Below, piece by piece: positions 1-64,000 of a stretch of DNA of 64,000 bases (positions are counted from its first letter, which is position 1; every line of letters starts with the position of its first letter). Under the pieces are notes generated by a model that saw only the letters and a list, made by a program, of their open reading frames with translations, did no database searches and was not told where the DNA came from. The DNA is from Chloroflexota bacterium (GTDB lineage: Bacteria; Chloroflexota; Anaerolineae; Aggregatilineales; J027). The stretch is taken from the NCBI GenBank assembly GCA_024434115.1, contig QMIT01000003.1:345282-409281 (forward strand). The letters are read 5' to 3'. The translations under genes and the position numbers were made by a program.

Positions 1-652
1 CGGCGGGTACACGATAGACTGATTCCACGACTGGTTCGTACTCCCGCACAATCGCCGGGGTGATGCGCTGCGCTAGTTGATAACGTGGTTGCCATTCCGA
101 TGACTTAAGAGGTGTTATGATATAATCGGAAGACCACGCGGCCTCAGCGGGCGAAGTAGGGGCTTCATAATCATAGGTCACACTGGTCGTATAGTTCACA
201 AACCCCAGTTTTTCATAAAGTTGTTGGGCAGGTAAATTGCCATCAATTACGTCTAAAATAATCTTTTTTGCGCCGCGCTCCCGGCCCAATTGCAAACAGG
301 CTTCAACCAATTTTCGGGCAAGACCCTTACGCCGATGATCCGGCAGCACTGCCACATTCGATACCATCCATGTATCACTTTTGCCACGCCGTCCGATATT
401 GGCTGTCCCAATGCGTTTACCGTCTTCTTCCCAGACATAACCGTGCATCATATCCTTCATAGAAGGTGAAATAAGGAACAGCACCCGAAAAAGAGGCCAG
501 AGTTTTTTGACCGTCCGCAGCATATCGAGTGCGGATTCTTGTTCTTCATCCTCCATATCCCATTCGGGGTGGTCAGGATATTTAGCGGCAACACTCCAGA
601 CTTCCAACATGCTGTCAATATCTTTGGGCATGGCAAAGGGGCGGAGAGACAT
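1..652 (-). CDS. GNAT-family N-acetyltransferase, 3' end cut by window edge
   Basis: The minus-strand frame opens with ATG at 652 and stays open to position 1, so the C-terminus lies outside the window (about 217 residues visible). The start has a good ribosome site, AGAGGAG, 8-9 nt upstream. The GNAT acetyl-CoA pyrophosphate loop is visible as VLPDHRRKGLARKLVEACLQ (around residues 100-120), followed by NLPAQQLYEKLGF, the usual GNAT motif B with the catalytic-region Tyr. The N-terminal 60 residues do not resemble a second domain that I recognise, and the substrate cannot be told. The family transfers an acetyl group from acetyl-CoA to an amine. The fold is near certain; the specific role is unknown. 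Confidence 0.85.
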   Translation of the reverse strand, partial: MSLRPFAMPKDIDSMLEVWSVAAKYPDHPEWDMEDEEQESALDMLRTVKKLWPLFRVLFLISPSMKDMMHGYVWEEDGKRIGTANIGRRGKSDTWMVSNVAVLPDHRRKGLARKLVEACLQLGRERGAKKIILDVIDGNLPAQQLYEKLGFVNYTTSVTYDYEAPTSPAEAAWSSDYIITPLKSSEWQPRYQLAQRITPAIVREYEPVVESVYRVPA

Positions 653-785
653 GATGAAAACTCCTCTATAGTTTTTGTATTTTGTACTTTATACGCAAAA
701 AGTAGCCTATTCGATGCGGGCAGGGGGTTGAGGTTTTATGAACATTCGTTCTATTATTGAGAGTTATATGCGCCGAATTTGAATC

Positions 786-801
786 CGTAACCACGGTTAC
801 G
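786..801. promoter_or_regulatory. 7-bp inverted repeat, possible operator
   Basis: CGTAACC and GGTTACG flank a 2-nt spacer, a near-perfect palindrome in the 372-nt gene-free stretch 660-1031 between the divergent acetyltransferase and the DUF4258 gene. Its position suggests a repressor site for one or both. There is no further support, and the rest of this stretch is AT-rich with nothing else that I recognise. Confidence 0.3.
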
Positions 802-1031
802 CATGAGTTTGTATTATGACTGAAAAGTTAATTTAGAAATTAGCCTCGAAAGGGCGATTTGGGAATATAGGAGGGCAAAAATTTAACCATGTACAAATAG
901 GATTAAAACCTTTATTCAGAGAACATGAGTCATTGGTGGACATTATTTTATCATTGTGATAGCCGGAATCTCGCAATATACTTATAGTTCTAGGAAATTT
1001 ATTAATTATCTTTAGGAATATTGAACTCGCA

Positions 1032-1286
1032 ATGAGCTATCGTTTAACCGATCATGCGAAAGCCGAGTGCCAAAATCGGGGTATTCCGCTGCAAACTATA
1101 GATGAAATCATGACCAACCCTCAGCAAATCGTAGAAGCAGATGGAGGTCGCAAAGTTTATCAGTCCAAAATTGGATTTGACGGTAAGATATATTTGGTAC
1201 GCTTGATTGTAGAAGAAACCGACCCAGTTACGGTTATTACCGTTTATCGAACCAGCAAAATTCAGAAGTATTGGAGCAATTCATGA
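1032..1286 (+). CDS. DUF4258 domain protein, toxin-like
   Basis: An 84-residue basic protein. The segment RLTDHAKAECQNRGIPLQTI followed by a short 'NPQQIVE' stretch and a Tyr-rich beta region is the typical pattern of DUF4258, a small fold often compared with RelE/BrnT-like toxins and frequently paired with DUF2283. The stop overlaps the start of the next gene as ATGA at 1283, so the two are translationally coupled. A toxin role is inferred from family and arrangement only. No strong SD is visible (AGGA about 15 nt upstream of the ATG). Confidence 0.7.
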   Translation: MSYRLTDHAKAECQNRGIPLQTIDEIMTNPQQIVEADGGRKVYQSKIGFDGKIYLVRLIVEETDPVTVITVYRTSKIQKYWSNS

Positions 1287-1498
1287 AAGTCACATACGAT
1301 GCTGAGGTGGACATCATTCGGATTATGCTGAGTGATGCCGTGATTGAGGAAAGTGATGAAGAAAAACCCGGCATCATCTTGGATTATGACCGGGATGGCA
1401 ATATTGTTGGGTTTGAAATCTTAGATGCTTCCAAGCATGTCAAAAATCCGTTGGCGATGGAATATGCCATTATCGGCGAGTTAACCGCAGGGGTATAA
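1283..1498 (+). CDS. DUF2283 domain protein, antitoxin-like partner
   Basis: Starting at ATG 1283, which overlaps the upstream stop (ATGA), this gives 71 residues beginning MKVTYDAEVDIIRIML. The pattern 'YD...D...I.L' followed by GIILDYDRDGNIVGFEILDA is diagnostic of DUF2283. The protein is acidic, in contrast to its basic neighbour, as expected for an antitoxin, although no function is established for the family. A longer TTG-start frame from 1271 would run into the upstream gene; the ATG is preferred because of the coupling and the conserved N-terminus. Confidence 0.75.
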   Translation: MKVTYDAEVDIIRIMLSDAVIEESDEEKPGIILDYDRDGNIVGFEILDASKHVKNPLAMEYAIIGELTAGV

Positions 1499-1508
1499 AA
1501 ACAAAATA

Positions 1509-1534
1509 GGCGGGTTAAAAATTTCTCGCCCGCC
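1509..1534 (-). terminator. Terminator between convergent DUF2283 and bkd E2 genes
   Basis: GGCGGG and CCCGCC pair over a 14-nt AT-rich loop. On the minus strand the stem is followed by TATTTTGTTTTTA, so it most likely ends the bkd operon. On the plus strand the following run is weaker (CTTTCACTTTT). Confidence 0.65.
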
Positions 1535-1543
1535 CTTTCACTT

Positions 1544-2902
1544 TTAGGCCCAGTTTTCTAGCCGCTCTTTGAGGGTCATCATCCAGCCGTCACCCGTCGC
1601 GCCATCGGCAATGCGATGATCAAAGGTGAGGCTGGCATAACAGCAGGGACGGATGGCAATGGCGTCGTTAATGACCTTGACCCGTTTTTCGATGATACCG
1701 ACGCCAAAAATCGCCGCTTGGGGCTGATTGATAATCGGTGTAGCGAACAAGCTGCCACTGACGCCATGATTGGTAATCGTGATCGTGCCACCTTGAATAT
1801 CATCGGGTTTCAACTGCTTGTTACGGGCGCGATTGGCTAAATCATTGGCTTGGCGGGCAAGGCCCATCAGGTTGTATTCACCCGCGTTTTTGATAATAGG
1901 CACGATCAACCCATCGTCAATTGCCACCGCCATGCCGATGTTGACGATGTGATGTAAATAAATACCCTCGTCCGTCCACTGGCTGTTAATTATCGGGACA
2001 GCGCGGCAGGCATCCACCATCGCGGCAAGGAAATAAGCAGTCAGTGTCAAATTTACCCCACTCTTGGCAAATTCGGCTTTGTGCGCCTCACGGTGGGTCA
2101 TGACTTGACTCATGTCAATCTCAAAAACGGTGGTGACATGCGGGCTGGTCTGTAATTTGGAGCGCACCATATGGTCGGCAATGGCACGACGCATGTTACT
2201 CAGAGTGACCAATTCGCCGGGGACACCTTGCGGAATCGGTTCGGCGGGGATAGCACGCGGCGGGGTCGATGGCACCGAAGCAGCAGGTGGAGACGCGACG
2301 GCGGCGGGTTTGGCTTGGGGTTTAAACTCGCCCGTCGGCTTGAACAAATCGCCAGAGCCGGGTTGTTCCCACGGGGGCAAATCGGTGGTAGGTGCAGATG
2401 TTGGGTTTTGCAGATAGGCTTCCACGTCTTTTTTGGTGACACGTCCACCCGTGCCCGTACCCTTAATTTGGGTCAAATCCAATTGATGCTCGGCGGCCAT
2501 GCGTGCTACAACTGGACTAATACGCATACTGTCGTGTGATTCCGCTTTTCCGCCATTGGTGTGCGCAGCAGTAGTTGTGGCTACCGTAGTCTCCATCACA
2601 GGTTGTGGCGGATGACCCGAATGGGATACTCCGCCGCTGGATTCACCACCCGATGGCACTTCGCCGGGTTTGCCAATCACCGCTAATAACACACCCGCTT
2701 TGACTGTTTGGCCCTCCTGTACATACACCTCAAGTAAAGTACCTTCGGCAGGGGCGGGCACTTCAGTATCCACTTTATCCGTACTGACTTCCAACAGCGG
2801 TTCATATTCGCGCACGGTATCACCGACCTGATGCAGCCAGCGGGTGACCGTTCCTTCGACCACCGACTCACCAAGTTGGGGCATAATCACATTGGTTGGC
2901 AT
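1544..2902 (-). CDS. bkdB: Branched-chain 2-oxoacid dehydrogenase E2 (dihydrolipoyl acyltransferase)
   Basis: 452 residues. N-terminal lipoyl domain (about 1-80) with the lipoylated lysine K43 in STDKVDTEVPAP; a Pro/Ala/Gly-rich linker; peripheral subunit-binding domain with RISPVVARMAAEHQLDL and GTGGRVTKKDVEAYL; a second Pro/Ala linker; and a C-terminal CoA acyltransferase domain with the catalytic FDHRIADG motif near the end. It moves the acyl group from E1 to CoA through the swinging lipoyl arm. It lies directly downstream of E1 beta (23-nt gap), so the three genes form one operon. Assignment to the branched-chain rather than the pyruvate complex rests on the E1 alpha sequence. No E3 (lipoamide dehydrogenase) gene is present in the window. 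Confidence 0.92.
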   Translation of the reverse strand: MPTNVIMPQLGESVVEGTVTRWLHQVGDTVREYEPLLEVSTDKVDTEVPAPAEGTLLEVYVQEGQTVKAGVLLAVIGKPGEVPSGGESSGGVSHSGHPPQPVMETTVATTTAAHTNGGKAESHDSMRISPVVARMAAEHQLDLTQIKGTGTGGRVTKKDVEAYLQNPTSAPTTDLPPWEQPGSGDLFKPTGEFKPQAKPAAVASPPAASVPSTPPRAIPAEPIPQGVPGELVTLSNMRRAIADHMVRSKLQTSPHVTTVFEIDMSQVMTHREAHKAEFAKSGVNLTLTAYFLAAMVDACRAVPIINSQWTDEGIYLHHIVNIGMAVAIDDGLIVPIIKNAGEYNLMGLARQANDLANRARNKQLKPDDIQGGTITITNHGVSGSLFATPIINQPQAAIFGVGIIEKRVKVINDAIAIRPCCYASLTFDHRIADGATGDGWMMTLKERLENWA

Positions 2903-2925
2903 CGTTTTAATTTCTCCCTCATGCG

Positions 2926-3912
2926 CTAATAAGCGGCTAAATCGCGGATGGCATCGGCAATTTTCTGGGGCGACGGCATAAACTCCTCTTGGACGGGATG
3001 GCTAAACGGCACACCCGGCACATCTGGCCCAGCAAGGCGACGGATTGGCCCATCCATATATTCAAAGCCATCATCCGCCAAAACCGCCGCGATTTCTGCG
3101 CCATAGCCCATCGTGAAATTATCTTCGTATACAATCAGGGCCTTACCTGTTTTCTTAAACGAATTCAGGATGCCTTCGCGGTCAACGGGTAGCAGCGTCC
3201 GCACATCTACCACCTCAGTGCTGATGCCATCTTGCTGCTTGACCATCTCGGCGGCTTGCAAACAATAATGCGCCATCATGCCATAAGCATACACGGTAAC
3301 GTCTGACCCTGTGTGCGTGATGTTGACTGGCCCTATTGGGACCATGTATTCGCCATCCGGCACATCGCCTTTAATCGCACGATAGCCTTTTTTCGGTTCA
3401 AAATAGAGTACCGGATTGGGGTCACGTACAGCGCTCTTGAGCAGGCCTTTGGCATCATGGGGGGTGCTGGGAATGACCACTTTGAGGCCGGGGCAGTGGG
3501 TAAAGTACGCTTCTAAACTCTGGCTGTGGTAGAGTGCGCCACCGATTCCACCACCATAGGGAGCGCGGATCGTCATGGGGACGTTCCATGTGCCATTGCT
3601 GCGATAATACATCTTCGCGGCTTCGTTCATAATCTGATTCATGGCAGGGTGGATAAAGTCGGCAAATTGGATTTCGCAAATAGGTCGCAAATCTGCCATT
3701 GCCGCGCCAATTCCAATTGCAACAATACTCAACTCCGCCAGCGGGCTGTCAATAATGCGTGTTGGGCCATATTTATCGAACAGGCCCATGGTGGCACGGA
3801 ACACCCCGCCACGTTGCCCCACATCTTCACCCGTAATAAAGACCCGTTCATCGCGGGCCATCTCTTCATCCATCGCCTCACGGATGGCATCAATTAAGGT
3901 CATGTTACGCAT
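2926..3912 (-). CDS. bkdA2: Branched-chain 2-oxoacid dehydrogenase E1 beta subunit
   Basis: 328 residues from ATG 3912, which overlaps the E1 alpha stop as TGATG. A TTG one codon upstream is possible but less likely. MTLIDAIREAMDEEMARDE is the classic E1 beta N-terminus, followed by VFITGEDVGQRGGVFRAT, the EIQFADFIHPAMNQI stretch and, near the C-terminus, a transketolase-C region (VVDVRTLLPVD). With E1 alpha it forms the thiamine-diphosphate decarboxylase that acts on the 2-oxoacids of Val, Leu and Ile. Length is normal for the family. Confidence 0.92.
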   Translation of the reverse strand: MRNMTLIDAIREAMDEEMARDERVFITGEDVGQRGGVFRATMGLFDKYGPTRIIDSPLAELSIVAIGIGAAMADLRPICEIQFADFIHPAMNQIMNEAAKMYYRSNGTWNVPMTIRAPYGGGIGGALYHSQSLEAYFTHCPGLKVVIPSTPHDAKGLLKSAVRDPNPVLYFEPKKGYRAIKGDVPDGEYMVPIGPVNITHTGSDVTVYAYGMMAHYCLQAAEMVKQQDGISTEVVDVRTLLPVDREGILNSFKKTGKALIVYEDNFTMGYGAEIAAVLADDGFEYMDGPIRRLAGPDVPGVPFSHPVQEEFMPSPQKIADAIRDLAAY

Positions 3913-4994
3913 CAAGCAAGGTCTCCGGGGGCATATACACTGCGCGGGTCAAGATTGGGTTCGACATCAGGATATGGGGCATCCTCGGCGGCATGTTGGG
4001 CCGAATCCACGACAGATTTAGCTTTCGCCTCAAGGTCATTAATCGCGTTCTGGGTCAACACACCCCGCTCTAATAGCACTTTTTGGAAGCGGGATATGGG
4101 GTCTTTCTTTTTCCACTGCTCCACTTCATCACGGGTGCGGTAGCTGCGATCATCGTCGTCGGAGGAATGGGGCACAGGGCGATACGTTTTGGCCTCAATC
4201 AGGGTTGCGCCGTCGCCAGCATAGGCTTTATCACGGGCATAAGCCATGACATCGTAACACGCCAGCACATCATTACCATCCACGACTAAGCCCTCGACGC
4301 CATAGGCTGCCGCACGATCCGCCACATCATTCACCGCCATTTGACGCTCCATCGGCACAGAAATGGCATAAATATTATTTTGCACAAGGCAGATAAAAGG
4401 TAACTTGTGGACGCCGGCCCAATTCATCCCCTCATGCCACTCGCCTTGACTGGTTGACCCTTCACCGAGGCAGGTCAGGGCGAGGCGAGGTTGGGTATCG
4501 TCGTTGGGGTCTTGGAGGCCATGTGAAATTTTATATTGGATCGCAAAAGCTAATCCAGCGGCCTGTGGTACTTGGGTGGCGACGGGAGATGAGTGCGACA
4601 GGATATTGAGCCACTTGGCGCTGAAATGGCTGGGCATCTGACGCGCACCGGAGCTCGGTTCACCTGCCTTGCCCAGCAGACTGAGCATAAATCCTTCGGG
4701 GGTAAACCCGACGGTCAGCACGAGCGCAAGGTCACGGTAGTAGGGATGGACGTAATCCACACCTCGATTGATGGCAAACCCCGCGCCAACCTGACAGGCT
4801 TCATGGCCCATGCCGGAAATATGAAAGGCAATGCGGCCTTGACGGTGCAGAATCCATGCACGTTCGTCCAAGCGACGACTGAGCAGCATCATCCAATACA
4901 TATCGGAGAGAGTTTCGGCAGAGAGGGAATCGGAGGGGCGTGAACCACTGGCAGTCACAAAAGCCGTAATTTCTGCCGGTGCGTGATTAGTCAT
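3912..4994 (-). CDS. bkdA1: Branched-chain 2-oxoacid dehydrogenase E1 alpha subunit
   Basis: 360 residues. The motifs separate it from pyruvate dehydrogenase E1 alpha: HISGMGHEACQVGAGFA, the phrase YYRDLALVL, GARQMPSHFS, SSPVATQVP, the thiamine-diphosphate site GEGSTSQGEWHEGMNWA followed by NNIYAISVP, and the acidic run SSDDDDRSYR, which is shared with BfmBAA/BkdA1 proteins. SD AGGGAGAG lies 6 nt before the ATG. It is the first gene of the bkd operon and feeds branched-chain amino acid breakdown or branched fatty-acid primers. A promoter (5112-5139) and a leader hairpin (5019-5041) lie upstream. Confidence 0.93.
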   Translation of the reverse strand: MTNHAPAEITAFVTASGSRPSDSLSAETLSDMYWMMLLSRRLDERAWILHRQGRIAFHISGMGHEACQVGAGFAINRGVDYVHPYYRDLALVLTVGFTPEGFMLSLLGKAGEPSSGARQMPSHFSAKWLNILSHSSPVATQVPQAAGLAFAIQYKISHGLQDPNDDTQPRLALTCLGEGSTSQGEWHEGMNWAGVHKLPFICLVQNNIYAISVPMERQMAVNDVADRAAAYGVEGLVVDGNDVLACYDVMAYARDKAYAGDGATLIEAKTYRPVPHSSDDDDRSYRTRDEVEQWKKKDPISRFQKVLLERGVLTQNAINDLEAKAKSVVDSAQHAAEDAPYPDVEPNLDPRSVYAPGDLA

Positions 4995-5018
4995 TCAATC
5001 TCTCCCTAAGCTAACTCA

Positions 5019-5041
5019 GCGGGTCAGAATAATCTACCCGC
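5019..5041 (-). promoter_or_regulatory. Hairpin in bkd leader
   Basis: GCGGGT and ACCCGC form a perfect 6-bp stem around an 11-nt loop, between the bkd promoter and the E1 alpha SD. It may be an operator or an mRNA leader structure; no U-run follows it, so it is not an intrinsic terminator. Confidence 0.35.
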
Positions 5042-5111
5042 TTCTAATGGGTACGGTTGCAAAATGTCCATAATCAAGAGTTTTGATTTTTAAATCATTT
5101 GCAACAGAACC

Positions 5112-5139
5112 ATTATAGCAACTATTCTCATTCCGACAA
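5112..5139 (-). promoter_or_regulatory. Sigma-70-type promoter for the bkd operon
   Basis: On the minus strand a TTGTCG -35 and a perfect TATAAT -10 are separated by 16 nt, about 120 nt upstream of the E1 alpha start. The rest of the 4995-5282 gap holds the leader hairpin and the terminator of the next minus-strand gene. Confidence 0.55.
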
Positions 5140-5216
5140 TTCACGAAATTCTTTTAATATTTTTCCTTATTTCACAAAATGAATCAAACTTTGAAATCCA
5201 TGACACAGAGGATTAT

Positions 5217-5245
5217 AAAACGAAAACGCGCCCAACCGAGCGCGT
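5217..5245 (-). terminator. Terminator after the 103-aa minus-strand gene
   Basis: ACGCGC (5226-5231) pairs with GCGCGT (5240-5245) over an 8-nt loop. On the minus strand the stem is followed by TTTTCGTTTT. It lies 38 nt beyond the stop of the gene ending at 5283. Confidence 0.65.
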
Positions 5246-5282
5246 CTTCATTTTCCCTAGTCGCTAAACCAGTAACACATCA

Positions 5283-5594
5283 TCAAATTCTGGAAAGTTT
5301 GCGGATCATCTGGAGGATTCGCCCCCGCGAACCAGATGCCGTATTTTTGTCTACTGTTGCGGCGATGGCCTCTTGCCGGAGTCGCTCCACTTCGAGCAGT
5401 ACCCATCCACGCTCGCGTTCTGCACCGTCAATCACAAACATGCGCCCAACCAGATGATAGCAGTCCGGCGGGTTTTGCCCATGCACCGAAAAATAAGCCG
5501 AGCGATATGCGTCCACAATGTTGCGGCTGGTCAGGGTATCGGCTTTGCTAGGATAGAGCAAAGCATGGTTATCCGCCGTAGAATAATCGCTCAT
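5283..5594 (-). CDS. Hypothetical protein, 103 aa
   Basis: A small protein with no family that I recognise. It reads as a compact mixed alpha/beta protein; the middle segment HLVGRMFVIDGAERERGWV followed by a charged helix (LLEVERLRQE) looks conserved-protein-like, with no signal peptide or membrane segment. The start has an SD (AGAGGA about 10 nt upstream) and a terminator follows the stop, so it is an independent minus-strand transcription unit. Function is unknown. Confidence 0.65.
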   Translation of the reverse strand: MSDYSTADNHALLYPSKADTLTSRNIVDAYRSAYFSVHGQNPPDCYHLVGRMFVIDGAERERGWVLLEVERLRQEAIAATVDKNTASGSRGRILQMIRKLSRI

Positions 5595-5741
5595 GGCGTC
5601 ACTTTTCCTCTCATCACATGGAAAGGTGTTAATTTGCCTTCTTTCCCCTCATCCCCAGTATAGCGGGAAACAAGTCACAACCTTCTGAATTCCGTCTGAA
5701 TTTATTGTGAAGAAATTCAAACTATGTTTCGTGGGCGTACA

Positions 5742-5771
5742 TTCACCAGAAATGGCCTAAACCTGTATACT
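5742..5771 (+). promoter_or_regulatory. Candidate promoter for the kinase-nSTAND gene
   Basis: TTCACC and TATACT are separated by 18 nt and lie about 40 nt upstream of the ATG at 5812. The -10 is good and the -35 is partial. Confidence 0.35.
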
Positions 5772-5811
5772 TAAAAACATCCACTTATTTGGCGCTTTTT
5801 GTGAGGTACGA

Positions 5812-8800
5812 ATGGAAGACCTAAGCGGTCAGATGATTAAAGGTTACGAATTACATGAAATGATCGGTGCGGGTGGTTTTGGGGCGGTCTATCGTGCCCA
5901 TCAAGCGATTGTTGACCGCGAAGTCGCCATCAAGATTATTCTGCCCAACTATGCCAGCCAGCCCGATTTTATCCGTCGTTTTGAATCCGAAGCCCAATTG
6001 GTCGCCCGTTTGGAACACCTGCATATTGTTCCCCTGTACGATTATTGGCGTGACCCCAGCGGGGCCTATTTGATTATGCGCTGGTTGCGAGGGGGCAGTT
6101 TGCAGGGACACATCAAAAAATTTGGGCCGTGGCCCCCGGAACAAGCGGCTCATTTGCTCGATCAGATTGCGGCGGCACTGATGGTATCGCATCGTCACCA
6201 TGTTATTCACCGCGATCTCAAACCCGCCAATATTTTGCTGGATGAAGATGGCAATGCGTATTTGACCGATTTTGGGATTGCCAAAGACCTCGGCGGGGAT
6301 GACAGCCGCGACGATACCGGAGTAATTGGTTCGCCCGCCTATATGTCGCCAGAGCAAATTCGCAGCGGCCCGATTACCCCCCAGACCGATATTTATGGAT
6401 TGGGCATGGTGATGTATGAAGTATTGACGGGGGAACAACCGTTTGCGGGCACGACTGCCTCCGATTTAATCATCAAACAACTTGGGCACGCCCTACCTGA
6501 ATTGCGGGAACTTCGGACGGACTTACCCGGTGATCTGAATCGCGTACTGCAAAAAGCCACCGCCAAAGACCCCCATGAGCGCTACCTTGATGCCCTTGCC
6601 TTCGCTAAAGATTTCCGCCATGCCATCGGGGAAAAAGCGCGTGCAGGCGATACGGGAACATGGATAGATGTAGACAGCGGCGATGAAATATTTATCTCGA
6701 TTAGCGATGCCACCACCCGTCTGCAAATTACCGGCGAAATGCTGGGCATCACGATTCCGTTGGAAATCACCAATCCCTACAAAGGACTACGCGCATTTCA
6801 AGAAGCCGATGCCGATGACTTCTTTGGGCGTGAAATTCTCGTTCAACATTTGATTCACCGCCTTAATGAAAAACATCCTTTGGCGCATTTTCTGGCGGTG
6901 GTTGGGCCAAGTGGCAGCGGAAAATCCAGCGTCGTCAAAGCAGGAGTGCTGCCTGCCCTGCGCAAAAATGCGATTCCGGGTTCAAGCCGCTGGTTTGTCT
7001 CCGAAATGACCCCCGGCACTGACCCCATCAGTGAACTGGAAACAGCGCTATTGTGCATCGCGCCCCAACCGCCAGATGATATGACCGAACGCCTCCGAGC
7101 TACACCCAATGGATTGCTTGAATTGCTACCCGAAGTTTTGCCGGATTACCCCAACTGTGATTTTCTGTTGGTGATTGACCAATTTGAAGAAGTTTTTACG
7201 CAGGTTGAAAATGAGGCGAATCGCGCCCATTTTCTGGAAAGTTTGCGAATCGCTACCAGTGCTCCTAATATTCCCTTTCGGGTCATCATCACCCTACGAG
7301 CCGATTTTTATGACCGCCCCCTGTTGTATCCCGAATTTGGCGGATTGATGAGGGAACGGACGGAGGTTGTGCTGCCTCTTTCGGCGGAAGAACTCGAACG
7401 GGCGATTGCTGGCCCGGCGGAACGGGTGGGCATGACAGTTGAACCCGCCCTGATTGCTGCCGTTATCGCCGATGTTCGTGAAGAGCCGGGTGCGCTGCCC
7501 CTGTTGCAATATGCCCTAACCGAAGTTTTTGAACGGCGGGAAGGCAAAAATTTGACGTTAGGGGCGTATCAGACCAGCGGGGGGGCATTGGGAGCATTGG
7601 CCCGTCGCGCCGAAGACCTGTTTGTCGATATGTCAGAGGACGAACGGCAAGCCACTCGCCAATTGTTTATGCGTTTGGTCACGCTCGGCGAAGGTACGGA
7701 AGATACACGACGGCGGGCGCGTTGGGCTGAACTGATTTCGATGTCTGGCGATTCGCAGTTGGTGCGGCGTGTCTTGGATAAATTTGGCAAGTTCCGCCTA
7801 TTTACCTTCGATAATGACCCACAGACTCGTGAACCTACCGTTGAGGTCGCCCATGAAGCCCTGATTCGGCAGTGGCGGCGATTGCGGGAATGGTTGGACG
7901 ACAGCCGCGAAGATTTGCGGATGCAGCGTCGGCTGACCAGCGCCACCGAAGAATGGCTGAATCAGAAAAAAGACGCCAGTTTTCTTGCCAGTGGGGTGCG
8001 TTTGCAACAATTTGAGGCCCTCGCCAGCAGCGGACGCTTGGCATTGACCCAGCAGGAAAGTGAATATATTCAGTCCAGCGTGGTTGAGCGTCAGCGGCAA
8101 ATCGAGACCGAAAAAGCCCGCCAAGAACGCGAATTGGCCCTGATTAAACAAGGCCGAGATCGCCTGCGATTATTATTGACCGGGGCAAGTGTAGCGGCGG
8201 TGGTGATGTTGGCGCTGGCGGTCTTTGCGTTTAATCAGCGCAATGTCGCTCAAGACAATGAAAAACGTGCCGTGTCGGAATCGAATTTGCGTGCCACCGC
8301 CCAAGCCGAGACACAGATCGAACGTGACCAAGCTCTTGCCAACGAATCCCGCTTGCTCTCGAATTTATCATTACAGCAGTTAGCCGTTGACCCCATAGCG
8401 GCCCTCAATTTATCGTTACGCGCTTTACCGAGTGTTGCCACGCCTCGCCCCTATGTACCCCAAGCCGAATTTGCCCTCACCCGCGCCCTGCAATCCAGTA
8501 CGGAACGGGTCTATCTGCAAGCGTTCGATGGTTCGATTCGAGAAGCGGCCTTTGATGAAGGGCAAATCGCAGTAGGCGGTAGCAAGCTCATCACTGTGAA
8601 TGACAATCTGGATAGTGATTTAGTCACTGCTCTAAATGACCATACCCGCACCGTGCAAGGGGTCGAATGGGGAGTCAATCATCAACTGCTGAGTTATGAC
8701 GACCAAACCGTGCGGGTCTGGCACGATGGCGCACTCATCAACACCTATACCGCCGATCAGCAAGTTTTATGTGCGACATGGCAGCCCAATGCTGAAGTAG

Positions 8801-10719
8801 TCGCCATTTGTGTCGGTCAGCTATTGTTTGTCTGGAGACCTGCTACCAATACCGTCGCAGATGTGCATTTATTCAATGCGCCTATCCAAGCCGATACCGC
8901 CAAATGGTCGCCGGATGGTCGTTGGTTGGCGGCATGGGATAGCACCACTCCGGGAGCCGCTCCTAGCACGGTCATGATTTGGGACAGCCAAACAGGGGAA
9001 ACAGCTATCGAGAACAACTCTGTCCACACCAACACCATCAACGCCGCCGCATGGTCGCCAGATAGTCAATTTTTTGTGACCGCCTCGGCTGATTTTACCG
9101 CCCAATTGTGGCAACCCAACGCCGACCCAGTTGCGCTGATAGGCCATACCGGGAATATCGTCGGGGCAAAATTCCTAGACGACACGCGCTTGGTCACATG
9201 GGGCGAAGATGGCACAGCGCGGCTGTGGAATACGTTGGGTGAGGCCCTTGCCACATTCGGCAGTGGGTTAGTGGCTATCAACAATATCTACCCCTCGCCG
9301 GACGGCAGCAAAATATTGTTGGCTCTGAATGATGGCACAGGCGAAATCTGGGATGTGACATCGGCAACTATGGTGACGGCCCTGCGCGATTTGTCGAGTG
9401 TGATTCAAGCAGTGGCTTGGCGAGATGAAAATATCGTCGCTACAGGTAGTACCGATTTGCAAATTCGCATTTGGGACGCCAGCACGGGACGGCAAATCAA
9501 CACACTGCTTGGGCATACGGGGCGTTTGGTGGGATTACGCTGGCTGGATAATCAGCAGTTGCAAAGCTATAGTCAAGATGGGTCACTGCGCATCTGGCAG
9601 GTGTTTGATGCTAATGATGTTCCACAGGGGCGCGGCATTGATGTTGTGCTGGCGGGTCACACCAACCGCATCGAAAACGCGAAGTGGCTGGACGACAACA
9701 CCATTATCAGCAACGGGCGTGATGGCACGGCCCGCAAATGGTCATTGGATACTGGTACAAGTGTAGTCTTGGAAAATGAATCCGGCGAGGCACGTACCCT
9801 CGTGTGGAGTCCAGACGCCACCCGTGTCTTGGCTTATGTGCCGGATGGGGATGGCAGTATATGGGATTTAGCCAGGCAAACCAGCCTCTTAGATATTCCC
9901 GGCCCGATCTTTAACGCGATTTGGCTGAATGAGGGCTTGTTGATTACCCGCGCCACTGGCGAAACCATCCTTATCAATCCCGACGATGGACAGCGTATTG
10001 TCGGTTTGGAAGGCCATACCGCTCCTGTCAATGATGCACAGGTCTATGGAACAACACTTGCCACCGCCGGAGCCGACAGCATGATTTATCTGTGGGATTT
10101 GTCGCAGGCCAATGGGGAACTTATCGCCCCCATGCTGTCTATGCCCACCGATGACCGCCAGCCCGTGCGATTGCAATGGAGGGCTGACGGGACACGACTA
10201 CTCAGCGGCGGTTTTAATGGGGATGTGCGTTTGTGGGATGCCAAGACGGGTGAGGTGCTGCTGTTCCTGACCGAAAATCAGGAGTTCCCGGCCCGTAGTG
10301 TGCGCTTTAGCCCGGATGAACAATACATCGCCGCGCCAGTGGGTGAAGCGGTGTTTGTTTGGAATATGGCAGGTGAACTCATTTGGCAAACCAATGCCCA
10401 TAACGATTCGGTCTTGGGATTAGATTGGTATCAAAACGGCGACACCCTGCGTCTACTGACATGGGGGGCGGACGGCACAGCGCGGCTGTGGGATTTTCCA
10501 TCCGGCGTAGAAGTGCTGCGTTTGGCCGATACCGATGGTATCAGCGAGGCCGGGTTTAATAGCACAGGAACACAAATCATGACCGCTGGACGGAGTGGCA
10601 CGATTTTGGTGTGGCAGGCATGGCCCAATGTGGATGCTGCGATTGCCGATGCAGAATCTTGTTGTCGCACCCGCCCATTATCCGAAGAACAAAAAGCCGC
10701 TTTCACCATCGGAGAGTAG
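5812..10719 (+). CDS. Ser/Thr protein kinase - nSTAND NTPase - transmembrane - WD40 fusion
   Basis: 1635 residues. Intact Hanks-type kinase at 12-275: glycine loop GAGGFGAVY (19-27), VAIK lysine K41, HRDLKPAN with D135, DFG with D153, and SPAYMSPEQ. Then an nSTAND-type NTPase starting at NPYKGLRAFQEADADDFFGR, with Walker A GPSGSGKSS (365-373) and Walker B LLVIDQFEE (about 452-460). One membrane segment (about 786-808) follows a charged helix. After a helical stretch with alternating acidic and basic residues, WD40 repeats run from about 895 to the end (many 'WSPDG...LWD' units). The kinase and NTPase would face the cytoplasm; the side of the propeller depends on topology. Such proteins are thought to couple ligand sensing by the propeller to an NTPase switch, and STAND proteins include immune sensors. 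The partner and signal are unknown. Confidence 0.9.
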   Translation: MEDLSGQMIKGYELHEMIGAGGFGAVYRAHQAIVDREVAIKIILPNYASQPDFIRRFESEAQLVARLEHLHIVPLYDYWRDPSGAYLIMRWLRGGSLQGHIKKFGPWPPEQAAHLLDQIAAALMVSHRHHVIHRDLKPANILLDEDGNAYLTDFGIAKDLGGDDSRDDTGVIGSPAYMSPEQIRSGPITPQTDIYGLGMVMYEVLTGEQPFAGTTASDLIIKQLGHALPELRELRTDLPGDLNRVLQKATAKDPHERYLDALAFAKDFRHAIGEKARAGDTGTWIDVDSGDEIFISISDATTRLQITGEMLGITIPLEITNPYKGLRAFQEADADDFFGREILVQHLIHRLNEKHPLAHFLAVVGPSGSGKSSVVKAGVLPALRKNAIPGSSRWFVSEMTPGTDPISELETALLCIAPQPPDDMTERLRATPNGLLELLPEVLPDYPNCDFLLVIDQFEEVFTQVENEANRAHFLESLRIATSAPNIPFRVIITLRADFYDRPLLYPEFGGLMRERTEVVLPLSAEELERAIAGPAERVGMTVEPALIAAVIADVREEPGALPLLQYALTEVFERREGKNLTLGAYQTSGGALGALARRAEDLFVDMSEDERQATRQLFMRLVTLGEGTEDTRRRARWAELISMSGDSQLVRRVLDKFGKFRLFTFDNDPQTREPTVEVAHEALIRQWRRLREWLDDSREDLRMQRRLTSATEEWLNQKKDASFLASGVRLQQFEALASSGRLALTQQESEYIQSSVVERQRQIETEKARQERELALIKQGRDRLRLLLTGASVAAVVMLALAVFAFNQRNVAQDNEKRAVSESNLRATAQAETQIERDQALANESRLLSNLSLQQLAVDPIAALNLSLRALPSVATPRPYVPQAEFALTRALQSSTERVYLQAFDGSIREAAFDEGQIAVGGSKLITVNDNLDSDLVTALNDHTRTVQGVEWGVNHQLLSYDDQTVRVWHDGALINTYTADQQVLCATWQPNAEVVAICVGQLLFVWRPATNTVADVHLFNAPIQADTAKWSPDGRWLAAWDSTTPGAAPSTVMIWDSQTGETAIENNSVHTNTINAAAWSPDSQFFVTASADFTAQLWQPNADPVALIGHTGNIVGAKFLDDTRLVTWGEDGTARLWNTLGEALATFGSGLVAINNIYPSPDGSKILLALNDGTGEIWDVTSATMVTALRDLSSVIQAVAWRDENIVATGSTDLQIRIWDASTGRQINTLLGHTGRLVGLRWLDNQQLQSYSQDGSLRIWQVFDANDVPQGRGIDVVLAGHTNRIENAKWLDDNTIISNGRDGTARKWSLDTGTSVVLENESGEARTLVWSPDATRVLAYVPDGDGSIWDLARQTSLLDIPGPIFNAIWLNEGLLITRATGETILINPDDGQRIVGLEGHTAPVNDAQVYGTTLATAGADSMIYLWDLSQANGELIAPMLSMPTDDRQPVRLQWRADGTRLLSGGFNGDVRLWDAKTGEVLLFLTENQEFPARSVRFSPDEQYIAAPVGEAVFVWNMAGELIWQTNAHNDSVLGLDWYQNGDTLRLLTWGADGTARLWDFPSGVEVLRLADTDGISEAGFNSTGTQIMTAGRSGTILVWQAWPNVDAAIADAESCCRTRPLSEEQKAAFTIGE

Positions 10720-10725
10720 TTTTTA

Positions 10726-11295
10726 ATGATTCTCGATTTCGACCTTGATTTGGTCAAACATCGGCTGGCAGAGACAGTGGCATGGTGCGTGCCACGTTTT
10801 TCAATGGAAAATGTCAAGAACAGTCTTCGAACTTCTCCTATATTTTGGCACTATGAGAAATATGAATATATTCCCCCATCTCAACGTCAAGAAATAGACG
10901 AGTTCGCTGATGTAGTTTATGCGAAACGGGCAAATGCCTTGTCGGTAGATATGCCAGAATATATTCGAGATAGCCTATCTGGAGGGCGCTTACTTCTTTT
11001 CTATATGTCCGATAGTCTCTGTGATGGGATTGGGCCTATTGAATCTAACGGTTTCATTGATGATTGTAATTTTCCCCCTTGGGATACCTGGATTTATCAC
11101 GGCATTGAATTACAGAGGCCATTTCGTGATTCTAAATTTCAGGAACTACGTGATACAGAATATGTAATCTCTTGGGTTCCGGCAGAAATGATTTCATTGG
11201 TTGATATGACAATACGAACTCTGGCCGAGCAATGCCTGCAATGGATTGAAAACGACCACTGGAATCTAAGTTTCATTGATCTCCTACGTAGCTGA
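10726..11295 (+). CDS. Hypothetical protein, 189 aa, AT-rich
   Basis: Starts 6 nt after the kinase-nSTAND stop, with SD GGAGAG located in the end of that gene, so it is probably co-transcribed. No recognised family. The segment ending EYVISWVPAEMISLVDMTI and 'CLQWIENDHW' suggests a small globular protein with a C-terminal amphipathic helix, similar in feel to immunity-type or SMI1-like orphan proteins, but I cannot assign it. Base composition is clearly more AT-rich than the genes on either side, which hints at recent acquisition. Confidence 0.7.
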   Translation: MILDFDLDLVKHRLAETVAWCVPRFSMENVKNSLRTSPIFWHYEKYEYIPPSQRQEIDEFADVVYAKRANALSVDMPEYIRDSLSGGRLLLFYMSDSLCDGIGPIESNGFIDDCNFPPWDTWIYHGIELQRPFRDSKFQELRDTEYVISWVPAEMISLVDMTIRTLAEQCLQWIENDHWNLSFIDLLRS

Positions 11296-11319
11296 GTTGA
11301 AAGGTGTTAAACAACCAAC

Positions 11320-12504
11320 ATGCGTGAAGCTGTAATCGTTGCCGGGGCGCGGACGGCTGTCGGCAAATCACACCGGGGGGTCTCCAAAACGGCCCGTCCC
11401 GACGACATGGCTGCTACCGTTATTGCCGATTTGCTGCGTCAGACTAATGGCAAACTCGACCCCGCCGAAATTGATGATTTAGTCATCGGCTGTGCCTATC
11501 CCGAAAGTTCACAGGGGTTGAATTTTGCCCGGATTATCGCGCTGCGGGCAGGTTTGCCCGTGCATGTGGCAGGGCTGACGGTTAATCGGTTTTGTGCCAG
11601 CGGTCTGCAAACCATCGCCCAATCCGCCGAACGCATCATTGCCAATGGGGCGGATGTGATTATCGCAGGGGGGGCGGAATCCATGTCGCTGATTGTGCGG
11701 GGTGGCACACGTCGCAGCCCTAATCCTTATCTGGCAGAACACGAGCCGGGGACGTATATCAACATGGGCTTGACGGCGGAAAATGTGGCCGATGAATTTC
11801 AGGTCAGCCGCGAAGATATGGACGAATTCGCCGTGCAAAGCCATCAAAAAGCCGCCCATGCGCTGGACGCCGGATATTTTGCTGAGGAGATTGTGCCGTT
11901 TGAATTTGAGGAGACGGTTATTGGCAAGGATGGTCGCCCTCAAACGATTACCAAAGTGTTGAAAGAGGATGAGCATCTGCGTCGTGATACGACCCTACAG
12001 GGGTTGGCGAAATTACCCCCTGCATTCAAAGAAGGCGGACGGGTGACGGCAGGTAATTCCAGCCCACTCAGCGACGGCGCGGCAGCGGTCATCATCATGG
12101 AAGCCAGCAAAGCCGCCCAATTGGGATTAACCCCGCTGGCTCGATTCGTCGGGTTTAGTGTGGCAGGAGTGCAGCCTGAAGTGATGGGGATTGGGCCGAT
12201 TGAAGCTATTCCGAAAGTCCTAAAACGCACGGGCATTCATCAAAATGACCTTGACCTGATTGAACTGAATGAAGCCTTTGCCGCCCAATCGCTGGCGATC
12301 ATCCGTCATCTGGAACTTGACCCCGCCAAAATCAATGTCAACGGTGGGGCGATTGCGTTGGGGCATCCCCTAGGTTGTACCGGGGCAAAATTGGCCGTGC
12401 AGCTTATCAATGAGATGAAGCGGCGCGATTCCAAATATGGCATGGTGACCATGTGCATCGGTGGGGGTCAGGGCGCGGCGGGGATTTTTGAAAATTTGAA
12501 TTAA
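11320..12504 (+). CDS. Acetyl-CoA acyltransferase (thiolase), PaaJ/FadA type
   Basis: 394 residues, normal for type I thiolases. Nucleophilic Cys92 lies in NRFCASGLQT. The other catalytic elements are NEAFAAQ, GGAIALGHPLGCTGAK (His) and MCIGGGQGAA (second Cys). It cleaves 3-oxoacyl-CoA to acetyl-CoA and a shortened acyl-CoA. As first gene of the paa region it is the likely 3-oxoadipyl-CoA thiolase (PaaJ), or a general beta-oxidation enzyme; sequence alone does not separate these. Confidence 0.9.
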   Translation: MREAVIVAGARTAVGKSHRGVSKTARPDDMAATVIADLLRQTNGKLDPAEIDDLVIGCAYPESSQGLNFARIIALRAGLPVHVAGLTVNRFCASGLQTIAQSAERIIANGADVIIAGGAESMSLIVRGGTRRSPNPYLAEHEPGTYINMGLTAENVADEFQVSREDMDEFAVQSHQKAAHALDAGYFAEEIVPFEFEETVIGKDGRPQTITKVLKEDEHLRRDTTLQGLAKLPPAFKEGGRVTAGNSSPLSDGAAAVIIMEASKAAQLGLTPLARFVGFSVAGVQPEVMGIGPIEAIPKVLKRTGIHQNDLDLIELNEAFAAQSLAIIRHLELDPAKINVNGGAIALGHPLGCTGAKLAVQLINEMKRRDSKYGMVTMCIGGGQGAAGIFENLN

Positions 12505-12659
12505 CCATAACCAGGATATTCAGAAGCGGGGCATTTCTAAGTGTTCCACTTTTTGATTTTTAAGGAAATTTGACCAAACACGCTATACTATATTTGAATA
12601 GTGGGTAGTGTATTTAATTTTTGGCAACCCAAGAGCTAGAGGGGATTATAGTTTCGCAA

Positions 12660-13559
12660 ATGGCTGACCGTACCTTTGTTGGCAAAGCTGCCGACTCTTT
12701 TCAGTTTGAAAATATCCTCTATGAAAAACGTGACCGCCGCGCCACCATCACCTTTAATCGCCCCAAAGTCCTCAATGCAGTGAATTATGGCATCCTCAGT
12801 GAACTCAATATCGCGCTCAAAGACGCCGCATGGGATGATGAAATTGGTGTCCTCGTGCTAACCGGAGCAGGTGAACGGGCTTTTTGCACTGGGGCGGATT
12901 TAAATGAGCAGAAGCAGTTTATCCAGCGCCCCCGTGATTATTACAAATGGATGGGGGAATTTATCGAGGTACATGAACGCCTTCGGAATCTAGGCAAGCC
13001 CACCCTCGCCCGCCTGAATGGGATTGTGGTTGGAGGGGGTAACGAATTTAACCTGAGTTGCGATTTAGCTGTCGCCGCCGATGATATTTATATCCGGCAT
13101 GTCGGCACCAGTCATGGGAGTGTGCCATTGGCGGGGGCTACTCAGTTTTTGCCGCTGGTGGTGGGCGAACGCCGCGCCCGTGAAATTCTCCTGCTGAACG
13201 AAGAAATCCCGGCACAAAAAGCCTGTGAATGGGGCTTGGTCAATTGGGTCGTGCCACGCTCCGAATTGGATGCCAAAGTAGATGAAATCGTTAATAAACT
13301 ACTGGCAAAATTCCCCGAAAAAACACGCTATACCAAGCAGCAGTTAAATTTCTGGCGTGATCTCAGTTGGCATTTGACAATTGGGCATGGGCGCGATTGG
13401 TTAGCCATCCACAATACCAGCCCCGAAACATGGGAAGGTGTACAAGCCTTTGCCGAAAAACGTCGGCCTGATTATGATGAAATCCGTCGCCGTTGGGCCG
13501 ATGATGATGCACCGGAATGGCTCGATGGTGAAATACCAAATCTAGACGGAGAATCATAA
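12660..13559 (+). CDS. Enoyl-CoA hydratase/isomerase family protein (divergent crotonase)
   Basis: 299 residues from ATG 12660 (an alternative TTG at 12621 adds 13). SD-like AGAGGGG lies 15 nt before the ATG. Crotonase features: ITFNRPKVLNAVNYGIL, AFCTGADLNE and the oxyanion-hole region NGIVVGGGNEFNLSCDLAVA. The usual PGxGGTQR region is replaced by GSVPLAGATQFLPLVVGERR, and there is a 40-residue C-terminal tail rich in Trp and acidic residues. That variant loop recalls ring-opening or Dieckmann-type crotonases more than simple hydratases. A role in the aromatic acyl-CoA pathway is inferred from position only. Confidence 0.85.
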   Translation: MADRTFVGKAADSFQFENILYEKRDRRATITFNRPKVLNAVNYGILSELNIALKDAAWDDEIGVLVLTGAGERAFCTGADLNEQKQFIQRPRDYYKWMGEFIEVHERLRNLGKPTLARLNGIVVGGGNEFNLSCDLAVAADDIYIRHVGTSHGSVPLAGATQFLPLVVGERRAREILLLNEEIPAQKACEWGLVNWVVPRSELDAKVDEIVNKLLAKFPEKTRYTKQQLNFWRDLSWHLTIGHGRDWLAIHNTSPETWEGVQAFAEKRRPDYDEIRRRWADDDAPEWLDGEIPNLDGES

Positions 13560-13976
13560 ATGCCTGCTAAGGACATCTATCACGCAGCGGTCAAAAATGC
13601 GCTTATAAAAGCGGGGTGGACAATTACCCATGACCCGCTGAGACTGACATGGGGCGATAAGGATATGTATATTGACCTCGGCGCGGAGAGATTACTAGCC
13701 GCCGAAAAAGGAACTCAACAGATCGCAGTCGAAGTCAAAAGTTTCGTGGGTGCTTCTGAAATGCAAGACATCGAAAAAGCTATAGGACAGTATGTGGTTT
13801 ACCGCGCTGTTTTAGCGAAAAAAGAACCCGATAGGCATCTGTATCTTGCAGTTACTATGGCGGTTATCCAAGAAATCTTTGAGCAGCCGCTTGGCAAATT
13901 GTTAGTAGAAAACAACTTAGTCCAATTGATAGGCTTCAATTCAAAAGAGGAGACAATTGTGACATGGATACCTTAG
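13560..13976 (+). CDS. xisH: XisH family protein
   Basis: 138 residues. MPAKDIYHAAVKNALIKAGW, a DP..L..GDK.MYIDLGAER segment, IAVEVKSFVG and the GQYVVYRAVL helix are the family signature of XisH, first described as a control factor for fdxN element excision in Anabaena and now known mainly as an abundant accessory gene with an endonuclease-like fold (the D...EVK pattern). The ATG follows the upstream stop directly (TAAATG), with SD GGAG inside the crotonase gene. It overlaps xisI by 13 nt. No excisable element or recombinase is visible near it. Confidence 0.9.
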   Translation: MPAKDIYHAAVKNALIKAGWTITHDPLRLTWGDKDMYIDLGAERLLAAEKGTQQIAVEVKSFVGASEMQDIEKAIGQYVVYRAVLAKKEPDRHLYLAVTMAVIQEIFEQPLGKLLVENNLVQLIGFNSKEETIVTWIP

Positions 13977-14299
13977 ACACCTATCGCCAAATCATTGAAG
14001 ATATTCTCATAGAATATACCCGCATTCCATATGCGTATGGAGATATTCACACCGAAGCGATTTTTGACCGCGCCAATGACCACTACGTATTGATGAATGT
14101 TGGTTGGGACAGCGGCAGACGTGTACATGGAAGCCTAGTCCATGTTGATATTATTGATGGAAAAATATGGATTCAGCGCGATGGTACAGAGGATGGGATT
14201 GCCAACGAATTAGTCGGTGCAGGAATTCCCAAAAGACAGATCGTCTTGGGTTTCCATCCCGAAGAAATCAGGCAGCATACAGAATATGCGGTTAAGTAG
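13964..14299 (+). CDS. xisI: XisI family protein
   Basis: 111 residues. The family pattern YRQIIEDILIEY, 'FDRANDHYVLMNVGWD', HGSLVHVDIIDGKIWIQRDG, GIANELV.AGIPK..IVLGFH and the PE.R.HTEYA ending are all present. XisI nearly always follows xisH and the two probably form a complex. The molecular role outside cyanobacterial heterocysts is not established, and proposals include a toxin-antitoxin-like pair. It is the last gene before paaA, with 20 nt between them. Confidence 0.92.
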   Translation: MDTLDTYRQIIEDILIEYTRIPYAYGDIHTEAIFDRANDHYVLMNVGWDSGRRVHGSLVHVDIIDGKIWIQRDGTEDGIANELVGAGIPKRQIVLGFHPEEIRQHTEYAVK

Positions 14300-14319
14300 G
14301 GGAAGTTTAGGAGCGTATC

Positions 14320-15282
14320 ATGTACGGCGCAACCGTTGAACCCATTGAAGATATTCGTACCGACGAAGAAAAATTAGCCGAGTTTGAAGCCAGAATCGCA
14401 CGCGGGGAAAAAATCGAGCCGGGGGATTGGATGCCCGACGAATATCGCCGCCAGTTGATTCGTATGATTTCCCAACATGCCCACAGCGAAGTGGTCGGGA
14501 TGCTGCCAGAAGGTGCGTTTATCACCCGTGCCCCCAATCTGCGCCGCAAGCTGATTCTGCTGGCAAAGGTGCAAGATGAAGCGGGACATGGGCAATATCT
14601 TTATCATGCTGCCGAAACGTTGGGTGCGACCCGTGAAGAAATGTTGGAGGCGCTACTTTCTGGCAAGGCGAAATATTCCAGCATTTTTAATTACCCCACC
14701 CTGTCATGGGCCGATATGGGGGCGATTGGTTGGCTAGTAGACGGCGCGGCGATTCTGAATCAGACCATGCTGGCAAAATGCTCCTATGGCCCTTATGCGC
14801 GAGCGATGGTGCGGATTTGTGCGGAGGAGAATTTCCATCGGCGGCAGGGGCAGGATATTGTGATTACCCTTGCGATGGGCACACCCGAACAAAAAGCCAT
14901 GATGCAGAATTCAATTAATCGCTGGTGGTGGCCTACGCTCATGATGTTTGGGCCACACGACACTGATTCACCCAACAGCGCGGTATTGATTCGATGGGGC
15001 ATCAAAACCAAAACCAATGACGAACTCCGTCAGACGTTTGTTGACCAGACCGCCCCTGAACTCATGGCACTTGGTTTGACCATCCCCGATCCCGAACTGC
15101 GTTATGACGAAACCAACGGACATTGGCATTTCGGCGAAATCAATTGGGACGAGTTTTGGAATGTGGTCAAAGGGAATGGCCCATGCAACGCCGAACGCAT
15201 GGCAACCCGTCGCCAAGCCCATGAGGATGGCCTATGGGTGCGCGAGGCAATGGTGGCTTATGCGGAGAAATATCAACAATGA
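14320..15282 (+). CDS. paaA: Phenylacetyl-CoA 1,2-epoxidase subunit A (catalytic)
   Basis: 320 residues, family-normal. The di-iron carboxylate site is visible as [20 protein letters not shown] (ExxH) and [12 protein letters not shown] (second ExxH-like), with [20 protein letters not shown] upstream. PaaA with PaaC forms the catalytic core that epoxidises the ring of phenylacetyl-CoA with O2. SD AGGAG lies 6 nt before the ATG. The stop overlaps the paaB start (ATGA). Confidence 0.96.
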
Positions 15283-15839
15283 CCGATACTCATAATGGTG
15301 ATACTCAATGGCCCCGTTACATGGTGCTGCATCAGGAGCAGGATGATAAACCCCATCAGCACGCCGGGACGGTTCATGCCCCCGATGTGGAGATGGCGCT
15401 GCTAAACGCGCGGGATGTGTTTGTGCGTCGTCCCGATTGTGTAAGTTTGTGGGTGGTGCGGGCTGATCTGATTTTTACGCGCACCCAAGAAGAATTGACC
15501 CTACATCCCGATTGGCTGGAAAGCATCCAAACAACAGGCGACACCATCGAAACCTATTATGTGTTTGCCAAGCAGACACAAAAAGGCCAATTTTCGCATC
15601 TCGGTGAAGTTGAGGCTGAAAATCCACCCCACGCGCTGAAAATGGCTCTGCAAAAATATTCCGACATAGAAGGTCTGGCGTGGTGGGTCTTTCCCGTGAA
15701 GGCTGTTTTGAAATCTACCCCCGATGACATTGCGGCGATGTTTGCCCCAGCAGCCGTCAAGGATTTCCGCGATCAGGCCAATTTCCATGCCTTGTCCGTG
15801 CTGCGAAAATTGATGCGAAAGCAGGAGGTTGGGGAATGA
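15279..15839 (+). CDS. paaB: Phenylacetyl-CoA epoxidase subunit B, tandem-duplicated form
   Basis: 186 residues from ATG 15279, about twice the usual 90-95. The first copy (about 12-75) holds [32 protein letters not shown] and [10 protein letters not shown], a clear PaaB match. The second (about 98-180) repeats the pattern with [29 protein letters not shown] and [11 protein letters not shown]. PaaB is the small structural subunit that bridges PaaAC units. The doubled chain could make a covalent PaaB dimer. ATGA overlaps on both sides indicate tight translational coupling with paaA and paaC. The longer frame starting at 15234 lies inside paaA and is rejected. Confidence 0.9.
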
Positions 15840-16597
15840 ATCCTGAATTGAAACAGGCACTGGTAGATTATCTACTGGCGATGGCAGATGATGAGTTGAT
15901 TCTGGGGCATCGCAATTCGGAATGGTGTGGGCACGCCCCCATTTTGGAAGAAGATATTGCCTTTGCCAACATCGCGCTTGATGAAATTGGTCACGCGATA
16001 GTGTGGTACGAATTGGCGGCGGATGTATTGGGCGAAGAGCGCGACACTTATGCAAATCGCAAGGTCTATTTTCGGGATGCCCATGAGTATCAGAATGCTC
16101 AAATGGTGGAACTCCCCAAAGGTGATTGGGCCTTCACCATGCTGCGCCAGTATCTATTCGATCAATTTGAAATGGTACGACTCGAAAAATTGACCCAAAG
16201 CAGCTATGCCCCTCTTGCCGAAGCCGCTGCCAAAATCCGTACCGAAGAAATGTACCACCCGCGCCATACTCAAGCATGGGTTCGCCGTCTGGGATTGGGG
16301 ACGGATGAAAGCCACCGCCGGATGCAAACCGCGCTTGATGAATTGTGGCCCTATGCCCTTGCGCTGTTTGAGGCATCCACCCGTGAAACATTATTGATAC
16401 AGGCGGGCTATATCCCCGATACATCTATCCTAAAAGCGACATGGCTAGAACGAGTGACGATCTATTTACAGGAAACAGGATTGACCATGCCGACCAATGT
16501 AGTTGCTCTGTCGCGCACTCATCATACTGAACATTTGGCGGCGCTATTGAGTGATTTACAACAGATAGCGCGTCTTGATGCCCATGCGCGATGGTAG
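15836..16597 (+). CDS. paaC: Phenylacetyl-CoA epoxidase subunit C
   Basis: 253 residues. LAMADDELILGHRNSEWCGH, PILEEDIAFANIALDEIGHA and the later RTEEMYHPRHTQAWVRRL match PaaC, the ferritin-like structural partner of PaaA. The start overlaps the paaB stop (ATGA). In the canonical order paaD and paaE would follow; here a Uma2 gene comes first and paaE is absent. Confidence 0.95.
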   Translation: MNPELKQALVDYLLAMADDELILGHRNSEWCGHAPILEEDIAFANIALDEIGHAIVWYELAADVLGEERDTYANRKVYFRDAHEYQNAQMVELPKGDWAFTMLRQYLFDQFEMVRLEKLTQSSYAPLAEAAAKIRTEEMYHPRHTQAWVRRLGLGTDESHRRMQTALDELWPYALALFEASTRETLLIQAGYIPDTSILKATWLERVTIYLQETGLTMPTNVVALSRTHHTEHLAALLSDLQQIARLDAHARW

Positions 16598-16636
16598 AAT
16601 AAAAGCATTGTGAGGCACTAAAGGAAAGATTTCAAA

Positions 16637-17221
16637 ATGGCAGACTATGTAAAAACGGGGGTCACACTTCAGGATTTGATGAATCTTGTCGAGGATGAAT
16701 GGGTTGAAGTCTCAAAAGGGGAGCTAATCAAATTAGATATGGGCGGCGCAGGTTTTCTTCATAAAGTGGTGGCGGACAATCTTCGGGATATTTTAAAGCC
16801 TTTTGCCAAGCAGCATAAACTAGGGCGGGTTTTTAGCGATGGGCTTATCTATGTCCTCTCAATGCTCGGCGACACCATTACCGATTCCCGCATCCCCGAC
16901 GTGTCGTTTATTCGGGAAGAAAATCTGCGCCAAGACTTTGACCTTGAACTGCCCTATCCCGGTGCGCCTGACCTCGCGGTTGAAGTCGTTTCTCCAACCG
17001 AACGAGCCGATTATTTGCAGGAAAAAATCGCCGATTATCGCACAGCTGGCACCGAGCAAATCTGGGTGATCTACCCCTCTCTCAAAGAACTCTATGTTTA
17101 TCAACGCGACAGCAGCAAAACGATTGCAGTCTATGGTATAAACGACATTTTAGAAGCCCCCACCTTGTTTCCGGGTCTCCAAATCAAAATCGCTGACCTG
17201 TTCTCGCTTGAGGGCAATTGA
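16637..17221 (+). CDS. Uma2 family (DUF820) putative endonuclease
   Basis: 194 residues. LVEDEWVEVSKGELIKLDMG, RIPDVSFIREENL, PDLAVEVVSPTERADYLQEK and YRTAGTEQIWVIYP are the Uma2/DUF820 signature; the PD...(D/E)xK-like nuclease core is seen as PD, EVVSP and K. The family is widely expanded in Chloroflexi and Cyanobacteria, with no settled biological role. It sits inside the paa operon between paaC and paaD with its own SD (AAAGGAAAG). Its last codons overlap the SD region of paaD, so it does not break co-transcription. Confidence 0.92.
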   Translation: MADYVKTGVTLQDLMNLVEDEWVEVSKGELIKLDMGGAGFLHKVVADNLRDILKPFAKQHKLGRVFSDGLIYVLSMLGDTITDSRIPDVSFIREENLRQDFDLELPYPGAPDLAVEVVSPTERADYLQEKIADYRTAGTEQIWVIYPSLKELYVYQRDSSKTIAVYGINDILEAPTLFPGLQIKIADLFSLEGN

Positions 17222-17223
17222 AT

Positions 17224-17703
17224 ATGCCGGCTGTCGAATCAATCTGGCGGGCATTGGATGACGTGAAAGACCCTGAAATCCCGGTAGTGTCGCTGGTGGA
17301 GATGGGCATTGTGCGGGATGTGACCATAATTGATGACTGTGTAATCGTTACCATCACCCCGACCTTTTCCGGTTGCCCCGCCCTCCATGCCATGAAAGCT
17401 GATATTGTAGAACGCTTGACTACGCTTGGCTATGCGAATGTGGAGATCAAAACAACCTTGACGCCAGCATGGTCAACAGATTGGATTACCGAATCGGCCC
17501 GTGTCAAATTGCGGGATTTTGGGCTTGCCCCTCCGCCCATTCATCGTGGAGATTTGAATGTGATGTTGTTGGAGGCAGCGACCTGTCCCTACTGTGGCTC
17601 AACCAATACCTCTCTCCGCAATAGTTTTGGGCCAACCGCCTGCCGCATGATTTTTTATTGCAATGCTTGTAACCAACCCTTTGAGCAATTTAAACCCCTA
17701 TGA
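17224..17703 (+). CDS. paaD: Phenylacetate degradation protein PaaD (MIP18/DUF59 and zinc domain)
   Basis: 159 residues from ATG 17224 (SD GAGG 10 nt upstream; a TTG at 17218 is also in frame). DUF59 domain with DPEIPVVSLVEMGIVRDV and TPTFSGCPA; C-terminal zinc-binding part CPYCGS...CRMIFYCNACNQPFEQFKPL with four Cys. PaaD is needed for epoxidase activity and is thought to help iron-sulfur or di-iron assembly. The stop overlaps the start of the next crotonase gene (ATGA). Confidence 0.94.
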   Translation: MPAVESIWRALDDVKDPEIPVVSLVEMGIVRDVTIIDDCVIVTITPTFSGCPALHAMKADIVERLTTLGYANVEIKTTLTPAWSTDWITESARVKLRDFGLAPPPIHRGDLNVMLLEAATCPYCGSTNTSLRNSFGPTACRMIFYCNACNQPFEQFKPL

Positions 17704-18479
17704 CTGAAAACATTCTTATTGAACGCCCTGCCGACTCTGTGGGTCTCATCCGCCTGAACCGCCCCAAACAACTGAACGCCCTGAATCAAGCCACCTTTGA
17801 TGAACTCCTTACCGCCCTGATAGAATTCGCCGCTGATGATACGATTCGCGTCATCATCCTCACAGGCAACGAAAAAGCATTTGCAGCGGGGTCGGACATC
17901 TACGAAATGCAGGATAAGTCGGCGGTAGACATGCTTGATTATGGTGAACACCGGATGCAGCAATGGGATTATCTCCGCACCTATCCGAAACCCTTAATTG
18001 CCGCTGTCAGTGGGTGGTGTTTAGGTGGAGGCAATGAATTGGCAATGGCCTGTGACATGATCGTTGCCAGCGAAACCGCCAAATTTGGGCAGCCCGAAAT
18101 TTCATTGGCGATTATGCCCGGTGCTGGCGGCACACAGCGATTGGCCCGTGCCGTTGGTAAAATGCTGGCGATGGAGATGGTGCTGGCAGGTCGGGTGTTG
18201 TCAGCCTATGAAGCGGAGTCCTATGGCCTCATCAATAAGGTCGTCCCACCGGAACTCTACCTAGAAAAAGCGATTGAACTGGCCCAAAAAGTCGCCGTCC
18301 AAGCCCCTGTCGCTACCCGCCTTGCCAAAGAAGCGATTTTGAAAGCGTTTGAACTAGCACTGGATGATGGGTTGGTTTTTGAACGGCGCAGTTTCTACAC
18401 CCTGTTCAGCACCGAGGACAAACAAGAGGGCTTCTCGGCCTATCTTGCCAAACGCCCCCCGACATGGAAAGGACAATAA
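17700..18479 (+). CDS. paaF: Enoyl-CoA hydratase, PaaF type
   Basis: 259 residues, standard crotonase length. IRLNRPKQLNALNQATFDEL, AFAAGSDIYEM (oxyanion hole), SGWCLGGGNELAMACDMIVA and FGQPEISLAIMPGAGGTQRL carry the expected features, with the Glu of QPEI and the PGAGGTQR loop, and it ends in FSAYLAKRPPTWKGQ. It hydrates 2,3-didehydroadipyl-CoA in the pathway. The ATGA overlap with paaD and 6-nt gap to the next gene place it in the operon. Confidence 0.9.
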   Translation: MTENILIERPADSVGLIRLNRPKQLNALNQATFDELLTALIEFAADDTIRVIILTGNEKAFAAGSDIYEMQDKSAVDMLDYGEHRMQQWDYLRTYPKPLIAAVSGWCLGGGNELAMACDMIVASETAKFGQPEISLAIMPGAGGTQRLARAVGKMLAMEMVLAGRVLSAYEAESYGLINKVVPPELYLEKAIELAQKVAVQAPVATRLAKEAILKAFELALDDGLVFERRSFYTLFSTEDKQEGFSAYLAKRPPTWKGQ

Positions 18480-18485
18480 CGCGGC

Positions 18486-19277
18486 ATGGACTCGCCTATA
18501 TTGACGGAGCAACAGGGCGGCACTTTGACCATCACCCTCAATCGCCCCGAAAAACTTAATGCCATGACCGACCCCATGTTGGAAGGGTTGCTCGAAGCAC
18601 TCAAACAAGCCGAACGTGACCCCGCCGTGCGTGTGGTGATCTTGACAGGGGCGGGTCGTGGATTTTGCCCCGGTCAAGATTTAGGCGCGGCGAAAGAACG
18701 GGGCAAAGAAACAGGTGATTACGGCTATGGTAAACATTTGCGCGAGACGTATAACCTTATCATTTGGCGGATGCGCCGACTGCCCAAGCCGATTATCGGG
18801 GCGATTAATGGCCCAGCCGCCGGAGCAGGTATGTCTATCGCGCTGGCATGTGATTTGCGGATTGCCGCCGAAAGCGCTGTTTTTGTGCAGGCGTTTGTCA
18901 AAGTCGGCCTTGTACCGGATAGCGGAGCGACGTGGTTATTACCGCGCCTGATTGGGCAAACCCGTGCATTGGAATTGATGCTGACCGGACGCAAGGTGCC
19001 GGCGCAGGAGGCGCTAGAATTGGGCATGATTCATCACGTCGTCGCTGGCGACCAACTCATGCCAAGAGTTCATGAACTCGCCCAAACGTTAGCCCATGCT
19101 GCCACCAAATCTATTGGCTATATCAAACGGGGGCTTGAATTCGCCGCGACCCACACCCTTGAAGAGAGCCTTGAATATGAGGCCGATTTACAGGATATGG
19201 CAGGTCGCACCGCCGACCACCGTGAAGGATTAACCGCATTCCTTGAAAAACGACCACCCCAATATCGAGGTGAATAG
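18486..19277 (+). CDS. paaG: 1,2-epoxyphenylacetyl-CoA isomerase, PaaG type
   Basis: 263 residues. FCPGQDLGAAKERG, NGPAAGAGMSIALACDLRIA and FVKVGLVPDSGATWLLPRLI, with the Asp of PDSGATW that replaces the hydratase Glu in PaaG, support this over PaaF. The C-terminal pattern 'QDMAGRTADHREGLTAFLEK' also fits. It converts the ring epoxide to the oxepin-CoA and shifts double bonds later in the route. It abuts paaH (next start at 19278). Confidence 0.9.
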   Translation: MDSPILTEQQGGTLTITLNRPEKLNAMTDPMLEGLLEALKQAERDPAVRVVILTGAGRGFCPGQDLGAAKERGKETGDYGYGKHLRETYNLIIWRMRRLPKPIIGAINGPAAGAGMSIALACDLRIAAESAVFVQAFVKVGLVPDSGATWLLPRLIGQTRALELMLTGRKVPAQEALELGMIHHVVAGDQLMPRVHELAQTLAHAATKSIGYIKRGLEFAATHTLEESLEYEADLQDMAGRTADHREGLTAFLEKRPPQYRGE

Positions 19278-20150
19278 ATGATTGAGAATATCAAAAAAAT
19301 CGGGGTGCTCGGCTCCGGCACAATGGGCGGGGGCATCGCACAGGTCGCGGCCCAAAGCGGCTATGATGTGCTGCTGTATGACATTAATACCGAGATTTTG
19401 CAGAAGGCGTTTGGCAAAATCAGTGGGTTTATCAATCGTGCTGCCGAAAAGGGCAAAATAACCCACGAAGAGGCCGAGATCACCATTGAGCGCATCATCA
19501 CGACGACCCATCTACCCAATCTGGCAGGCTGCGATTTTATCATCGAGGCCGTGCCCGAAAAATTGGAATTAAAACAGAGCCTCTACCAAGAATTAGATGG
19601 GATTACCTCTCCTCATGTCATTTTAGCCACCAACACCAGCACGCTGAGTGTCACCCAAATTGCCAGTATCACCAAACATCCGGGTCGGGTCGTTGGGATG
19701 CACTTTTTTAACCCCGTGCCATTGATGAAACTGGTTGAGGTCATCGGCGGGGCGATTAGCGATGAGGCCGCCATCCAGACAACTATCGAAATGGCGAAGC
19801 GGCTGGGCAAAACCCCCGTCGTGACCAAAGATGTGCCCGGCTTTATTGTCAATCGTGTGGCCCGCCCATTTTATTTGGAAGCGCTTCGCCTGTTGGAAGA
19901 AGGCGTCGCCGACCACGCCACGATTGACCGCCTGATTCGTGAGGGGGGCGCGTTCAATATGGGGCCGTTTGAATTGATGGATTTAATCGGGCTGGATGTG
20001 AATTTTGCCGCGTCGGTGTCGGTCTATGAAGCCTACTTCCATGAGCCGCGTTATCGCCCCAGCCTGTTGCAGCAGCGCATGGTTGAAAGTGGGCGCTTGG
20101 GCCGCAAAACCGGACGGGGATGGTATAAATATGACGAGGGTGAAAAATGA
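19278..20150 (+). CDS. paaH: 3-hydroxyacyl-CoA dehydrogenase, PaaH/Hbd type
   Basis: 290 residues. Rossmann loop IGVLGSGTMGGGIAQVAAQS; the catalytic His region VVGMHFFNPVPLMKLVEVI; the GF motif KDVPGFIVNRVARPFYLEA; and the C-terminal domain GPFELMDLIGLDV...RKTGRGWYKYDEG. It oxidises 3-hydroxyadipyl-CoA with NAD+. The length equals single-domain-pair enzymes such as Hbd. It overlaps the next gene by 4 nt (ATGA). Confidence 0.93.
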   Translation: MIENIKKIGVLGSGTMGGGIAQVAAQSGYDVLLYDINTEILQKAFGKISGFINRAAEKGKITHEEAEITIERIITTTHLPNLAGCDFIIEAVPEKLELKQSLYQELDGITSPHVILATNTSTLSVTQIASITKHPGRVVGMHFFNPVPLMKLVEVIGGAISDEAAIQTTIEMAKRLGKTPVVTKDVPGFIVNRVARPFYLEALRLLEEGVADHATIDRLIREGGAFNMGPFELMDLIGLDVNFAASVSVYEAYFHEPRYRPSLLQQRMVESGRLGRKTGRGWYKYDEGEK

Positions 20151-20914
20151 AAGTGTTTCTTATTGGGGATAAAAGCCCCCTTATGTCTCAACTTTCTGAC
20201 GGCGTGAGAAAGGCGGGTTTTGAGATTTCTGGGGAATATATTCTCGAATATGGCTTCGTGAGCGAAGATTATTTTGAGGATAACTATAAAATACTCAAAG
20301 CGTCAACATTTGCCATAGAAGCAGTTGTTCATAGTCGAGAGTTAAAAAAGCGGACGAATGAATTCCTATCGCATTTTCTCGATAAAAAAGCCTTTATTGC
20401 TTCCTCAATACTGAATTCCTCCGCATCTGAAATCGGATATTGGATAGATAGAACTGAGTCAAATCGTGTTGTGGGTTGGGCGTCACTCTCTCTTTCGGAC
20501 TCAAATCCAATCGTTGAAATCGCGCCTAATCTGCGAACATCTAAAGAGACAATAGAGGCCGCTCAACAATTCTTCACCAGCCTCGGCAAAGAACCCGCCA
20601 TCATCAGAGATTGCGTAGGAGGCGTTTTGCCGCGTGTGGTGGCAAGTCTCATCAACAATGCCGCCTATGCGTTAATGGAAGGGGTTGCCAGCGCCGCCGA
20701 TATTGATGCCGCCATGAAACTCGGCACCAATTACCCCTTTGGGCCGCTGGAATGGGCAGACAAAATTGGCCTCGATCAAGTCTTGGGGATTTTGGAAGCT
20801 CTGTGCGAAGCCTATGGCGAAGACCGCTACCGGCCTGCCCCTATTTTGCGCCAGTTGGTGTATGCAGGGTATTGGGGCCAACGCACCGGACGCGGTTTCT
20901 ATGAATATCCGTAA
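20147..20914 (+). CDS. 3-hydroxyacyl-CoA dehydrogenase-like protein with degenerate N-domain
   Basis: 255 residues. The C-terminal half is a clear hydroxyacyl-CoA dehydrogenase C-domain (DCVGGVLPRVVASLINNAAY, GTNYPFGPLEWADKIGLDQV, GQRTGRGFYEYP). The N-terminal half starts as a Rossmann-like strand (MKVFLIGDKSPLMSQL) but lacks the GxGxxG dinucleotide loop and the catalytic His-Asn-Pro motif, so redox activity is unlikely. Its DNA is also mosaic: about 20147-20560 is AT-rich, the rest GC-rich like the operon. It may act as a structural or substrate-binding partner of PaaH. It is the last gene of the operon. Confidence 0.85.
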   Translation: MKVFLIGDKSPLMSQLSDGVRKAGFEISGEYILEYGFVSEDYFEDNYKILKASTFAIEAVVHSRELKKRTNEFLSHFLDKKAFIASSILNSSASEIGYWIDRTESNRVVGWASLSLSDSNPIVEIAPNLRTSKETIEAAQQFFTSLGKEPAIIRDCVGGVLPRVVASLINNAAYALMEGVASAADIDAAMKLGTNYPFGPLEWADKIGLDQVLGILEALCEAYGEDRYRPAPILRQLVYAGYWGQRTGRGFYEYP

Positions 20915-21086
20915 TCCTTCATTATGCTGCCGGAGTATCCTGCTCTCCGCCCTTCCTCCTACCCGAATTTAGCCGAAAACAAACCGCCGATGGACAATTG
21001 TTATACAAATTTCATGGGCAAAACACAGAATTTAACTACAATATAAAATAGTGTTGTTTCAATTTTTGTACAAATTAGAGGGTTTC

Positions 21087-24000
21087 ATGTCACTTATAAC
21101 CCCCGACCCCGGCTTGCTTGGTAATACGATTATTAATAACCGCTACCAATTGGAAGATCACCCCAAAGAAGGCACGTTTGCCTACGTCTATCACGCATTC
21201 GATAACCAGTTGGAGCGCCAAGTAGCGGTCAAAGTATTAAAACCCCTGCGCACGCAAAATTCGGAATGGGTAGACCATTTTCGCGGTGAGGCCGCTGTAC
21301 TGGCCGAGATGGAAAACCCGTATATCGTGCGGGTATATGAGGTAGATACCGATACCGCCTCCGGCCTCGATTATCTGGCAATGGAGTGGCTTGGTGGGCA
21401 AAGTTTAGCGGAGTGGCGGCGGGCAGTGGTGAATCCTGCCATTGAAAGCCTGCTCGACATCGCTATTGATATTTGCAAGGGCCTACAGGCTATTCATGAC
21501 CGGGGTTTGATGCACGGGGATATTACGCCGCGCAATGTTTACCTTGAACCGGATAATAGCGGTTGGCGGGCCAAGTTGATTGACCTCGGTTTGATGTGGC
21601 AGCTAAAACACACCGCCCCGGCTGAATTAGACGGCACATTGTCGTATGCCGCGCCAGAACAACTCCGCACCCCCATCAGCGACAGCATCAATTATCGCAG
21701 CGACATTTATGGACTAGGGGCGCTGTTATTTTTCTTATTTTCTGGTCAGCACTATCTCCATAATTTCACACCTGCCCCCAACCAATCCCTTGCGGAACAA
21801 AAGGCGTATTCGTATTATGACCGCGAACAGATCCGTCAAGTCATTTTGTCGGAACCGGCCCGCTCACTGCAAAGCGTTTTGGGGGCGTGCAATCACGAAC
21901 TGAATGACTTGTTGCTGGCAATGCTGGAAAAAGATGTGGAGGTGCGTCAGCCCACGACGGTGGCCGAAGCCCAGCATGAGCTAGAGATCATTCTGCACAG
22001 CTATGAACGCGAAACGTCAGGCGGCGGAGGGCGGGTCAGACTCGAACGGCCCAGTTTTATAGACAACATCGAACTGGAACTCGAATTATTTATCGCTGAC
22101 CGGACTGCGGAAGACATCCGCACCCAATTGATTAGCCAAATGGTCAGTCAAGGGCATTTGCCAGAATCGGCTTTGCGAGCACCTGACCAAGCGATTACCC
22201 CTTTATTGTTTCAAGGCGGCGAGACCTATGATTGCTATCTCTACAACGAAGGCAGCGGGGTCTATGAAAGCGAGCATCGTCTACGCATCGCCTTAGCCAC
22301 TGACAGCAATAATCCCAATAACCTGTACTACACTGAAGCCCTGCATGGATCGCTGGTCTTGGAATGCCTCAAAACCCCCCGTTATCCCAATAGTCTGTTG
22401 GTGCGCCGCATTTATAAAGCACCTGCTGATATGGGCCTACAAAGCAACATCACCCTCGCGGCCCGGCTCAAGTTCACCAGTCGTGGCGCTGGCTCGAATA
22501 CAGCCCAAAATATCCCCGATACGATTATTGAATTGCTCAAGACCAAGCCCAAAGAAATTGAAGCCGATTCACAGGTGATGCAGCGTTTGGGCTATTGGCG
22601 TAGCCACATTAATGCGTGGAAGCGGCTCGTCAGTGAACGGGAATTTGAAGTCGAGTTTGTAGACTATCGCTGGCGCAACGCCCCCAATAATATTGTATTG
22701 GTCTGGTTTTATCTCAACGAAGAAACCACCATCCCATGGGAGCGCCTGCGGGCCAGTGTAAATTCGCCGCTGTATCTGCGCCAATATACCATCGTTGCTG
22801 TTGATGATGAAGACAGCCATGACCTGTTGGATAGTGAAGATATTTTGTTAGGCATCGTGGAACGTCTTGATGAAAACACGGCGGCGGTGCAGGTACGGCT
22901 GGATGGCAGTTTTATCGCACAGGCTCAGGCCGATGACATTTTTCCGCTTCCCGGTTATCTCGCCTGCAAAATGCTGCCCGATTTAGCGCCTATTCGTCGG
23001 CAGGCTGAGGCGCTGGAGGCGTTGGGACGGGGACGCACGCCCAATTCACGCCTTGCACGGTTTATCTTTGATGCAACACAAGCGGCTCTGCCCGGTGAAG
23101 ATGGCGAATTGATCACCCTGCGGCGCGACATGCTGCTGATGGATGATTTGAACACCGACCAACGCAAAGCAGTCGAAAAAGCCCTGAATGCCCCCGATTT
23201 GTTTCTGATTCAAGGTTTGGCAGGCACAGGCAAAAGCCGATTAATTGGGGAACTGTGCTATCAATTTGCCAACCGTGAACAGCGTGTTCTGGTGGTGACT
23301 CAAACCAGTGCAATGATAGATCGCCTGCTAACCATGCTTCCTCATCATCCCGCCATTCGTCCGTTGCGAGTGGGGAAAGGTCACAATGGGCAGGGCTTTA
23401 CCCGCGAGACGATTATCAATATGTGGTTTAGGTCTATGGCGCTAGATGCCAATGAGCGGCTGACCAACCGTGACCGTCAGCAAGAAATGGCCGGGTATTT
23501 ATTCGGCGACCAAAGTCGCTTACAACTGTATCTCAGCACACTTGAAGAAGATGCCGAGCGCCGTCAACAATTGGAGGCCAATTGCGAACAGGCGTATAAA
23601 ATGCTTGACCCCGTGCAAGATGCGCTGGTTGTGGTACAAGAGCGCGAACGGGAACTCTATAGCCTGACGGAACATTTGCTGGCAGCAAGCCAAGCGGTCA
23701 AAAATGAAGAGGCCGCCGAATTTGAGCCGACTCCTAACCCACATTGGCGCTCTGAGATATTGAACGTGGTCACTAGCCCTGAATATCAGGCTTATCTCAA
23801 CCGCTTGGTTGAAGCGATTGATTTGGTCGAGCAAGCCCAACCCGGCGTCACCAAAGAATTGCTAGAGGAAGCCCTCAATACGCAGGACTATCTTATGATT
23901 CAGCGGCTACGGCAGGGTGTCCAAGAGGCCAAATTTTGGGCACACCGCGTCACGTCGGTGTTGAGTGTCGGCCCGCTGTTGGCACAATCATTGGAACAAT

Positions 24001-27000
24001 CCGCCAATCTGTTAGGGATTTTGCAGTCGGATGTGGATTCGCTGCTTAAATTGGCCTCGCTGTATGACGATATTCAAAACCAATACCTTGCAGGCACGGA
24101 ATTGGCACTGGCATCGGTAGCCCTAAAAAATATGACCGATCCGATGCTGCGTATTGATAAGGTTGTCAACAGCTACCAGACCTATATGAACGCCTTCCGC
24201 AAGGTACAAGAAACGCAGGAGCAGTACAAACAAGCCGTTGAGAGTGAAGCCGCCCTCGCTGCCGAAGTGGAATCCAAGCAATCTATTTTGACATGGCAAA
24301 CACAAGTTACCGATCTTCAACAGCAACCCATCCAAGTCTTGGAATTTATCAAGGAATCGGCGAACGAGCTTGAACAATATGCCACCGCGAAAACCACCGG
24401 TTCCCTTGCCAGTATTGACAATCAAAATCTGATTGCCCTGCAACAGTCTATTTCTGACCAGCGCGACTTGATTACCCAGTGTATGAACATCCAAACCTCA
24501 ATGGATGAGGCGATGATCAGCGTTGGTGAGTGGCTGTTAAGCGGGCAGACCATCACATTAAGTGACTATTTACCTAACTCGTTGGTAAAAGCGTTAGAAC
24601 AACACCGCTGGGTCAACGAAGACCCCATTTATCGTAGCATAGCCGAAGCCTACAGCATTTGTCGCGGCGCGATTGCCGAGCTTGATCGTGTCATCCCCTC
24701 CAAATATTTCTTGTTGAATACCAAGCCCGATAAGATTTTGAGTGATCGGCTGCGTGATTTGTTTGACGACAAGCGGCAAACCGACAAATTCAACTGTGTA
24801 TATCCTGCCAACATCAACAAGTTCACCCAGCAGTTGCAGCGTATCTTGTCAGAGCGGCTGAAGAATGCCCGCACCTCACGCAAGGCCGATGCCCAAGCGT
24901 GGCTGCCAGTGGTCAGCGAATATTATGTCATCGTCGGGTTTGAAAAATTGCTGAATCGGCAGATGATGGCGCATTCCGCTCGGCTTGCTGAACCGATTGT
25001 CCAGCAGGGGCGGCACCGCTTGGTCATGCACGAACTCCTGCCGCGTGTCATTAAAGAGCAGCAGTTGGAATTGCAGCGCCTCACCGAGCAACTTGACCGC
25101 ATGAAAACAATGATTTCGGCCAAAGCCAAACGCGCCGAACAGCAGCGTGAGCAGGTCGCTCAAAAAATGGAGGCCCATTTAGAGGCTTTTCGTTCAGCCA
25201 TTACACAGGTCGAAACTCAACTGGGCACGAACGTTTATGCCGAACTGCGTACCCTGCTCGATCAAATTAATTGGAAACTGACCCCCGAACCTGTTGGGGC
25301 CGCCGCCCTGTTGGAAGAAACACTCTATGCCGCCCATGAAGCCATTGACCAGATATTTGCGGGTCACCATGAGGTTTTGGAAGATGCCCGCTATGAACTG
25401 GCCCAAGCGCAGAACATCAAGACGCAATGCCGCGAAAGAATTCAGCAAGCCCAAAAGGATATGGGGCAACTGAAACGGGAGATTGCCGCCGAAACCGAAA
25501 CGCTCAAGAGTTTACAGGCCAGTTGGCAGCAGTGGGAAAACATTCACCAGCAAACGGGTATCGCCGCCGAGATTCAAAGTCTGTTTACGTTGGTGTCACG
25601 GGGTAAAAGCGTCCAAGCGATTTTAGATATTCGAGACAACATCGCCAATGTCTATCAGCAGACGTACCAAGCACTCATCGAAAGTGTGCAAGCCAGTGAA
25701 GCCCGCCTTGCTCAGAAAACGGCCACTCAGACAGTTAATCCGGAGCAGTTAAAAGCGGAAATGAGCCAAGCCGACACCAAACGGCAATCTATGGCCCAAA
25801 ATATTCAACGGGAGATGGAGCGGCTTGGTGGTCAGCGCTTGGTGATTGCCCTAAATGGCACCCGACCACCTGTGGATATTACTCCTGAAGCACTGATCGC
25901 ATGGCAACGACTGCTTGATCTCATCAATAAGCTGGTCGCCGAGCTTAATACCTTACCGCGCTATCTCGACCCCCTCACGCTGTTGGATACCCTGTTGGAT
26001 CAGGTGCATATCTTAACTGTCGAGAACGCCGAAAACGTGAAACAATTGGCGGGAGAACGTGATCTATTATCTCAGCGTCAGCTTCAGGCCGAACATGAGT
26101 TGGAACAGTATGTTCATGATGTCGAGATGGAGCGTACTTTATGGGAGGAAATTCATCAATCCATCCCGCACCCCCTGCTCGACACGCTCGGCCCGGTCAA
26201 AGATATTCATTACCCCAGTTATGTGAAGAAGGTTATGGAACGAGCGTCCAGCGACGAATGGCAGCAGGAATGGTCACGCCAACAGATGCTGATGGTAGGG
26301 TTGGAAAATCTCGTGCAGGGATGGATTGCCCGTCTAAGCGAGCAACGCCCAAGCGACACAGCAGATTTGCGCGAACTCTACCTCGCCAATGTTAATGTGA
26401 TGGGGGCAACCTATAATGAACTCAGTCAAATCGGGCCATATCATCGGGAATATCGGCCCTTTGATGTGGTCATTATTGATGATGCCCAACGTGCTACCCC
26501 ATCTGAAATGCTGTTGGCGATGTTGATGGCCCATAAAATGGTGCTGATCGGCGATGCCCAACAATTACCGCCGATGGTGGGGGAACAAACCTTGTCAGAG
26601 GCCGTACAAGCCTTCAATTTGCCGTCAGCGGAAATGGAGCATCTGCGCCAATCCTACTTCTGCAATTTGTTTAATTCTGCCCCACAAGCCTTGAAAGTGA
26701 CCCTTACCCAGCAATATCGGATGCACGGCACAATTCAGGAAGTAGTCAATACACTCTGCAATTATCAGCTATCTGGTGGGCATGACCGCGAACATGGCCT
26801 GATTTTGGCGACGATCCCCCACAATATCAATGTGGTCAAGATTGTGACACCTGCCGAAGGCCTATATAACGAGGAACAAGCTGGGGCAAGTTATCGAAAT
26901 CAGGGCGAGGTGGAAATCATTGAACGACTCCTGCGCCAGATGAACGACGCATGGATGAAACAAGCCGAAGGCGGAATGCCTAAATCAGTGGGGGTAGTCA

Positions 27001-27314
27001 CATTTTATGAGGCTCAAGCCCGCCGCCTAAAAAATCGCTTGCAAGGGCCATATCGGGCGTTGGATGTGCGAATTGGCACGGTTGATGAATTCCAGAGTGC
27101 CGAATACGACGTTTTGCTGGTCAGTCTGGTACGAACCCAAACCACGAGCGAGTTAAGCCGACTGGTGACGGCTCTTTCGCGGGCCAGCGAACTATTGGTG
27201 CTTGTCGGGGCCTATCCTACTGCTGATAACGATTATTCTCATGCTCTATATCAAAATCTACTAGACACCATCCAACAGGAAGGGGCGCTGCTCGATGTTT
27301 CACAGTTCGCCTAG
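21087..27314 (+). CDS. Kinase-like/SF1 helicase fusion, Mokosh type I MkoA-like
   Basis: About 2075 residues from ATG 21087 (AGAGG SD 5 nt upstream; a GTG at 21051 is in frame but less likely). Kinase fold at about 18-300 with VAVK lysine K49, but the catalytic loop reads HGDITPRN (H143-G-D145; Thr in place of the loop Lys) and the metal loop DLG (D166). A middle region (300-690) is unassigned. Then come SF1/Upf1-type helicase motifs: Walker A GLAGTGKS (K716), motif II IIDDAQ (1796-1801), GDAQQLPP, QQYRMHG (1875-1881), motif V VDEFQSAEYD (from 1999) and TALSRASELLVLVG. Roughly 1080 residues, mostly predicted coiled coil rich in Gln/Glu, separate motif I from motif II. Kinase plus COG1112-like helicase next to a PLD gene is the layout of type I Mokosh defence. 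It overlaps the next gene by 20 nt. Confidence 0.85.
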   Translation: MSLITPDPGLLGNTIINNRYQLEDHPKEGTFAYVYHAFDNQLERQVAVKVLKPLRTQNSEWVDHFRGEAAVLAEMENPYIVRVYEVDTDTASGLDYLAMEWLGGQSLAEWRRAVVNPAIESLLDIAIDICKGLQAIHDRGLMHGDITPRNVYLEPDNSGWRAKLIDLGLMWQLKHTAPAELDGTLSYAAPEQLRTPISDSINYRSDIYGLGALLFFLFSGQHYLHNFTPAPNQSLAEQKAYSYYDREQIRQVILSEPARSLQSVLGACNHELNDLLLAMLEKDVEVRQPTTVAEAQHELEIILHSYERETSGGGGRVRLERPSFIDNIELELELFIADRTAEDIRTQLISQMVSQGHLPESALRAPDQAITPLLFQGGETYDCYLYNEGSGVYESEHRLRIALATDSNNPNNLYYTEALHGSLVLECLKTPRYPNSLLVRRIYKAPADMGLQSNITLAARLKFTSRGAGSNTAQNIPDTIIELLKTKPKEIEADSQVMQRLGYWRSHINAWKRLVSEREFEVEFVDYRWRNAPNNIVLVWFYLNEETTIPWERLRASVNSPLYLRQYTIVAVDDEDSHDLLDSEDILLGIVERLDENTAAVQVRLDGSFIAQAQADDIFPLPGYLACKMLPDLAPIRRQAEALEALGRGRTPNSRLARFIFDATQAALPGEDGELITLRRDMLLMDDLNTDQRKAVEKALNAPDLFLIQGLAGTGKSRLIGELCYQFANREQRVLVVTQTSAMIDRLLTMLPHHPAIRPLRVGKGHNGQGFTRETIINMWFRSMALDANERLTNRDRQQEMAGYLFGDQSRLQLYLSTLEEDAERRQQLEANCEQAYKMLDPVQDALVVVQERERELYSLTEHLLAASQAVKNEEAAEFEPTPNPHWRSEILNVVTSPEYQAYLNRLVEAIDLVEQAQPGVTKELLEEALNTQDYLMIQRLRQGVQEAKFWAHRVTSVLSVGPLLAQSLEQSANLLGILQSDVDSLLKLASLYDDIQNQYLAGTELALASVALKNMTDPMLRIDKVVNSYQTYMNAFRKVQETQEQYKQAVESEAALAAEVESKQSILTWQTQVTDLQQQPIQVLEFIKESANELEQYATAKTTGSLASIDNQNLIALQQSISDQRDLITQCMNIQTSMDEAMISVGEWLLSGQTITLSDYLPNSLVKALEQHRWVNEDPIYRSIAEAYSICRGAIAELDRVIPSKYFLLNTKPDKILSDRLRDLFDDKRQTDKFNCVYPANINKFTQQLQRILSERLKNARTSRKADAQAWLPVVSEYYVIVGFEKLLNRQMMAHSARLAEPIVQQGRHRLVMHELLPRVIKEQQLELQRLTEQLDRMKTMISAKAKRAEQQREQVAQKMEAHLEAFRSAITQVETQLGTNVYAELRTLLDQINWKLTPEPVGAAALLEETLYAAHEAIDQIFAGHHEVLEDARYELAQAQNIKTQCRERIQQAQKDMGQLKREIAAETETLKSLQASWQQWENIHQQTGIAAEIQSLFTLVSRGKSVQAILDIRDNIANVYQQTYQALIESVQASEARLAQKTATQTVNPEQLKAEMSQADTKRQSMAQNIQREMERLGGQRLVIALNGTRPPVDITPEALIAWQRLLDLINKLVAELNTLPRYLDPLTLLDTLLDQVHILTVENAENVKQLAGERDLLSQRQLQAEHELEQYVHDVEMERTLWEEIHQSIPHPLLDTLGPVKDIHYPSYVKKVMERASSDEWQQEWSRQQMLMVGLENLVQGWIARLSEQRPSDTADLRELYLANVNVMGATYNELSQIGPYHREYRPFDVVIIDDAQRATPSEMLLAMLMAHKMVLIGDAQQLPPMVGEQTLSEAVQAFNLPSAEMEHLRQSYFCNLFNSAPQALKVTLTQQYRMHGTIQEVVNTLCNYQLSGGHDREHGLILATIPHNINVVKIVTPAEGLYNEEQAGASYRNQGEVEIIERLLRQMNDAWMKQAEGGMPKSVGVVTFYEAQARRLKNRLQGPYRALDVRIGTVDEFQSAEYDVLLVSLVRTQTTSELSRLVTALSRASELLVLVGAYPTADNDYSHALYQNLLDTIQQEGALLDVSQFA

Positions 27315-29265
27315 AATTGACTCGCGCCTCGCCGAGGAAGTCACCCAAGTCGAGCGGCAAGTTGCTGGTTATCTGGTTTTAAGTGCCCATCTCTGCACCG
27401 CGCCAGTCGCCTATTTCCGCGCGACGTGTGAGGTCTTACAGGCTCGTCGCCTAAATCCGATAGAAGAATATGTATTGCAGGCCGCAATTGAGCTTTCCCC
27501 AGCCGCCACCCCAATTGAATTGGCCGATGCGCTTGGCGTAGACCAGCGGTTTGTTCATGAGGTTACGACAAGCTTTACCGATAAAATGGCCGTTCTAAAA
27601 ATTGGCAGTGGCAACACCTTGACCGCCACCGAAAAAGGCAAAGATTTCTATAAGCGCCGTCAAATCCCCAAACCACCGCGTCTGGAAACCGTTGATTTAG
27701 CCTATTTCACACCCTATTATGCGTTTATCGCCCTCCCCAGTGGTTATAAAGAAGATTCCCTTGAAATCGCGTCATCGTTGCCGGGTGTTCCCCCCCTTGA
27801 ACAAGTAACCCTCAAAAGGGTGATGGAGCAGATCAATAAAAATACGGTGACTGCCGCGACCCAATCCATCGGAAAACCCATTCATCACCCCGAAACTGGT
27901 CAGACACTAGGGACGATGCGTTCCGTTGAACTGACCTCGCAAGGATTATGGAATTGGGCAGTGCTGGTGGTTTGGGATGCGCTGGAGAAAGAGGTGTTTG
28001 TTCGCCTCAGTAATATCAGCTATCCGGCGATCCCTCCCAAAGAAATTCGCGGGTTTGCGCTGGATGAATGGCTGGAAGATGCCAATGTCCGCCTTGAGGA
28101 TTTGCTGCAATTGGAGGATGCCGATTACCAAGCCTTTGCCGATCTCGCCCCTGCCAACCGTGCCCAACTTTCTGATACACAAAGTCGGGCGGGCATGGTC
28201 GCTCGATTGGTAGAAAGTGAGTTGCGTGAAATCCGTAATCCGACGGGCGGAATTCTCAATCGCAGCTTGTATGAAGGGGGTATTGCAGAAATCCTTCGGC
28301 AGCAGGATGTTCCGAATGCCCTGCGCAATGCCTTGAAGCAAGCCAAAGGGCGGGTCTTGATTGTTGTACCACGCCTGACCGATCAATGGCTTGATGAGCA
28401 GTTGATTAATCAATTCCGCGAATTGGCCGCACGCCGTGTCATTGCCGTAATTGGATGGGGAACGGCCAGCCAATATAGTGATGAGGACAGTGCCCCTTCT
28501 CTGCAACTCCTTAGCAAATTGGGTGAAATCAAATCACCAGATGGGCTTCCGGCGGTCTTGGTGCAATGGCTTGGCAGTCAATATAGCAAAGATGTGATTA
28601 TTGATAATCGCCTGCACCTATGTGCGACGGCCAATTGGGTGCAGCACCACGATGATGACTTACCCGGTGTGGAGACGGTCTACAAAGTAACCATTCATGA
28701 ACAGGTGAGACAAGCCGCCGAAACGATTGAGCAGTTGTTTTTTGAACATACCGCCAGCAGTTGGGAAACCCGTATCCAAAGCCCGGTCAAAGAGGCCGAT
28801 ATGGAGTTGCTGTCCGGGTATCTGGCGGTATTAGCGGCGATTGGACGATTTGGTGAAGCCGCTGCACGCGCGGTCAGCCTCACCCAAGTGCCACATCGCC
28901 ATTTTCAACCACTGGTGAGCTTGTGTCAGGCCGCTACTGAAAATATCTATGGCATCAACGCCGAAACCCGCACCGACCTTTTACAGATCATCGGCGATGA
29001 ATGGCAGCGTCCCAACAACATCACCAAAATCAGTGAATTTTGGGATGAGGATGAACGCAGCATCTTTGCAAAAATCTTATCACTGTTGATGGAGCAGCTA
29101 CTCGACCAAGATGAAATTGCCCTGCGGACGACGCTCGATGGGTATCAGGACGTATGGAGTGGGTTTGGGGTGTTCAAAGAGGGCCAGACGATAGACGGTT
29201 TAATTGACCAAATCCGCAAACAGAAAAGGGTCAGCGGCACGGGGCGTTTGAATCAAGCCGAATAG
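27295..29265 (+). CDS. PLD-like protein with winged-helix N-terminus, MkoB-like
   Basis: 656 residues. The start lies inside the end of the helicase gene, with SD-like GGAAGGGG upstream. Residues about 60-125 look like a winged helix (IELADALGVDQRFVHEV...LTATEKG). The middle region (130-300) is unassigned. About 340-490 is a PLD-type alpha/beta domain (ALKQAKGRVLIVVPRLTDQW, then IIDNRLHLCATANWV), where the HxKxxxxD nuclease motif reads Y430-S-K432-x4-D437, so the catalytic His is missing. The helical C-terminus is unassigned. The partner context with a kinase-helicase matches type I Mokosh MkoB; nuclease activity is doubtful. Confidence 0.75.
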   Translation: MFHSSPRIDSRLAEEVTQVERQVAGYLVLSAHLCTAPVAYFRATCEVLQARRLNPIEEYVLQAAIELSPAATPIELADALGVDQRFVHEVTTSFTDKMAVLKIGSGNTLTATEKGKDFYKRRQIPKPPRLETVDLAYFTPYYAFIALPSGYKEDSLEIASSLPGVPPLEQVTLKRVMEQINKNTVTAATQSIGKPIHHPETGQTLGTMRSVELTSQGLWNWAVLVVWDALEKEVFVRLSNISYPAIPPKEIRGFALDEWLEDANVRLEDLLQLEDADYQAFADLAPANRAQLSDTQSRAGMVARLVESELREIRNPTGGILNRSLYEGGIAEILRQQDVPNALRNALKQAKGRVLIVVPRLTDQWLDEQLINQFRELAARRVIAVIGWGTASQYSDEDSAPSLQLLSKLGEIKSPDGLPAVLVQWLGSQYSKDVIIDNRLHLCATANWVQHHDDDLPGVETVYKVTIHEQVRQAAETIEQLFFEHTASSWETRIQSPVKEADMELLSGYLAVLAAIGRFGEAAARAVSLTQVPHRHFQPLVSLCQAATENIYGINAETRTDLLQIIGDEWQRPNNITKISEFWDEDERSIFAKILSLLMEQLLDQDEIALRTTLDGYQDVWSGFGVFKEGQTIDGLIDQIRKQKRVSGTGRLNQAE

Positions 29266-29294
29266 GATGGAGGTCAACACTTGATTCTCCATCC
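29265..29294. terminator. Hairpin between convergent genes
   Basis: GGATGGAG and CTCCATCC form a perfect 8-bp stem over a 14-nt loop directly after the PLD-like gene and before the convergent ArsR gene end. There is no U-run, so it may be an mRNA 3' end or a factor-dependent site rather than a classical terminator. Confidence 0.45.
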
Positions 29295-29303
29295 TGTACC
29301 CTC

Positions 29304-30371
29304 TTAGTCGTAAAGATATTCCAGCAGTTTATCGGGCAGGCTGGCAATCACATCTTTCTTGAGCCAGTACATAATGATGCGGTTATCGAGTGATTCCTCA
29401 GTAATCAGGCCACCATCTTTCAATTGAGCCAAATGGCGTGACACCGCCGAGGCCGATAGATTCAGCATCTCTGCAATTTTCTTACCATTCATTTTGCCGT
29501 CACTGCGAGCGATTAACTGCAAAATTTTCAGGCGGGTTGCATCCGCCAGCGCCTTCAAGGTCGCAAGTGTTTCCTCTTTGGCTTCTTCAATTTGAGCCAA
29601 GCGTGCGGTAGTACGCTCCGCATCAAACAAAATCGTGATGTTACCATACCCAAAAAACATCGTCATATGGCCTGAAATAAGATGGACAGGTACAAGCAAA
29701 ATCTCAGTGAAGGGCTGATCGGACGGCAGTGGATTGGGCAGTTTTTTGTTGACCAAGAGCTGATCCAACACCGCACGTCCACCACTGCGGGCCATCAGTT
29801 CTTCCTTGTCCATCAGCCCTTTTTCCCAGACGGGGTAGAAGGTTGCGACCCGTGAACTGAGATAGTTATCCCAATAGGCTTGCCACAAATCCGTCAGATG
29901 TTTTTGGAAAGCCGGAATATCCTCGACTACCTTATCCATCGGGACGTGTTCGCAAAAATATTGGTAGTAGCTTGGTTCGCTGTGCTCCAATTCATGCGTC
30001 AATCCTTCAACCGTCAAGTCTATCTTGCGTAATACAGCCAGCGGAATCACCCGCCCCACCAGATGGAAAATGAAGGTTGGTTCGTCCATCGAACGTACAT
30101 AGTTAATAAAACCGGGGACATCATCGTGATTGGGGTAATAGACAGCTAACTCCAAAAGATCACGCCCTTGATGAAAGGGTTCAACAATGGCCCGTAGATC
30201 ATCCCAAAAGTCAGCCGAGAGTGTTTCGCGGGCATGATTGGCCCATGCGATATGTCGCCGCCCATCCAACAGCGTTGCCAAACTAATCAGCATTTCATAG
30301 ACTACTGATGTCCGAAAGCGGATCATCGAGGTAATTTCATCCGTGACTTCAATCCCGTGCAGCGGCGGCAT
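29304..30371 (-). CDS. ArsR-family transcriptional regulator with large N-terminal domain
   Basis: 355 residues. The C-terminal 85 residues are an ArsR winged helix: LKALADATRLKILQLIARSD, GKKIAEMLNLSASAVSRHLA and LKDGGLITEESLDNRIIMYW. The N-terminal 260 residues, rich in aromatics and with no metal-binding Cys pattern that I can see, resemble the DUF5937-type sensor region found in other long ArsR proteins. SD AAGGGAAG is 6 nt before the ATG. Ligand and targets are unknown. It faces away from the pseudo-receiver gene's promoter but is on the same strand, so the two may be co-transcribed. Confidence 0.82.
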   Translation of the reverse strand: MPPLHGIEVTDEITSMIRFRTSVVYEMLISLATLLDGRRHIAWANHARETLSADFWDDLRAIVEPFHQGRDLLELAVYYPNHDDVPGFINYVRSMDEPTFIFHLVGRVIPLAVLRKIDLTVEGLTHELEHSEPSYYQYFCEHVPMDKVVEDIPAFQKHLTDLWQAYWDNYLSSRVATFYPVWEKGLMDKEELMARSGGRAVLDQLLVNKKLPNPLPSDQPFTEILLVPVHLISGHMTMFFGYGNITILFDAERTTARLAQIEEAKEETLATLKALADATRLKILQLIARSDGKMNGKKIAEMLNLSASAVSRHLAQLKDGGLITEESLDNRIIMYWLKKDVIASLPDKLLEYLYD

Positions 30372-30448
30372 ACAATACTTCCCTTATCGTGGATACGCGA
30401 GTTCCTATAGTGTTACAGACGTTCCCAATATTCTATATCTAACTCTTT

Positions 30449-30901
30449 TTAAAAGACACTCAGAGAATTTAACTTTGTCATCAATCCGCGTAGTTCCACT
30501 GTATCACGGGGCAGGCTAATGAGTTCCTGTGCCCCAAATCGTTTAACTTTTTCTTTGTTTTCAAGGCTGCATTGTTCTGTTTGGCGTGTAACCACCGCAA
30601 TTGGGGTCAAGGGGGCGGCAATGCGAATATATCGAACCAAAAAGAGGCGGTCCCGTTGATGTGTATCCAAGCCAATTAAAATTAAGTCATATTTTTGAGT
30701 GCCGAGGTGATTGAGAACGGTGCTTTGGTCGGGGATGTTGGTAAAGGTCAAATCGCGTTGGAGTAGGGCAAGTGTTTCACTGAGGACATCGGCAGGGCCA
30801 TTGGGGGAATCTACTACCAAGATATGGGTCGGAGCGACAGATTTCGAGGAGTAGAATGATGGCTCTAGTTGAACATCAGCCTTTGTTTTTGTAAGTGTCA
30901 T
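30449..30901 (-). CDS. Degenerate response-regulator receiver protein
   Basis: 150 residues in a CheY-like pattern: ILVVDSPNG (only one of the usual two acidic residues), YDLILIGLD where the phospho-acceptor position is Gly, the TPIAVVTRQT strand with Thr, and ELISLP where the conserved Lys before Pro is Leu. It has no output domain. It is therefore best read as a pseudo-receiver that works by protein contact rather than phosphorylation. SD AAGGGG is 8 nt upstream of the ATG. A promoter at 30958-30986 drives it. Confidence 0.65.
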   Translation of the reverse strand: MTLTKTKADVQLEPSFYSSKSVAPTHILVVDSPNGPADVLSETLALLQRDLTFTNIPDQSTVLNHLGTQKYDLILIGLDTHQRDRLFLVRYIRIAAPLTPIAVVTRQTEQCSLENKEKVKRFGAQELISLPRDTVELRGLMTKLNSLSVF

Positions 30902-30928
30902 CCGCGTTCCCCTTTCTTTGTTCTATTT

Positions 30929-30952
30929 GACGATTGCGCAATTATGCAATTA
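30929..30952. promoter_or_regulatory. AT-rich repeated half-sites downstream of promoter
   Basis: ATTGCGCAAT is a perfect 10-bp palindrome, followed at once by TATGCAATTA, which repeats the GCAAT half-site. It lies just downstream of the -10 element of the pseudo-receiver promoter, a place suited to a repressor. Confidence 0.35.
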
Positions 30953-30957
30953 AACGA

Positions 30958-30986
30958 AGTGTATAACAGCTAATAGCCAATGTCAA
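30958..30986 (-). promoter_or_regulatory. Sigma-70-type promoter for the pseudo-receiver gene
   Basis: Minus strand: perfect TTGACA -35, 17-nt spacer, TACACT -10 (an overlapping TATACA with a 15-nt spacer is also possible). It lies 57 nt upstream of the ATG at 30901. Confidence 0.6.
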
Positions 30987-31011
30987 GTAGGGTACTCTGC
31001 GAAATACTACG

Positions 31012-31048
31012 AAATGAAAAAAGGATGGGTTTTTATAGGCCCATCCTT
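31012..31048 (-). terminator. Rho-independent terminator of metK
   Basis: AAGGATGGG (31021-31029) pairs with CCCATCCTT (31040-31048), a perfect 9-bp stem with a 10-nt loop. On the minus strand it is followed by TTTTCATTTC. It lies 33 nt past the metK stop. Confidence 0.8.
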
Positions 31049-31080
31049 CTCATCAAAATCATAAGGTTAGGGGTTTGCTT

Positions 31081-32298
31081 TTAGAGACCAGCTTCTTTGC
31101 GAAGAATCGCGGCTTTGTCGGTCTTTTCCCATGACACATCAAGGTCGTTACGGCCAAAGTGACCATAGGCCGCCGTCTTACGATATTGAGCACGGCGCAG
31201 ATTTAGGTCACGAATAATGGCCGCCGGACGCATATCGAAATGTTTGTGAATGAGGTTTTCAATCACTTCATTCGGCACATTGTTGGTGCCGAAGGTTTCG
31301 ATGGCGATAGACAGTGGGCGGGCCACACCAATTGCATACGACACCTGCAATTCAAAACGATCCGCCAGCCCAGCCGCCACCACGTTCTTGGCGATATAGC
31401 GAGCCATGTACGCGGCAGAACGGTCAACTTTTGTCGGGTCTTTGCCAGAGAACGCACCACCGCCATGACGCGCCACCCCGCCATAGGTATCCACGATAAT
31501 CTTGCGCCCGGTCAGGCCTGCATCACCCAGCGGGCCACCAACCACAAACCGACCAGTGGGGTTGATAAAAATCTTGGTATCAGCATCAAATAGGTTGGCA
31601 GGAATCACAGGCTTGATGACATGCTCGATCACGTCTTTGTGAATCTGATCGTTGTCAATTTCGGGGGCGTGCTGGGTCGAAATCAATACGGTATCTACCC
31701 GCTTGGGTTTGCCATATTCATATTCAACCGTGACCTGACTCTTGCCATCGGGACGCAGATAGGGCACAGTCCCATCGCGGCGCACCACCGACAGACGGCG
31801 GCACAATTGATGGGCCAATGAAATTGTCAGCGGCATCAATTCAGGGGTTTCATTGCAGGCGAAGCCAATCATCATGCCCTGATCGCCCGCGCCAATCGCT
31901 TCAATTTCGGCATCGGACATCTTGCCTTCACGGGCTTCGAGGGCTTTGTCTACGCCCTGCGCGATGTCACCCGACTGCTCTTTAATGGAAACAATCACAC
32001 CGCAGGTATCGGCATCGAAACCGAACTTGCCGCGTGTATAGCCGATGTCACGTACTACATCACGCACCAATGATTGAATGTCCACATAGGTGCTGGTGGT
32101 GATTTCACCAAACACCAAGACTAAACCAGTAGTGACGGAAGTTTCGCACGCCACACGTGCATTTGGGTCATCTTTAATGATGGCATCCAAAACGGCATCA
32201 GAAATTTGATCACAAATTTTGTCAGGATGGCCTTCTGTCACCGACTCCGAAGAGTAAAAGAAACGCGGTGAGGTCATAAAGGTGTTGTTACTACTCAT
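31081..32298 (-). CDS. metK: S-adenosylmethionine synthetase
   Basis: 405 residues starting at ATG 32298 ([20 protein letters not shown]). A longer in-frame start at 32412 would read through the riboswitch expression platform and is rejected; SD GGAAAGGG precedes the chosen start. Motifs: [17 protein letters not shown] (ATP/Met site), [16 protein letters not shown] (the MetK hexapeptide region), [20 protein letters not shown] and [19 protein letters not shown]. It forms SAM from methionine and ATP. Transcription is under the SAM-I riboswitch just upstream, and a terminator follows. Confidence 0.97.
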
Positions 32299-32315
32299 CG
32301 AAACCCTTTCCACAT

Positions 32316-32377
32316 ATTGAAAAAGATGGGTAAATGAAACGCCCTCCGAAGGGCATGGACTCAGAGGGCGCGTGGGT
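32316..32377 (-). promoter_or_regulatory. Expression-platform hairpin of the metK riboswitch
   Basis: CGCCCTC and GAGGGCG pair around an inner segment which itself contains GCCCTTCGGAGGGC-type alternatives. The element sits between the SAM-I aptamer and the metK SD. The following run (GTTTCATTTACCCATCTTTTT) is only partly U-rich, so control could be by termination or by masking the SD. Confidence 0.5.
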
Positions 32378-32430
32378 GCTAGATCATGTTCCCGCTTATC
32401 AGAAAGGCCCAAGCGGATTTTGACACGTCG

Positions 32431-32551
32431 CTCTCATCTTCCAGAAAAATCTACCGGAATTGGCACCTTCGGCAGTGGCTGTGGCCTAACGACCCACTGA
32501 CGGGTTGCCGCGACATCATCGGGCCGGTCCCTCCGTCGCTCTGGATAAGAG
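32431..32551 (-). ncRNA. SAM-I (S-box) riboswitch upstream of metK
   Basis: Read on the minus strand, the aptamer opens with CTCTTATCCAGAG, continues with GACGGAGGGACCGGCCC and GATGTCGCGGCAACC, has AGGTGCCAATTCC in the P3/P4 junction region and closes with GATGAGAG pairing to the opening CTCTTATC. These are the conserved S-box blocks in the right order, in about 121 nt. SAM binding would reduce metK expression by the downstream platform. It is followed 133 nt later by the metK start. An open frame on the opposite strand across this element is not a gene. Confidence 0.95.
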
Positions 32552-32830
32552 TGTTTTTTGATTTATTGATATTCTGTTTTGCGGCGCATAATTTACCAGA
32601 GGGGCTATCGGCTGTCAACGGTAACTATCCGGCATTGGTTAAATATGCTATCTACGGCAATCAAAGGCAACCGATGTCGCTTTTGATTATATTAATTCGA
32701 AAAACATAGAGATTCTCTGGCTAGACCGATAGAAAATTTGAATAATGGCAGCGACATGTGCCACTCAGTAATTCCTCTTCCATGTCCTATAGTGAAATAA
32801 AATGGATAGGCAACTTGGAGAAGAACGGAC

Positions 32831-32992
32831 ATGAACGAGGAAGTTCTATTATTTTGGCTAATCCACCTATTTATTGGGATTGTACTACCAGTGCTGGCCT
32901 ATTTTGGCTGCTGCAAACGCGAAGATGAGCAAGCGCAGAAAAAAGCGCAGGCTCTACAGCATACCCAATCGCTTCACCACTCTAAAACGTAG
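32831..32992 (+). CDS. Small membrane protein, 53 aa
   Basis: A short frame with ATG 32831 and an SD (GGAG, 10 nt upstream). One hydrophobic segment (about residues 5-27, WLIHLFIGIVLPVLAYFG) is followed by CC, a basic residue and a charged, Lys/Gln-rich tail. This N-out or N-in single-span architecture is common among small membrane proteins. No family is recognised and there is no coupling to a neighbour. The rest of the 32552-33016 gap holds nothing else that I can name. Confidence 0.45.
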   Translation: MNEEVLLFWLIHLFIGIVLPVLAYFGCCKREDEQAQKKAQALQHTQSLHHSKT

Positions 32993-33016
32993 CGACGGCA
33001 ATTATGTATTGGGTGT

Positions 33017-33940
33017 TTATCCTTCTGCCAATTGCAATAGATCGGCATTATCTGGATGGTGGATAAATCCCCAAAATGCATCTATCCGGCGGTGACTCGC
33101 GCCCATCCGACGGCGAATCATATAGTTTTTGCGGCGCAGATCAAACCCCGCCACTGGAACTTCAACCACCGTCCCAAGCCGTAGCGCCCAATTTGCGGCA
33201 AGATGGGAGACAAAGGAAACACCAAAACCCGCCTCAACCGTTTTGACAATTGCTTCTGCATTACCAAGCTCCAAAAAAATATTCATATCCTCCAAAGCAA
33301 TCTCATGCTTGCCAAGCTCGGCCAGCAAAACGCGGCGAGTTCCTGATGCGGATTCACGGATGATGTGTGGAGTCGTCAGTAATTCGGAAGCATCAAGGTA
33401 ATCACGCCCTACAAATGGATGATTCGCCGGAACAATCAGAATAATATGGTCAGTAAAAAATGGCTGGCATTCATAATCACCCCCACAAGCATCATAGTTG
33501 ACAACTCCAACATCTGCTTCCTTGAGGAGCAGGTGAGGCACTACATGTTCTGCGGTACATGATAGAATGACCGTATTGACTGCTGGATGGCGTTGGTGGA
33601 AACGGGCTGCAAACTGGGGCAAGATATATTTTCCGGTGGTCGTGCTACACGCAATACGAAGTTCTCCCGCAATCTCGCTGTCCAACGATGACATCAGATG
33701 CTCCGTGCTGCTCATCTCATGGAGTAATTTCCGCGCTCGTGGTAGCAGCAAGCGTCCTGCTTCGGTCAGCCTAAGGGTTGACCCTGAACGCTCAAACAAG
33801 GCAACACCCACGTCCTGCTCCAACAATTTGATATGATGGCTCACTGTCGGTTGAGTGAGGTTTAACTGACGAGCGGCTTCGGAAAAATTGAGGGACTCGG
33901 CAGCATACAAAAACACCTGTAACCGTATCGTATCAAGCAT
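33017..33940 (-). CDS. LysR-family transcriptional regulator
   Basis: 307 residues. N-terminal helix-turn-helix LNFSEAARQLNLTQPTVSHHIKLLE with LFERSGSTLRLTEAGRLLLP; the C-terminal part is a periplasmic-binding-like effector domain (IACSTTTGKYILPQFAARFH, VGVVNYDACGGDYECQPFF, ANHPFVGRDYL). The layout is closest to the CbbR/CysB-like branch that senses small acids or phosphorylated metabolites, though the ligand is unknown. It is divergent from the 34097 gene; a palindrome at 33996-34007 lies between them. Confidence 0.9.
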   Translation of the reverse strand: MLDTIRLQVFLYAAESLNFSEAARQLNLTQPTVSHHIKLLEQDVGVALFERSGSTLRLTEAGRLLLPRARKLLHEMSSTEHLMSSLDSEIAGELRIACSTTTGKYILPQFAARFHQRHPAVNTVILSCTAEHVVPHLLLKEADVGVVNYDACGGDYECQPFFTDHIILIVPANHPFVGRDYLDASELLTTPHIIRESASGTRRVLLAELGKHEIALEDMNIFLELGNAEAIVKTVEAGFGVSFVSHLAANWALRLGTVVEVPVAGFDLRRKNYMIRRRMGASHRRIDAFWGFIHHPDNADLLQLAEG

Positions 33941-33995
33941 GGAAGATGTCTCTCTTTCGTGTGCAAGAAATCCCCATTCGGTTGCTACGATGCAG

Positions 33996-34007
33996 TATTC
34001 ATGAATA
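33996..34007. promoter_or_regulatory. 12-bp perfect palindrome, possible LysR operator
   Basis: TATTCATGAATA reads the same on both strands and sits 56 nt upstream of the LysR start and 90 nt upstream of the divergent gene, the usual place for an autoregulatory LysR site. Confidence 0.4.
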
Positions 34008-34096
34008 TAATCCCAATCAAGGTGGTTTTGAAAGGCTCAATGTCGTTGAATTGCAGATATGGTGAATGACAGAATTCATGTTTTTAGGACACGCCT

Positions 34097-34654
34097 ATGA
34101 CCAGCTCCCTACACCCCGACATGCCAGATTTGCAGAAGGCCTTTGATTTCACTGATGAGGATTTGCAGGCTAATCACAATAGTTGGATTACTGAACAGCA
34201 GAAGGCAAAGGCGCTAACCCGTGCCAGCGATTATGCTTGGCTTGCAAGAGCAGGTTGGGCACTATTTGGCATTCTTGTATTAGCCACTCTAATCTCCAAG
34301 CTGCCTTTTGCCGTTATGATTTCGTGTCTTATAGTAAACATACCTTTGACGTTTGAGGGTTTTGTCTTGCGACGCAGAACCATAACCAATTTGAATCGGA
34401 CGCAGATCAAGATAGTCGAGGGATACAGCGTGCTGTATTTCAATAAATTCAAGCACTATAGTCTTTTTCATTGGAGATGGCGTAATCCTGAAACACATGG
34501 TTCGGCCCGTTGTTTTCTGGAAATTCAGGGAAGTGACGGCGTAAAATTCAACATCACCATTCCCCAATATCATGCTTTACGTGATCTGCAACCTTACAAA
34601 GTTTTCTACTTGCCTGCTGGCAAGCATATCCTCTCCATTGAGCCACTTTTCTAA
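34097..34654 (+). CDS. Hypothetical membrane protein, 185 aa
   Basis: Two adjacent hydrophobic segments (about 47-66 and 70-90: WLARAGWALFGILVLATLI and LPFAVMISCLIVNIPLTF) sit between a soluble N-terminus and a C-terminal cytoplasmic domain of about 95 residues. The ending YKVFYLPAGKHILSIEPLF is a pattern that I associate with Chloroflexi membrane proteins of unknown role. SD AGGACAC precedes the ATG. It is more AT-rich than average and divergent from the LysR gene, so it may be its target. Confidence 0.7.
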   Translation: MTSSLHPDMPDLQKAFDFTDEDLQANHNSWITEQQKAKALTRASDYAWLARAGWALFGILVLATLISKLPFAVMISCLIVNIPLTFEGFVLRRRTITNLNRTQIKIVEGYSVLYFNKFKHYSLFHWRWRNPETHGSARCFLEIQGSDGVKFNITIPQYHALRDLQPYKVFYLPAGKHILSIEPLF

Positions 34655-34798
34655 TCCAGTCAGCTAGTCGTCAGCAACTCGCCTATACCCCGCCGAGCAG
34701 ACACACGCTAATCTCCCAAACCTAAGACAAACATAAACGTAGAGTCATAGTAGAATTACCATAGGGCGGGAATCAGCTTTATTTATCAGCAATTTCCG

Positions 34799-34837
34799 TG
34801 TTTCAAATCCGGCATGGCATGTTTCAAAATTGTTTCA
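34799..34837 (+). promoter_or_regulatory. Three TGTTTCA direct repeats upstream of the surface operon
   Basis: TGTTTCA occurs at 34799, 34820 and 34831 (the first two extended to TGTTTCAAA), spaced 21 and 11 nt, close to two and one DNA helical turns. The last copy ends 14 nt before a good -35. This looks like an activator array. The rest of the 34655-34935 gap holds only the promoter below. Confidence 0.5.
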
Positions 34838-34851
34838 CGGCTGACACCCCA

Positions 34852-34880
34852 TTGTAACAGACGGGTGATACGGTTATACA
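34852..34880 (+). promoter_or_regulatory. Promoter of the Yip1-ABC-TIG operon
   Basis: TTGTAA and TATACA are separated by exactly 17 nt and lie 55 nt upstream of the ATG at 34936. Confidence 0.55.
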
Positions 34881-34935
34881 TGCCATAACAGGACATGCTC
34901 TCATTCATCATTTAGCCAATCCATAGGAAGTGGTT

Positions 34936-35988
34936 ATGGCTTCAACCAAAACCCAGCAACCCATCACCGAACTCGACGAACAACCCAAAATTCCTCGTCG
35001 GCAAATCCAGACCGCTGAACCGCGTGAATTGCAGCTAACCGAGCAGGTCACCCGCCGTTCGCTGGTCAATCAAATTGGCACAGCCCTGATGCAGCCCGCC
35101 AATTTTTATCGCACCCTACCCGCCAGCCACACCTCACGCCAATGGGTATGGATCGGCTTGTTGATTATGGCACTGATCGGCTTTAGTGCTGTGCGATATG
35201 ACACGCTCAAAACCTCCGGAACAACGGCTACCGATACCGGAACCCCCATTGATGGCGAGATACCGCTTGATGCCGGCGGGGGCAAAGGGGGCGGAGGCGG
35301 TATTGATTTTGGCGGTATACCGTCGGATGTTGGTGGAACACCCACTGAAACTACCGAAACCGAAGCCACACCAGAGGAAATTACCGCCAAGTGGTCAATT
35401 GCCCTCGAAGCGGCGGGGGAGATTGTGCTGCAATGGATCATCATCTCGATTTTGCTGATTGAGGTGTCGCTGCTCCGGGGTCGCAAACCGAAAATGGGTC
35501 ACAACTGGCAAATAGCGATTTATTCCAGCCTGCCTCTCGCGTTGATGGCAGCCCTGCAACTGGCGTACTATTACGCGGGTGGCAAAGTCGGCGAAGAAGG
35601 GTTATCCGGGCTGATTGACCAATGGAAAGGGTATGCCGACCTCTCCGAGTTTCAGAAAAATGTAGCCTATTCCCTGTCTACCCGTCTGACATTATTTTGG
35701 TTGTGGAGTTTGAGTCTGCTCTATCTTGGCGCACGCTACGGCCTCAAAGGGCGCACATGGTCGGCTACATTGGTCGTCCTAATTTGGGCGGGTGTATTGG
35801 TGGTTGGGCCAGTGGTAGCGGGCTGGGTCGAAGCGCCCAAAGATGAGACTCAAACTGAGATAGTGCCGGGTGAGATACCCTTTGATCCAAGCCTCCAACC
35901 CAGTGACCCATCCTTAGATGGAGGTGGGGATGAATCCGTACCCGAAACACCATCCGAACAGCCGCCGCGTGCGCCGATGAAAGGCTAG
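34936..35988 (+). CDS. Yip1-like polytopic membrane protein
   Basis: 350 residues from ATG 34936 with SD AGGAAG 5-6 nt upstream. A basic soluble N-terminus is followed by a first span (VWIGLLIMALIGFSAV), an external Gly/Thr/Pro-rich loop (about 92-150), then four or more spans (IVLQWIIISILLIEVSLL, IYSSLPLALMAALQLAYYYA, LTLFWLWSLSLLYLGA, ATLVVLIWAGVLVVGPVVA) and an acidic, Pro-rich tail. The hydrophobic spacing recalls the Yip1 domain family, but this is a weak match. It heads an operon with an ABC ATPase 9 nt downstream. Confidence 0.7.
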   Translation: MASTKTQQPITELDEQPKIPRRQIQTAEPRELQLTEQVTRRSLVNQIGTALMQPANFYRTLPASHTSRQWVWIGLLIMALIGFSAVRYDTLKTSGTTATDTGTPIDGEIPLDAGGGKGGGGGIDFGGIPSDVGGTPTETTETEATPEEITAKWSIALEAAGEIVLQWIIISILLIEVSLLRGRKPKMGHNWQIAIYSSLPLALMAALQLAYYYAGGKVGEEGLSGLIDQWKGYADLSEFQKNVAYSLSTRLTLFWLWSLSLLYLGARYGLKGRTWSATLVVLIWAGVLVVGPVVAGWVEAPKDETQTEIVPGEIPFDPSLQPSDPSLDGGGDESVPETPSEQPPRAPMKG

Positions 35989-35996
35989 GCTATCCG

Positions 35997-36752
35997 ATGG
36001 CAAATCATAACGGCAATCATCGCAATGGGTCAGCCCCCTATATCAGTGGTTACGGTCTGCGCAAGCACTTTAAGCTGGGTGGGCAGGTGGTTCGGGCATT
36101 GGATGGAGTAGATGTTGAAATTCCGAAAGGGCAGTTTATCGCCATTATGGGGCCAAGTGGCTCTGGCAAAAGCACCCTGCTGTATGTGATGGGTGGCCTA
36201 GACCGACCTACTGGCGGCGAGGTCAGTGTCGGAAATAAATACTTGCACAGCATGAATGCTGATGAATTGGCCCGTTTTCGGCGGGAAAGCATCGGGTTCA
36301 TCTTCCAGCAGTTTCATCTCGTGCCAACCCTGACCGCGCTGGAAAATGTGGCGCTGCCGGGGGTGTTCGCAGGTATACCACGTGAGGTGCGCGAAAAACG
36401 GGCACGTCAACTGCTCAATACGCTTGGCATGGGGGAACGACTTGAGCACAAACCCTCCCAGCTTTCCGGCGGTCAACAACAGCGGGTGGCGATTGCGCGG
36501 GCTTTGTTTAATAACCCGCCGATTATCATGGGCGATGAACCCACTGGGGCGCTCGATAGCAAGACCGGCCAAACCGTGATGAACCTACTGCGCTGGCTGG
36601 CAACACGACAGGGTAAAACGGTTGTGTTGGTAACCCATGATGCTGGGGTCGCCAGTTACGCAGATCGTCTATTGCATCTAAAAGATGGGCGCATTGTCGA
36701 GGATATTCCCGCCGCCCAGCAGGAGATAGAAGACCTCCATGTCATTCGTTAA
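35997..36752 (+). CDS. ABC transporter ATP-binding protein, MacB/LolD type
   Basis: 251 residues. Walker A GPSGSGKST, Q-loop FIFQQFHLVPTLTALENVALP (typical of MacB/LolD), signature LSGGQQQRVAIARALF, Walker B IIMGDEPTGALD and the H-loop VTHD. It should pair with the FtsX/MacB-type permease at 39102-40391. Such systems move molecules or perform mechanical work on the cell envelope rather than import. Its 3' end overlaps the next gene by 14 nt. Confidence 0.94.
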   Translation: MANHNGNHRNGSAPYISGYGLRKHFKLGGQVVRALDGVDVEIPKGQFIAIMGPSGSGKSTLLYVMGGLDRPTGGEVSVGNKYLHSMNADELARFRRESIGFIFQQFHLVPTLTALENVALPGVFAGIPREVREKRARQLLNTLGMGERLEHKPSQLSGGQQQRVAIARALFNNPPIIMGDEPTGALDSKTGQTVMNLLRWLATRQGKTVVLVTHDAGVASYADRLLHLKDGRIVEDIPAAQQEIEDLHVIR

Positions 36753-39096
36753 ATCGCTAAAAATCCAACTGATAGCGGCGCTACTCATTCTGTCCCTGCT
36801 GATTGTGATTGGGGTGGGTGTCTCAAATTCTGATAGTGTAGCGGCCCAAGATGGGGTACAAGCCTCGGCCACCCCTGCGATGGTCGTCAACCGCGCCGAA
36901 CCATCCCAAATTACCGTAGGTGGTTCGCAGCCTGCCTATATGTCCATTTTTGGGTCAGGTTTCAGCGCGTCCACCTCAGTGCAGTTGATGGGTTATGGAG
37001 CACTGCCGACCCAACTGATTGATAATGGGTCGCTGGTGGTCTCATTCCCCGGCAATATCAACCCCGGTCAATATGTCATTCAAATTTCGGACCCGGTTGG
37101 GGGTATCGTGACATGGCCTACCCCCATAACAATCCAAGTCGCGCCGACAGCAACGCCAACCAATACGCCGCCCCAACCGATCTTTGTGACACGCGCCGAG
37201 CCTTCCCAAGTCATGGCGGGTCAAGGCGGCACACTCTCGGTTATCGGGGGTAATTTCACCAATACCACCGTCATCCGTCTGGTAGGGGTTGGCTTGCTCA
37301 CCACAACTTTTATCAACAGCGGCGCGTTAACGGCACCATTGCCCACTACCCTGCTGCCGGGGGTCTATAATGTGGAGGTCAGCGACCCATTGGGTGGGAC
37401 ACAATATGCCCCGAACGGGCTTACCGTGCTTCCAGTCCCACCAACCGCCGCGCCAACCAATACCCCTGCGCCACCAACGCCTACCCTTGAACCATCCGCA
37501 ACGCCGCAGCCCGCCACCCCCATTCCGGGTCAACCTTCGCTTTTGGCGCGTAATTTCTCGGTCAGTCCGGCGACCATCGCTCCGGGTGGCACGGTAACAC
37601 TCAATTTTGAAGTGGTCAATCAGGGCAATCGCGCCGCACAGGGGGTCTCGGTAGCAGTAGATTCGGGCGGTAAGTTTGTCCCCGCAAATGGTCAGGCGAC
37701 GGCGACCTTACCAGATATTCCAGTTGGTGGACGGGTGAATGTCACCTTGATGGCGGTTGCGGCGATGGATACCCCTGCTGGCCCAATCAGCATTCCCGTT
37801 ACGATGGCCTACCGGGATTTCAGCGGCGAGAATTACACCAGTAAAGCCAGTTTGAGTGTTAATGTCGAAGAGGCTGGAGAATCGTCACAGGTCGTGATGT
37901 CCAGCTACAATGTCGAGCCAAATCCGGTTGAACCGGGTAAGCCTGTTACGATGGCTGTGCATATCACCAATTCTGGCAACAAAAAGGCCCTACAGGTGCT
38001 GCTGCGGGTATCGGGCAGCGAAAATGTATTGCTGGCCGGGCCAAATGGCGACAGCTTCCCCATCGGTGATCTTGACGCGGGCGAATCGGTTGAACTCGAA
38101 CTGTCCTTGATTGTGCGCCCTGACGCTAAATCCGGCCCACAATCCCAGCCGTTCACCATTAGCTATCTTCAAGATGGTGAGGCCCAACAAGCCGCTGGCA
38201 GCATGACGGTTGAGGTGCGGCCTGTGGTCGCCACCATGCCCCTGATGCTGTTGGAATCGTATGACTATGGCAAGGATATTCTGGAACCGGGTGAACAGTT
38301 CACCCTCAATCTCGATTTAAAAAATGTCGGCAGTGGCGACGCGACAGAACTGGTAGTCGTCTTTGGGACAGTCGAATCCAGTGGTGATTCGGGTGGCGGC
38401 ACACCCACAAGTGGAGGTGGCACGACGACCACCCCCAGCACGACCTTTGCCCCAGTCGGTTCAGGCGGCACACAATATATCGGCACAATTGAAGCCAATG
38501 GTGAGGGGAAGGCCATCTCGCAGGACTTCATCGTCAACGGCACGACGACAAGTGGCGTCTACAGCCTGCCTGTCACCGTGCGCTACAAGAAACCCGATGG
38601 TACGACTGCCCAAGATAATTTGCGGGCGATTGTGGTGGTAGTTGCTCCGCCAAATTTGAATATCACCTTGCAAAGCCCTGTACCCGAACAGGTCAATGTG
38701 GGCGAACCGCTGCCGATTGGTTTGACCATCAAAAATCTTGGCACTAAGGTGGTCAATTTCACGAATGTCACGTTCGAGGCGGAAAACGCCGATGTGATGG
38801 ACGTGGCGGAGGTTTTTATCGGGCCAGTCAAAGGTGATGAAGAAACCACCTTTGGGTCGGCGTTTGCCCCTAGCAGCGAAGGCCATGTCAAAATCACCGT
38901 GACCATCTACTATCTGAACGACCTTAACCAAGAAGTAAGCATCGTGCAGACCTATGAGACCGAAGCCGTGACACCACCGCCTATGCCGGAGGATAACGGC
39001 GGTTTCCCAATGGATCCCACCCCCACGCCAGAGCAGGAAGAAGAGGATGCCTCTTTGGGGGATGTTATCTTGGGTTTCCTCGGTCTAGGGAGTTAA
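36739..39096 (+). CDS. Exported TIG/CARDB-repeat protein
   Basis: 785 residues. An N-terminal hydrophobic segment (about 8-27) acts as signal peptide or anchor. Two TIG/IPT-type Ig domains begin at VVNRAEPSQITVGGSQPAYM and VTRAEPSQVMAGQGG; two Thr/Pro linkers (ATPTNTPPQP and APTNTPAPPTPTLEPSATPQ) follow them. Then several CARDB-like domains, typified by SVSPATIAPGGTVTLNFEVV and NVEPNPVEPGKPVTMAVHIT, with a Ser/Gly/Thr insert (around 545-565). It ends in an acidic tail and a short hydrophobic end (VILGFLGLG). It is probably an extracellular stalk or ligand-binding partner of the ABC unit that surrounds it. Confidence 0.85.
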   Translation: MSFVKSLKIQLIAALLILSLLIVIGVGVSNSDSVAAQDGVQASATPAMVVNRAEPSQITVGGSQPAYMSIFGSGFSASTSVQLMGYGALPTQLIDNGSLVVSFPGNINPGQYVIQISDPVGGIVTWPTPITIQVAPTATPTNTPPQPIFVTRAEPSQVMAGQGGTLSVIGGNFTNTTVIRLVGVGLLTTTFINSGALTAPLPTTLLPGVYNVEVSDPLGGTQYAPNGLTVLPVPPTAAPTNTPAPPTPTLEPSATPQPATPIPGQPSLLARNFSVSPATIAPGGTVTLNFEVVNQGNRAAQGVSVAVDSGGKFVPANGQATATLPDIPVGGRVNVTLMAVAAMDTPAGPISIPVTMAYRDFSGENYTSKASLSVNVEEAGESSQVVMSSYNVEPNPVEPGKPVTMAVHITNSGNKKALQVLLRVSGSENVLLAGPNGDSFPIGDLDAGESVELELSLIVRPDAKSGPQSQPFTISYLQDGEAQQAAGSMTVEVRPVVATMPLMLLESYDYGKDILEPGEQFTLNLDLKNVGSGDATELVVVFGTVESSGDSGGGTPTSGGGTTTTPSTTFAPVGSGGTQYIGTIEANGEGKAISQDFIVNGTTTSGVYSLPVTVRYKKPDGTTAQDNLRAIVVVVAPPNLNITLQSPVPEQVNVGEPLPIGLTIKNLGTKVVNFTNVTFEAENADVMDVAEVFIGPVKGDEETTFGSAFAPSSEGHVKITVTIYYLNDLNQEVSIVQTYETEAVTPPPMPEDNGGFPMDPTPTPEQEEEDASLGDVILGFLGLGS

Positions 39097-39101
39097 GCGC
39101 C

Positions 39102-40391
39102 ATGTTTTCCGAACTGGCAGGTCTGGCGATTGGCAATCTCTTTCGGGCACGGGCGCGGTTGGTGATGACGGCGGGTGGTGTAGTCGTCGGGACAAGCGCG
39201 GTCATCTTGCTGGTCGCGCTGACCTTTGGCTTGCAACGTTCGGCTGAGGCAGGCATTGGGAACAGCAGTGCCGTCACCGAGATTCAGGTCTATCCCAGTT
39301 GGGAAATTCCACCGGGGCAGTCACCCGAAGATATGCCCCAACTGAATCTCGAAACCGTTCAGAAATTGTGGCGTATCCCCGGCGTGGCGGCAGTTATCCC
39401 AATGGTCAATTTGCAGGTCGGTGGTGATTTAATGTCCGGTGATTACATCGCGGGGGCGAATATCGTCGGGCTAGACCCACGCCTGCTGCCGTATCTTGGC
39501 ATCACATTGGAGCAAGGCACACTGTCTTTACAACCGGGGGAGATGATCGTCGGCCCGTATATCGGCGAGAATTTTTTTGACCCCACCAGCGAATTTTATG
39601 AACCCGTCCAAGTAGATGTCTATAACACCCCGCTCAAATTCCGCGTCACCAATTGGAACAACGGCACGGAACTGAAAAAGGACATCAAAGTGTCCGGCAC
39701 GTTTGCGGCAGGCACGAGCTTTGACTACACCATCTTCATGAATGTGAATGATATTATCGGCTATAACGAATGGGCCTCCGGTCAAGAAACCGACCCTGAG
39801 ACCTTTACGTTTGGTCAGGTGCTCGTCCGGGCCGACAGCCGCGAAACCACGATTGATGTGACTAACGCCATCAAAGATTTGGGCCTCAATGCCTACAGCA
39901 TGGGTGAATTTTTGGGGCAGATGAACAACTTCTTTCGCACTATGCGCCTGATTCTCGGCGGTGTGGGTGGGGTTGCCCTGTTGGTGGCGGCTTTTGGGGT
40001 CGCCAACACGATGACAATGGCGATCCTTGAACGCACCAAAGAAATCGGCCTGATGAAAGCGATTGGCGCGACTGACCGCGACGTGCTGACCGTCTTTCTC
40101 ATCGAATCCGGCTTGGTAGGATTGGCAGGCGGGGTAGTCGGCGTCATCCTGTCGTTCATTTTACGGCGGGTGATTAATCAGGCAGTTGCTAATGCACCAA
40201 CAGGTGAGGATAGTGTCACCAATTTTCTGCCATTTAATACCTCCCAGATAGGCGGCAATCTCATCATCATCCCGACTGACCTATGGCTGTTTGCGATTGT
40301 GTTGGCGACATTGGTTGGCTTGGGGGCGGGGTTGTTCCCTTCGCTACGTGCAGCCCGACTCTCGCCTGTGATCGCCTTAAAGCAGGAATAA
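39102..40391 (+). CDS. ABC transporter permease, MacB/FtsX type
   Basis: 429 residues. MacB-type order: an N-terminal span (LVMTAGGVVVGTSAVILLVAL), a large extracellular region (about 50-280) and three C-terminal spans (GGVGGVALLVAAFGVANTMT, LVGLAGGVVGVILSFIL, LWLFAIVLATLVGLGAGLFP). It contains ERTKEIGLMKAIGATDRDVL and ends SLRAARLSPVIALKQE, both conserved in the family. It is 5 nt downstream of the exported protein, so the four genes from 34936 form one operon. Confidence 0.92.
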   Translation: MFSELAGLAIGNLFRARARLVMTAGGVVVGTSAVILLVALTFGLQRSAEAGIGNSSAVTEIQVYPSWEIPPGQSPEDMPQLNLETVQKLWRIPGVAAVIPMVNLQVGGDLMSGDYIAGANIVGLDPRLLPYLGITLEQGTLSLQPGEMIVGPYIGENFFDPTSEFYEPVQVDVYNTPLKFRVTNWNNGTELKKDIKVSGTFAAGTSFDYTIFMNVNDIIGYNEWASGQETDPETFTFGQVLVRADSRETTIDVTNAIKDLGLNAYSMGEFLGQMNNFFRTMRLILGGVGGVALLVAAFGVANTMTMAILERTKEIGLMKAIGATDRDVLTVFLIESGLVGLAGGVVGVILSFILRRVINQAVANAPTGEDSVTNFLPFNTSQIGGNLIIIPTDLWLFAIVLATLVGLGAGLFPSLRAARLSPVIALKQE

Positions 40392-40474
40392 ATCGCCGAA
40401 TGCCCTCTGTGCTACACTGATGAGTAGACGGGGGGCTAGTTTTCCAAAATCTGCCCTCAAGGAGACGATCCAAC

Positions 40475-41560
40475 ATGCGCTTCCTTAAATACAAAATTAC
40501 TGCCTGCTTTTTAATAACGTTGCTTGCTGCATTGCTTCCCAATTACAACTCCAAAGCGCAGTCGCCATCAGATTTTCCCGTAGTGGCCTCAACCGAGCTA
40601 TTTCCCTTCGACGACGTAGATTTTTTCTCCAACGACTTGCATTATTATTTCAAGTTCGGTTTCGTGAAAGACATTATTGATACTGTAAACCCTAGATATG
40701 TCTTTAGTTCAGCACAACCCGGATGGTCAATCGCAGGATGGTCATCAGAAAGCTCATACTTGGCTTTTATTGATGACCAAGGCCCATGCCTTGAGAATGA
40801 ATTTGAGGGCAACCTTGTACTGTTCAGCACCGATACTGAGGAAATTATACGTATCTGTGTTCCATCTATGAGTAAATATGCGGAGCTACAGTGGTCTCCC
40901 TTTGATGAGTACCATCTTGCCATATTTGAAGAAGACCAACTCCAAATATTTGATATCAGAACGCAAGTATCTATACCTTTTACTCTTCCGGATGAAATTG
41001 ATCTGAATGATCTGGATCAATTGGTCGGATATGGAAATTATCTTTGGAGTCCAGAAACAAATCTTCCGGTGGCTCGGGTTAATCTAAGAGCTTTTGGCAA
41101 TTCCAATATGCTTTCCGCGTCTGAATTTGAGATATGTTCCACCCGATGTGTTACTTTACTTGATACCCTTGAGAATGCTCCCAATAGTGGGGCTGTTTTT
41201 GGCTCAAGCCTCTGGAAACATTGGCTTACTTGGGGAGTGTACGAATTTACGGGTGGCATTCCATACACGGGGGATATAAATTCCATCAATCAGATAAACG
41301 ATGCGGTCATCTACATGACAGATTTGAGAACCTTAGATACCCAAACTTTGTTTCGTTTCTCAAGTCTTAATTTGAGTGGGTTGAGAGTAAGTTCACTGGG
41401 TTGGTCGCCAAATGGAAAAACAATCTCACTTCCTCTTGGCAGTATAGACCTTCAAGACGAGGTAGGCATTGATGAAACACCATTTTTCGATACAGGGTCT
41501 TTACTGCTGCATTTAGATTGGCCTGCCCCTCCCGACGATAACCCTACAGGTGAACAATAA
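40475..41560 (+). CDS. Secreted propeller-like hypothetical protein
   Basis: 361 residues with a signal peptide (KITACFLITLLAALLPNYNS, then KAQS). The mature part has repeated 'WS..S..L' and 'LGWSPNGKTISL' elements typical of WD40-like or TolB-like beta propellers, and few charged helices. It is noticeably AT-rich compared with the flanking genes. SD AAGGAG is about 12 nt upstream. It is probably independent of the ABC operon. Function is unknown. Confidence 0.7.
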   Translation: MRFLKYKITACFLITLLAALLPNYNSKAQSPSDFPVVASTELFPFDDVDFFSNDLHYYFKFGFVKDIIDTVNPRYVFSSAQPGWSIAGWSSESSYLAFIDDQGPCLENEFEGNLVLFSTDTEEIIRICVPSMSKYAELQWSPFDEYHLAIFEEDQLQIFDIRTQVSIPFTLPDEIDLNDLDQLVGYGNYLWSPETNLPVARVNLRAFGNSNMLSASEFEICSTRCVTLLDTLENAPNSGAVFGSSLWKHWLTWGVYEFTGGIPYTGDINSINQINDAVIYMTDLRTLDTQTLFRFSSLNLSGLRVSSLGWSPNGKTISLPLGSIDLQDEVGIDETPFFDTGSLLLHLDWPAPPDDNPTGEQ

Positions 41561-41693
41561 TGTCAATACATGGGAACACGACACCACAAACCAGCGTTTT
41601 AGTTGCAGGGGATATTTCCGGTTCCTTTGCTTAAATCCAATATCCTAGCAATGGAGCATTACGCTTATTCTAAGTTAGTGAGGAGAAATCGAT

Positions 41694-44600
41694 TTGACAC
41701 GCAAAGCCTTGTTATTTGCCCTGCTGGTGGTCAGCCTTATCACCAGCGCGTTGACAGGCGTCAATCCGACTCCTGTTCATTCGCAAGACGGCGGAGGAAC
41801 GGACATCCCCCCGCAGGTCATTGATGTTTGGCCTCTGCCCGGCGTCGAAATGGCAGCCAATAATCCCCTAACCATCACCTTTGACCAAGCGATGGATCAG
41901 GCCAGTGTGGTATCCGCCCTGACCTTTGACCCTGCCATTGAAGGCAGTCTCACATGGGCCGACCCGCGTACCGTCGCCTTTATCCCGTCGGCATCATGGC
42001 CTACTGGGATGGAATATGCCGTTACGATAGGTACGGGGGCGACAACTACTGGCGGAACTCCCTTCACCGACCCCTACAGTTTTAACATCAAGACGGTTGG
42101 CCCACTCGAAGTTTCGACGGTCATTCCCGAAGATGGCTCAACGGGTATTTCTGCCGATTCCACTATCCTCGTCACCTTCAATCGCCCAGTTGTGCCATTG
42201 GTGACAACGAGCGAAATGGGTGATTTGCCCGTCCCGATCACCATCACCCCCGCGATTGACGGCAAAGGTGAATGGCTCAACACCGCCATTTATCAATTTA
42301 CACCATCCGTCCCCTTGCAAGGTGGCACCACCTATACCGTCACGGTTGCCAGTGGTTTAACTAGCGTAGATGGCGCGGTCTTGGCGGAGGATTTTTCGTG
42401 GTCATTCAGCACCCTGCCGCCACAAATTTTGAGTTTGTCGCCGTCGGTGAATCAAGAAACAGTCCGACTGGAATCGCCGATTGTGGTGACGTTTAGCCAA
42501 CCGATGGATAAACCCTCTACCGAAGCGGCTTTCTCGGTGATTCAAGCCTTTACCTCGAATCCTCCTATCGCGGGTTCGATTACGTGGAATGAGGACGCCA
42601 CCCAGTTGACCTTCACGCCCGCCGAAAACCTGAACATTGCCAGTGCCTATCAAGTCATCATTAAACCGACGGCGATGAGCGCGTCTGGTGAGGCCATGCT
42701 TGATCTTTCGACGGCCTTTGGAAATGCTGAAGGGTATATCTTCTATACCGTGCCCTATCCCGGTATAGATTCGACCTATCCCGAAAATGGTGATTTGGGT
42801 GTCTCCCCCGGCTATGGAGCGACGATTTACTTTGTCTCGCCCATGAACACTGAAACGCTTGAGGGCAAGATTCAGATTGACCCCGAACCTGAGACTTGGA
42901 CGCCTGAAGTACGCGGCAACCAAACCCTTTCGATTAATTTCGCCTCCAAACCGCTAACCCAGTACACCATTACCCTTTTGGCGGGGGCGGAGGATGTCTA
43001 CGGCAACCCGATTGCTAATGACTTCACCTTTACCTATCGCACCACCGATATTCCGGTCTGGGCCACCCCCATCACCAGCTACAATGATGTGATTGTAACG
43101 GGGGCGTATCGAGAAAATACCACTATTGCGATGTCGGTCAGCGGCAAACCGAGTGTGTCGTTTAATCTCTATCGTCTCGACATCAACCTGTTAGAATCCG
43201 CCGTCGAATATTACAGCGATACACGTCCTGCTTGGGAATCGAGCGACAATCTGCTGCGCTCATGGACACAAACGTTCGACTCCAATGGTTTTCAGGGCAT
43301 TGCCCGTGAAGTCTATCTGGCTTCCGAGCAAGGCGGTCAATTAGCCCCCGGTCTCTATTGGCTCACCATCACTGACGAAAGTAGCAGCTACCCCTCTACC
43401 TACGATCAGGTATTGGCAGTCGTCAATGCGGGCGTAACCTTCAAGCGCGGCCCAGAGGAAGGTTTTATCTGGGTCACGGATATGCAAACGGGTGCTCCTG
43501 TCGCCGATACTACGGTCTCGGTCTATTATCTTGGTGAGCAAATTGGACGAGGTCAAACGGATTCTGATGGGGTTTTTCGCGCTCCGATAGCTGCTTCCCT
43601 TAATGACGAGTTCATCAGTGTGGTTGCAGAAGGAGCGGGTGCATATGGCGTATGGTATGGCTGGAATGGAGGCGAACCCCCAACCCGTTCAGGTTATGTC
43701 TATACTGACCGCCCAATTTATCGCCCCGGTGAAACGCTCTATTTCCGGGGGGTCATTCGCAACAAAGACGATATGACCTACAGCGTGCCCAATGTGCGCT
43801 CCGTGACGGTACAGGCCGAAATTGGCTATGACGGGGTGTATATCTTTGACGGTAAAGTTGAAGTCTCGGAATATGGAACGTTTAGCGGCGAAATCCAAAT
43901 CCCCGAAGATGCCCAACTCGGTGACGGCTATATCAACGTCATGCCAGATACCCCCGACGAAAATGGCAATCTCATTTATTATGGCAGCGTCTACTTCACA
44001 GTGGCCGAATTCCGCGTGCCTGAATATGAAGTCAGCGTCACTGCCCAACAAGACGAAATCTTTCAAGGCGATCCCTTGAGCGCGATTGCCAAGTCCAGCT
44101 ACTATTTTGGCGGTGCGGTCAGCAATGCTCAGGTTAGTTGGTATGCCTATGGCGATCTGGCCTATTTCAACTATACCGGGCCGGGACGCTACTCGTTCTA
44201 TAACGATGAATGGGAATACTACTACTATCAATATATTGGTGAGGGCACAGGCGTGACGGACGGCAATGGCGAATTTGTCATCCAGACCGATTCCACACGA
44301 ACCGATGCAGGTGCCCCACTCAATATCACGGTTGAGGCGACGGTGACGGATGAGAGTAATCAGGCCATCAGCAGTCGCACGACGGTTCTGGCTCACCCTG
44401 CCAATATCTATGTCGGTACGGCAACCAATCAATATTTTGGCTATGAGAAAGAGCCGATTACGATTGATCTGATCGCCGTTACTCCCGATAGTGAACCGAT
44501 TGCCGATAAACGCTTGGATATTGAAGTGATCGAACAACGCTGGGTACAAGTGCCCGATTCGACACAGTTCGGCGTGTACTATTGGCAGCAGGAAGAAATC

Positions 44601-47600
44601 CCGGTAGAGACAGGCAGCGTCACCACTGGGGCGGATGGCACGGTCAGCTATACCTTTACCCCACCCAACGGCGGTATTTTCCGCTTAAAAGTGACGGGTA
44701 TGGATGAGCGCGAACGTACCAACAGCAGTACCCGCCGGTTTTATGTGGTTGGCAGCGGCCCGATCTATTGGGGGCAGCCTTCACAGTACATCAGTTTGAT
44801 GGCGGACAAAGAATCCTATAAACCCGGTGATACGGCCCAAATCTTGATCCCCCACTCTCTATCTGGTGAATCCACTGTTCTAGTTACGATTGAACGTGAA
44901 GGCGTTCTCAGTTATGAAGTGGTGAAATCCGAAGGGGCAACACTGGTCTACGAGCTTCCCATCGCCGAGGAGTTTGTCTCCGGTGTAACAGTTACAGCGA
45001 CTGTCGTTAAAGGCATTGACGCCGAAAATACCAATCCGACCATTCGTATCGGCAGCGTCTATCTCAGTGTTGAACCTGTCCAGCAGCGGTTAAATGTCAC
45101 CGTCACGCCTTCTGCCGAACTCACCCAACCCGGCGATACGGTCACTTTTGACGTCTCGACCACTGACGCGGCTGGCAATCCGGTTGCAGCGGAGGTTGGC
45201 ATCGGCTTGACCGACAAAGCCATCTTATCCCTGCTGCCTCCCAACAGCGGTCTGATGGAAGACACCTTCTATGGCTATCAGGGCAACTATGTCTACAGCT
45301 ACTATTCCCTGACCTCCCTGCTTGACGAACTGACCGATAAGAACATCGAACGCGCCCGTGAAGCGGAAGAAAGCGGCGTGCTTGCACCCTCCGCAGCCGA
45401 TGGCATGGGTGGCGGCGGTGGTGGCGGTGGCGGTGGTGGTTTGACCAGCGTCAACGTCCGCGAGAACTTTGAACAAACGCCCTTGTGGGCACCGCATGTT
45501 GTCACCGATGAAAACGGCAAGGCGTCGGTCTCGATTGACCTGCCCGACAACCTGACGACGTGGAAGTTGGATGCACGGGCCGTCACGTTGGATACAGACG
45601 TGGGTCAGACCACAACTGAGATTGTCACGACCCTGCCCTTGCTGATTCGCCCTGTCGCACCGCGCTTCTTTGTGGTCGGGGATAAAGTTCAGTTGGCGGC
45701 GGTGGTCAATAACAATACGACTGAAGCCCAAACTGTACAGGTCATCCTCGAATCCAGCGGTGTCACGCTTGAAGGCGAATCCACCCAGACTGTAACCATC
45801 GAACCCGCCGCCCGCGCAAGAATTGAATGGAATGTCGTTGCCGAAGATGTGCCGTTCATTGACCTAACATTTGGGGTCATCGGGGCGGATTATTCCGACG
45901 CGGTGAAACCGACGCTTGCGACTGGCCCGGATGGTACTATTCCGGTCTATCGCTATACCGCGCCGGATACGGTTGGTACGGCGGGTCTGCTAATGGACGC
46001 CGGTTCACGTACCGAGGGTATCAGTTTGCCGACACGCATTGATACCAGTCGGGGTGAACTCACCATCCATCTCGATCCCTCGTTGGCGGCAACCCTGACG
46101 GATTCGTTCGACTACCTTCAGAACTATCCACACCAGTGCATCGAACAAACGGTTAGCCGCTTCTTGCCGAATATCGTCACCTATGCCGCACTCAAAGATT
46201 TGGGGATTCAAGACCCGGAATTAGAAGCTAATCTGTTTGTGGCACTCGAACAAGCACTTGATAAACTCACGACCCAACAAAATCCTGATGGTGGTTGGGG
46301 CTGGTTTGGCGGCATGGAAAGTAATCCATTGGTGACGGCCTATGCTGCGCTCGCGCTCATCGAAGCACGCGAGGCAGGGCTAACTTATGACGCCAATATG
46401 CTGAGTCGTGCCTTAAATTTTGTGCAGAGCGATGTCCAAGCCGTCACGATCAACAGCGACACATGGCAGTTGAACCGGCAGGCGTTTTATGCCTATGTCT
46501 TTGCCCGTGATGGTCAGGCCGACCTGAGTCAATTGACTTCGCTTTATGACCAGCGGTTGCGGTTGTCGTATATGGCACGAGCCTACCTGCTGATGGTCTA
46601 TCAACAGTTGAACCCGAATGCTCCTGAAATCGCCGATTTGGTGAGCGACCTAACCAATGCCGCTTTCCTCTCGGCAACCGGGGCACATTGGGAAGAAGAA
46701 AATGACGATTGGTGGAACTGGGGCAGCAATACCCGCACCACCGCCGTAGTTTTGGCGGCGCTTGTGCAAGCCCGTCCCAATAATGAGCTTCTGCCGAATG
46801 TAGTACGTTGGTTGATGGTGGCGCGTGAAGGCGACCATTGGCAATCTACCCAAGAAACCGTGTGGGCCATCATCGGTTTGACCAAATGGATGGTGCATAC
46901 CGGCGAATTGCAGGGCAGCTATGAATACATCGCCGATCTGAACGCCGAAAATATCGCCGATACCACCGTCACGCCGGAGACCGTGCGCGATGGTCAGGTT
47001 TTGCGGATTGCCGTTAGTGAGCTGCTGCAAGATGAACTCAACCGTCTGGTGATCGGACGCGGCGAGGGCGAGGGCATGTTGTATTACACGGCGCATCTCA
47101 ATATCCGTCTGCCTGTGGATGCGGTTGAACCCGTCAGCAAGGGGATTACCGTCACCCGCCAATATTTCCTAGAGGGCGATCCGGAAACCCCGATTACCAG
47201 TGCCAAAGTCGGCGACATCATTACCGTCCGCCTGACCATTACCTTGTCAGAGGACATCTACTACTTCGTGTTGGAAGACCCGATTCCCGCTGGAACAGAA
47301 GGGGTGGATACCTCACTGCTAACGACCAGCCAGCGTTCCGAAGGGCCGGATTTGCAGATCGTGTGGGATGACTATGATCCTTTCTGGTATTGGGGTTGGT
47401 GGTGGTTTGACCGCACCGAACTGCGCGACGAACAGACCAATCTCTATGCCGATTATCTGCCGGATGGTACCTATACCTATACCTATCAAATTCGGGCCAG
47501 TGTTGCGGGTGAATTTCAAACCATCCCGTCGCACGCCTATGCCTTCTACTTCCCAGAAGTTTTTGGCACATCCAACGGCACGCTGTTCACGGTTGAGGAA

Positions 47601-47615
47601 GGCGAAACCGAGTAG
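41694..47615 (+). CDS. Bacterial alpha-2-macroglobulin with thioester
   Basis: 1973 residues from TTG 41694, supported by a strong AGGAG 8 nt upstream. A signal peptide (ALLFALLVVSLITSALTG) has no lipobox Cys, unlike E. coli YfhM, so it is secreted. Three or four Big_5/Ig-like domains (about 40-445) precede the macroglobulin part. YTDRPIYRPGETLYFRGVIR marks MG2; a flexible poly-Gly stretch (about 1240-1250) precedes the A2M domain (PLWAPHVV...LTTWKLDARAV). The thioester motif is CIEQ with Cys1482 in YPHQCIEQTVSRFLP, followed by the alpha-helical TED domain (DGGWGWFGGMESNP). It ends with the receptor-like FADYLPDGTYTYTY-type fold. It traps foreign proteases. No pbpC follows it. Confidence 0.93.
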   Translation: MTRKALLFALLVVSLITSALTGVNPTPVHSQDGGGTDIPPQVIDVWPLPGVEMAANNPLTITFDQAMDQASVVSALTFDPAIEGSLTWADPRTVAFIPSASWPTGMEYAVTIGTGATTTGGTPFTDPYSFNIKTVGPLEVSTVIPEDGSTGISADSTILVTFNRPVVPLVTTSEMGDLPVPITITPAIDGKGEWLNTAIYQFTPSVPLQGGTTYTVTVASGLTSVDGAVLAEDFSWSFSTLPPQILSLSPSVNQETVRLESPIVVTFSQPMDKPSTEAAFSVIQAFTSNPPIAGSITWNEDATQLTFTPAENLNIASAYQVIIKPTAMSASGEAMLDLSTAFGNAEGYIFYTVPYPGIDSTYPENGDLGVSPGYGATIYFVSPMNTETLEGKIQIDPEPETWTPEVRGNQTLSINFASKPLTQYTITLLAGAEDVYGNPIANDFTFTYRTTDIPVWATPITSYNDVIVTGAYRENTTIAMSVSGKPSVSFNLYRLDINLLESAVEYYSDTRPAWESSDNLLRSWTQTFDSNGFQGIAREVYLASEQGGQLAPGLYWLTITDESSSYPSTYDQVLAVVNAGVTFKRGPEEGFIWVTDMQTGAPVADTTVSVYYLGEQIGRGQTDSDGVFRAPIAASLNDEFISVVAEGAGAYGVWYGWNGGEPPTRSGYVYTDRPIYRPGETLYFRGVIRNKDDMTYSVPNVRSVTVQAEIGYDGVYIFDGKVEVSEYGTFSGEIQIPEDAQLGDGYINVMPDTPDENGNLIYYGSVYFTVAEFRVPEYEVSVTAQQDEIFQGDPLSAIAKSSYYFGGAVSNAQVSWYAYGDLAYFNYTGPGRYSFYNDEWEYYYYQYIGEGTGVTDGNGEFVIQTDSTRTDAGAPLNITVEATVTDESNQAISSRTTVLAHPANIYVGTATNQYFGYEKEPITIDLIAVTPDSEPIADKRLDIEVIEQRWVQVPDSTQFGVYYWQQEEIPVETGSVTTGADGTVSYTFTPPNGGIFRLKVTGMDERERTNSSTRRFYVVGSGPIYWGQPSQYISLMADKESYKPGDTAQILIPHSLSGESTVLVTIEREGVLSYEVVKSEGATLVYELPIAEEFVSGVTVTATVVKGIDAENTNPTIRIGSVYLSVEPVQQRLNVTVTPSAELTQPGDTVTFDVSTTDAAGNPVAAEVGIGLTDKAILSLLPPNSGLMEDTFYGYQGNYVYSYYSLTSLLDELTDKNIERAREAEESGVLAPSAADGMGGGGGGGGGGGLTSVNVRENFEQTPLWAPHVVTDENGKASVSIDLPDNLTTWKLDARAVTLDTDVGQTTTEIVTTLPLLIRPVAPRFFVVGDKVQLAAVVNNNTTEAQTVQVILESSGVTLEGESTQTVTIEPAARARIEWNVVAEDVPFIDLTFGVIGADYSDAVKPTLATGPDGTIPVYRYTAPDTVGTAGLLMDAGSRTEGISLPTRIDTSRGELTIHLDPSLAATLTDSFDYLQNYPHQCIEQTVSRFLPNIVTYAALKDLGIQDPELEANLFVALEQALDKLTTQQNPDGGWGWFGGMESNPLVTAYAALALIEAREAGLTYDANMLSRALNFVQSDVQAVTINSDTWQLNRQAFYAYVFARDGQADLSQLTSLYDQRLRLSYMARAYLLMVYQQLNPNAPEIADLVSDLTNAAFLSATGAHWEEENDDWWNWGSNTRTTAVVLAALVQARPNNELLPNVVRWLMVAREGDHWQSTQETVWAIIGLTKWMVHTGELQGSYEYIADLNAENIADTTVTPETVRDGQVLRIAVSELLQDELNRLVIGRGEGEGMLYYTAHLNIRLPVDAVEPVSKGITVTRQYFLEGDPETPITSAKVGDIITVRLTITLSEDIYYFVLEDPIPAGTEGVDTSLLTTSQRSEGPDLQIVWDDYDPFWYWGWWWFDRTELRDEQTNLYADYLPDGTYTYTYQIRASVAGEFQTIPSHAYAFYFPEVFGTSNGTLFTVEEGETE

Positions 47616-47651
47616 AGGAGCGCTCTGCTTAATCAATAAGCCCCTAGTTTC

Positions 47652-47688
47652 CCCCCTTGCCAATCATATGGTGAGGGGGTATTTTTTT
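47652..47688 (+). terminator. Rho-independent terminator of the macroglobulin gene
   Basis: CCCCCTTGCCA (47652-47662) pairs with TGGTGAGGGGG (47669-47679), 11 pairs with two G-U wobbles and a 6-nt loop, followed by TATTTTTTT. Confidence 0.88.
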
Positions 47689-47753
47689 CAGTCCAACTCG
47701 CGTGCGATTAAGCACCCGACTAATATTTTAACAATCGCATCTTTCAAATTGAC

Positions 47754-47759
47754 TATAAT
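47754..47759 (+). promoter_or_regulatory. TATAAT -10 element before methyltransferase
   Basis: A perfect TATAAT lies 48 nt upstream of the ATG at 47808, but no clear -35 is seen at 16-18 nt, so only the -10 is reported. Confidence 0.35.
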
Positions 47760-47807
47760 GAGCCTTAACGGGTTCATTCGATATTTCGAGCACTTTGGAG
47801 GCGCATC

Positions 47808-48503
47808 ATGCCCGCCCAAGATGAAATTTACCAAAAACATGCCGAAAAATATGATTTGCTGGTCATGCGCGAGGACTATCAAGAGAATATTCTGGCCGCA
47901 CTGCGAACCATCCATCCATTGCAAAATGCCGAAGTAGTCGAATTTGGCGCGGGTACGGGTCGCGTGACGGGCATTGTCGCCCCCTACGTCAAATCCATTC
48001 TGGCAACCGATATTTCCGAGCATATGTTGGCCGTCGCCGATAACAAACTAACCCCACACTATCCCCATCTACGCTTGGCTGTGGCCGATAACCGCCAGAT
48101 TCCGATCAAATCTGCCAGCGCCGACATCACCATTGCCGGGTGGAGCTTTGGACATGCGACGGTCTGGTATCAGGACAGATGGCGCGAGGAAATTAGCCAA
48201 GCAGTAGCTGAGATGAAGCGGGTTTTGCGTCCGGGTGGGGTCGCCATCATTTTAGAGACACTGGGGACAGGCCGCGAAACGCCGAATCCACCGACTGACA
48301 TTCTGGCCGATTATTACAATTGGATGGAAAACGAGCAGCGGTTTAGTCATACATGGATTCGCACCGATTATCAGTTTGAATCACCGGAGGAGGCCGATTT
48401 CTTGGTGCGCTTCTTTTTTGGCAATGATTTCGCGGATACGGTCATGAAGGATAAGCGCGTCATTCTGCCAGAATGCACTGGCATTTGGTGGCTAACCGTG
48501 TAG
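47808..48503 (+). CDS. Class I SAM-dependent methyltransferase
   Basis: 231 residues. Motif I VVEFGAGTGRVTGIVAPYV, the acidic ribose ligand in ILATDISEHML, DNRQIPIKSASADITIAGWS as motif II/III region, and MKRVLRPGGVAIILETLG (motif III). It is closest to the UbiE-like Methyltransf_11 group. SD GGAGG is 9-10 nt upstream. Substrate is unknown. The last 12 nt overlap the convergent Nudix gene. Confidence 0.88.
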   Translation: MPAQDEIYQKHAEKYDLLVMREDYQENILAALRTIHPLQNAEVVEFGAGTGRVTGIVAPYVKSILATDISEHMLAVADNKLTPHYPHLRLAVADNRQIPIKSASADITIAGWSFGHATVWYQDRWREEISQAVAEMKRVLRPGGVAIILETLGTGRETPNPPTDILADYYNWMENEQRFSHTWIRTDYQFESPEEADFLVRFFFGNDFADTVMKDKRVILPECTGIWWLTV

Positions 48504-48971
48504 GGCCAATTGGACGGCTTTCCACACCATCTCACCAGCGGTAAATCTTTCGGCGGCGCAATCATTAACGACCACCCAATGCGGATTGGTCGTCCATTCA
48601 TCCGCTAAAATGCTGTTACGGATCACACCACCTGTCACCTCAGCCCGGTAGAAAAAGTGAAGAGTGTGCCAATGTTTGCCGCTAGGGGTCAAGAAGAAAC
48701 TGTCCTGCACATGCACCAGTTCAATAATCTTGGCTTCAAGACCCGTTTCCTCCCATACTTCGCGGATGAGCGCTTCCTCGACTCGCTCCCACACCTCAAC
48801 TCCGCCACCGGGCAGGTCAAATTTGTGGGTGTGGATGTTGTCCTGCACCAATAAGTCGCCTTTGTCATTCAAAATGAGGGCATAAACACTGGGCCGCCAG
48901 ACCATTTTTTCGACCAGCATCTCGACCCGTTCACCCTGAACATTACGCCCTTTGACAAATTCTGGTGGCAT
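48492..48971 (-). CDS. Nudix hydrolase
   Basis: 159 residues. The complete Nudix box GGGVEVWERVEEALIREVW followed by EETGL gives the Gx5Ex7REUxEExGU pattern. The strand ALILNDKGDLLVQD precedes it. It hydrolyses a nucleoside diphosphate linked to a moiety; which substrate cannot be told. It is 7 nt downstream of the 48979 gene and probably co-transcribed with it. Confidence 0.92.
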   Translation of the reverse strand: MPPEFVKGRNVQGERVEMLVEKMVWRPSVYALILNDKGDLLVQDNIHTHKFDLPGGGVEVWERVEEALIREVWEETGLEAKIIELVHVQDSFFLTPSGKHWHTLHFFYRAEVTGGVIRNSILADEWTTNPHWVVVNDCAAERFTAGEMVWKAVQLALHG

Positions 48972-48978
48972 GGATGGT

Positions 48979-49764
48979 CTATCCTTTGGTCATAAGTGGG
49001 GCAATGGCTTGGAAAATCTGGGTTTGGAGGCCTTCAATCACCTGCGAAGTCCCGGTCATCCCACGCAAGCTGTCATACGGAATCATGACACCTGTCCAGC
49101 CTTCGGTGTGCCACTGGGCCAGCGGCGGCAGTGGAATATCCAACAATCCGGGCGGAATAGGCCACGCATAGGCATAAAAATAGGGACGCGGTAGACCTTC
49201 ACTAAAGGGGGCAAAGCCAAAATTGAGATGAGGCGCCTGTTCACTGGCTTCGTTGGTGGCAAACCACAAAAATGAGAGATCAAAATGGTGCGGCCAAACG
49301 ACAATCGGTGACATTAGGCCGTCTAACCGCGCACGAAATCGAGCGGTGGCGGTGAAGATTGAGTACAGGACGTCGGCATAATCTTCGGCCAGTGATGGGC
49401 TGATAACAAATGGCTCAGTATCGGATAGTTTGTCAGTGGGCAAGGTAATCGGATGGCCGAGATGGGTCAACAACTCACTGGTAGCCTGCGCTAAGGTGGC
49501 TTGATTGTGTCCAATCAGCGATATATCAATCGTGGGACTGCCTGCCGCACGATAGACCAGATGGCTGTTCAAAAAATCGAGTACAAATTCACCACCAAAC
49601 GGCAGTAAACCTGTGCTCAATCCTTCTGGCACGACTTGAAGGCTGTGCTGCAAGGAATGGGGTAGGGGTTGAAGTGTCTGCAAGCGAATTTCACGCAGCA
49701 CTTTGCAGGCACGGTGCAAGCTATCGCGGGTGTCATCCCAAAAATTCAGTTCAGGCAGCAGCAT
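48979..49764 (-). CDS. DUF5996-like protein
   Basis: 261 residues. The segments LDGLMSPIVVWPHHFDLSFL, WFATNEASEQAP and 'LNFGFAPFSEG...PYFYAYAWPIP' match the pattern of DUF5996, a family of unknown function with conserved His and aromatic residues. It has no signal peptide or membrane segments. It precedes the Nudix gene on the same strand and follows the wecA-like gene after 18 nt. The family match is from memory of motifs. Confidence 0.65.
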   Translation of the reverse strand: MLLPELNFWDDTRDSLHRACKVLREIRLQTLQPLPHSLQHSLQVVPEGLSTGLLPFGGEFVLDFLNSHLVYRAAGSPTIDISLIGHNQATLAQATSELLTHLGHPITLPTDKLSDTEPFVISPSLAEDYADVLYSIFTATARFRARLDGLMSPIVVWPHHFDLSFLWFATNEASEQAPHLNFGFAPFSEGLPRPYFYAYAWPIPPGLLDIPLPPLAQWHTEGWTGVMIPYDSLRGMTGTSQVIEGLQTQIFQAIAPLMTKG

Positions 49765-49782
49765 AGGGACTTCCTTTTAGGA

Positions 49783-50874
49783 TTATTTTGAAGTATCCGA
49801 CTGGGGCACAACCGATACACCGTTGGAGCGCCCCCGCCAACTGACTATTGCAAACGTACCCAGCACCATAATGACCATCACCACCAAGCCCAGCAATTTA
49901 TAAAGGCGGCTGGTAGTCAACAGCGCGATACCCCCAAACAAAGCGCTGAACACATAATAGCCTAAGACGATGGTGCGCTGCGAATAGCCCAAATCTACCA
50001 AGCGTAAATGTAAGTGTCCACGATCCCCCATCATCGGGTTACGGCCCTCGCTCATACGGCGAATCGCTTGCCATGCCAAATCCATCAGGGGCAGCCCCAT
50101 CACCAGCAAAATCGTCGCCATTTTCGCCCCGCCGATGATGGCAAGGCAACCCAACGTGAAGCCCACAAAGGTCGCACCGCCCCCCATAAAAATCTTGGCG
50201 GGGTGGAAGTTATAGGGCAAGAATCCTAGTGTTGCTCCAAACAAGGCTAAGGGCAGTAAACCCACACTGATTTGATTCAGTTCAAACGTGGCGTGGAGAA
50301 AAATGACTAATGAAGCAATCGCGCCAACACCCGCTGCTAGACCGTCCAGACCATCCAAAAAATTGACCGTGTTCATCATCAACCCCAACCAAAATAGGCT
50401 GATGGTGACGGTTATCCAATAGGGCCAGTCTGATGTGGTGTTTCCGCTAAAGGGATTATTGAAACTCTCAATAAAAATGAGGAAGGCGACGGCTATCGCG
50501 GCGGCAGTCAACTGCGCCAGATAATTGACGAGGGGAGAAAAATCGTATTTATCATCGAGGAATCCCATGATATAGATGAAAATTCCGCCGACCAGCAAAC
50601 CCGTCAGGCGGACAATTTCGTTGGAATCAGTGGTTTCTACATCGGTGAACTGGGCGACAATCACTGCCACAATAAACGATGTTGCAATGGCTAGGCCACC
50701 TAATTTGGAGGTGGGGTGTTGATGGACGCGGCGCCCCCCCGGTTTTGCCAAAATATTGAGCCGATGCCCCAAGCGAATCATCAATGGGGTCAGAAGCAGT
50801 GACAACCCAAAGGCCACCCCAAAGACAATCAAGAACGATGGCCCATGTTTTGACACAATATCTGCCATATCCAA
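49783..50874 (-). CDS. MraY/WecA-family phospho-sugar transferase
   Basis: 363 residues with about ten membrane spans. Family motifs: GGRRVHQHPTSKLGGLAIAT, GFLDDKYDFSP (Asp-rich loop), NTVNFLDGLDGLAAGVGA (catalytic Asp region), FMGGGATFVGFTLG and MMGDRGHLHLRLVDLG. WecA/TagO-type features fit better than MraY: it transfers a GlcNAc-1-P-type sugar to undecaprenyl phosphate to start polysaccharide or teichoic-type polymer synthesis. It is 27 nt downstream of upp. Confidence 0.9.
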   Translation of the reverse strand: MDMADIVSKHGPSFLIVFGVAFGLSLLLTPLMIRLGHRLNILAKPGGRRVHQHPTSKLGGLAIATSFIVAVIVAQFTDVETTDSNEIVRLTGLLVGGIFIYIMGFLDDKYDFSPLVNYLAQLTAAAIAVAFLIFIESFNNPFSGNTTSDWPYWITVTISLFWLGLMMNTVNFLDGLDGLAAGVGAIASLVIFLHATFELNQISVGLLPLALFGATLGFLPYNFHPAKIFMGGGATFVGFTLGCLAIIGGAKMATILLVMGLPLMDLAWQAIRRMSEGRNPMMGDRGHLHLRLVDLGYSQRTIVLGYYVFSALFGGIALLTTSRLYKLLGLVVMVIMVLGTFAIVSWRGRSNGVSVVPQSDTSK

Positions 50875-50901
50875 TGCCTATTCAGTGCTTTCAAAAACCC
50901 A

Positions 50902-51528
50902 TTAGGCCGTACCGAACTGACGATCTCCGGCATCACCCAAACCGGGCACGATGAAGCCGATCTCATTCAGGTGGTCATCAACGGCGGCAAGGTGAATCGG
51001 CACATCCGGGTGTACCGTCGAGAGCTTGTCAATCCCTTCCGGCGCACCAATCAGACCAACATACTTAATATGGTGGACACCCCAATTTTTTAAGACATCT
51101 ACCGCCGCAACTGCTGAACCACCCGTCGCCAACATGGGGTCGAGAATCAGGCAAAGCTGGACAGTCGGCTCAACAGGGAGTTTATTGTAGTATTGCACTG
51201 GACGCAGCGTGCGTTCGTCGCGGTAGAAACCCAGATGCCAGACCTGTGCGCCGGGGATCATTTCGAGCATCCCAGCCACCATCCCAAGACCAGCCCGCAG
51301 AATTGGAACGAGGCCGATTTCCTGCTTAAGACGGTGGCCCTGTGCTTGACCCATTGGCGTGTTAACGGTTAGTCCATCCAGTTCAAGGTCGGCAGTCGCT
51401 TCATAACACAACAATTTTGCCATTTCGCCTACCAACTCACGAAATTGGCGGTGTTTGGTTTCTGTGTCTCGAAGCAAGGCAAGTTTGTGCTGCAAAAGGG
51501 GGTGTTTGGACACATGCACTTGTGCCAT
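50902..51528 (-). CDS. upp: Uracil phosphoribosyltransferase
   Basis: 208 residues from ATG 51528 ([20 protein letters not shown]), the same length as E. coli Upp. Motifs: [40 protein letters not shown], the PRPP loop [13 protein letters not shown] and [12 protein letters not shown] at the C-terminus. It makes UMP from uracil and PRPP. There is no clear SD at this start. A longer frame from 51600 holds a strong AGGAGG about 35-40 nt before 51528, out of reach, so the start is somewhat uncertain. Confidence 0.95.
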
Positions 51529-51678
51529 AAGAATAATCAGGAGCAATAAATCTTGCGCCTGAAGTGTCCTCCTTCGTGAATTATTCATTAAAATTTTCAA
51601 TCTCGCCGAAAGATTATACGTGGCGAATAGGCGCGTGTCAAAACATTGTAGATAGGCCTTTTAGCCATTTTGCGCTAG

Positions 51679-51707
51679 TTGACTTGCCTATAGGACAAGA
51701 GTATAAT
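51679..51707 (+). promoter_or_regulatory. Consensus promoter before the DUF4388 gene
   Basis: TTGACT, a 17-nt spacer and a perfect TATAAT, 87 nt upstream of the ATG at 51794. It is one of the two strongest promoters in the window. Confidence 0.8.
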
Positions 51708-51793
51708 CCCAATGAAGGTTGGCTGATTCATTGATATTGCATTAACACACCGTCAAGGCTAGTTTCTAGCGACTCCAGGAGCATTACACGTCA

Positions 51794-52684
51794 ATGGCGC
51801 TTAAAGGTAATCTAGCGGTTTTTACAACCACGCAATTGCTCAATTTAATTAACCTGTCAAAGAAATCTGGAGTCCTTACCATCTACGAAGGTCACAAAAC
51901 GGGCAAAAAATTGATCATGGGCGACGGCCTTACCCAAATTGATGAAGTCGCTCCCGGCAAAGAAGTCGCTAATCTCAATTTTCAACAGGGGATGCTGGTA
52001 TTTGCTCAAATGAACGGCAAGGATGGTCATCTTGCCAGTATTTTGCAGCGGGCTGGGAAATTGAATGAAGAACAGGCCCGTACCATCCGCGAAAAAGCAG
52101 CCTCACTCAACGATAAAGGGCTGGCGTTGCGTCTCATCAATGCCAACTATGTCACCAAAAATGATATTGTCCGCAGCATCCAAAAACACGCCGTCAGCAT
52201 TGTCTTTGACCTGATGACGTGGAAACAGGAACCCTTTGAATTTAAAGAAAACATCGCCCCGCCCGACAGTCACATTCTCGTGCCAATTGACCTAAAAAAC
52301 GTTATTATCGAAGGCACACGCATTATCACCGAGCAAAAACATCTGGAAGAAGAAATCGAAAATCTCGATTTTGCGTTAAAATTCCCAGAGAATCCGGGCG
52401 AGAAATTCAAGAATGTGCAGCTTGGCACGAATGAATGGCGGGTAGTGGGATTCATCAACGGCAAAAATACCATTCGGCAGATCGGCAAGGCGTGTAACAT
52501 GACCGATACCGAAATCCGCCGGATTGTTTATGGCTTGTTACAGGCTGGTTTGGTTCAGATGATTCGACCCCAATCGGCAGAACAACCCAAACGTGGCACA
52601 GACTTGAAACGACAGCAACCCGCCAATACCCGAATTGAGCGTGATGTCATTCAGCGTCTGATTGTAAAAATTAAGAATACCTAG
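51794..52684 (+). CDS. DUF4388 (PATAN-type) domain protein
   Basis: 296 residues. The N-terminal MALKGNLAVFTTTQLLNLIN, KKSGVLTIYEG and GMLVFAQMNGKDGHLA form the DUF4388 beta pattern; a helical part with SIQKHAVSIVFDLMTWKQEP follows, then a C-terminal winged helix (EWRVVGFINGKNTIRQIGKA and TEIRRIVYGLLQAGLV). The family occurs with small GTPases and roadblock proteins in signalling modules of the MglA type. A GTPase gene follows at 52768, probably in the same unit. Confidence 0.85.
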   Translation: MALKGNLAVFTTTQLLNLINLSKKSGVLTIYEGHKTGKKLIMGDGLTQIDEVAPGKEVANLNFQQGMLVFAQMNGKDGHLASILQRAGKLNEEQARTIREKAASLNDKGLALRLINANYVTKNDIVRSIQKHAVSIVFDLMTWKQEPFEFKENIAPPDSHILVPIDLKNVIIEGTRIITEQKHLEEEIENLDFALKFPENPGEKFKNVQLGTNEWRVVGFINGKNTIRQIGKACNMTDTEIRRIVYGLLQAGLVQMIRPQSAEQPKRGTDLKRQQPANTRIERDVIQRLIVKIKNT

Positions 52685-52767
52685 TTTAGTCATCATTTTT
52701 TATCATCCGTGCTAGGGAGGGGGTTACTCCCGGCTTTCATGGTAGAAATGCGAGTAACGAGACACCT

Positions 52768-53313
52768 ATGCAAACTGTAAAAATGGTTATCACTGGCCCT
52801 TTTAGTTCGGGCAAAACTGAATTTATTAAATCCATTAGCGAGATCGAGGTTGTCTCGACGGAAAGCCCTATCGCTAAAGATTCGCCGGAATCAATGGAGA
52901 AAGCCAATACCACCGTTGCGATGGACTTTGGCCGTATCACAGTGGACGACGATTTAGTATTGTATTTATTTGGTACCCCCGGCCAGCGCCGTTTCGACTT
53001 TATGTGGGAAATTTTGGCCGAAGGCATGTTGGGTTTTGTGGTGATGGTGGATAGTTCTAAGCCCGAAACCTTCCGTGAAGCCCGCAGCATCTTGGAAACG
53101 TTCCGTGCCTATGCCCCAACACCCTATGTAGTGGCCGCCAACAAACAAGACCACGAAGACGCATGGAAGCCAGAAGACTTGCGCATCGCCCTCCGTATTG
53201 AGGACGAAAACGTCAAACTGCTGTCCTGTGTTGCCAAGAACAAAGAAAGCGTAAAAGAAGTTCTGTTGGAACTGCTCTATTCAATCTTGGAAGAGATGGA
53301 CGCGCCAAAATAA
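52768..53313 (+). CDS. Small Ras-like GTPase, MglA/CvnD-like
   Basis: 181 residues. G1 GPFSSGKT (10-17), G2 candidate Thr in NTTVAMDFG, G3 FGTPGQRRF, G4 ANKQD and G5 SCVAK. The G3 DxxG is changed to GTPGQ, as in the bacterial MglA/CvnD group. It is likely to work with the DUF4388 protein upstream as a molecular switch, for example in surface motility or polarity. No GAP (MglB/roadblock) gene is seen in the window. Confidence 0.9.
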   Translation: MQTVKMVITGPFSSGKTEFIKSISEIEVVSTESPIAKDSPESMEKANTTVAMDFGRITVDDDLVLYLFGTPGQRRFDFMWEILAEGMLGFVVMVDSSKPETFREARSILETFRAYAPTPYVVAANKQDHEDAWKPEDLRIALRIEDENVKLLSCVAKNKESVKEVLLELLYSILEEMDAPK

Positions 53314-53386
53314 TCCTTGCAATTGGCGAGGGGGCAGCAAACATTTTTATCTTTTAATCACCAATGCAATCGCTAGGATTATTGCT

Positions 53387-54202
53387 GTGCCTTTATTGGT
53401 AACTGAAGCGCCTAATCCAGGTATTATCCATTATGAAACTTATGGTCGGGGTCGTCCGGTTTTGTTTTTACACGGATGGCTCGGCTCATGGGCCTTGTGG
53501 CGTCCCACCATTGAGGCGTTGGGTCAAGAATATAAAACCTATTCCCTAGACTTTTGGGGCTTTGGTGAAAGTCGCGGCTCGGGCGAAAACTCAGCTAATC
53601 TCCAGTCTTTTCAGGTAGATAGCTTCGTCGAGATGGTCAACCAATTTATGGATAAATTGGGCATCCCCAAAGCCGCCGTGGTTGGACACAGCATGGGGGG
53701 AACGGTCTCGCTGAATACAGGGATCAAGTACCCTGATAAGGTTGTCAAAGCCTGCTGCATTGGCTCCCCCATCAACGGCAACTCCTTAAATCTGCTGCTC
53801 AAGCTCTCCGGTGTACCCGCCTTCGCCTTTATTGTGTGGCGCTTCCCTCCCCTCTTGCGAATGTTCCTCCGTATTTACAGCCGCTTTATGGCAAAAGACG
53901 GCAAAAAGATGGCCGCGATGATTAACCAAGATGTGTCGCAGGTCACAATGGAATCATTCTTCCAAAGCATTGGTACCCTACGTGAGACCAACCTCACCGA
54001 TCAACTCAACAAAATTACCATGCCGACGCTAGGGATTTATGGCAAGCGCGACATTATTGTAAATCCCAATCAGCGCCACCTCTTGGCAAAAGGTGTACCC
54101 CATGCCAAAGTCGTCTATATTGAGGATGCCGGACATTTCCCCATGCTGGATACCCCCGACCTCTTCTTGGAGACGCTGCGGAATTTCCTAAAGATCAAAT
54201 AG
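53387..54202 (+). CDS. Alpha/beta hydrolase
   Basis: 271 residues from GTG 53387 (AGGA SD 8-9 nt upstream). Oxyanion element LFLHGWLGSWALWRP, nucleophile elbow GHSMGGTVSL, acid in IYGKRDIIVNPNQRHLL and His in EDAGHFPMLDTP, a complete triad. Substrate unknown; the shape fits carboxylesterase or haloperoxidase-like hydrolases. It has its own position between the GTPase and alaX genes. Confidence 0.9.
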   Translation: MPLLVTEAPNPGIIHYETYGRGRPVLFLHGWLGSWALWRPTIEALGQEYKTYSLDFWGFGESRGSGENSANLQSFQVDSFVEMVNQFMDKLGIPKAAVVGHSMGGTVSLNTGIKYPDKVVKACCIGSPINGNSLNLLLKLSGVPAFAFIVWRFPPLLRMFLRIYSRFMAKDGKKMAAMINQDVSQVTMESFFQSIGTLRETNLTDQLNKITMPTLGIYGKRDIIVNPNQRHLLAKGVPHAKVVYIEDAGHFPMLDTPDLFLETLRNFLKIK

Positions 54203-54247
54203 CCGTTTTCTGCCGCCTACCCACATTTTGTCCCAACGAGGTGACGC

Positions 54248-54967
54248 ATGACCGAACTCCTCTATCAATTAGATGCGTATCTGCGTGAATTTGAGGCTGT
54301 TGTTACCGCGATTGACCCCGATACAAACGCCGTCATTCTGGATAAAACGGCTTTCTATCCGGGTGGCGGGGGTCAGCAACCTGATGCCGGGGTGTTGATT
54401 GCAGGGGATGTTCAGTATGTCGTCAGCCAAACCAAGAAAAATGGCGAGACCGTGCTGCATTTAATCGAAGGGGAGGCCCGTCCTGTCGTCGGTACGATGG
54501 TCAGAGGAGTATTGGATTGGGAGCGGCGTTATGCAGCCATGCGTACCCACACCGCCATGCACATCCTGTGTGGGGTGATCTGGCACAAATTTGGGGTCAG
54601 CGTGACGGGGGGTAATATGGAATTGCTTAAAGGGCGCATGGATTTTGAGTTTGGCGAACTCACCCGCGAGACAATTGCCGAAATTGAGCGCGACATCAAT
54701 GCCGAAGTAGCAGCAGCGCGTCCGGTGCGGGTAGCCATTTTGCCCCGTGACGAAGCGTTTCAGATCCCCGACCTCATCCGCACCAAAATCAACCTGCTGC
54801 CTCCGCAAATCCAACAAGTTCGTACAGTGGAGCTTGTCGGATTAGATTTGCAGGCCGACGGCGGCACACATGTCCACAATACGTCGGAAGTTGGACACAT
54901 CCGCATCACCGATTATCAAAGCAAGGGCAAAGCCAATAAACGGCTGTATATTGAGCTAGACGCATAG
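54248..54967 (+). CDS. alaX: Alanyl-tRNA editing protein AlaX
   Basis: 239 residues. The N-terminal DKTAFYPGGGGQQPDAG and the metal motif HTAMHIL (HxxxH) are typical of AlaX-type trans-editing domains; the second motif reads ADGGTHVHNTSEVG, with Asp where many members have the zinc-ligand Cys of CGGTH. It removes Ser or Gly wrongly loaded on tRNA-Ala. A stand-alone editing domain, not a full AlaRS, judged by length. Confidence 0.9.
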   Translation: MTELLYQLDAYLREFEAVVTAIDPDTNAVILDKTAFYPGGGGQQPDAGVLIAGDVQYVVSQTKKNGETVLHLIEGEARPVVGTMVRGVLDWERRYAAMRTHTAMHILCGVIWHKFGVSVTGGNMELLKGRMDFEFGELTRETIAEIERDINAEVAAARPVRVAILPRDEAFQIPDLIRTKINLLPPQIQQVRTVELVGLDLQADGGTHVHNTSEVGHIRITDYQSKGKANKRLYIELDA

Positions 54968-54987
54968 GGAAAATTTAGGGAAATCTC

Positions 54988-55461
54988 ATGGAAATTCGCC
55001 ACGCGACCCCCGACGATTATGCGCCGATTATCAAGGTTATAAATGATTGGTGGGGTGGTCGTCAGATGAGTGATATGCTGCCCAAGCTGTTTTTTGTCCA
55101 TTTTCAGAGCACCAGCTTTATCGCTACTGAGAACGATCAAATTGCAGGCTTCCTCATCGGCTTCTTATCGCAAACGTTTCCAAATGAGGCGTATATTCAT
55201 TTTGTGGGGGTACATCCCGATTTTCGAAAAAAGGGTGTGGGCAAGATGCTGTACGAGCGTTTCTTTGAGGCCATCCGTCAGCATGACCGCCATATCGTGC
55301 GCTGCGTGACCTCTCCCATCAACCGCACCTCGATTGCCTTCCATACCCGGATGGGGTTTGTCGCCGAACCCGGCACACTCGTCAGCGAATCGGGGGTTCC
55401 CGCTTCTCCCAACTATGATGGGGCGGGGGAACATCGTGTGCGATTTGTCAAGGAAATTTAG
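54988..55461 (+). CDS. GNAT-family N-acetyltransferase
   Basis: 157 residues. MEIRHATPDDYAPIIKVIND start, then FVGVHPDFRKKGVGKMLYER (acetyl-CoA loop Q/RxxGxG/A) and SPINRTSIAFHTRMGFV. It lies 20 nt after alaX. Substrate unknown. Confidence 0.9.
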   Translation: MEIRHATPDDYAPIIKVINDWWGGRQMSDMLPKLFFVHFQSTSFIATENDQIAGFLIGFLSQTFPNEAYIHFVGVHPDFRKKGVGKMLYERFFEAIRQHDRHIVRCVTSPINRTSIAFHTRMGFVAEPGTLVSESGVPASPNYDGAGEHRVRFVKEI

Positions 55462-55473
55462 TTGAAAACTCCC

Positions 55474-55501
55474 TAGACACCCCGCTGTAGCGTCCTATAA
55501 T
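55474..55501 (+). promoter_or_regulatory. Promoter of pcm
   Basis: TAGACA (one mismatch to TTGACA), 16-nt spacer, perfect TATAAT, 45 nt upstream of the ATG at 55546. Confidence 0.65.
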
Positions 55502-55545
55502 AGTCGTTAAGTATCAACAAGCTATCAGCGATTGGGACTCATGCT

Positions 55546-56202
55546 ATGCTGACCGACCAAGATTTTGCCCTCGAACGCGAGCATATGGTACGGGAACAAC
55601 TGATTGACCGCAATATCAGTGACCCACGAGTATTAGATGCCATGCGCCGCGTTCCTCGCCATGCTTTCGTTCCCGATAACCTCCAGTTTGCTGCTTACCG
55701 TGACCGCCCCCTCCCCATTGGACATGAACAAACTATTTCCCAGCCCTACATCGTAGCGTTGATGCTTGAACTGCTTCAATTAAGCGGGCATGAAATCATT
55801 CTGGAAATCGGTACCGGGTCAGGTTATCAGACCGCACTATTGGCTGAATTGGGTGCTTTTGTCTATTCGCTTGAGCGCAATCTTGATCTTGCCGAAAGAG
55901 CCGGCGAACGTTTGGCTGACCTCGGCTATCATAATGTTGAAGTTCTGCCCGGTGATGGCAGTCAAGGTTTGGCAGATATGGCCCCCTTTGACGCAATCAT
56001 CGTGAGTGCCTGTTCCCCCTCGATTCCCGGCCCTCTCCGCGCTCAAATGCGGGATAACGGACGAATGGCAATTCCGGTGGGTTCAATGGAAAGTCAATAT
56101 TTGGAGCGTGTCTGGCGCACAGGCGATACATGGCACATTGAACGCCTAATCCCGGTGATGTTTGTACCACTTTTTGGACGCTATGGTTTTACGGGGCGCT
56201 AG
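55546..56202 (+). CDS. pcm: Protein-L-isoaspartate O-methyltransferase
   Basis: 218 residues. VREQLIDRNISDPRVLDAMR, FVPDNLQFAAYRDRPLPIGH, the substrate loop EQTISQPYIVALMLELLQL, motif I LEIGTGSGYQTALLAELGA and the ending RLIPVMFVPLFGRYGF are all PCMT features. It methylates isoaspartyl damage sites to allow repair. A terminator follows. Confidence 0.95.
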   Translation: MLTDQDFALEREHMVREQLIDRNISDPRVLDAMRRVPRHAFVPDNLQFAAYRDRPLPIGHEQTISQPYIVALMLELLQLSGHEIILEIGTGSGYQTALLAELGAFVYSLERNLDLAERAGERLADLGYHNVEVLPGDGSQGLADMAPFDAIIVSACSPSIPGPLRAQMRDNGRMAIPVGSMESQYLERVWRTGDTWHIERLIPVMFVPLFGRYGFTGR

Positions 56203-56230
56203 ACTGTAAGCCCTTCATAAAAGAACACAC

Positions 56231-56268
56231 AAGAGGCAATTCGATATGACACGATTGCCTCTTTTCAT
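56231..56268 (+). terminator. Terminator between pcm and aceA
   Basis: AAGAGGCAAT (56231-56240) pairs with ATTGCCTCTT (56254-56263) over a 13-nt loop, followed by TTTTCATTC. It serves pcm best; as the genes converge it may also act on aceA. Confidence 0.8.
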
Positions 56269-56282
56269 TCAATTTAGATCAA

Positions 56283-57575
56283 TCAGTGCATTTCAAATTG
56301 GGCCGTCTCGGTTGATCCCGCCAGAGCCGCTGTCGAGGCTGCTCCACTCGTGATGGTCAAGAGGACCTGATCAAAATATCCCGTGCCCGATTCCCGTTGA
56401 TGGCGTGTCCCGGAATAGCCATATTGCTCGGCAGCAAATTCCTGCTGCTGCAATTCGACATAGGCACTCATGCCAGATTCGGCATACCGTTGAGCCAAGT
56501 CGAAGGTGTGATAATTGATCGAGTGCCAGCCCGCCAATGTGATAAATTGGAACTTATAGCCCATCGCTCCCAGTTCGCGCTGAAACCGAATGATCGTGTT
56601 GTCATCCAAACGACGTTTCCAATTGAAAGAGGGGGAGCAGTTATAGGCCAACATTTTGTCGGGATAGACGGCATGAATCGCTTCGGCAAATTGACGGGCC
56701 TCACCCAAATCGGGCGTCGAAGTTTCACACCAAATCAAATCTGCGTAGGGAGCATAAGCTAGGCCCCGTGCAATCGCAGATTCGATACCGGGCTGCACCA
56801 CAAAATAGCCTTCGGGGGTGCGCTGCCCTGTCGTAAACTGATGGTCGTAAGGATCAATATCACTCATCAACAGGGTGGCACTATTGGCATCGGTGCGGGC
56901 AATTAAGACCGTCGGCACATCCAAAACGTCAGCGGCTAAACGTGCGGCGGTCAGCGTGCGGATAAATTGCGAGGTCGGGATCAAGACCTTGCCACCCAGA
57001 TGACCACATTTTTTCTCCGCTGCCAATTGATCTTCAAAATGGACACCGGACGCACCCGCCTCAATCATGGATTTCATCAATTCAAACGCATGGAGCGGGC
57101 CACCAAAACCTGCTTCGGCATCGGCGACAATTGGGGCATACCAATGGGTGCTGTCATCGCCCTCGGCCCGATGAATCTGGTCAGCGCGGGTCAAGGCGTT
57201 GTTGAGGCGCTTAATCAAATTCGGGACACTATTGGAAGGGTAGAGGCTCTGGTCAGGATAGGTCTGCCCCGCTAAATTAGCATCGGCGGCGACCTGCCAC
57301 CCACTCAGATATATTGCTTTCAAACCAGCACGTACCATCTGAACCGCTTGTGCCCCGGTCATTGCACCCAATGTGTGGATATAGGGTTCGTCCTGCAACA
57401 ATGACCACAGCCGTTCAGCCCCAACCTGTGCTAAAGTGTGTTCGACCAAAATCGAAGCACGGAGACGAAGCACATCCATTGCACTATAGGGGCGTTGAAT
57501 ACCCTGCCAACGCGGATTGGTTTGCCACTCACGTTCTAGTTGCTGCTCTTGCTGTTGGATGGTAGTTTTTGGCAT
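56283..57575 (-). CDS. aceA: Isocitrate lyase
   Basis: 430 residues. The catalytic [14 protein letters not shown] motif, the substrate loop [40 protein letters not shown] near the N-terminus and [15 protein letters not shown] are all diagnostic. SD AGAGGA is 5 nt upstream. It cleaves isocitrate to glyoxylate and succinate. No malate synthase gene is in the window. Acetyl-CoA from the paa route would need this bypass for growth, a logical link but only an inference. Confidence 0.96.
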
Positions 57576-57785
57576 GACGTCCTCTCACATGAATTCAATA
57601 CTTGGAAATTTGGTGAATCCCGATCTATTGTGAATAATGGTACAAATTCGGATTACGGGTTAAAACGCATCTTTCGATAGTTTTTGGAAAGCAGATGGGT
57701 AGGCCAGTCAGTCAATACTCCCCACCCAGTTGTGTAGGATTTCACAGATTGCCGTTTTGAGGTAAGGTATCGCTTTTGGAGTTTT

Positions 57786-58502
57786 GTGAGGTTAGATAAA
57801 TTGCCCCCGAAAAATGAACTTGCCTCGCGGCGCATTCTCTCGGTAACAGAGGAAGAATTAAGCCGCATCGTCTTAGATATTCATGATGGGCCAGTCCAGA
57901 ATTTGTTCGCGGCCCTCTCACTCATTACCCGCTTGCAAAACGAAATTTCCCATCTTTCTTTTGAACAATTACAATCAGCAGGTGTTGGCGAACTTATCCC
58001 AATTGTGGGGCAAGTGGAGAAATTGATTGAAAACTCACTGCACGAGATCAAATTTTTCTTGGGGACTTTTCGCCCACCTGAATTTCACCGCCGGACGTTA
58101 GCTTCAATCGCCGAGGGGTTGGTGTATCAGCATGAGGAATGGACGGGTTGTACCGTCGAGTTGAAATTATTACCCCTCCCCGAAAACATTTCCCTGCCCA
58201 GCAAAATCGCACTGTACCGGATTTTGCAGGAAGCGCTTTCAAACGGATTTCGCCATGCCGGGGTAGACCGTCAGTGGGTAAAATTATGGAATGAGGGCAA
58301 CATGATTTGTTTGGAGGTGATAGATGAGGGCAAAGGTTTTGACCCGCCGCCGCTTGAAGGCCCAACCGCCACCGAACAGGAAGCCCATATCGGCCTGCGC
58401 GGGATGCGCGACCGGGTGGCACTGCTCGACGGCACATTTCAATTGACCAGCAGCCCCGGTAAAGGGACGCAAATTTTAGTGAAGATACCCGCCTATGTCT
58501 GA
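57786..58502 (+). CDS. Cytosolic sensor histidine kinase, NarL-type partner
   Basis: 238 residues from GTG 57786 (GGAG 4 nt upstream; the start is somewhat uncertain, with TTG 57801 possible). HisKA_3 box with His33 in LSRIVLDIHDGPVQNLFAAL; ATPase N-box ALYRILQEALSNGFRHAG, G1 IDEGKGFDPP and G2 GLRGMRDRVALLDG with GKGTQI. No membrane span or sensor domain, so it probably responds to a cytoplasmic partner. The 3' end overlaps the response-regulator gene by 8 nt. Confidence 0.92.
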   Translation: MRLDKLPPKNELASRRILSVTEEELSRIVLDIHDGPVQNLFAALSLITRLQNEISHLSFEQLQSAGVGELIPIVGQVEKLIENSLHEIKFFLGTFRPPEFHRRTLASIAEGLVYQHEEWTGCTVELKLLPLPENISLPSKIALYRILQEALSNGFRHAGVDRQWVKLWNEGNMICLEVIDEGKGFDPPPLEGPTATEQEAHIGLRGMRDRVALLDGTFQLTSSPGKGTQILVKIPAYV

Positions 58503-59133
58503 AAAAATCCGCCTCATGCTTGCCGATGACCATGCGCTGGTATTGCAGGGATTAACCACCCTGCTGGAACAAATCCCAGATATGGAAGTCGTAGCGACAG
58601 CCCATAATGGCGACGAGCTATTGAACCTCTTAGGCCAGCATCAAGTTGATGTAGTGGTTATGGATTTACAGATGCCCTATCACGGGTTGACGGCATTGGC
58701 GGAAATCCGTAAACGGGGTATGGCAGTGCACGTGCTGGTACTGACCGCTTTTGGGGATGGGGATAGTATCCGGTCAGCGCTTGAATTGGAGGCGGAGGGG
58801 TTCGCCCTTAAAACAGAATCCCCGACACAGACTGTCGAGGCGATTCGACAGGTGGCACAGGGGCGATTGGTCTTTCCGCGTGCTGCTCAACGCTGGTTGG
58901 CGGTACAACATAAACCCCAAATTCAAGCCGAAACCCTACTGTCGCCGCGTGAATTGGATGTCCTAAAACAAGTGGCTCGCGGCTTAACCAACCCGGAAAT
59001 TGCGGGTCAGTTGAATGTCAGTGAAAATACAGTGCGTTTTCATTTGAAGAATATTTTTGAAAAATTGGGAGTCACCAATCGCACTGAGGCCGCCGCGTGG
59101 TTTTTTCAACAGGGTGGTTCAGCCGAATTGTAA
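58495..59133 (+). CDS. NarL/LuxR-family response regulator
   Basis: 212 residues. Receiver with acidic pair D11-D12, phospho-acceptor D57 (VVVMDLQMP), Thr in LVLTAFGDG and Lys in ALKTESP; C-terminal LuxR helix-turn-helix LLSPRELDVLKQVARGLTNP followed by IAGQLNVSENTVRFHLKNIF. The cognate kinase is the gene before it. The ECF sigma gene starts 12 nt after its stop. Confidence 0.94.
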   Translation: MSEKIRLMLADDHALVLQGLTTLLEQIPDMEVVATAHNGDELLNLLGQHQVDVVVMDLQMPYHGLTALAEIRKRGMAVHVLVLTAFGDGDSIRSALELEAEGFALKTESPTQTVEAIRQVAQGRLVFPRAAQRWLAVQHKPQIQAETLLSPRELDVLKQVARGLTNPEIAGQLNVSENTVRFHLKNIFEKLGVTNRTEAAAWFFQQGGSAEL

Positions 59134-59145
59134 TGGGGGAAATCC

Positions 59146-59781
59146 ATGTTAACGATTGAGGACGCAGACATCATTCAAGGGCTTCGACGCGGCGACGAAA
59201 GCGTCTTTGCATCCCTGTTTGATGGCTATCAAAACTCACTGCTCCGCTTGGCATTGATGTATGCCACTGACCAGCGACTTGCCGAAGAAATTGTCCAAGA
59301 GACATGGCTGGCAGTCTTAAAAGGTATACATCGCTTTGAGGGTCGTTCGGCGCTCAAAACATGGATATACAGTATCCTCATCAATCGAGCCAAAACCGTC
59401 GCCCAACGCGAAGGCCGTTACAATAATCTGACACTATCCCTTGATGAGCAGGCCGAATCGAATGAGCCGTCTGTGCCGGAAGACCGTTTTCACCCGGACG
59501 ACGATCACCCCTATCCGCATCATTGGCTGAACGGCCCATCAGACTGGGGCATCCTCCCCGAAGACAAGTTACTCTCGGATGAGACCCAAAAGGTGGTTTT
59601 AGCGGCGATTGACGGCCTATCGCCAAATCAGCGCGAAGTCATTACCCTGCGTGATATTGAAATGCTGTCGTCCGAAGAAGCCTGTAACATCTTAGGGATC
59701 AGTGAGTCTAATCAGCGGGTTTTGCTGCATCGCGCACGGGCCAAAGTACGGCAGGCATTGGAAGAATATTTGGAGCGATAA
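59146..59781 (+). CDS. ECF-type RNA polymerase sigma factor
   Basis: 211 residues. Region 2: FDGYQNSLLRLALMYATDQR, LAEEIVQETWLAVLKGIHRF and TWIYSILINRAKT; region 4: GLSPNQREVITLRDIEMLSS, EEACNILGISESNQRVLLHR, ARAKVRQALEEYL. A 40-residue acidic, His/Pro-rich linker joins the two. It is coupled to a zinc-finger anti-sigma gene 11 nt downstream and possibly under the two-component pair upstream. Confidence 0.94.
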   Translation: MLTIEDADIIQGLRRGDESVFASLFDGYQNSLLRLALMYATDQRLAEEIVQETWLAVLKGIHRFEGRSALKTWIYSILINRAKTVAQREGRYNNLTLSLDEQAESNEPSVPEDRFHPDDDHPYPHHWLNGPSDWGILPEDKLLSDETQKVVLAAIDGLSPNQREVITLRDIEMLSSEEACNILGISESNQRVLLHRARAKVRQALEEYLER

Positions 59782-59792
59782 GACGGGCAACT

Positions 59793-60065
59793 ATGGACGA
59801 ACACGATTTAACCTGCCAAGAACTGGTAGAATTGGTTACAGATTATTTGGAAGGGGCATTGCCTGAAACGCAGTTCAAGCGTTTTGAGCAACACCTCTCC
59901 GGATGTCATGATTGTCATCATTATTTCGACCAGATACGGTTTACCATCCGTCTGGTGGGTCGGCTTTCCGAATCACACCTGAGTTCTGGGGCAAAGGATG
60001 AGCTGCTGACCCTGTTCCGGGATTGGAAAAAAGAACTGCCTGAGCAAGAAGAACCGGAATCCTAA
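59793..60065 (+). CDS. Zinc-finger anti-sigma factor (soluble)
   Basis: 90 residues. CQELVELVTDYLEGALPETQ, then FEQHLSGCHDC, give the Hx3Cx2C anti-sigma zinc motif with an upstream Cys. The rest is a short amphipathic helix and an acidic tail without a membrane span, so the factor is cytosolic. It is expected to bind the sigma factor encoded just upstream. Confidence 0.92.
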   Translation: MDEHDLTCQELVELVTDYLEGALPETQFKRFEQHLSGCHDCHHYFDQIRFTIRLVGRLSESHLSSGAKDELLTLFRDWKKELPEQEEPES

Positions 60066-60095
60066 AAGTAGAGTTGGTTATTTCATCCAAATGTA

Positions 60096-60124
60096 TTGAC
60101 AGAAAAAATGGACTGCGTTATCTT
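60096..60124 (+). promoter_or_regulatory. Consensus promoter of the lys leader
   Basis: Perfect TTGACA, 17-nt spacer, TATCTT. Transcription would begin near 60131, giving a leader of about 380 nt before lysW. Confidence 0.75.
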
Positions 60125-60163
60125 TTTGCCCACTTACAAAGTATCAACGAGCAATTAATCAAC

Positions 60164-60217
60164 ATGACCATTTCATCTGTGACTTTGAAAAAAGGCAAAA
60201 AACCAAACCGCACCTAA
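60164..60217 (+). CDS. Leader peptide 1 of the lys operon attenuator
   Basis: A 17-residue frame, MTISSVTLKKGKKPNRT, with AAA AAA GGC AAA AAA and one Arg codon. Its stop lies inside a terminator-like hairpin (60194-60240), the standard layout for ribosome-mediated attenuation. The SD is weak. It shares the pattern KKxKKxNxR with leader 2. Inferred from sequence only. Confidence 0.5.
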   Translation: MTISSVTLKKGKKPNRT

Positions 60218-60240
60218 CTGGGTGGTTTTTGTGTTTTGCC
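60194..60240 (+). terminator. Terminator-like hairpin 1 in lys leader
   Basis: CACC and GGTG form the core with flanking AAA/TTT pairs, one bulge and one mismatch; GGCAAAA and TTTTGCC close it outside. The 3' arm runs into TTTTTGTGTTTT. It overlaps the Lys codons of leader 1, so ribosome position would change folding. Confidence 0.5.
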
Positions 60241-60253
60241 AACAAGGGCACAG

Positions 60254-60304
60254 CCAAAAAACAGAAATGAATGCCACCCAATGCGGTGGTTTTTTGTTTT
60301 TTGG
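60254..60304 (+). terminator. Terminator-like hairpin 2 in lys leader
   Basis: CCACC (60274-60278) and GGTGG (60285-60289) with a 6-nt loop, followed by TTTTTTGTTTTTT; an outer CCAAAAAACA/TGTTTTTTGG pairing extends it. A short Lys-rich frame (60229-60270) ends just before it. Confidence 0.6.
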
Positions 60305-60329
60305 GGTCATGGGTAACAGGGAAATCAGC

Positions 60330-60410
60330 ATGTTTTTTATAGACAGCATCAGCAAAAAAGCGAAAAAAACGAACACCCGCTGGCGGCGATTAGCCCGACA
60401 GTGCGCTTGA
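60330..60410 (+). CDS. Leader peptide 2 of the lys operon attenuator
   Basis: A 26-residue frame from ATG 60330 with an SD-like AGGGA 7-8 nt upstream. It carries SKKAKKTNTRWRRLARQ: four Lys and four Arg codons in 15 positions, far above chance, and stops 27 nt before a strong terminator. The KKxKKxNxR core repeats leader 1, so the two look like duplicated control units. This is a Lys/Arg-sensing attenuator by inference from the genes downstream. Confidence 0.7.
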   Translation: MFFIDSISKKAKKTNTRWRRLARQCA

Positions 60411-60437
60411 TGCTGGATTGAGTGAAATCAACCACCG

Positions 60438-60480
60438 CGCCCTCTCTGGAAAGTCGCCAGAGGGGGCGTTTTTGTTTCTT
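60438..60480 (+). terminator. Attenuator terminator directly before lysW
   Basis: CGCCCTCTCTGG (60438-60449) pairs with CCAGAGGGGGCG (60457-60468): 12 pairs with one G-U, a 7-nt loop, then TTTTTGTTTCTT. It sits between leader 2 and lysW, where a terminator makes sense only as an attenuator. Confidence 0.88.
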
Positions 60481-60513
60481 AGCCAAGTATTTAATCAATA
60501 GGAGCGTTTCAAA

Positions 60514-60690
60514 ATGAGCAATAACAATGTCGAATGTCTGGAATGTGGTGCAGATGTACGAGTGCCCAACAATGTGATGCAGGGCGAAATTTTGAAGTGT
60601 GGGGACTGTGGCATTGAGTTAGAAGTCACTGAACTAAACCCCCTGACCATTGACCTCGCGCCGATGGAAATGGAGGACTGGGGCGAATGA
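60514..60690 (+). CDS. lysW: Amino-group carrier protein LysW
   Basis: 58 residues, too short for most gene callers. Zinc-ribbon Cys pairs CLECG and CGDCG, an acidic body and the obligatory C-terminal EDWGE, whose terminal Glu carries the amino-acid intermediate. SD AGGAG is 9 nt upstream of the ATG. The stop overlaps the lysX start (ATGA). It carries alpha-aminoadipate, and in some organisms glutamate, through lysine or ornithine synthesis. Confidence 0.97.
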
Positions 60691-61550
60691 GCGCCAGAGT
60701 CGGAATTTTGTGCAGTCGCGTTCGCATCGAAGAAAAGCTGTTATTCACGGCCTTTGAGGAATTGGACATTACACCCGTCCGGTTGGATGAACGCGAGATG
60801 ATCGCACGGGTTGGCGAATTCGCCCCAGAAGTGGATGTTGTGTTGGAACGCAGCATTAGCACCTCGGCGGGATTGGTCGCAGCCCAATTGTTGGAGGCGG
60901 CCCATATCCCGGTCATCAACAGCTATGCCACCGCCAGCACCTGCGCCGATAAGATTCGTACCACCATCGCCCTCGCCCAACAAGGTGTACCGCAGCCGAT
61001 TACCGAAGTTGCCATGAGCGCCGAATCCGCCCTCGCGGCGATTGAGCAGATGGGGTATCCGGTTGTCCTCAAACCTGCAATTGGCTCATGGGGGCGCTTG
61101 CTGGCACGGGTCAATGATCGGGACGCCGCCGAAGCCATCCTTGAACATAAGGAAACGCTCGGAGGGGTCGGTCATCAGATTTATTACATTCAAGAATATA
61201 TCGAAAAGCCCGCCCGTGACATCCGCGCATTTGTCATCGGCACGGAAACCATCTGCGCCATTTATCGCAGTTCGCCACACTGGATTACCAACACGGCACG
61301 CGGCGGCAAGGCCAGCAACTGCCCCATCACGGATGATATTGCCGAAATTTGCCAGAACGCAACGTTGGCGGTCAGCGGCGGACAGGGTGGCATCTTGGCG
61401 ATTGATTTGCTGGAAGACCCCGAACGTGGCTTGCTGGTCTGCGAGGTCAACCACACGATGGAATTTCGCAACAGCATTGATACAACAGGGGTCAATATCC
61501 CGTTGCGTATGGCCCAGTTTGTACTGAACAGTGTCGAGGTGGTGCGATGA
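60687..61550 (+). CDS. lysX: LysW-aminoadipate ligase
   Basis: 287 residues, ATP-grasp fold. [58 protein letters not shown] followed by CP, and the metal/C-terminal [18 protein letters not shown] match Thermus LysX. It joins the amino group of alpha-aminoadipate to the C-terminus of LysW. Whether it also accepts glutamate (ArgX activity) cannot be read from sequence with certainty. ATGA overlaps at both ends. Confidence 0.95.
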
Positions 61551-62593
61551 GTCGGTTGCAAGTCGGCATTGTAGGGGCATCGGGCTATACAGGCGGGGAA
61601 TTGTTACGGTTGCTCAGTCAGCACCCACAAGTAGAGGTTATGCAGGTGACGGCGGGGCGCAACGTGGGCAAGTTTGTCCACAACGTCCATCCCCATTTGC
61701 GCGGGCAATTGAATCTGCAATTTATCGCGGAGGAGGCTCTGCAACCCTGCGACGTATTATTCCTTGCCTTGCCACACGGCCAAGCCCAACAATCCATCGA
61801 ACACTACGCCACCCTCGCCCCACGTATAATTGACCTCAGCGCCGATTTCCGCCTCCACAACCCCGCCGATTACGCCACCACCTATGCCAATGACCATTCT
61901 GCACCCGCGTGGTTAGAGCGTTTTGTCTATGGTCTGCCGGAAATTAACCGCCAAGCCTTGATCGGCGCAAATTACGCCAGTGGGGTTGGCTGCAACGCGA
62001 CGGCAACCACATTGGCATTGTGGGCATTGGTAAAAGCCGGGATTTTGAACGCCGACCAACCGATTTTTGCCGATATTAAGGTGGGCAGCAGTGAGGCTGG
62101 CAGCACACCTACCCCCGCCAGCCATCACCCGGCCCGCAGCGGCATCGTGCGCCCCTTCCAACTGACCGGACATCGGCATGAGGCCGAAGTGTGTCAAGCC
62201 CTACGCGATTGTGGGGACTTTGATGTGCGGATGGCGGTGACGAGTGTTGAAATGGTGCGCGGGGTGGCAGTAGCGGTGCATGTCACTCTCCCTACCGGAC
62301 TACGCGAACGGGATTTGTGGCAGGCCTATCGCGGCGCATGGAAGGGTGAGCCATTTGTCCGTATCGTGCATGAACAGGACGGCCTACATCGTCACCCTGA
62401 GCCGCGTTTGTTGGCAGGCACGAATTATGCCGATGTCGGGTGGGAATATGACCCCGCCACCGGACGCACGGTACTGCTGGCGGCGATTGACAATCTAGGT
62501 AAGGGCGCGGCGGGAAGTGCCGTGCAGTGCATGAATTTGATGTGTGGATTTGACGAAACAACCGCATTGACCTTTGGGGGGATTTATCCATGA
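61547..62593 (+). CDS. lysY: LysW-aminoadipyl/glutamyl-phosphate reductase
   Basis: 348 residues, ArgC-like. [20 protein letters not shown] (NADPH loop), [23 protein letters not shown], the catalytic Cys in [13 protein letters not shown], and [20 protein letters not shown] with HRHEAEV. It reduces the LysW-bound acyl phosphate to the aldehyde. Its overlap with lysX and lysZ (ATGA) places it in the LysW route rather than acetylated arginine synthesis. Confidence 0.93.
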
Positions 62594-63408
62594 CCTATGT
62601 ATTGAAAATTGGGGGCGGTGCTGGGGTTGACCATCACGCCGTCCTCCGAAATTTAGCTGAACGCATTCAAACTGGTGAACGCTGGGTGTTGGTACATGGC
62701 ACAAGCGCCGCCGCCAACGAATTAGCCGCCCGCTTGGGGGTTGAGGTGCGTACCATCACCAACCCCGGCGGGCATGTCAGCCGCTACACGGATGCCCAAA
62801 TGATCGGCATTTATGGGATGGCAGCCGCCTCGGTAAACCAACACCTGTGTGCTGAATTATCGGGCTATGGGGTCCGGGTGGTCGGCTTAACTGGCCCAAC
62901 CGTCATCAGTGCCCAACGCAAGCAGGCCATCCGCGCTATCCAAAATGGACGGCCTGTGGTCATTCGGGATGATTTTTCGGGCCGTATCACAGGCATTGAC
63001 CACGATTTGCTTGAATCTTTATTGGATGCAGGCTACACCCCGGTGATCGCACCGTTGGCAATTGGCGAAGCAGGTGAATCATTGAACGTGGATGGAGATT
63101 TAATCGCCGCCACCGCTGCCCGTGCGCTTAATGCTGACCTGCTGATGATTTTAAGCAACGTCCCCGGCTTGCTGCGTGATGTGAATGACCCTACCTCGGT
63201 GATTGAACATTTCGCCTTGCATGAGATTGAGCGTTATGAAAATTTCGCGGTGGGTCGCATGAAGAAAAAATTATTGGCAGCGCGGGAAGCGACTATCGAG
63301 CAGGTTATTTTAGCCGATTCACGACTGGAAAATCCGATTGACGCGGCGATGGCTGGCTCTGGCACACATATTTGGCGGGAGGAGCAGCATGTTGGACACC
63401 ACGCTTGA
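62590..63408 (+). CDS. lysZ: LysW-aminoadipate/glutamate kinase
   Basis: 272 residues, amino-acid kinase (ArgB-like) fold. YVLKIGGGAGVDHHAVLRNL, LVHGTSAAANELAARLG, NVDGDLIAATAARALNADLL, LSNVPGLLRDVND and FAVGRMKKKLLAAREA are the family landmarks. It phosphorylates the side-chain carboxylate of the LysW-bound substrate. Its 3' end overlaps lysJ by 20 nt. Confidence 0.94.
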   Translation: MTYVLKIGGGAGVDHHAVLRNLAERIQTGERWVLVHGTSAAANELAARLGVEVRTITNPGGHVSRYTDAQMIGIYGMAAASVNQHLCAELSGYGVRVVGLTGPTVISAQRKQAIRAIQNGRPVVIRDDFSGRITGIDHDLLESLLDAGYTPVIAPLAIGEAGESLNVDGDLIAATAARALNADLLMILSNVPGLLRDVNDPTSVIEHFALHEIERYENFAVGRMKKKLLAAREATIEQVILADSRLENPIDAAMAGSGTHIWREEQHVGHHA

Positions 63409-64000
63409 TACCGTTGCCCTCGAACAGAGCCACACCAGCGGTGTCTACATGAAGCGCGACCTGCAAATTGTGCGCGGCGAAGGGGCTTATCTATACGATG
63501 CGACAGGCCGACGTTACCTAGATTGCGTCGGAGGACAGGGAACGGCGAATTTAGGCCATGCCCACCCCGCGATTGTCGCCGCTATCCAGCAGCAGGCCGC
63601 TGAACTCATTTCCTGCCCGGAACTTTTTCATAATCCTGTGCGTGCCCATTATCAAGCCGCTTTGTGTGAGGCTGCTGGCATGAATCGTGTCTTTCTTTGC
63701 AATAGCGGAGCCGAATCAGTTGAGGCGGCTATCAAATTTGCGCGGGCCAGCACCGGACGGACAAACATTATCTCGACCATGCGCGGGTTTCATGGGCGCA
63801 CGTTTGGTGCCCTCAGCGTGACATGGAACAAATCCTACCGCGAACCTGTTGAACCACTCGTGCCGGGGGTCAATTTTGTGCCGTTCAATAATATCGAGCG
63901 CTTGCAGACTGCGCTGAATGACTCGGTAGCAGCGGTAATTGTTGAAGTTGTGCAGGGCGAAGGCGGGGTCTATCCAGCCGAACAAGGGTATTTGCAGGCC
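63389..64000 (+). CDS. lysJ: LysW-aminoadipate semialdehyde aminotransferase, 3' end cut by window edge
   Basis: 204 residues are visible from ATG 63389 (SD GGAGGAG 4 nt upstream, inside lysZ). Class III aminotransferase (ArgD-like): GAYLYDATGRRYLDCVGGQG, NLGHAHPAIVAAI, VFLCNSGAESVEAAIKFARA (PLP phosphate-binding), GFHGRTFGALSVTWN and VVQGEGGVYPA. It turns the bound semialdehyde into LysW-lysine or LysW-ornithine. LysK, which releases the product, is not in the window. Confidence 0.95.
   Translation, partial: MLDTTLDTVALEQSHTSGVYMKRDLQIVRGEGAYLYDATGRRYLDCVGGQGTANLGHAHPAIVAAIQQQAAELISCPELFHNPVRAHYQAALCEAAGMNRVFLCNSGAESVEAAIKFARASTGRTNIISTMRGFHGRTFGALSVTWNKSYREPVEPLVPGVNFVPFNNIERLQTALNDSVAAVIVEVVQGEGGVYPAEQGYLQA

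What the first reader, a model, noticed from the sequence alone, without database searches (positions are those of the whole stretch)
60096..60513. Tandem Lys/Arg-codon attenuator controlling a LysW operon
Seen: a consensus promoter, then two short frames with the shared pattern KKxKKxNxR (leader 1 at 60164-60217, leader 2 at 60330-60410), terminator-like hairpins at 60194-60240, 60254-60304 and 60438-60480, then lysW. A perfect terminator directly before a co-directional biosynthetic operon has no purpose unless it is conditional. Known: ribosome-mediated attenuation uses leader peptides rich in the codons of the operon's product, and I recall lysine-responsive attenuation reported for the Thermus lys cluster (not verified here). 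Inferred: stalling at Lys or Arg codons disrupts the terminator. Leader 2 has both KKAKK and R-x-RR-xx-R, so it may sense both end products, which suits a bifunctional Lys/Arg LysW pathway. A two- or three-stage attenuator would be unusual.
Basis: partly seen in the sequence, partly recalled or inferred. Interest (0 to 1): 0.85.

Follow-up and report, generated by a model that had tools for sequence, protein, structure and literature searches.

The report
Double lysine attenuator before lysW operon
Upstream of a ten-gene lysine-making operon, this Chloroflexota bacterium carries two consecutive tiny lysine-rich genes, each followed by a transcription stop signal with a predicted alternative fold, so the operon should be read only when ribosomes run short of lysine at both checkpoints; the arrangement is conserved across many related bacteria.

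Summary
Promoter, two KKxKK leader ORFs (60164-60217, 60330-60410) and hairpins lie where stated. Of 117 same-order genomes with lysW, 88 have a KKxKK short ORF in the 450 nt before lysW; shuffles give 0.08%, the antisense strand none. Leader plus terminator occurs in 108 genomes (40 of 42 genera), tandem in up to 52 (27 genera). Region 2:region 3 antiterminators covary. Modelled ribosomes at Lys codons favour the antiterminator; at the stop codon they do not.

(2) Arg sensing is not supported: the leader-2 Arg codons are the antiterminator strand, the same RNA element overlaps the stop codon in related genera, and an Arg stall would bury it. (3) The operon is a complete aminoadipate/LysW lysine operon and the genome has a separate argJ, so a bifunctional pathway is not indicated.

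Best reading: two ribosome-mediated lysine attenuators in series. The mechanism is known; tandem, same-amino-acid, order-wide conservation appears new. A distant family of the phylum has tandem T-boxes before lysW instead. No expression data exist.

The parts
60096..60124 (+). sigma-70-type promoter, TTGACA-17 nt-TATCTT
   Evidence: the same boxes stand in four congeners; enrichment upstream of first leaders
60164..60217 (+). leader peptide 1, MTISSVTLKKGKKPNRT*; Lys codons at 60188, 60191, 60197, 60200
   Evidence: conserved in relatives
60219..60226 (+). stage 1 region 2, UGGGUGGU, antiterminator strand
   Evidence: 8 bp with 60273-60280; covaries in relatives
60273..60302 (+). stage 1 intrinsic terminator (3:4) with T-run; region 3 is 60273-60280
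60330..60410 (+). leader peptide 2, MFFIDSISKKAKKTNTRWRRLARQCA*; Lys codons at 60354, 60357, 60363, 60366
   Evidence: conserved in relatives
60344..60351 (+). stage 2 protector 5' strand CAGCAUCA, pairs with 60408-60415
   Evidence: equivalent helix covaries in relatives
60408..60415 (+). stage 2 protector 3' strand UGAUGCUG
60380..60401 (+). stage 2 small conserved hairpin CUGGCGGC...GCCCGACAG that holds region 2; contains the Trp-Arg-Arg codons
   Evidence: consensus fold and compensatory changes
60380..60387 (+). stage 2 region 2, CUGGCGGC (GGCGAU element), antiterminator strand
60453..60460 (+). stage 2 antiterminator target GUCGCCAG, in the loop and 3' arm of the terminator
60437..60479 (+). 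stage 2 intrinsic terminator, 13-bp stem 60437-60469, then T-rich tail
60514..60690 (+). lysW, amino-group carrier protein; Shine-Dalgarno AGGAG 60500-60504
   Evidence: TIGR01206 over cut-off
60687..61550 (+). lysX
   Evidence: TIGR02144 over cut-off
61547..62593 (+). lysY (argC-like reductase)
   Evidence: TIGR01850
62590..63408 (+). lysZ, [LysW]-aminoadipate kinase
   Evidence: NF010659 over cut-off
63389..64000 (+). lysJ aminotransferase, start inferred, runs off the window; followed in the genome by homocitrate synthase, homoaconitase large and small subunits, homoisocitrate dehydrogenase and lysK

Best explanation
The 60096-60513 region is a leader that carries two complete ribosome-mediated transcription attenuators in series, both tuned to lysine. 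RNA polymerase starts near 60130 (inferred). A ribosome translates leader 1 behind it. If Lys-tRNA is scarce, the ribosome stalls on KKGKK, keeps the Lys-codon strand out of the 1:2 protector helix, and leaves region 2 (UGGGUGGU) free to pair with region 3 (GCCACCCA), so the terminator at 60273-60302 cannot form. If lysine is plentiful, the ribosome reaches the stop codon and masks region 2, and transcription ends. Polymerases that pass meet the same test again at leader 2: stalling on KKAKK breaks the CAGCAUCA:UGAUGCUG protector and frees CUGGCGGC to pair with GUCGCCAG of the second, stronger terminator (60437-60479). The ten-gene aminoadipate/LysW lysine operon is transcribed only if both terminators are passed, so leakage multiplies down and the response to lysine starvation should be steeper than with one. 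Shown here: the parts, their conservation, the covariation and the modelled switch. Inferred: translation of the leaders, stalling, termination and the series logic.
For: Conserved Lys-rich leaders next to lysW: 88 of 117 genomes have KKxKK ORFs against 0.08% in shuffles and none antisense. The peptides keep KKxKK while the middle residue, flanks and Lys codon (528 AAG, 108 AAA) vary. Leader plus intrinsic terminator in 108 of 117 genomes, 40 of 42 genera; two, by either of two automated rules, in 52 genomes, 27 genera, five families. Antiterminator 2:3: single-stage or stage 1 groups are 93% and 88% paired against shuffle maxima of 91% and 83% and slid maxima of 43% and 49%, with 16 and 30 two-sided changes against shuffle maxima of 11 and 16. 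Stage 2 group: 91% paired, covariation score reached by 1 of 500 shuffles. Protector helix: 0 of 500 shuffles reach the paired percentage. Modelled over 153 leaders: antiterminator probability 0.87 with the ribosome on Lys codons, 0.04 at the stop; terminator probability 0.58 against 0.95, no leader reversed by more than 0.2; shuffling the spacer removes the effect (0.63 to 0.92). Window itself. The leaders stay with lysW when the upstream genes differ: outside the window the ECF/anti-sigma pair is found only in three congeners. No Lys leader where lysW follows an argH-like frame.
Against: No transcript, ribosome or lysine-response data. Shine-Dalgarno-like sites precede only 60 of 153 leaders against 108 of 117 lysW genes (shuffled expectation 22%), so initiation may be weak. 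At equilibrium the strong stage 2 terminators win even with a Lys stall (groups D and E), so stage 2 must rely on co-transcriptional kinetics; its antiterminator also contacts the loop and 3' arm of the terminator rather than the 5' arm. In the window the no-ribosome fold of stage 1 favours the antiterminator over the terminator, unlike the classical protector, and congeners differ on this. Part of the low antiterminator value at the stop codon is by construction, because the footprint removes region 2. Footprint size is assumed (10 nt beyond the A-site codon). The covariation counts cells, not independent events.
Confidence: 0.87

Rival explanations
1. Lys and Arg co-sensing: leader 2 stalls at Arg as well as Lys codons, so the operon answers to both amino acids.
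For: Leader 2 of the window has RWRRLAR, and 95 of 153 leaders contain at least one Arg.
Against: Arg is 6.1% of leader residues and is not positionally conserved. The codons that give WRR are the GCGGCGAU antiterminator element, which overlaps the stop codon in other genera and covaries with the terminator loop. An Arg stall covers region 2 and gives antiterminator probability 0. The operon is a full lysine operon with a separate argJ in the genome.
Confidence: 0.05
2. Only one of the two stages is a working lysine switch; the other is a decayed or constitutive partial terminator, or acts mainly as a pause site.
For: Many relatives have a single stage, for example 32 of 33 genomes of genus g31. 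Stage 2 terminators are so strong that equilibrium modelling shows little Lys effect for groups D and E.
Against: Both stages keep Lys-rich peptides and covarying antiterminators in tandem genomes of up to 27 genera; a dead stage should lose the peptide.
Confidence: 0.12
3. The element senses something other than Lys-tRNA charging: for instance intrinsic ribosome arrest or sliding on A-rich Lys runs, an arrest peptide, or a lysine-binding RNA.
For: The window's own leaders use AAA runs, which can slow ribosomes by themselves (general knowledge).
Against: Most relatives use AAG (528 of 636 Lys codons), so the amino acid and not the A-run is kept. Peptide residues outside KKxKK are not conserved, unlike arrest peptides. 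No Rfam riboswitch or T-box match in the leader.
Confidence: 0.06
4. Ordinary intergenic terminators and chance short ORFs between an anti-sigma gene and an unrelated operon.
For: KKxKK triplet patterns in the whole genome are as common as the reversed control (43 and 31 against 42 and 34), so the codon pattern alone is not special.
Against: Position, conservation and covariation upstream of lysW in 40 genera, and retention when the upstream genes differ.
Confidence: 0.01

Closest known systems
trp/his/leu-type ribosome-mediated transcription attenuators (proteobacteria, actinobacteria; e.g. PMC1262725)
   Same: Short ORF rich in codons of the end product, 1:2 protector, 2:3 antiterminator, 3:4 intrinsic terminator, biosynthetic operon directly downstream.
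   Different: Two complete units in series for the same amino acid; lysine through the aminoadipate/LysW pathway; Chloroflexota; stage 2 antiterminator pairs with the terminator loop and 3' arm.
Thermus thermophilus lysine cluster attenuator (Tsubouchi et al. 2005, recalled from memory; not found in the paper library)
   Same: As recalled: leader-peptide attenuation of a LysW-pathway lysine operon.
   Different: As recalled a single leader; other phylum; no sequence comparison could be made here.
Salmonella mgtCBR tandem attenuators (PMC3641672)
   Same: Two short ORFs in one leader, each tied to its own attenuator.
   Different: There the two units answer to different signals (ATP and proline); here both leaders are Lys-rich. 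Different genes and sequences.
Tandem same-ligand riboswitches and T-boxes (reviewed in PMC12452182)
   Same: Two independent switches for one signal in series, expected to give a pseudo-cooperative, digital response.
   Different: Those bind ligand or tRNA directly; here translation of a leader peptide does the sensing.

Membership tests
Ribosome-mediated (trp-type) transcription attenuator | Short leader ORF rich in codons of the regulated amino acid, conserved | tested here: met
Ribosome-mediated (trp-type) transcription attenuator | Intrinsic terminator between leader ORF and first structural gene | tested here: met
Ribosome-mediated (trp-type) transcription attenuator | Mutually exclusive antiterminator supported by covariation | tested here: met
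Ribosome-mediated (trp-type) transcription attenuator | 1:2 protector that gives termination when no ribosome is present | tested here: inconclusive
   Helix better than shuffles or non-cognate in groups B, C and E, covarying in E, not seen as that outer helix in group D; the window's stage 1 no-ribosome fold favours the antiterminator
Ribosome-mediated (trp-type) transcription attenuator | Leader is translated and amino-acid starvation raises read-through | not testable with these tools
   needs ribosome profiling, Term-seq or reporters
Thermus lysine-cluster attenuator | Leader-peptide attenuation of a LysW-type lysine operon | tested here: inconclusive
   Operon type matches; regulation not shown; the Thermus leader could not be fetched or read
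mgtCBR-type tandem attenuators | Two leader ORFs, each with its own attenuator | tested here: met
mgtCBR-type tandem attenuators | The two units carry codons or motifs for different signals | tested here: not met
   Both leaders are Lys-rich
T-box leader (RF00230) | Match to the T-box covariance model | tested here: not met
   none for the window or attenuated relatives; present in another family of the phylum
Lysine riboswitch (RF00168) | Match to the Rfam model | tested here: not met

The most novel reading that the evidence does not exclude
A same-signal double checkpoint: two autonomous lysine attenuators in series, kept by selection across at least an order of Anaerolineae because the product of two terminators gives a steep, low-leak response. 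The phylum would have reached the same design a second time with tandem T-boxes in front of the same operon in another family.
Probability: 0.5. Interest if true: 0.72.

Novelty: new variant of a known kind. Interest (0 to 1): 0.6.

Why it matters
Textbook attenuators sense one amino acid with one leader peptide. A pair of them in series for the same amino acid, conserved over about 27 genera, would be a natural cascade whose input-output curve can be predicted and measured, and it raises the question of why lysine through the LysW carrier needs such tight shut-off. It also supplies a lysine-responsive control element in Chloroflexota outside any present Rfam family, and a case in which the same operon is governed by peptide attenuators in one lineage and T-boxes in another.

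Tried and rejected
Three-stage attenuator: rejected, because the first hairpin is the 1:2 protector of stage 1. Arg sensing: rejected on codon position, RNA conservation and the stall model. Lysine riboswitch and T-box in the window: no Rfam match. A genome-wide regulon of KKxKK leaders: the pattern is no commoner than its reversed control, and none of the 15 short-frame sites among the 30 loci examined looked like a leader (the other 44 places were not read). The first LysW finder used a wrong spacing and was rerun. The first pair count for the group D 1:2 hairpin hit the wrong copy of TCTGG and was redone. The first leader-terminator pairing dropped stage 2 of the window and of one congener and was redone with a second rule, so the tandem count is quoted as a union. 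A family tree of single against tandem was not made because most loci hold only the start of lysX. The Thermus attenuation paper was not in the library.

Full report
What was checked. The window lies in G000:C14, a genome whose nearest named records are Anaerolineae/Chloroflexi MAGs. Between an anti-sigma gene ending at 60065 and lysW at 60514 there are: a TTGACA-17-TATCTT promoter; leader 1 (60164-60217, MTISSVTLKKGKKPNRT); a hairpin at 60194-60240; a terminator at 60273-60302; leader 2 (60330-60410, MFFIDSISKKAKKTNTRWRRLARQCA); and a 13-bp terminator at 60437-60479. The 384-nt leader folds better than all 100 shuffles (z -4.2).

The operon. NCBIfam assigns lysW, lysX, argC/lysY, lysZ and lysJ. 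Just beyond the window follow homocitrate synthase over its cut-off, homoaconitase-type large and small subunits, a homoisocitrate dehydrogenase-type protein, and lysK over its cut-off, with overlapping or adjoining reading frames. This is a complete aminoadipate/LysW lysine operon. A separate argJ lies on another contig, so arginine is probably made by the acetyl cycle.

Conservation. LysX was used to find the operon in 154 genomes of the order, and upstream DNA was read from 117 genomes with lysW. KKxKK ORFs ending within 15 residues of the cluster occur in the 450 nt upstream of lysW in 88 genomes. Dinucleotide shuffles give 0.08% and the antisense strand none. Leaders average 23.5% Lys; 107 of 153 have exactly four Lys; AAG outnumbers AAA 528 to 108. 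The middle residue and flanks vary freely, so what is kept is the run of Lys codons. Leader plus terminator is found in 108 of 117 genomes and 40 of 42 genera; tandem leaders are found by one or other automated rule in 52 genomes, 27 genera and five families. In the window's genus, four of the five genomes carry the anti-sigma gene upstream and one does not, and no other genus examined has it, yet the leaders remain. Elsewhere in the class, tandem Lys-rich leaders also precede lysW in one genome (L199), whereas in f9 genomes lysW follows an argH-like frame and no such leader is present.

Anatomy. In stage 1 region 2 (UGGGUGGU, 60219-60226) pairs with region 3 (GCCACCCA, 60273-60280), the 5' arm and loop of the terminator. 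The equivalent helix has been rewritten many times in relatives, for example GUGACGAGUGGU:GCCACUCGUCAC (L009), GUUAGUUCGGGU:GCCCGGACUAAC (L069), CCUUUCGGGC:GCCCGAAAGG (L111) and GUAUGGGC:GCCCAUAC (L086). Column counts on structure-blind MAFFT alignments give 93% and 88% paired cells, with 16 and 30 two-sided changes against shuffle maxima of 11 and 16. The hairpin at 60194-60240 pairs the Lys-codon strand with the strand after the stop codon: it is the protector, not a terminator. Stage 2 has an outer protector (CAGCAUCA 60344-60351 with UGAUGCUG 60408-60415), a conserved small hairpin 60380-60401, and an antiterminator CUGGCGGC:GUCGCCAG that engages the loop and 3' arm of the terminator. Its relatives covary (91% paired, 1 of 500 shuffles as high), as does the protector (0 of 500 for cells paired), and the consensus fold recovers the small hairpin, including GC to GU to AU changes that follow a UGG-to-UAG codon change.

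Switch model. With a ribosome footprint reaching 10 nt beyond the A-site codon, antiterminator probability in a transcript ending at region 3 averages 0.87 for Lys stalls and 0.04 for a ribosome at the stop codon over 153 leaders. Full-length terminator probability is 0.58 against 0.95; 78 leaders differ by more than 0.2 in that direction and none in the other. Shuffling the spacer between leader and terminator removes the effect (0.63 observed, 0.92 shuffled). In the window, Lys stalls give 0.95-0.96 (stage 1) and 0.72-0.80 (stage 2); stalls at any leader-2 Arg codon give 0 because the ribosome covers region 2. The low value at the stop codon is partly by construction. For stage 2 the finished terminator is so stable that the switch must be kinetic.

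Arginine. The Trp-Arg-Arg codons of leader 2 are the GCGGCGAU element. In L009, L012, L016, L054, L058, L059 and L063 the leader stops at a UAG whose last base is the first base of that element, so the element is essentially untranslated but still conserved and still pairs with the terminator loop. Arg is therefore best read as a by-product of RNA structure.

What it works like and what it is. It meets the sequence-testable definition of a trp-type attenuator twice over; translation and regulation are untested. Tandem leader-ORF attenuators are known in mgtCBR, where the two sense different signals (PMC3641672). Tandem riboswitches for one ligand are expected to be pseudo-cooperative (PMC12452182). 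Leader-peptide attenuation of the Thermus lysine cluster is recalled from memory and could not be read here. No paper on this element in Chloroflexota was found, but the library is open-access only. No Rfam family reaches its gathering score.

A parallel. In three genomes of family f35 of the phylum, two T-boxes lie in series upstream of lysW (E 1e-17 to 1e-13, slightly below the gathering score). The proximal ones read AAA at what I take to be the specifier position of the Rfam alignment; the distal one of L196 reads GAA or, one base on, AAG. This suggests that a double checkpoint on this operon evolved twice.

Uncertainties. There are no expression data. Shine-Dalgarno-like signals are sparse before leaders. 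The no-ribosome state of stage 1 is unclear in the window's genus. Counts are by genome and not corrected for relatedness, and genus g31 alone supplies 33 genomes.

Noticed in passing
L196 2601-2878 and 3054-3376 (- strand); L201 2599-2876 and 3051-3372; L203 2598-2880 and 3118-3460: Two T-box leaders in series upstream of lysW in family f35 of the same phylum. The proximal specifier reads AAA (Lys); the distal one of L196 is ambiguous (GAA or AAG one base on). The two copies share a near-identical middle stretch, as after a duplication.
   Followed up: partly
L199 (family f11, same class), about 420 to 100 nt upstream of lysW: Tandem Lys-rich leaders MRFVCVAKQQKKAKKPGTLRSG... and ...RKKKCKKAKPSPLRGSG..., so the double arrangement reaches beyond the window's order.
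   Followed up: partly
L205, L206, L209, L211, L212, L215, L218, L222 (family f9): lysW follows an argH-like reading frame and has no Lys leader; this may be an arginine-type (ArgW) context and serves as a negative control.
   Followed up: no
L018, L020, L022 (family f8): Single-stage relatives with a reduced Lys motif (KTGGKK, KKGGK, KKGVK) and a 2:3 helix such as ACUGGGAGG:CCUUCCAGU; genus g17 of the same family shows no leader at all.
   Followed up: partly
window 59146-60065: ECF sigma factor and zinc-finger anti-sigma gene end about 30 nt before the lysW promoter, with no clear terminator between; read-through from them would also meet both attenuators. The gene pair is found in only part of the genus.
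   Followed up: partly
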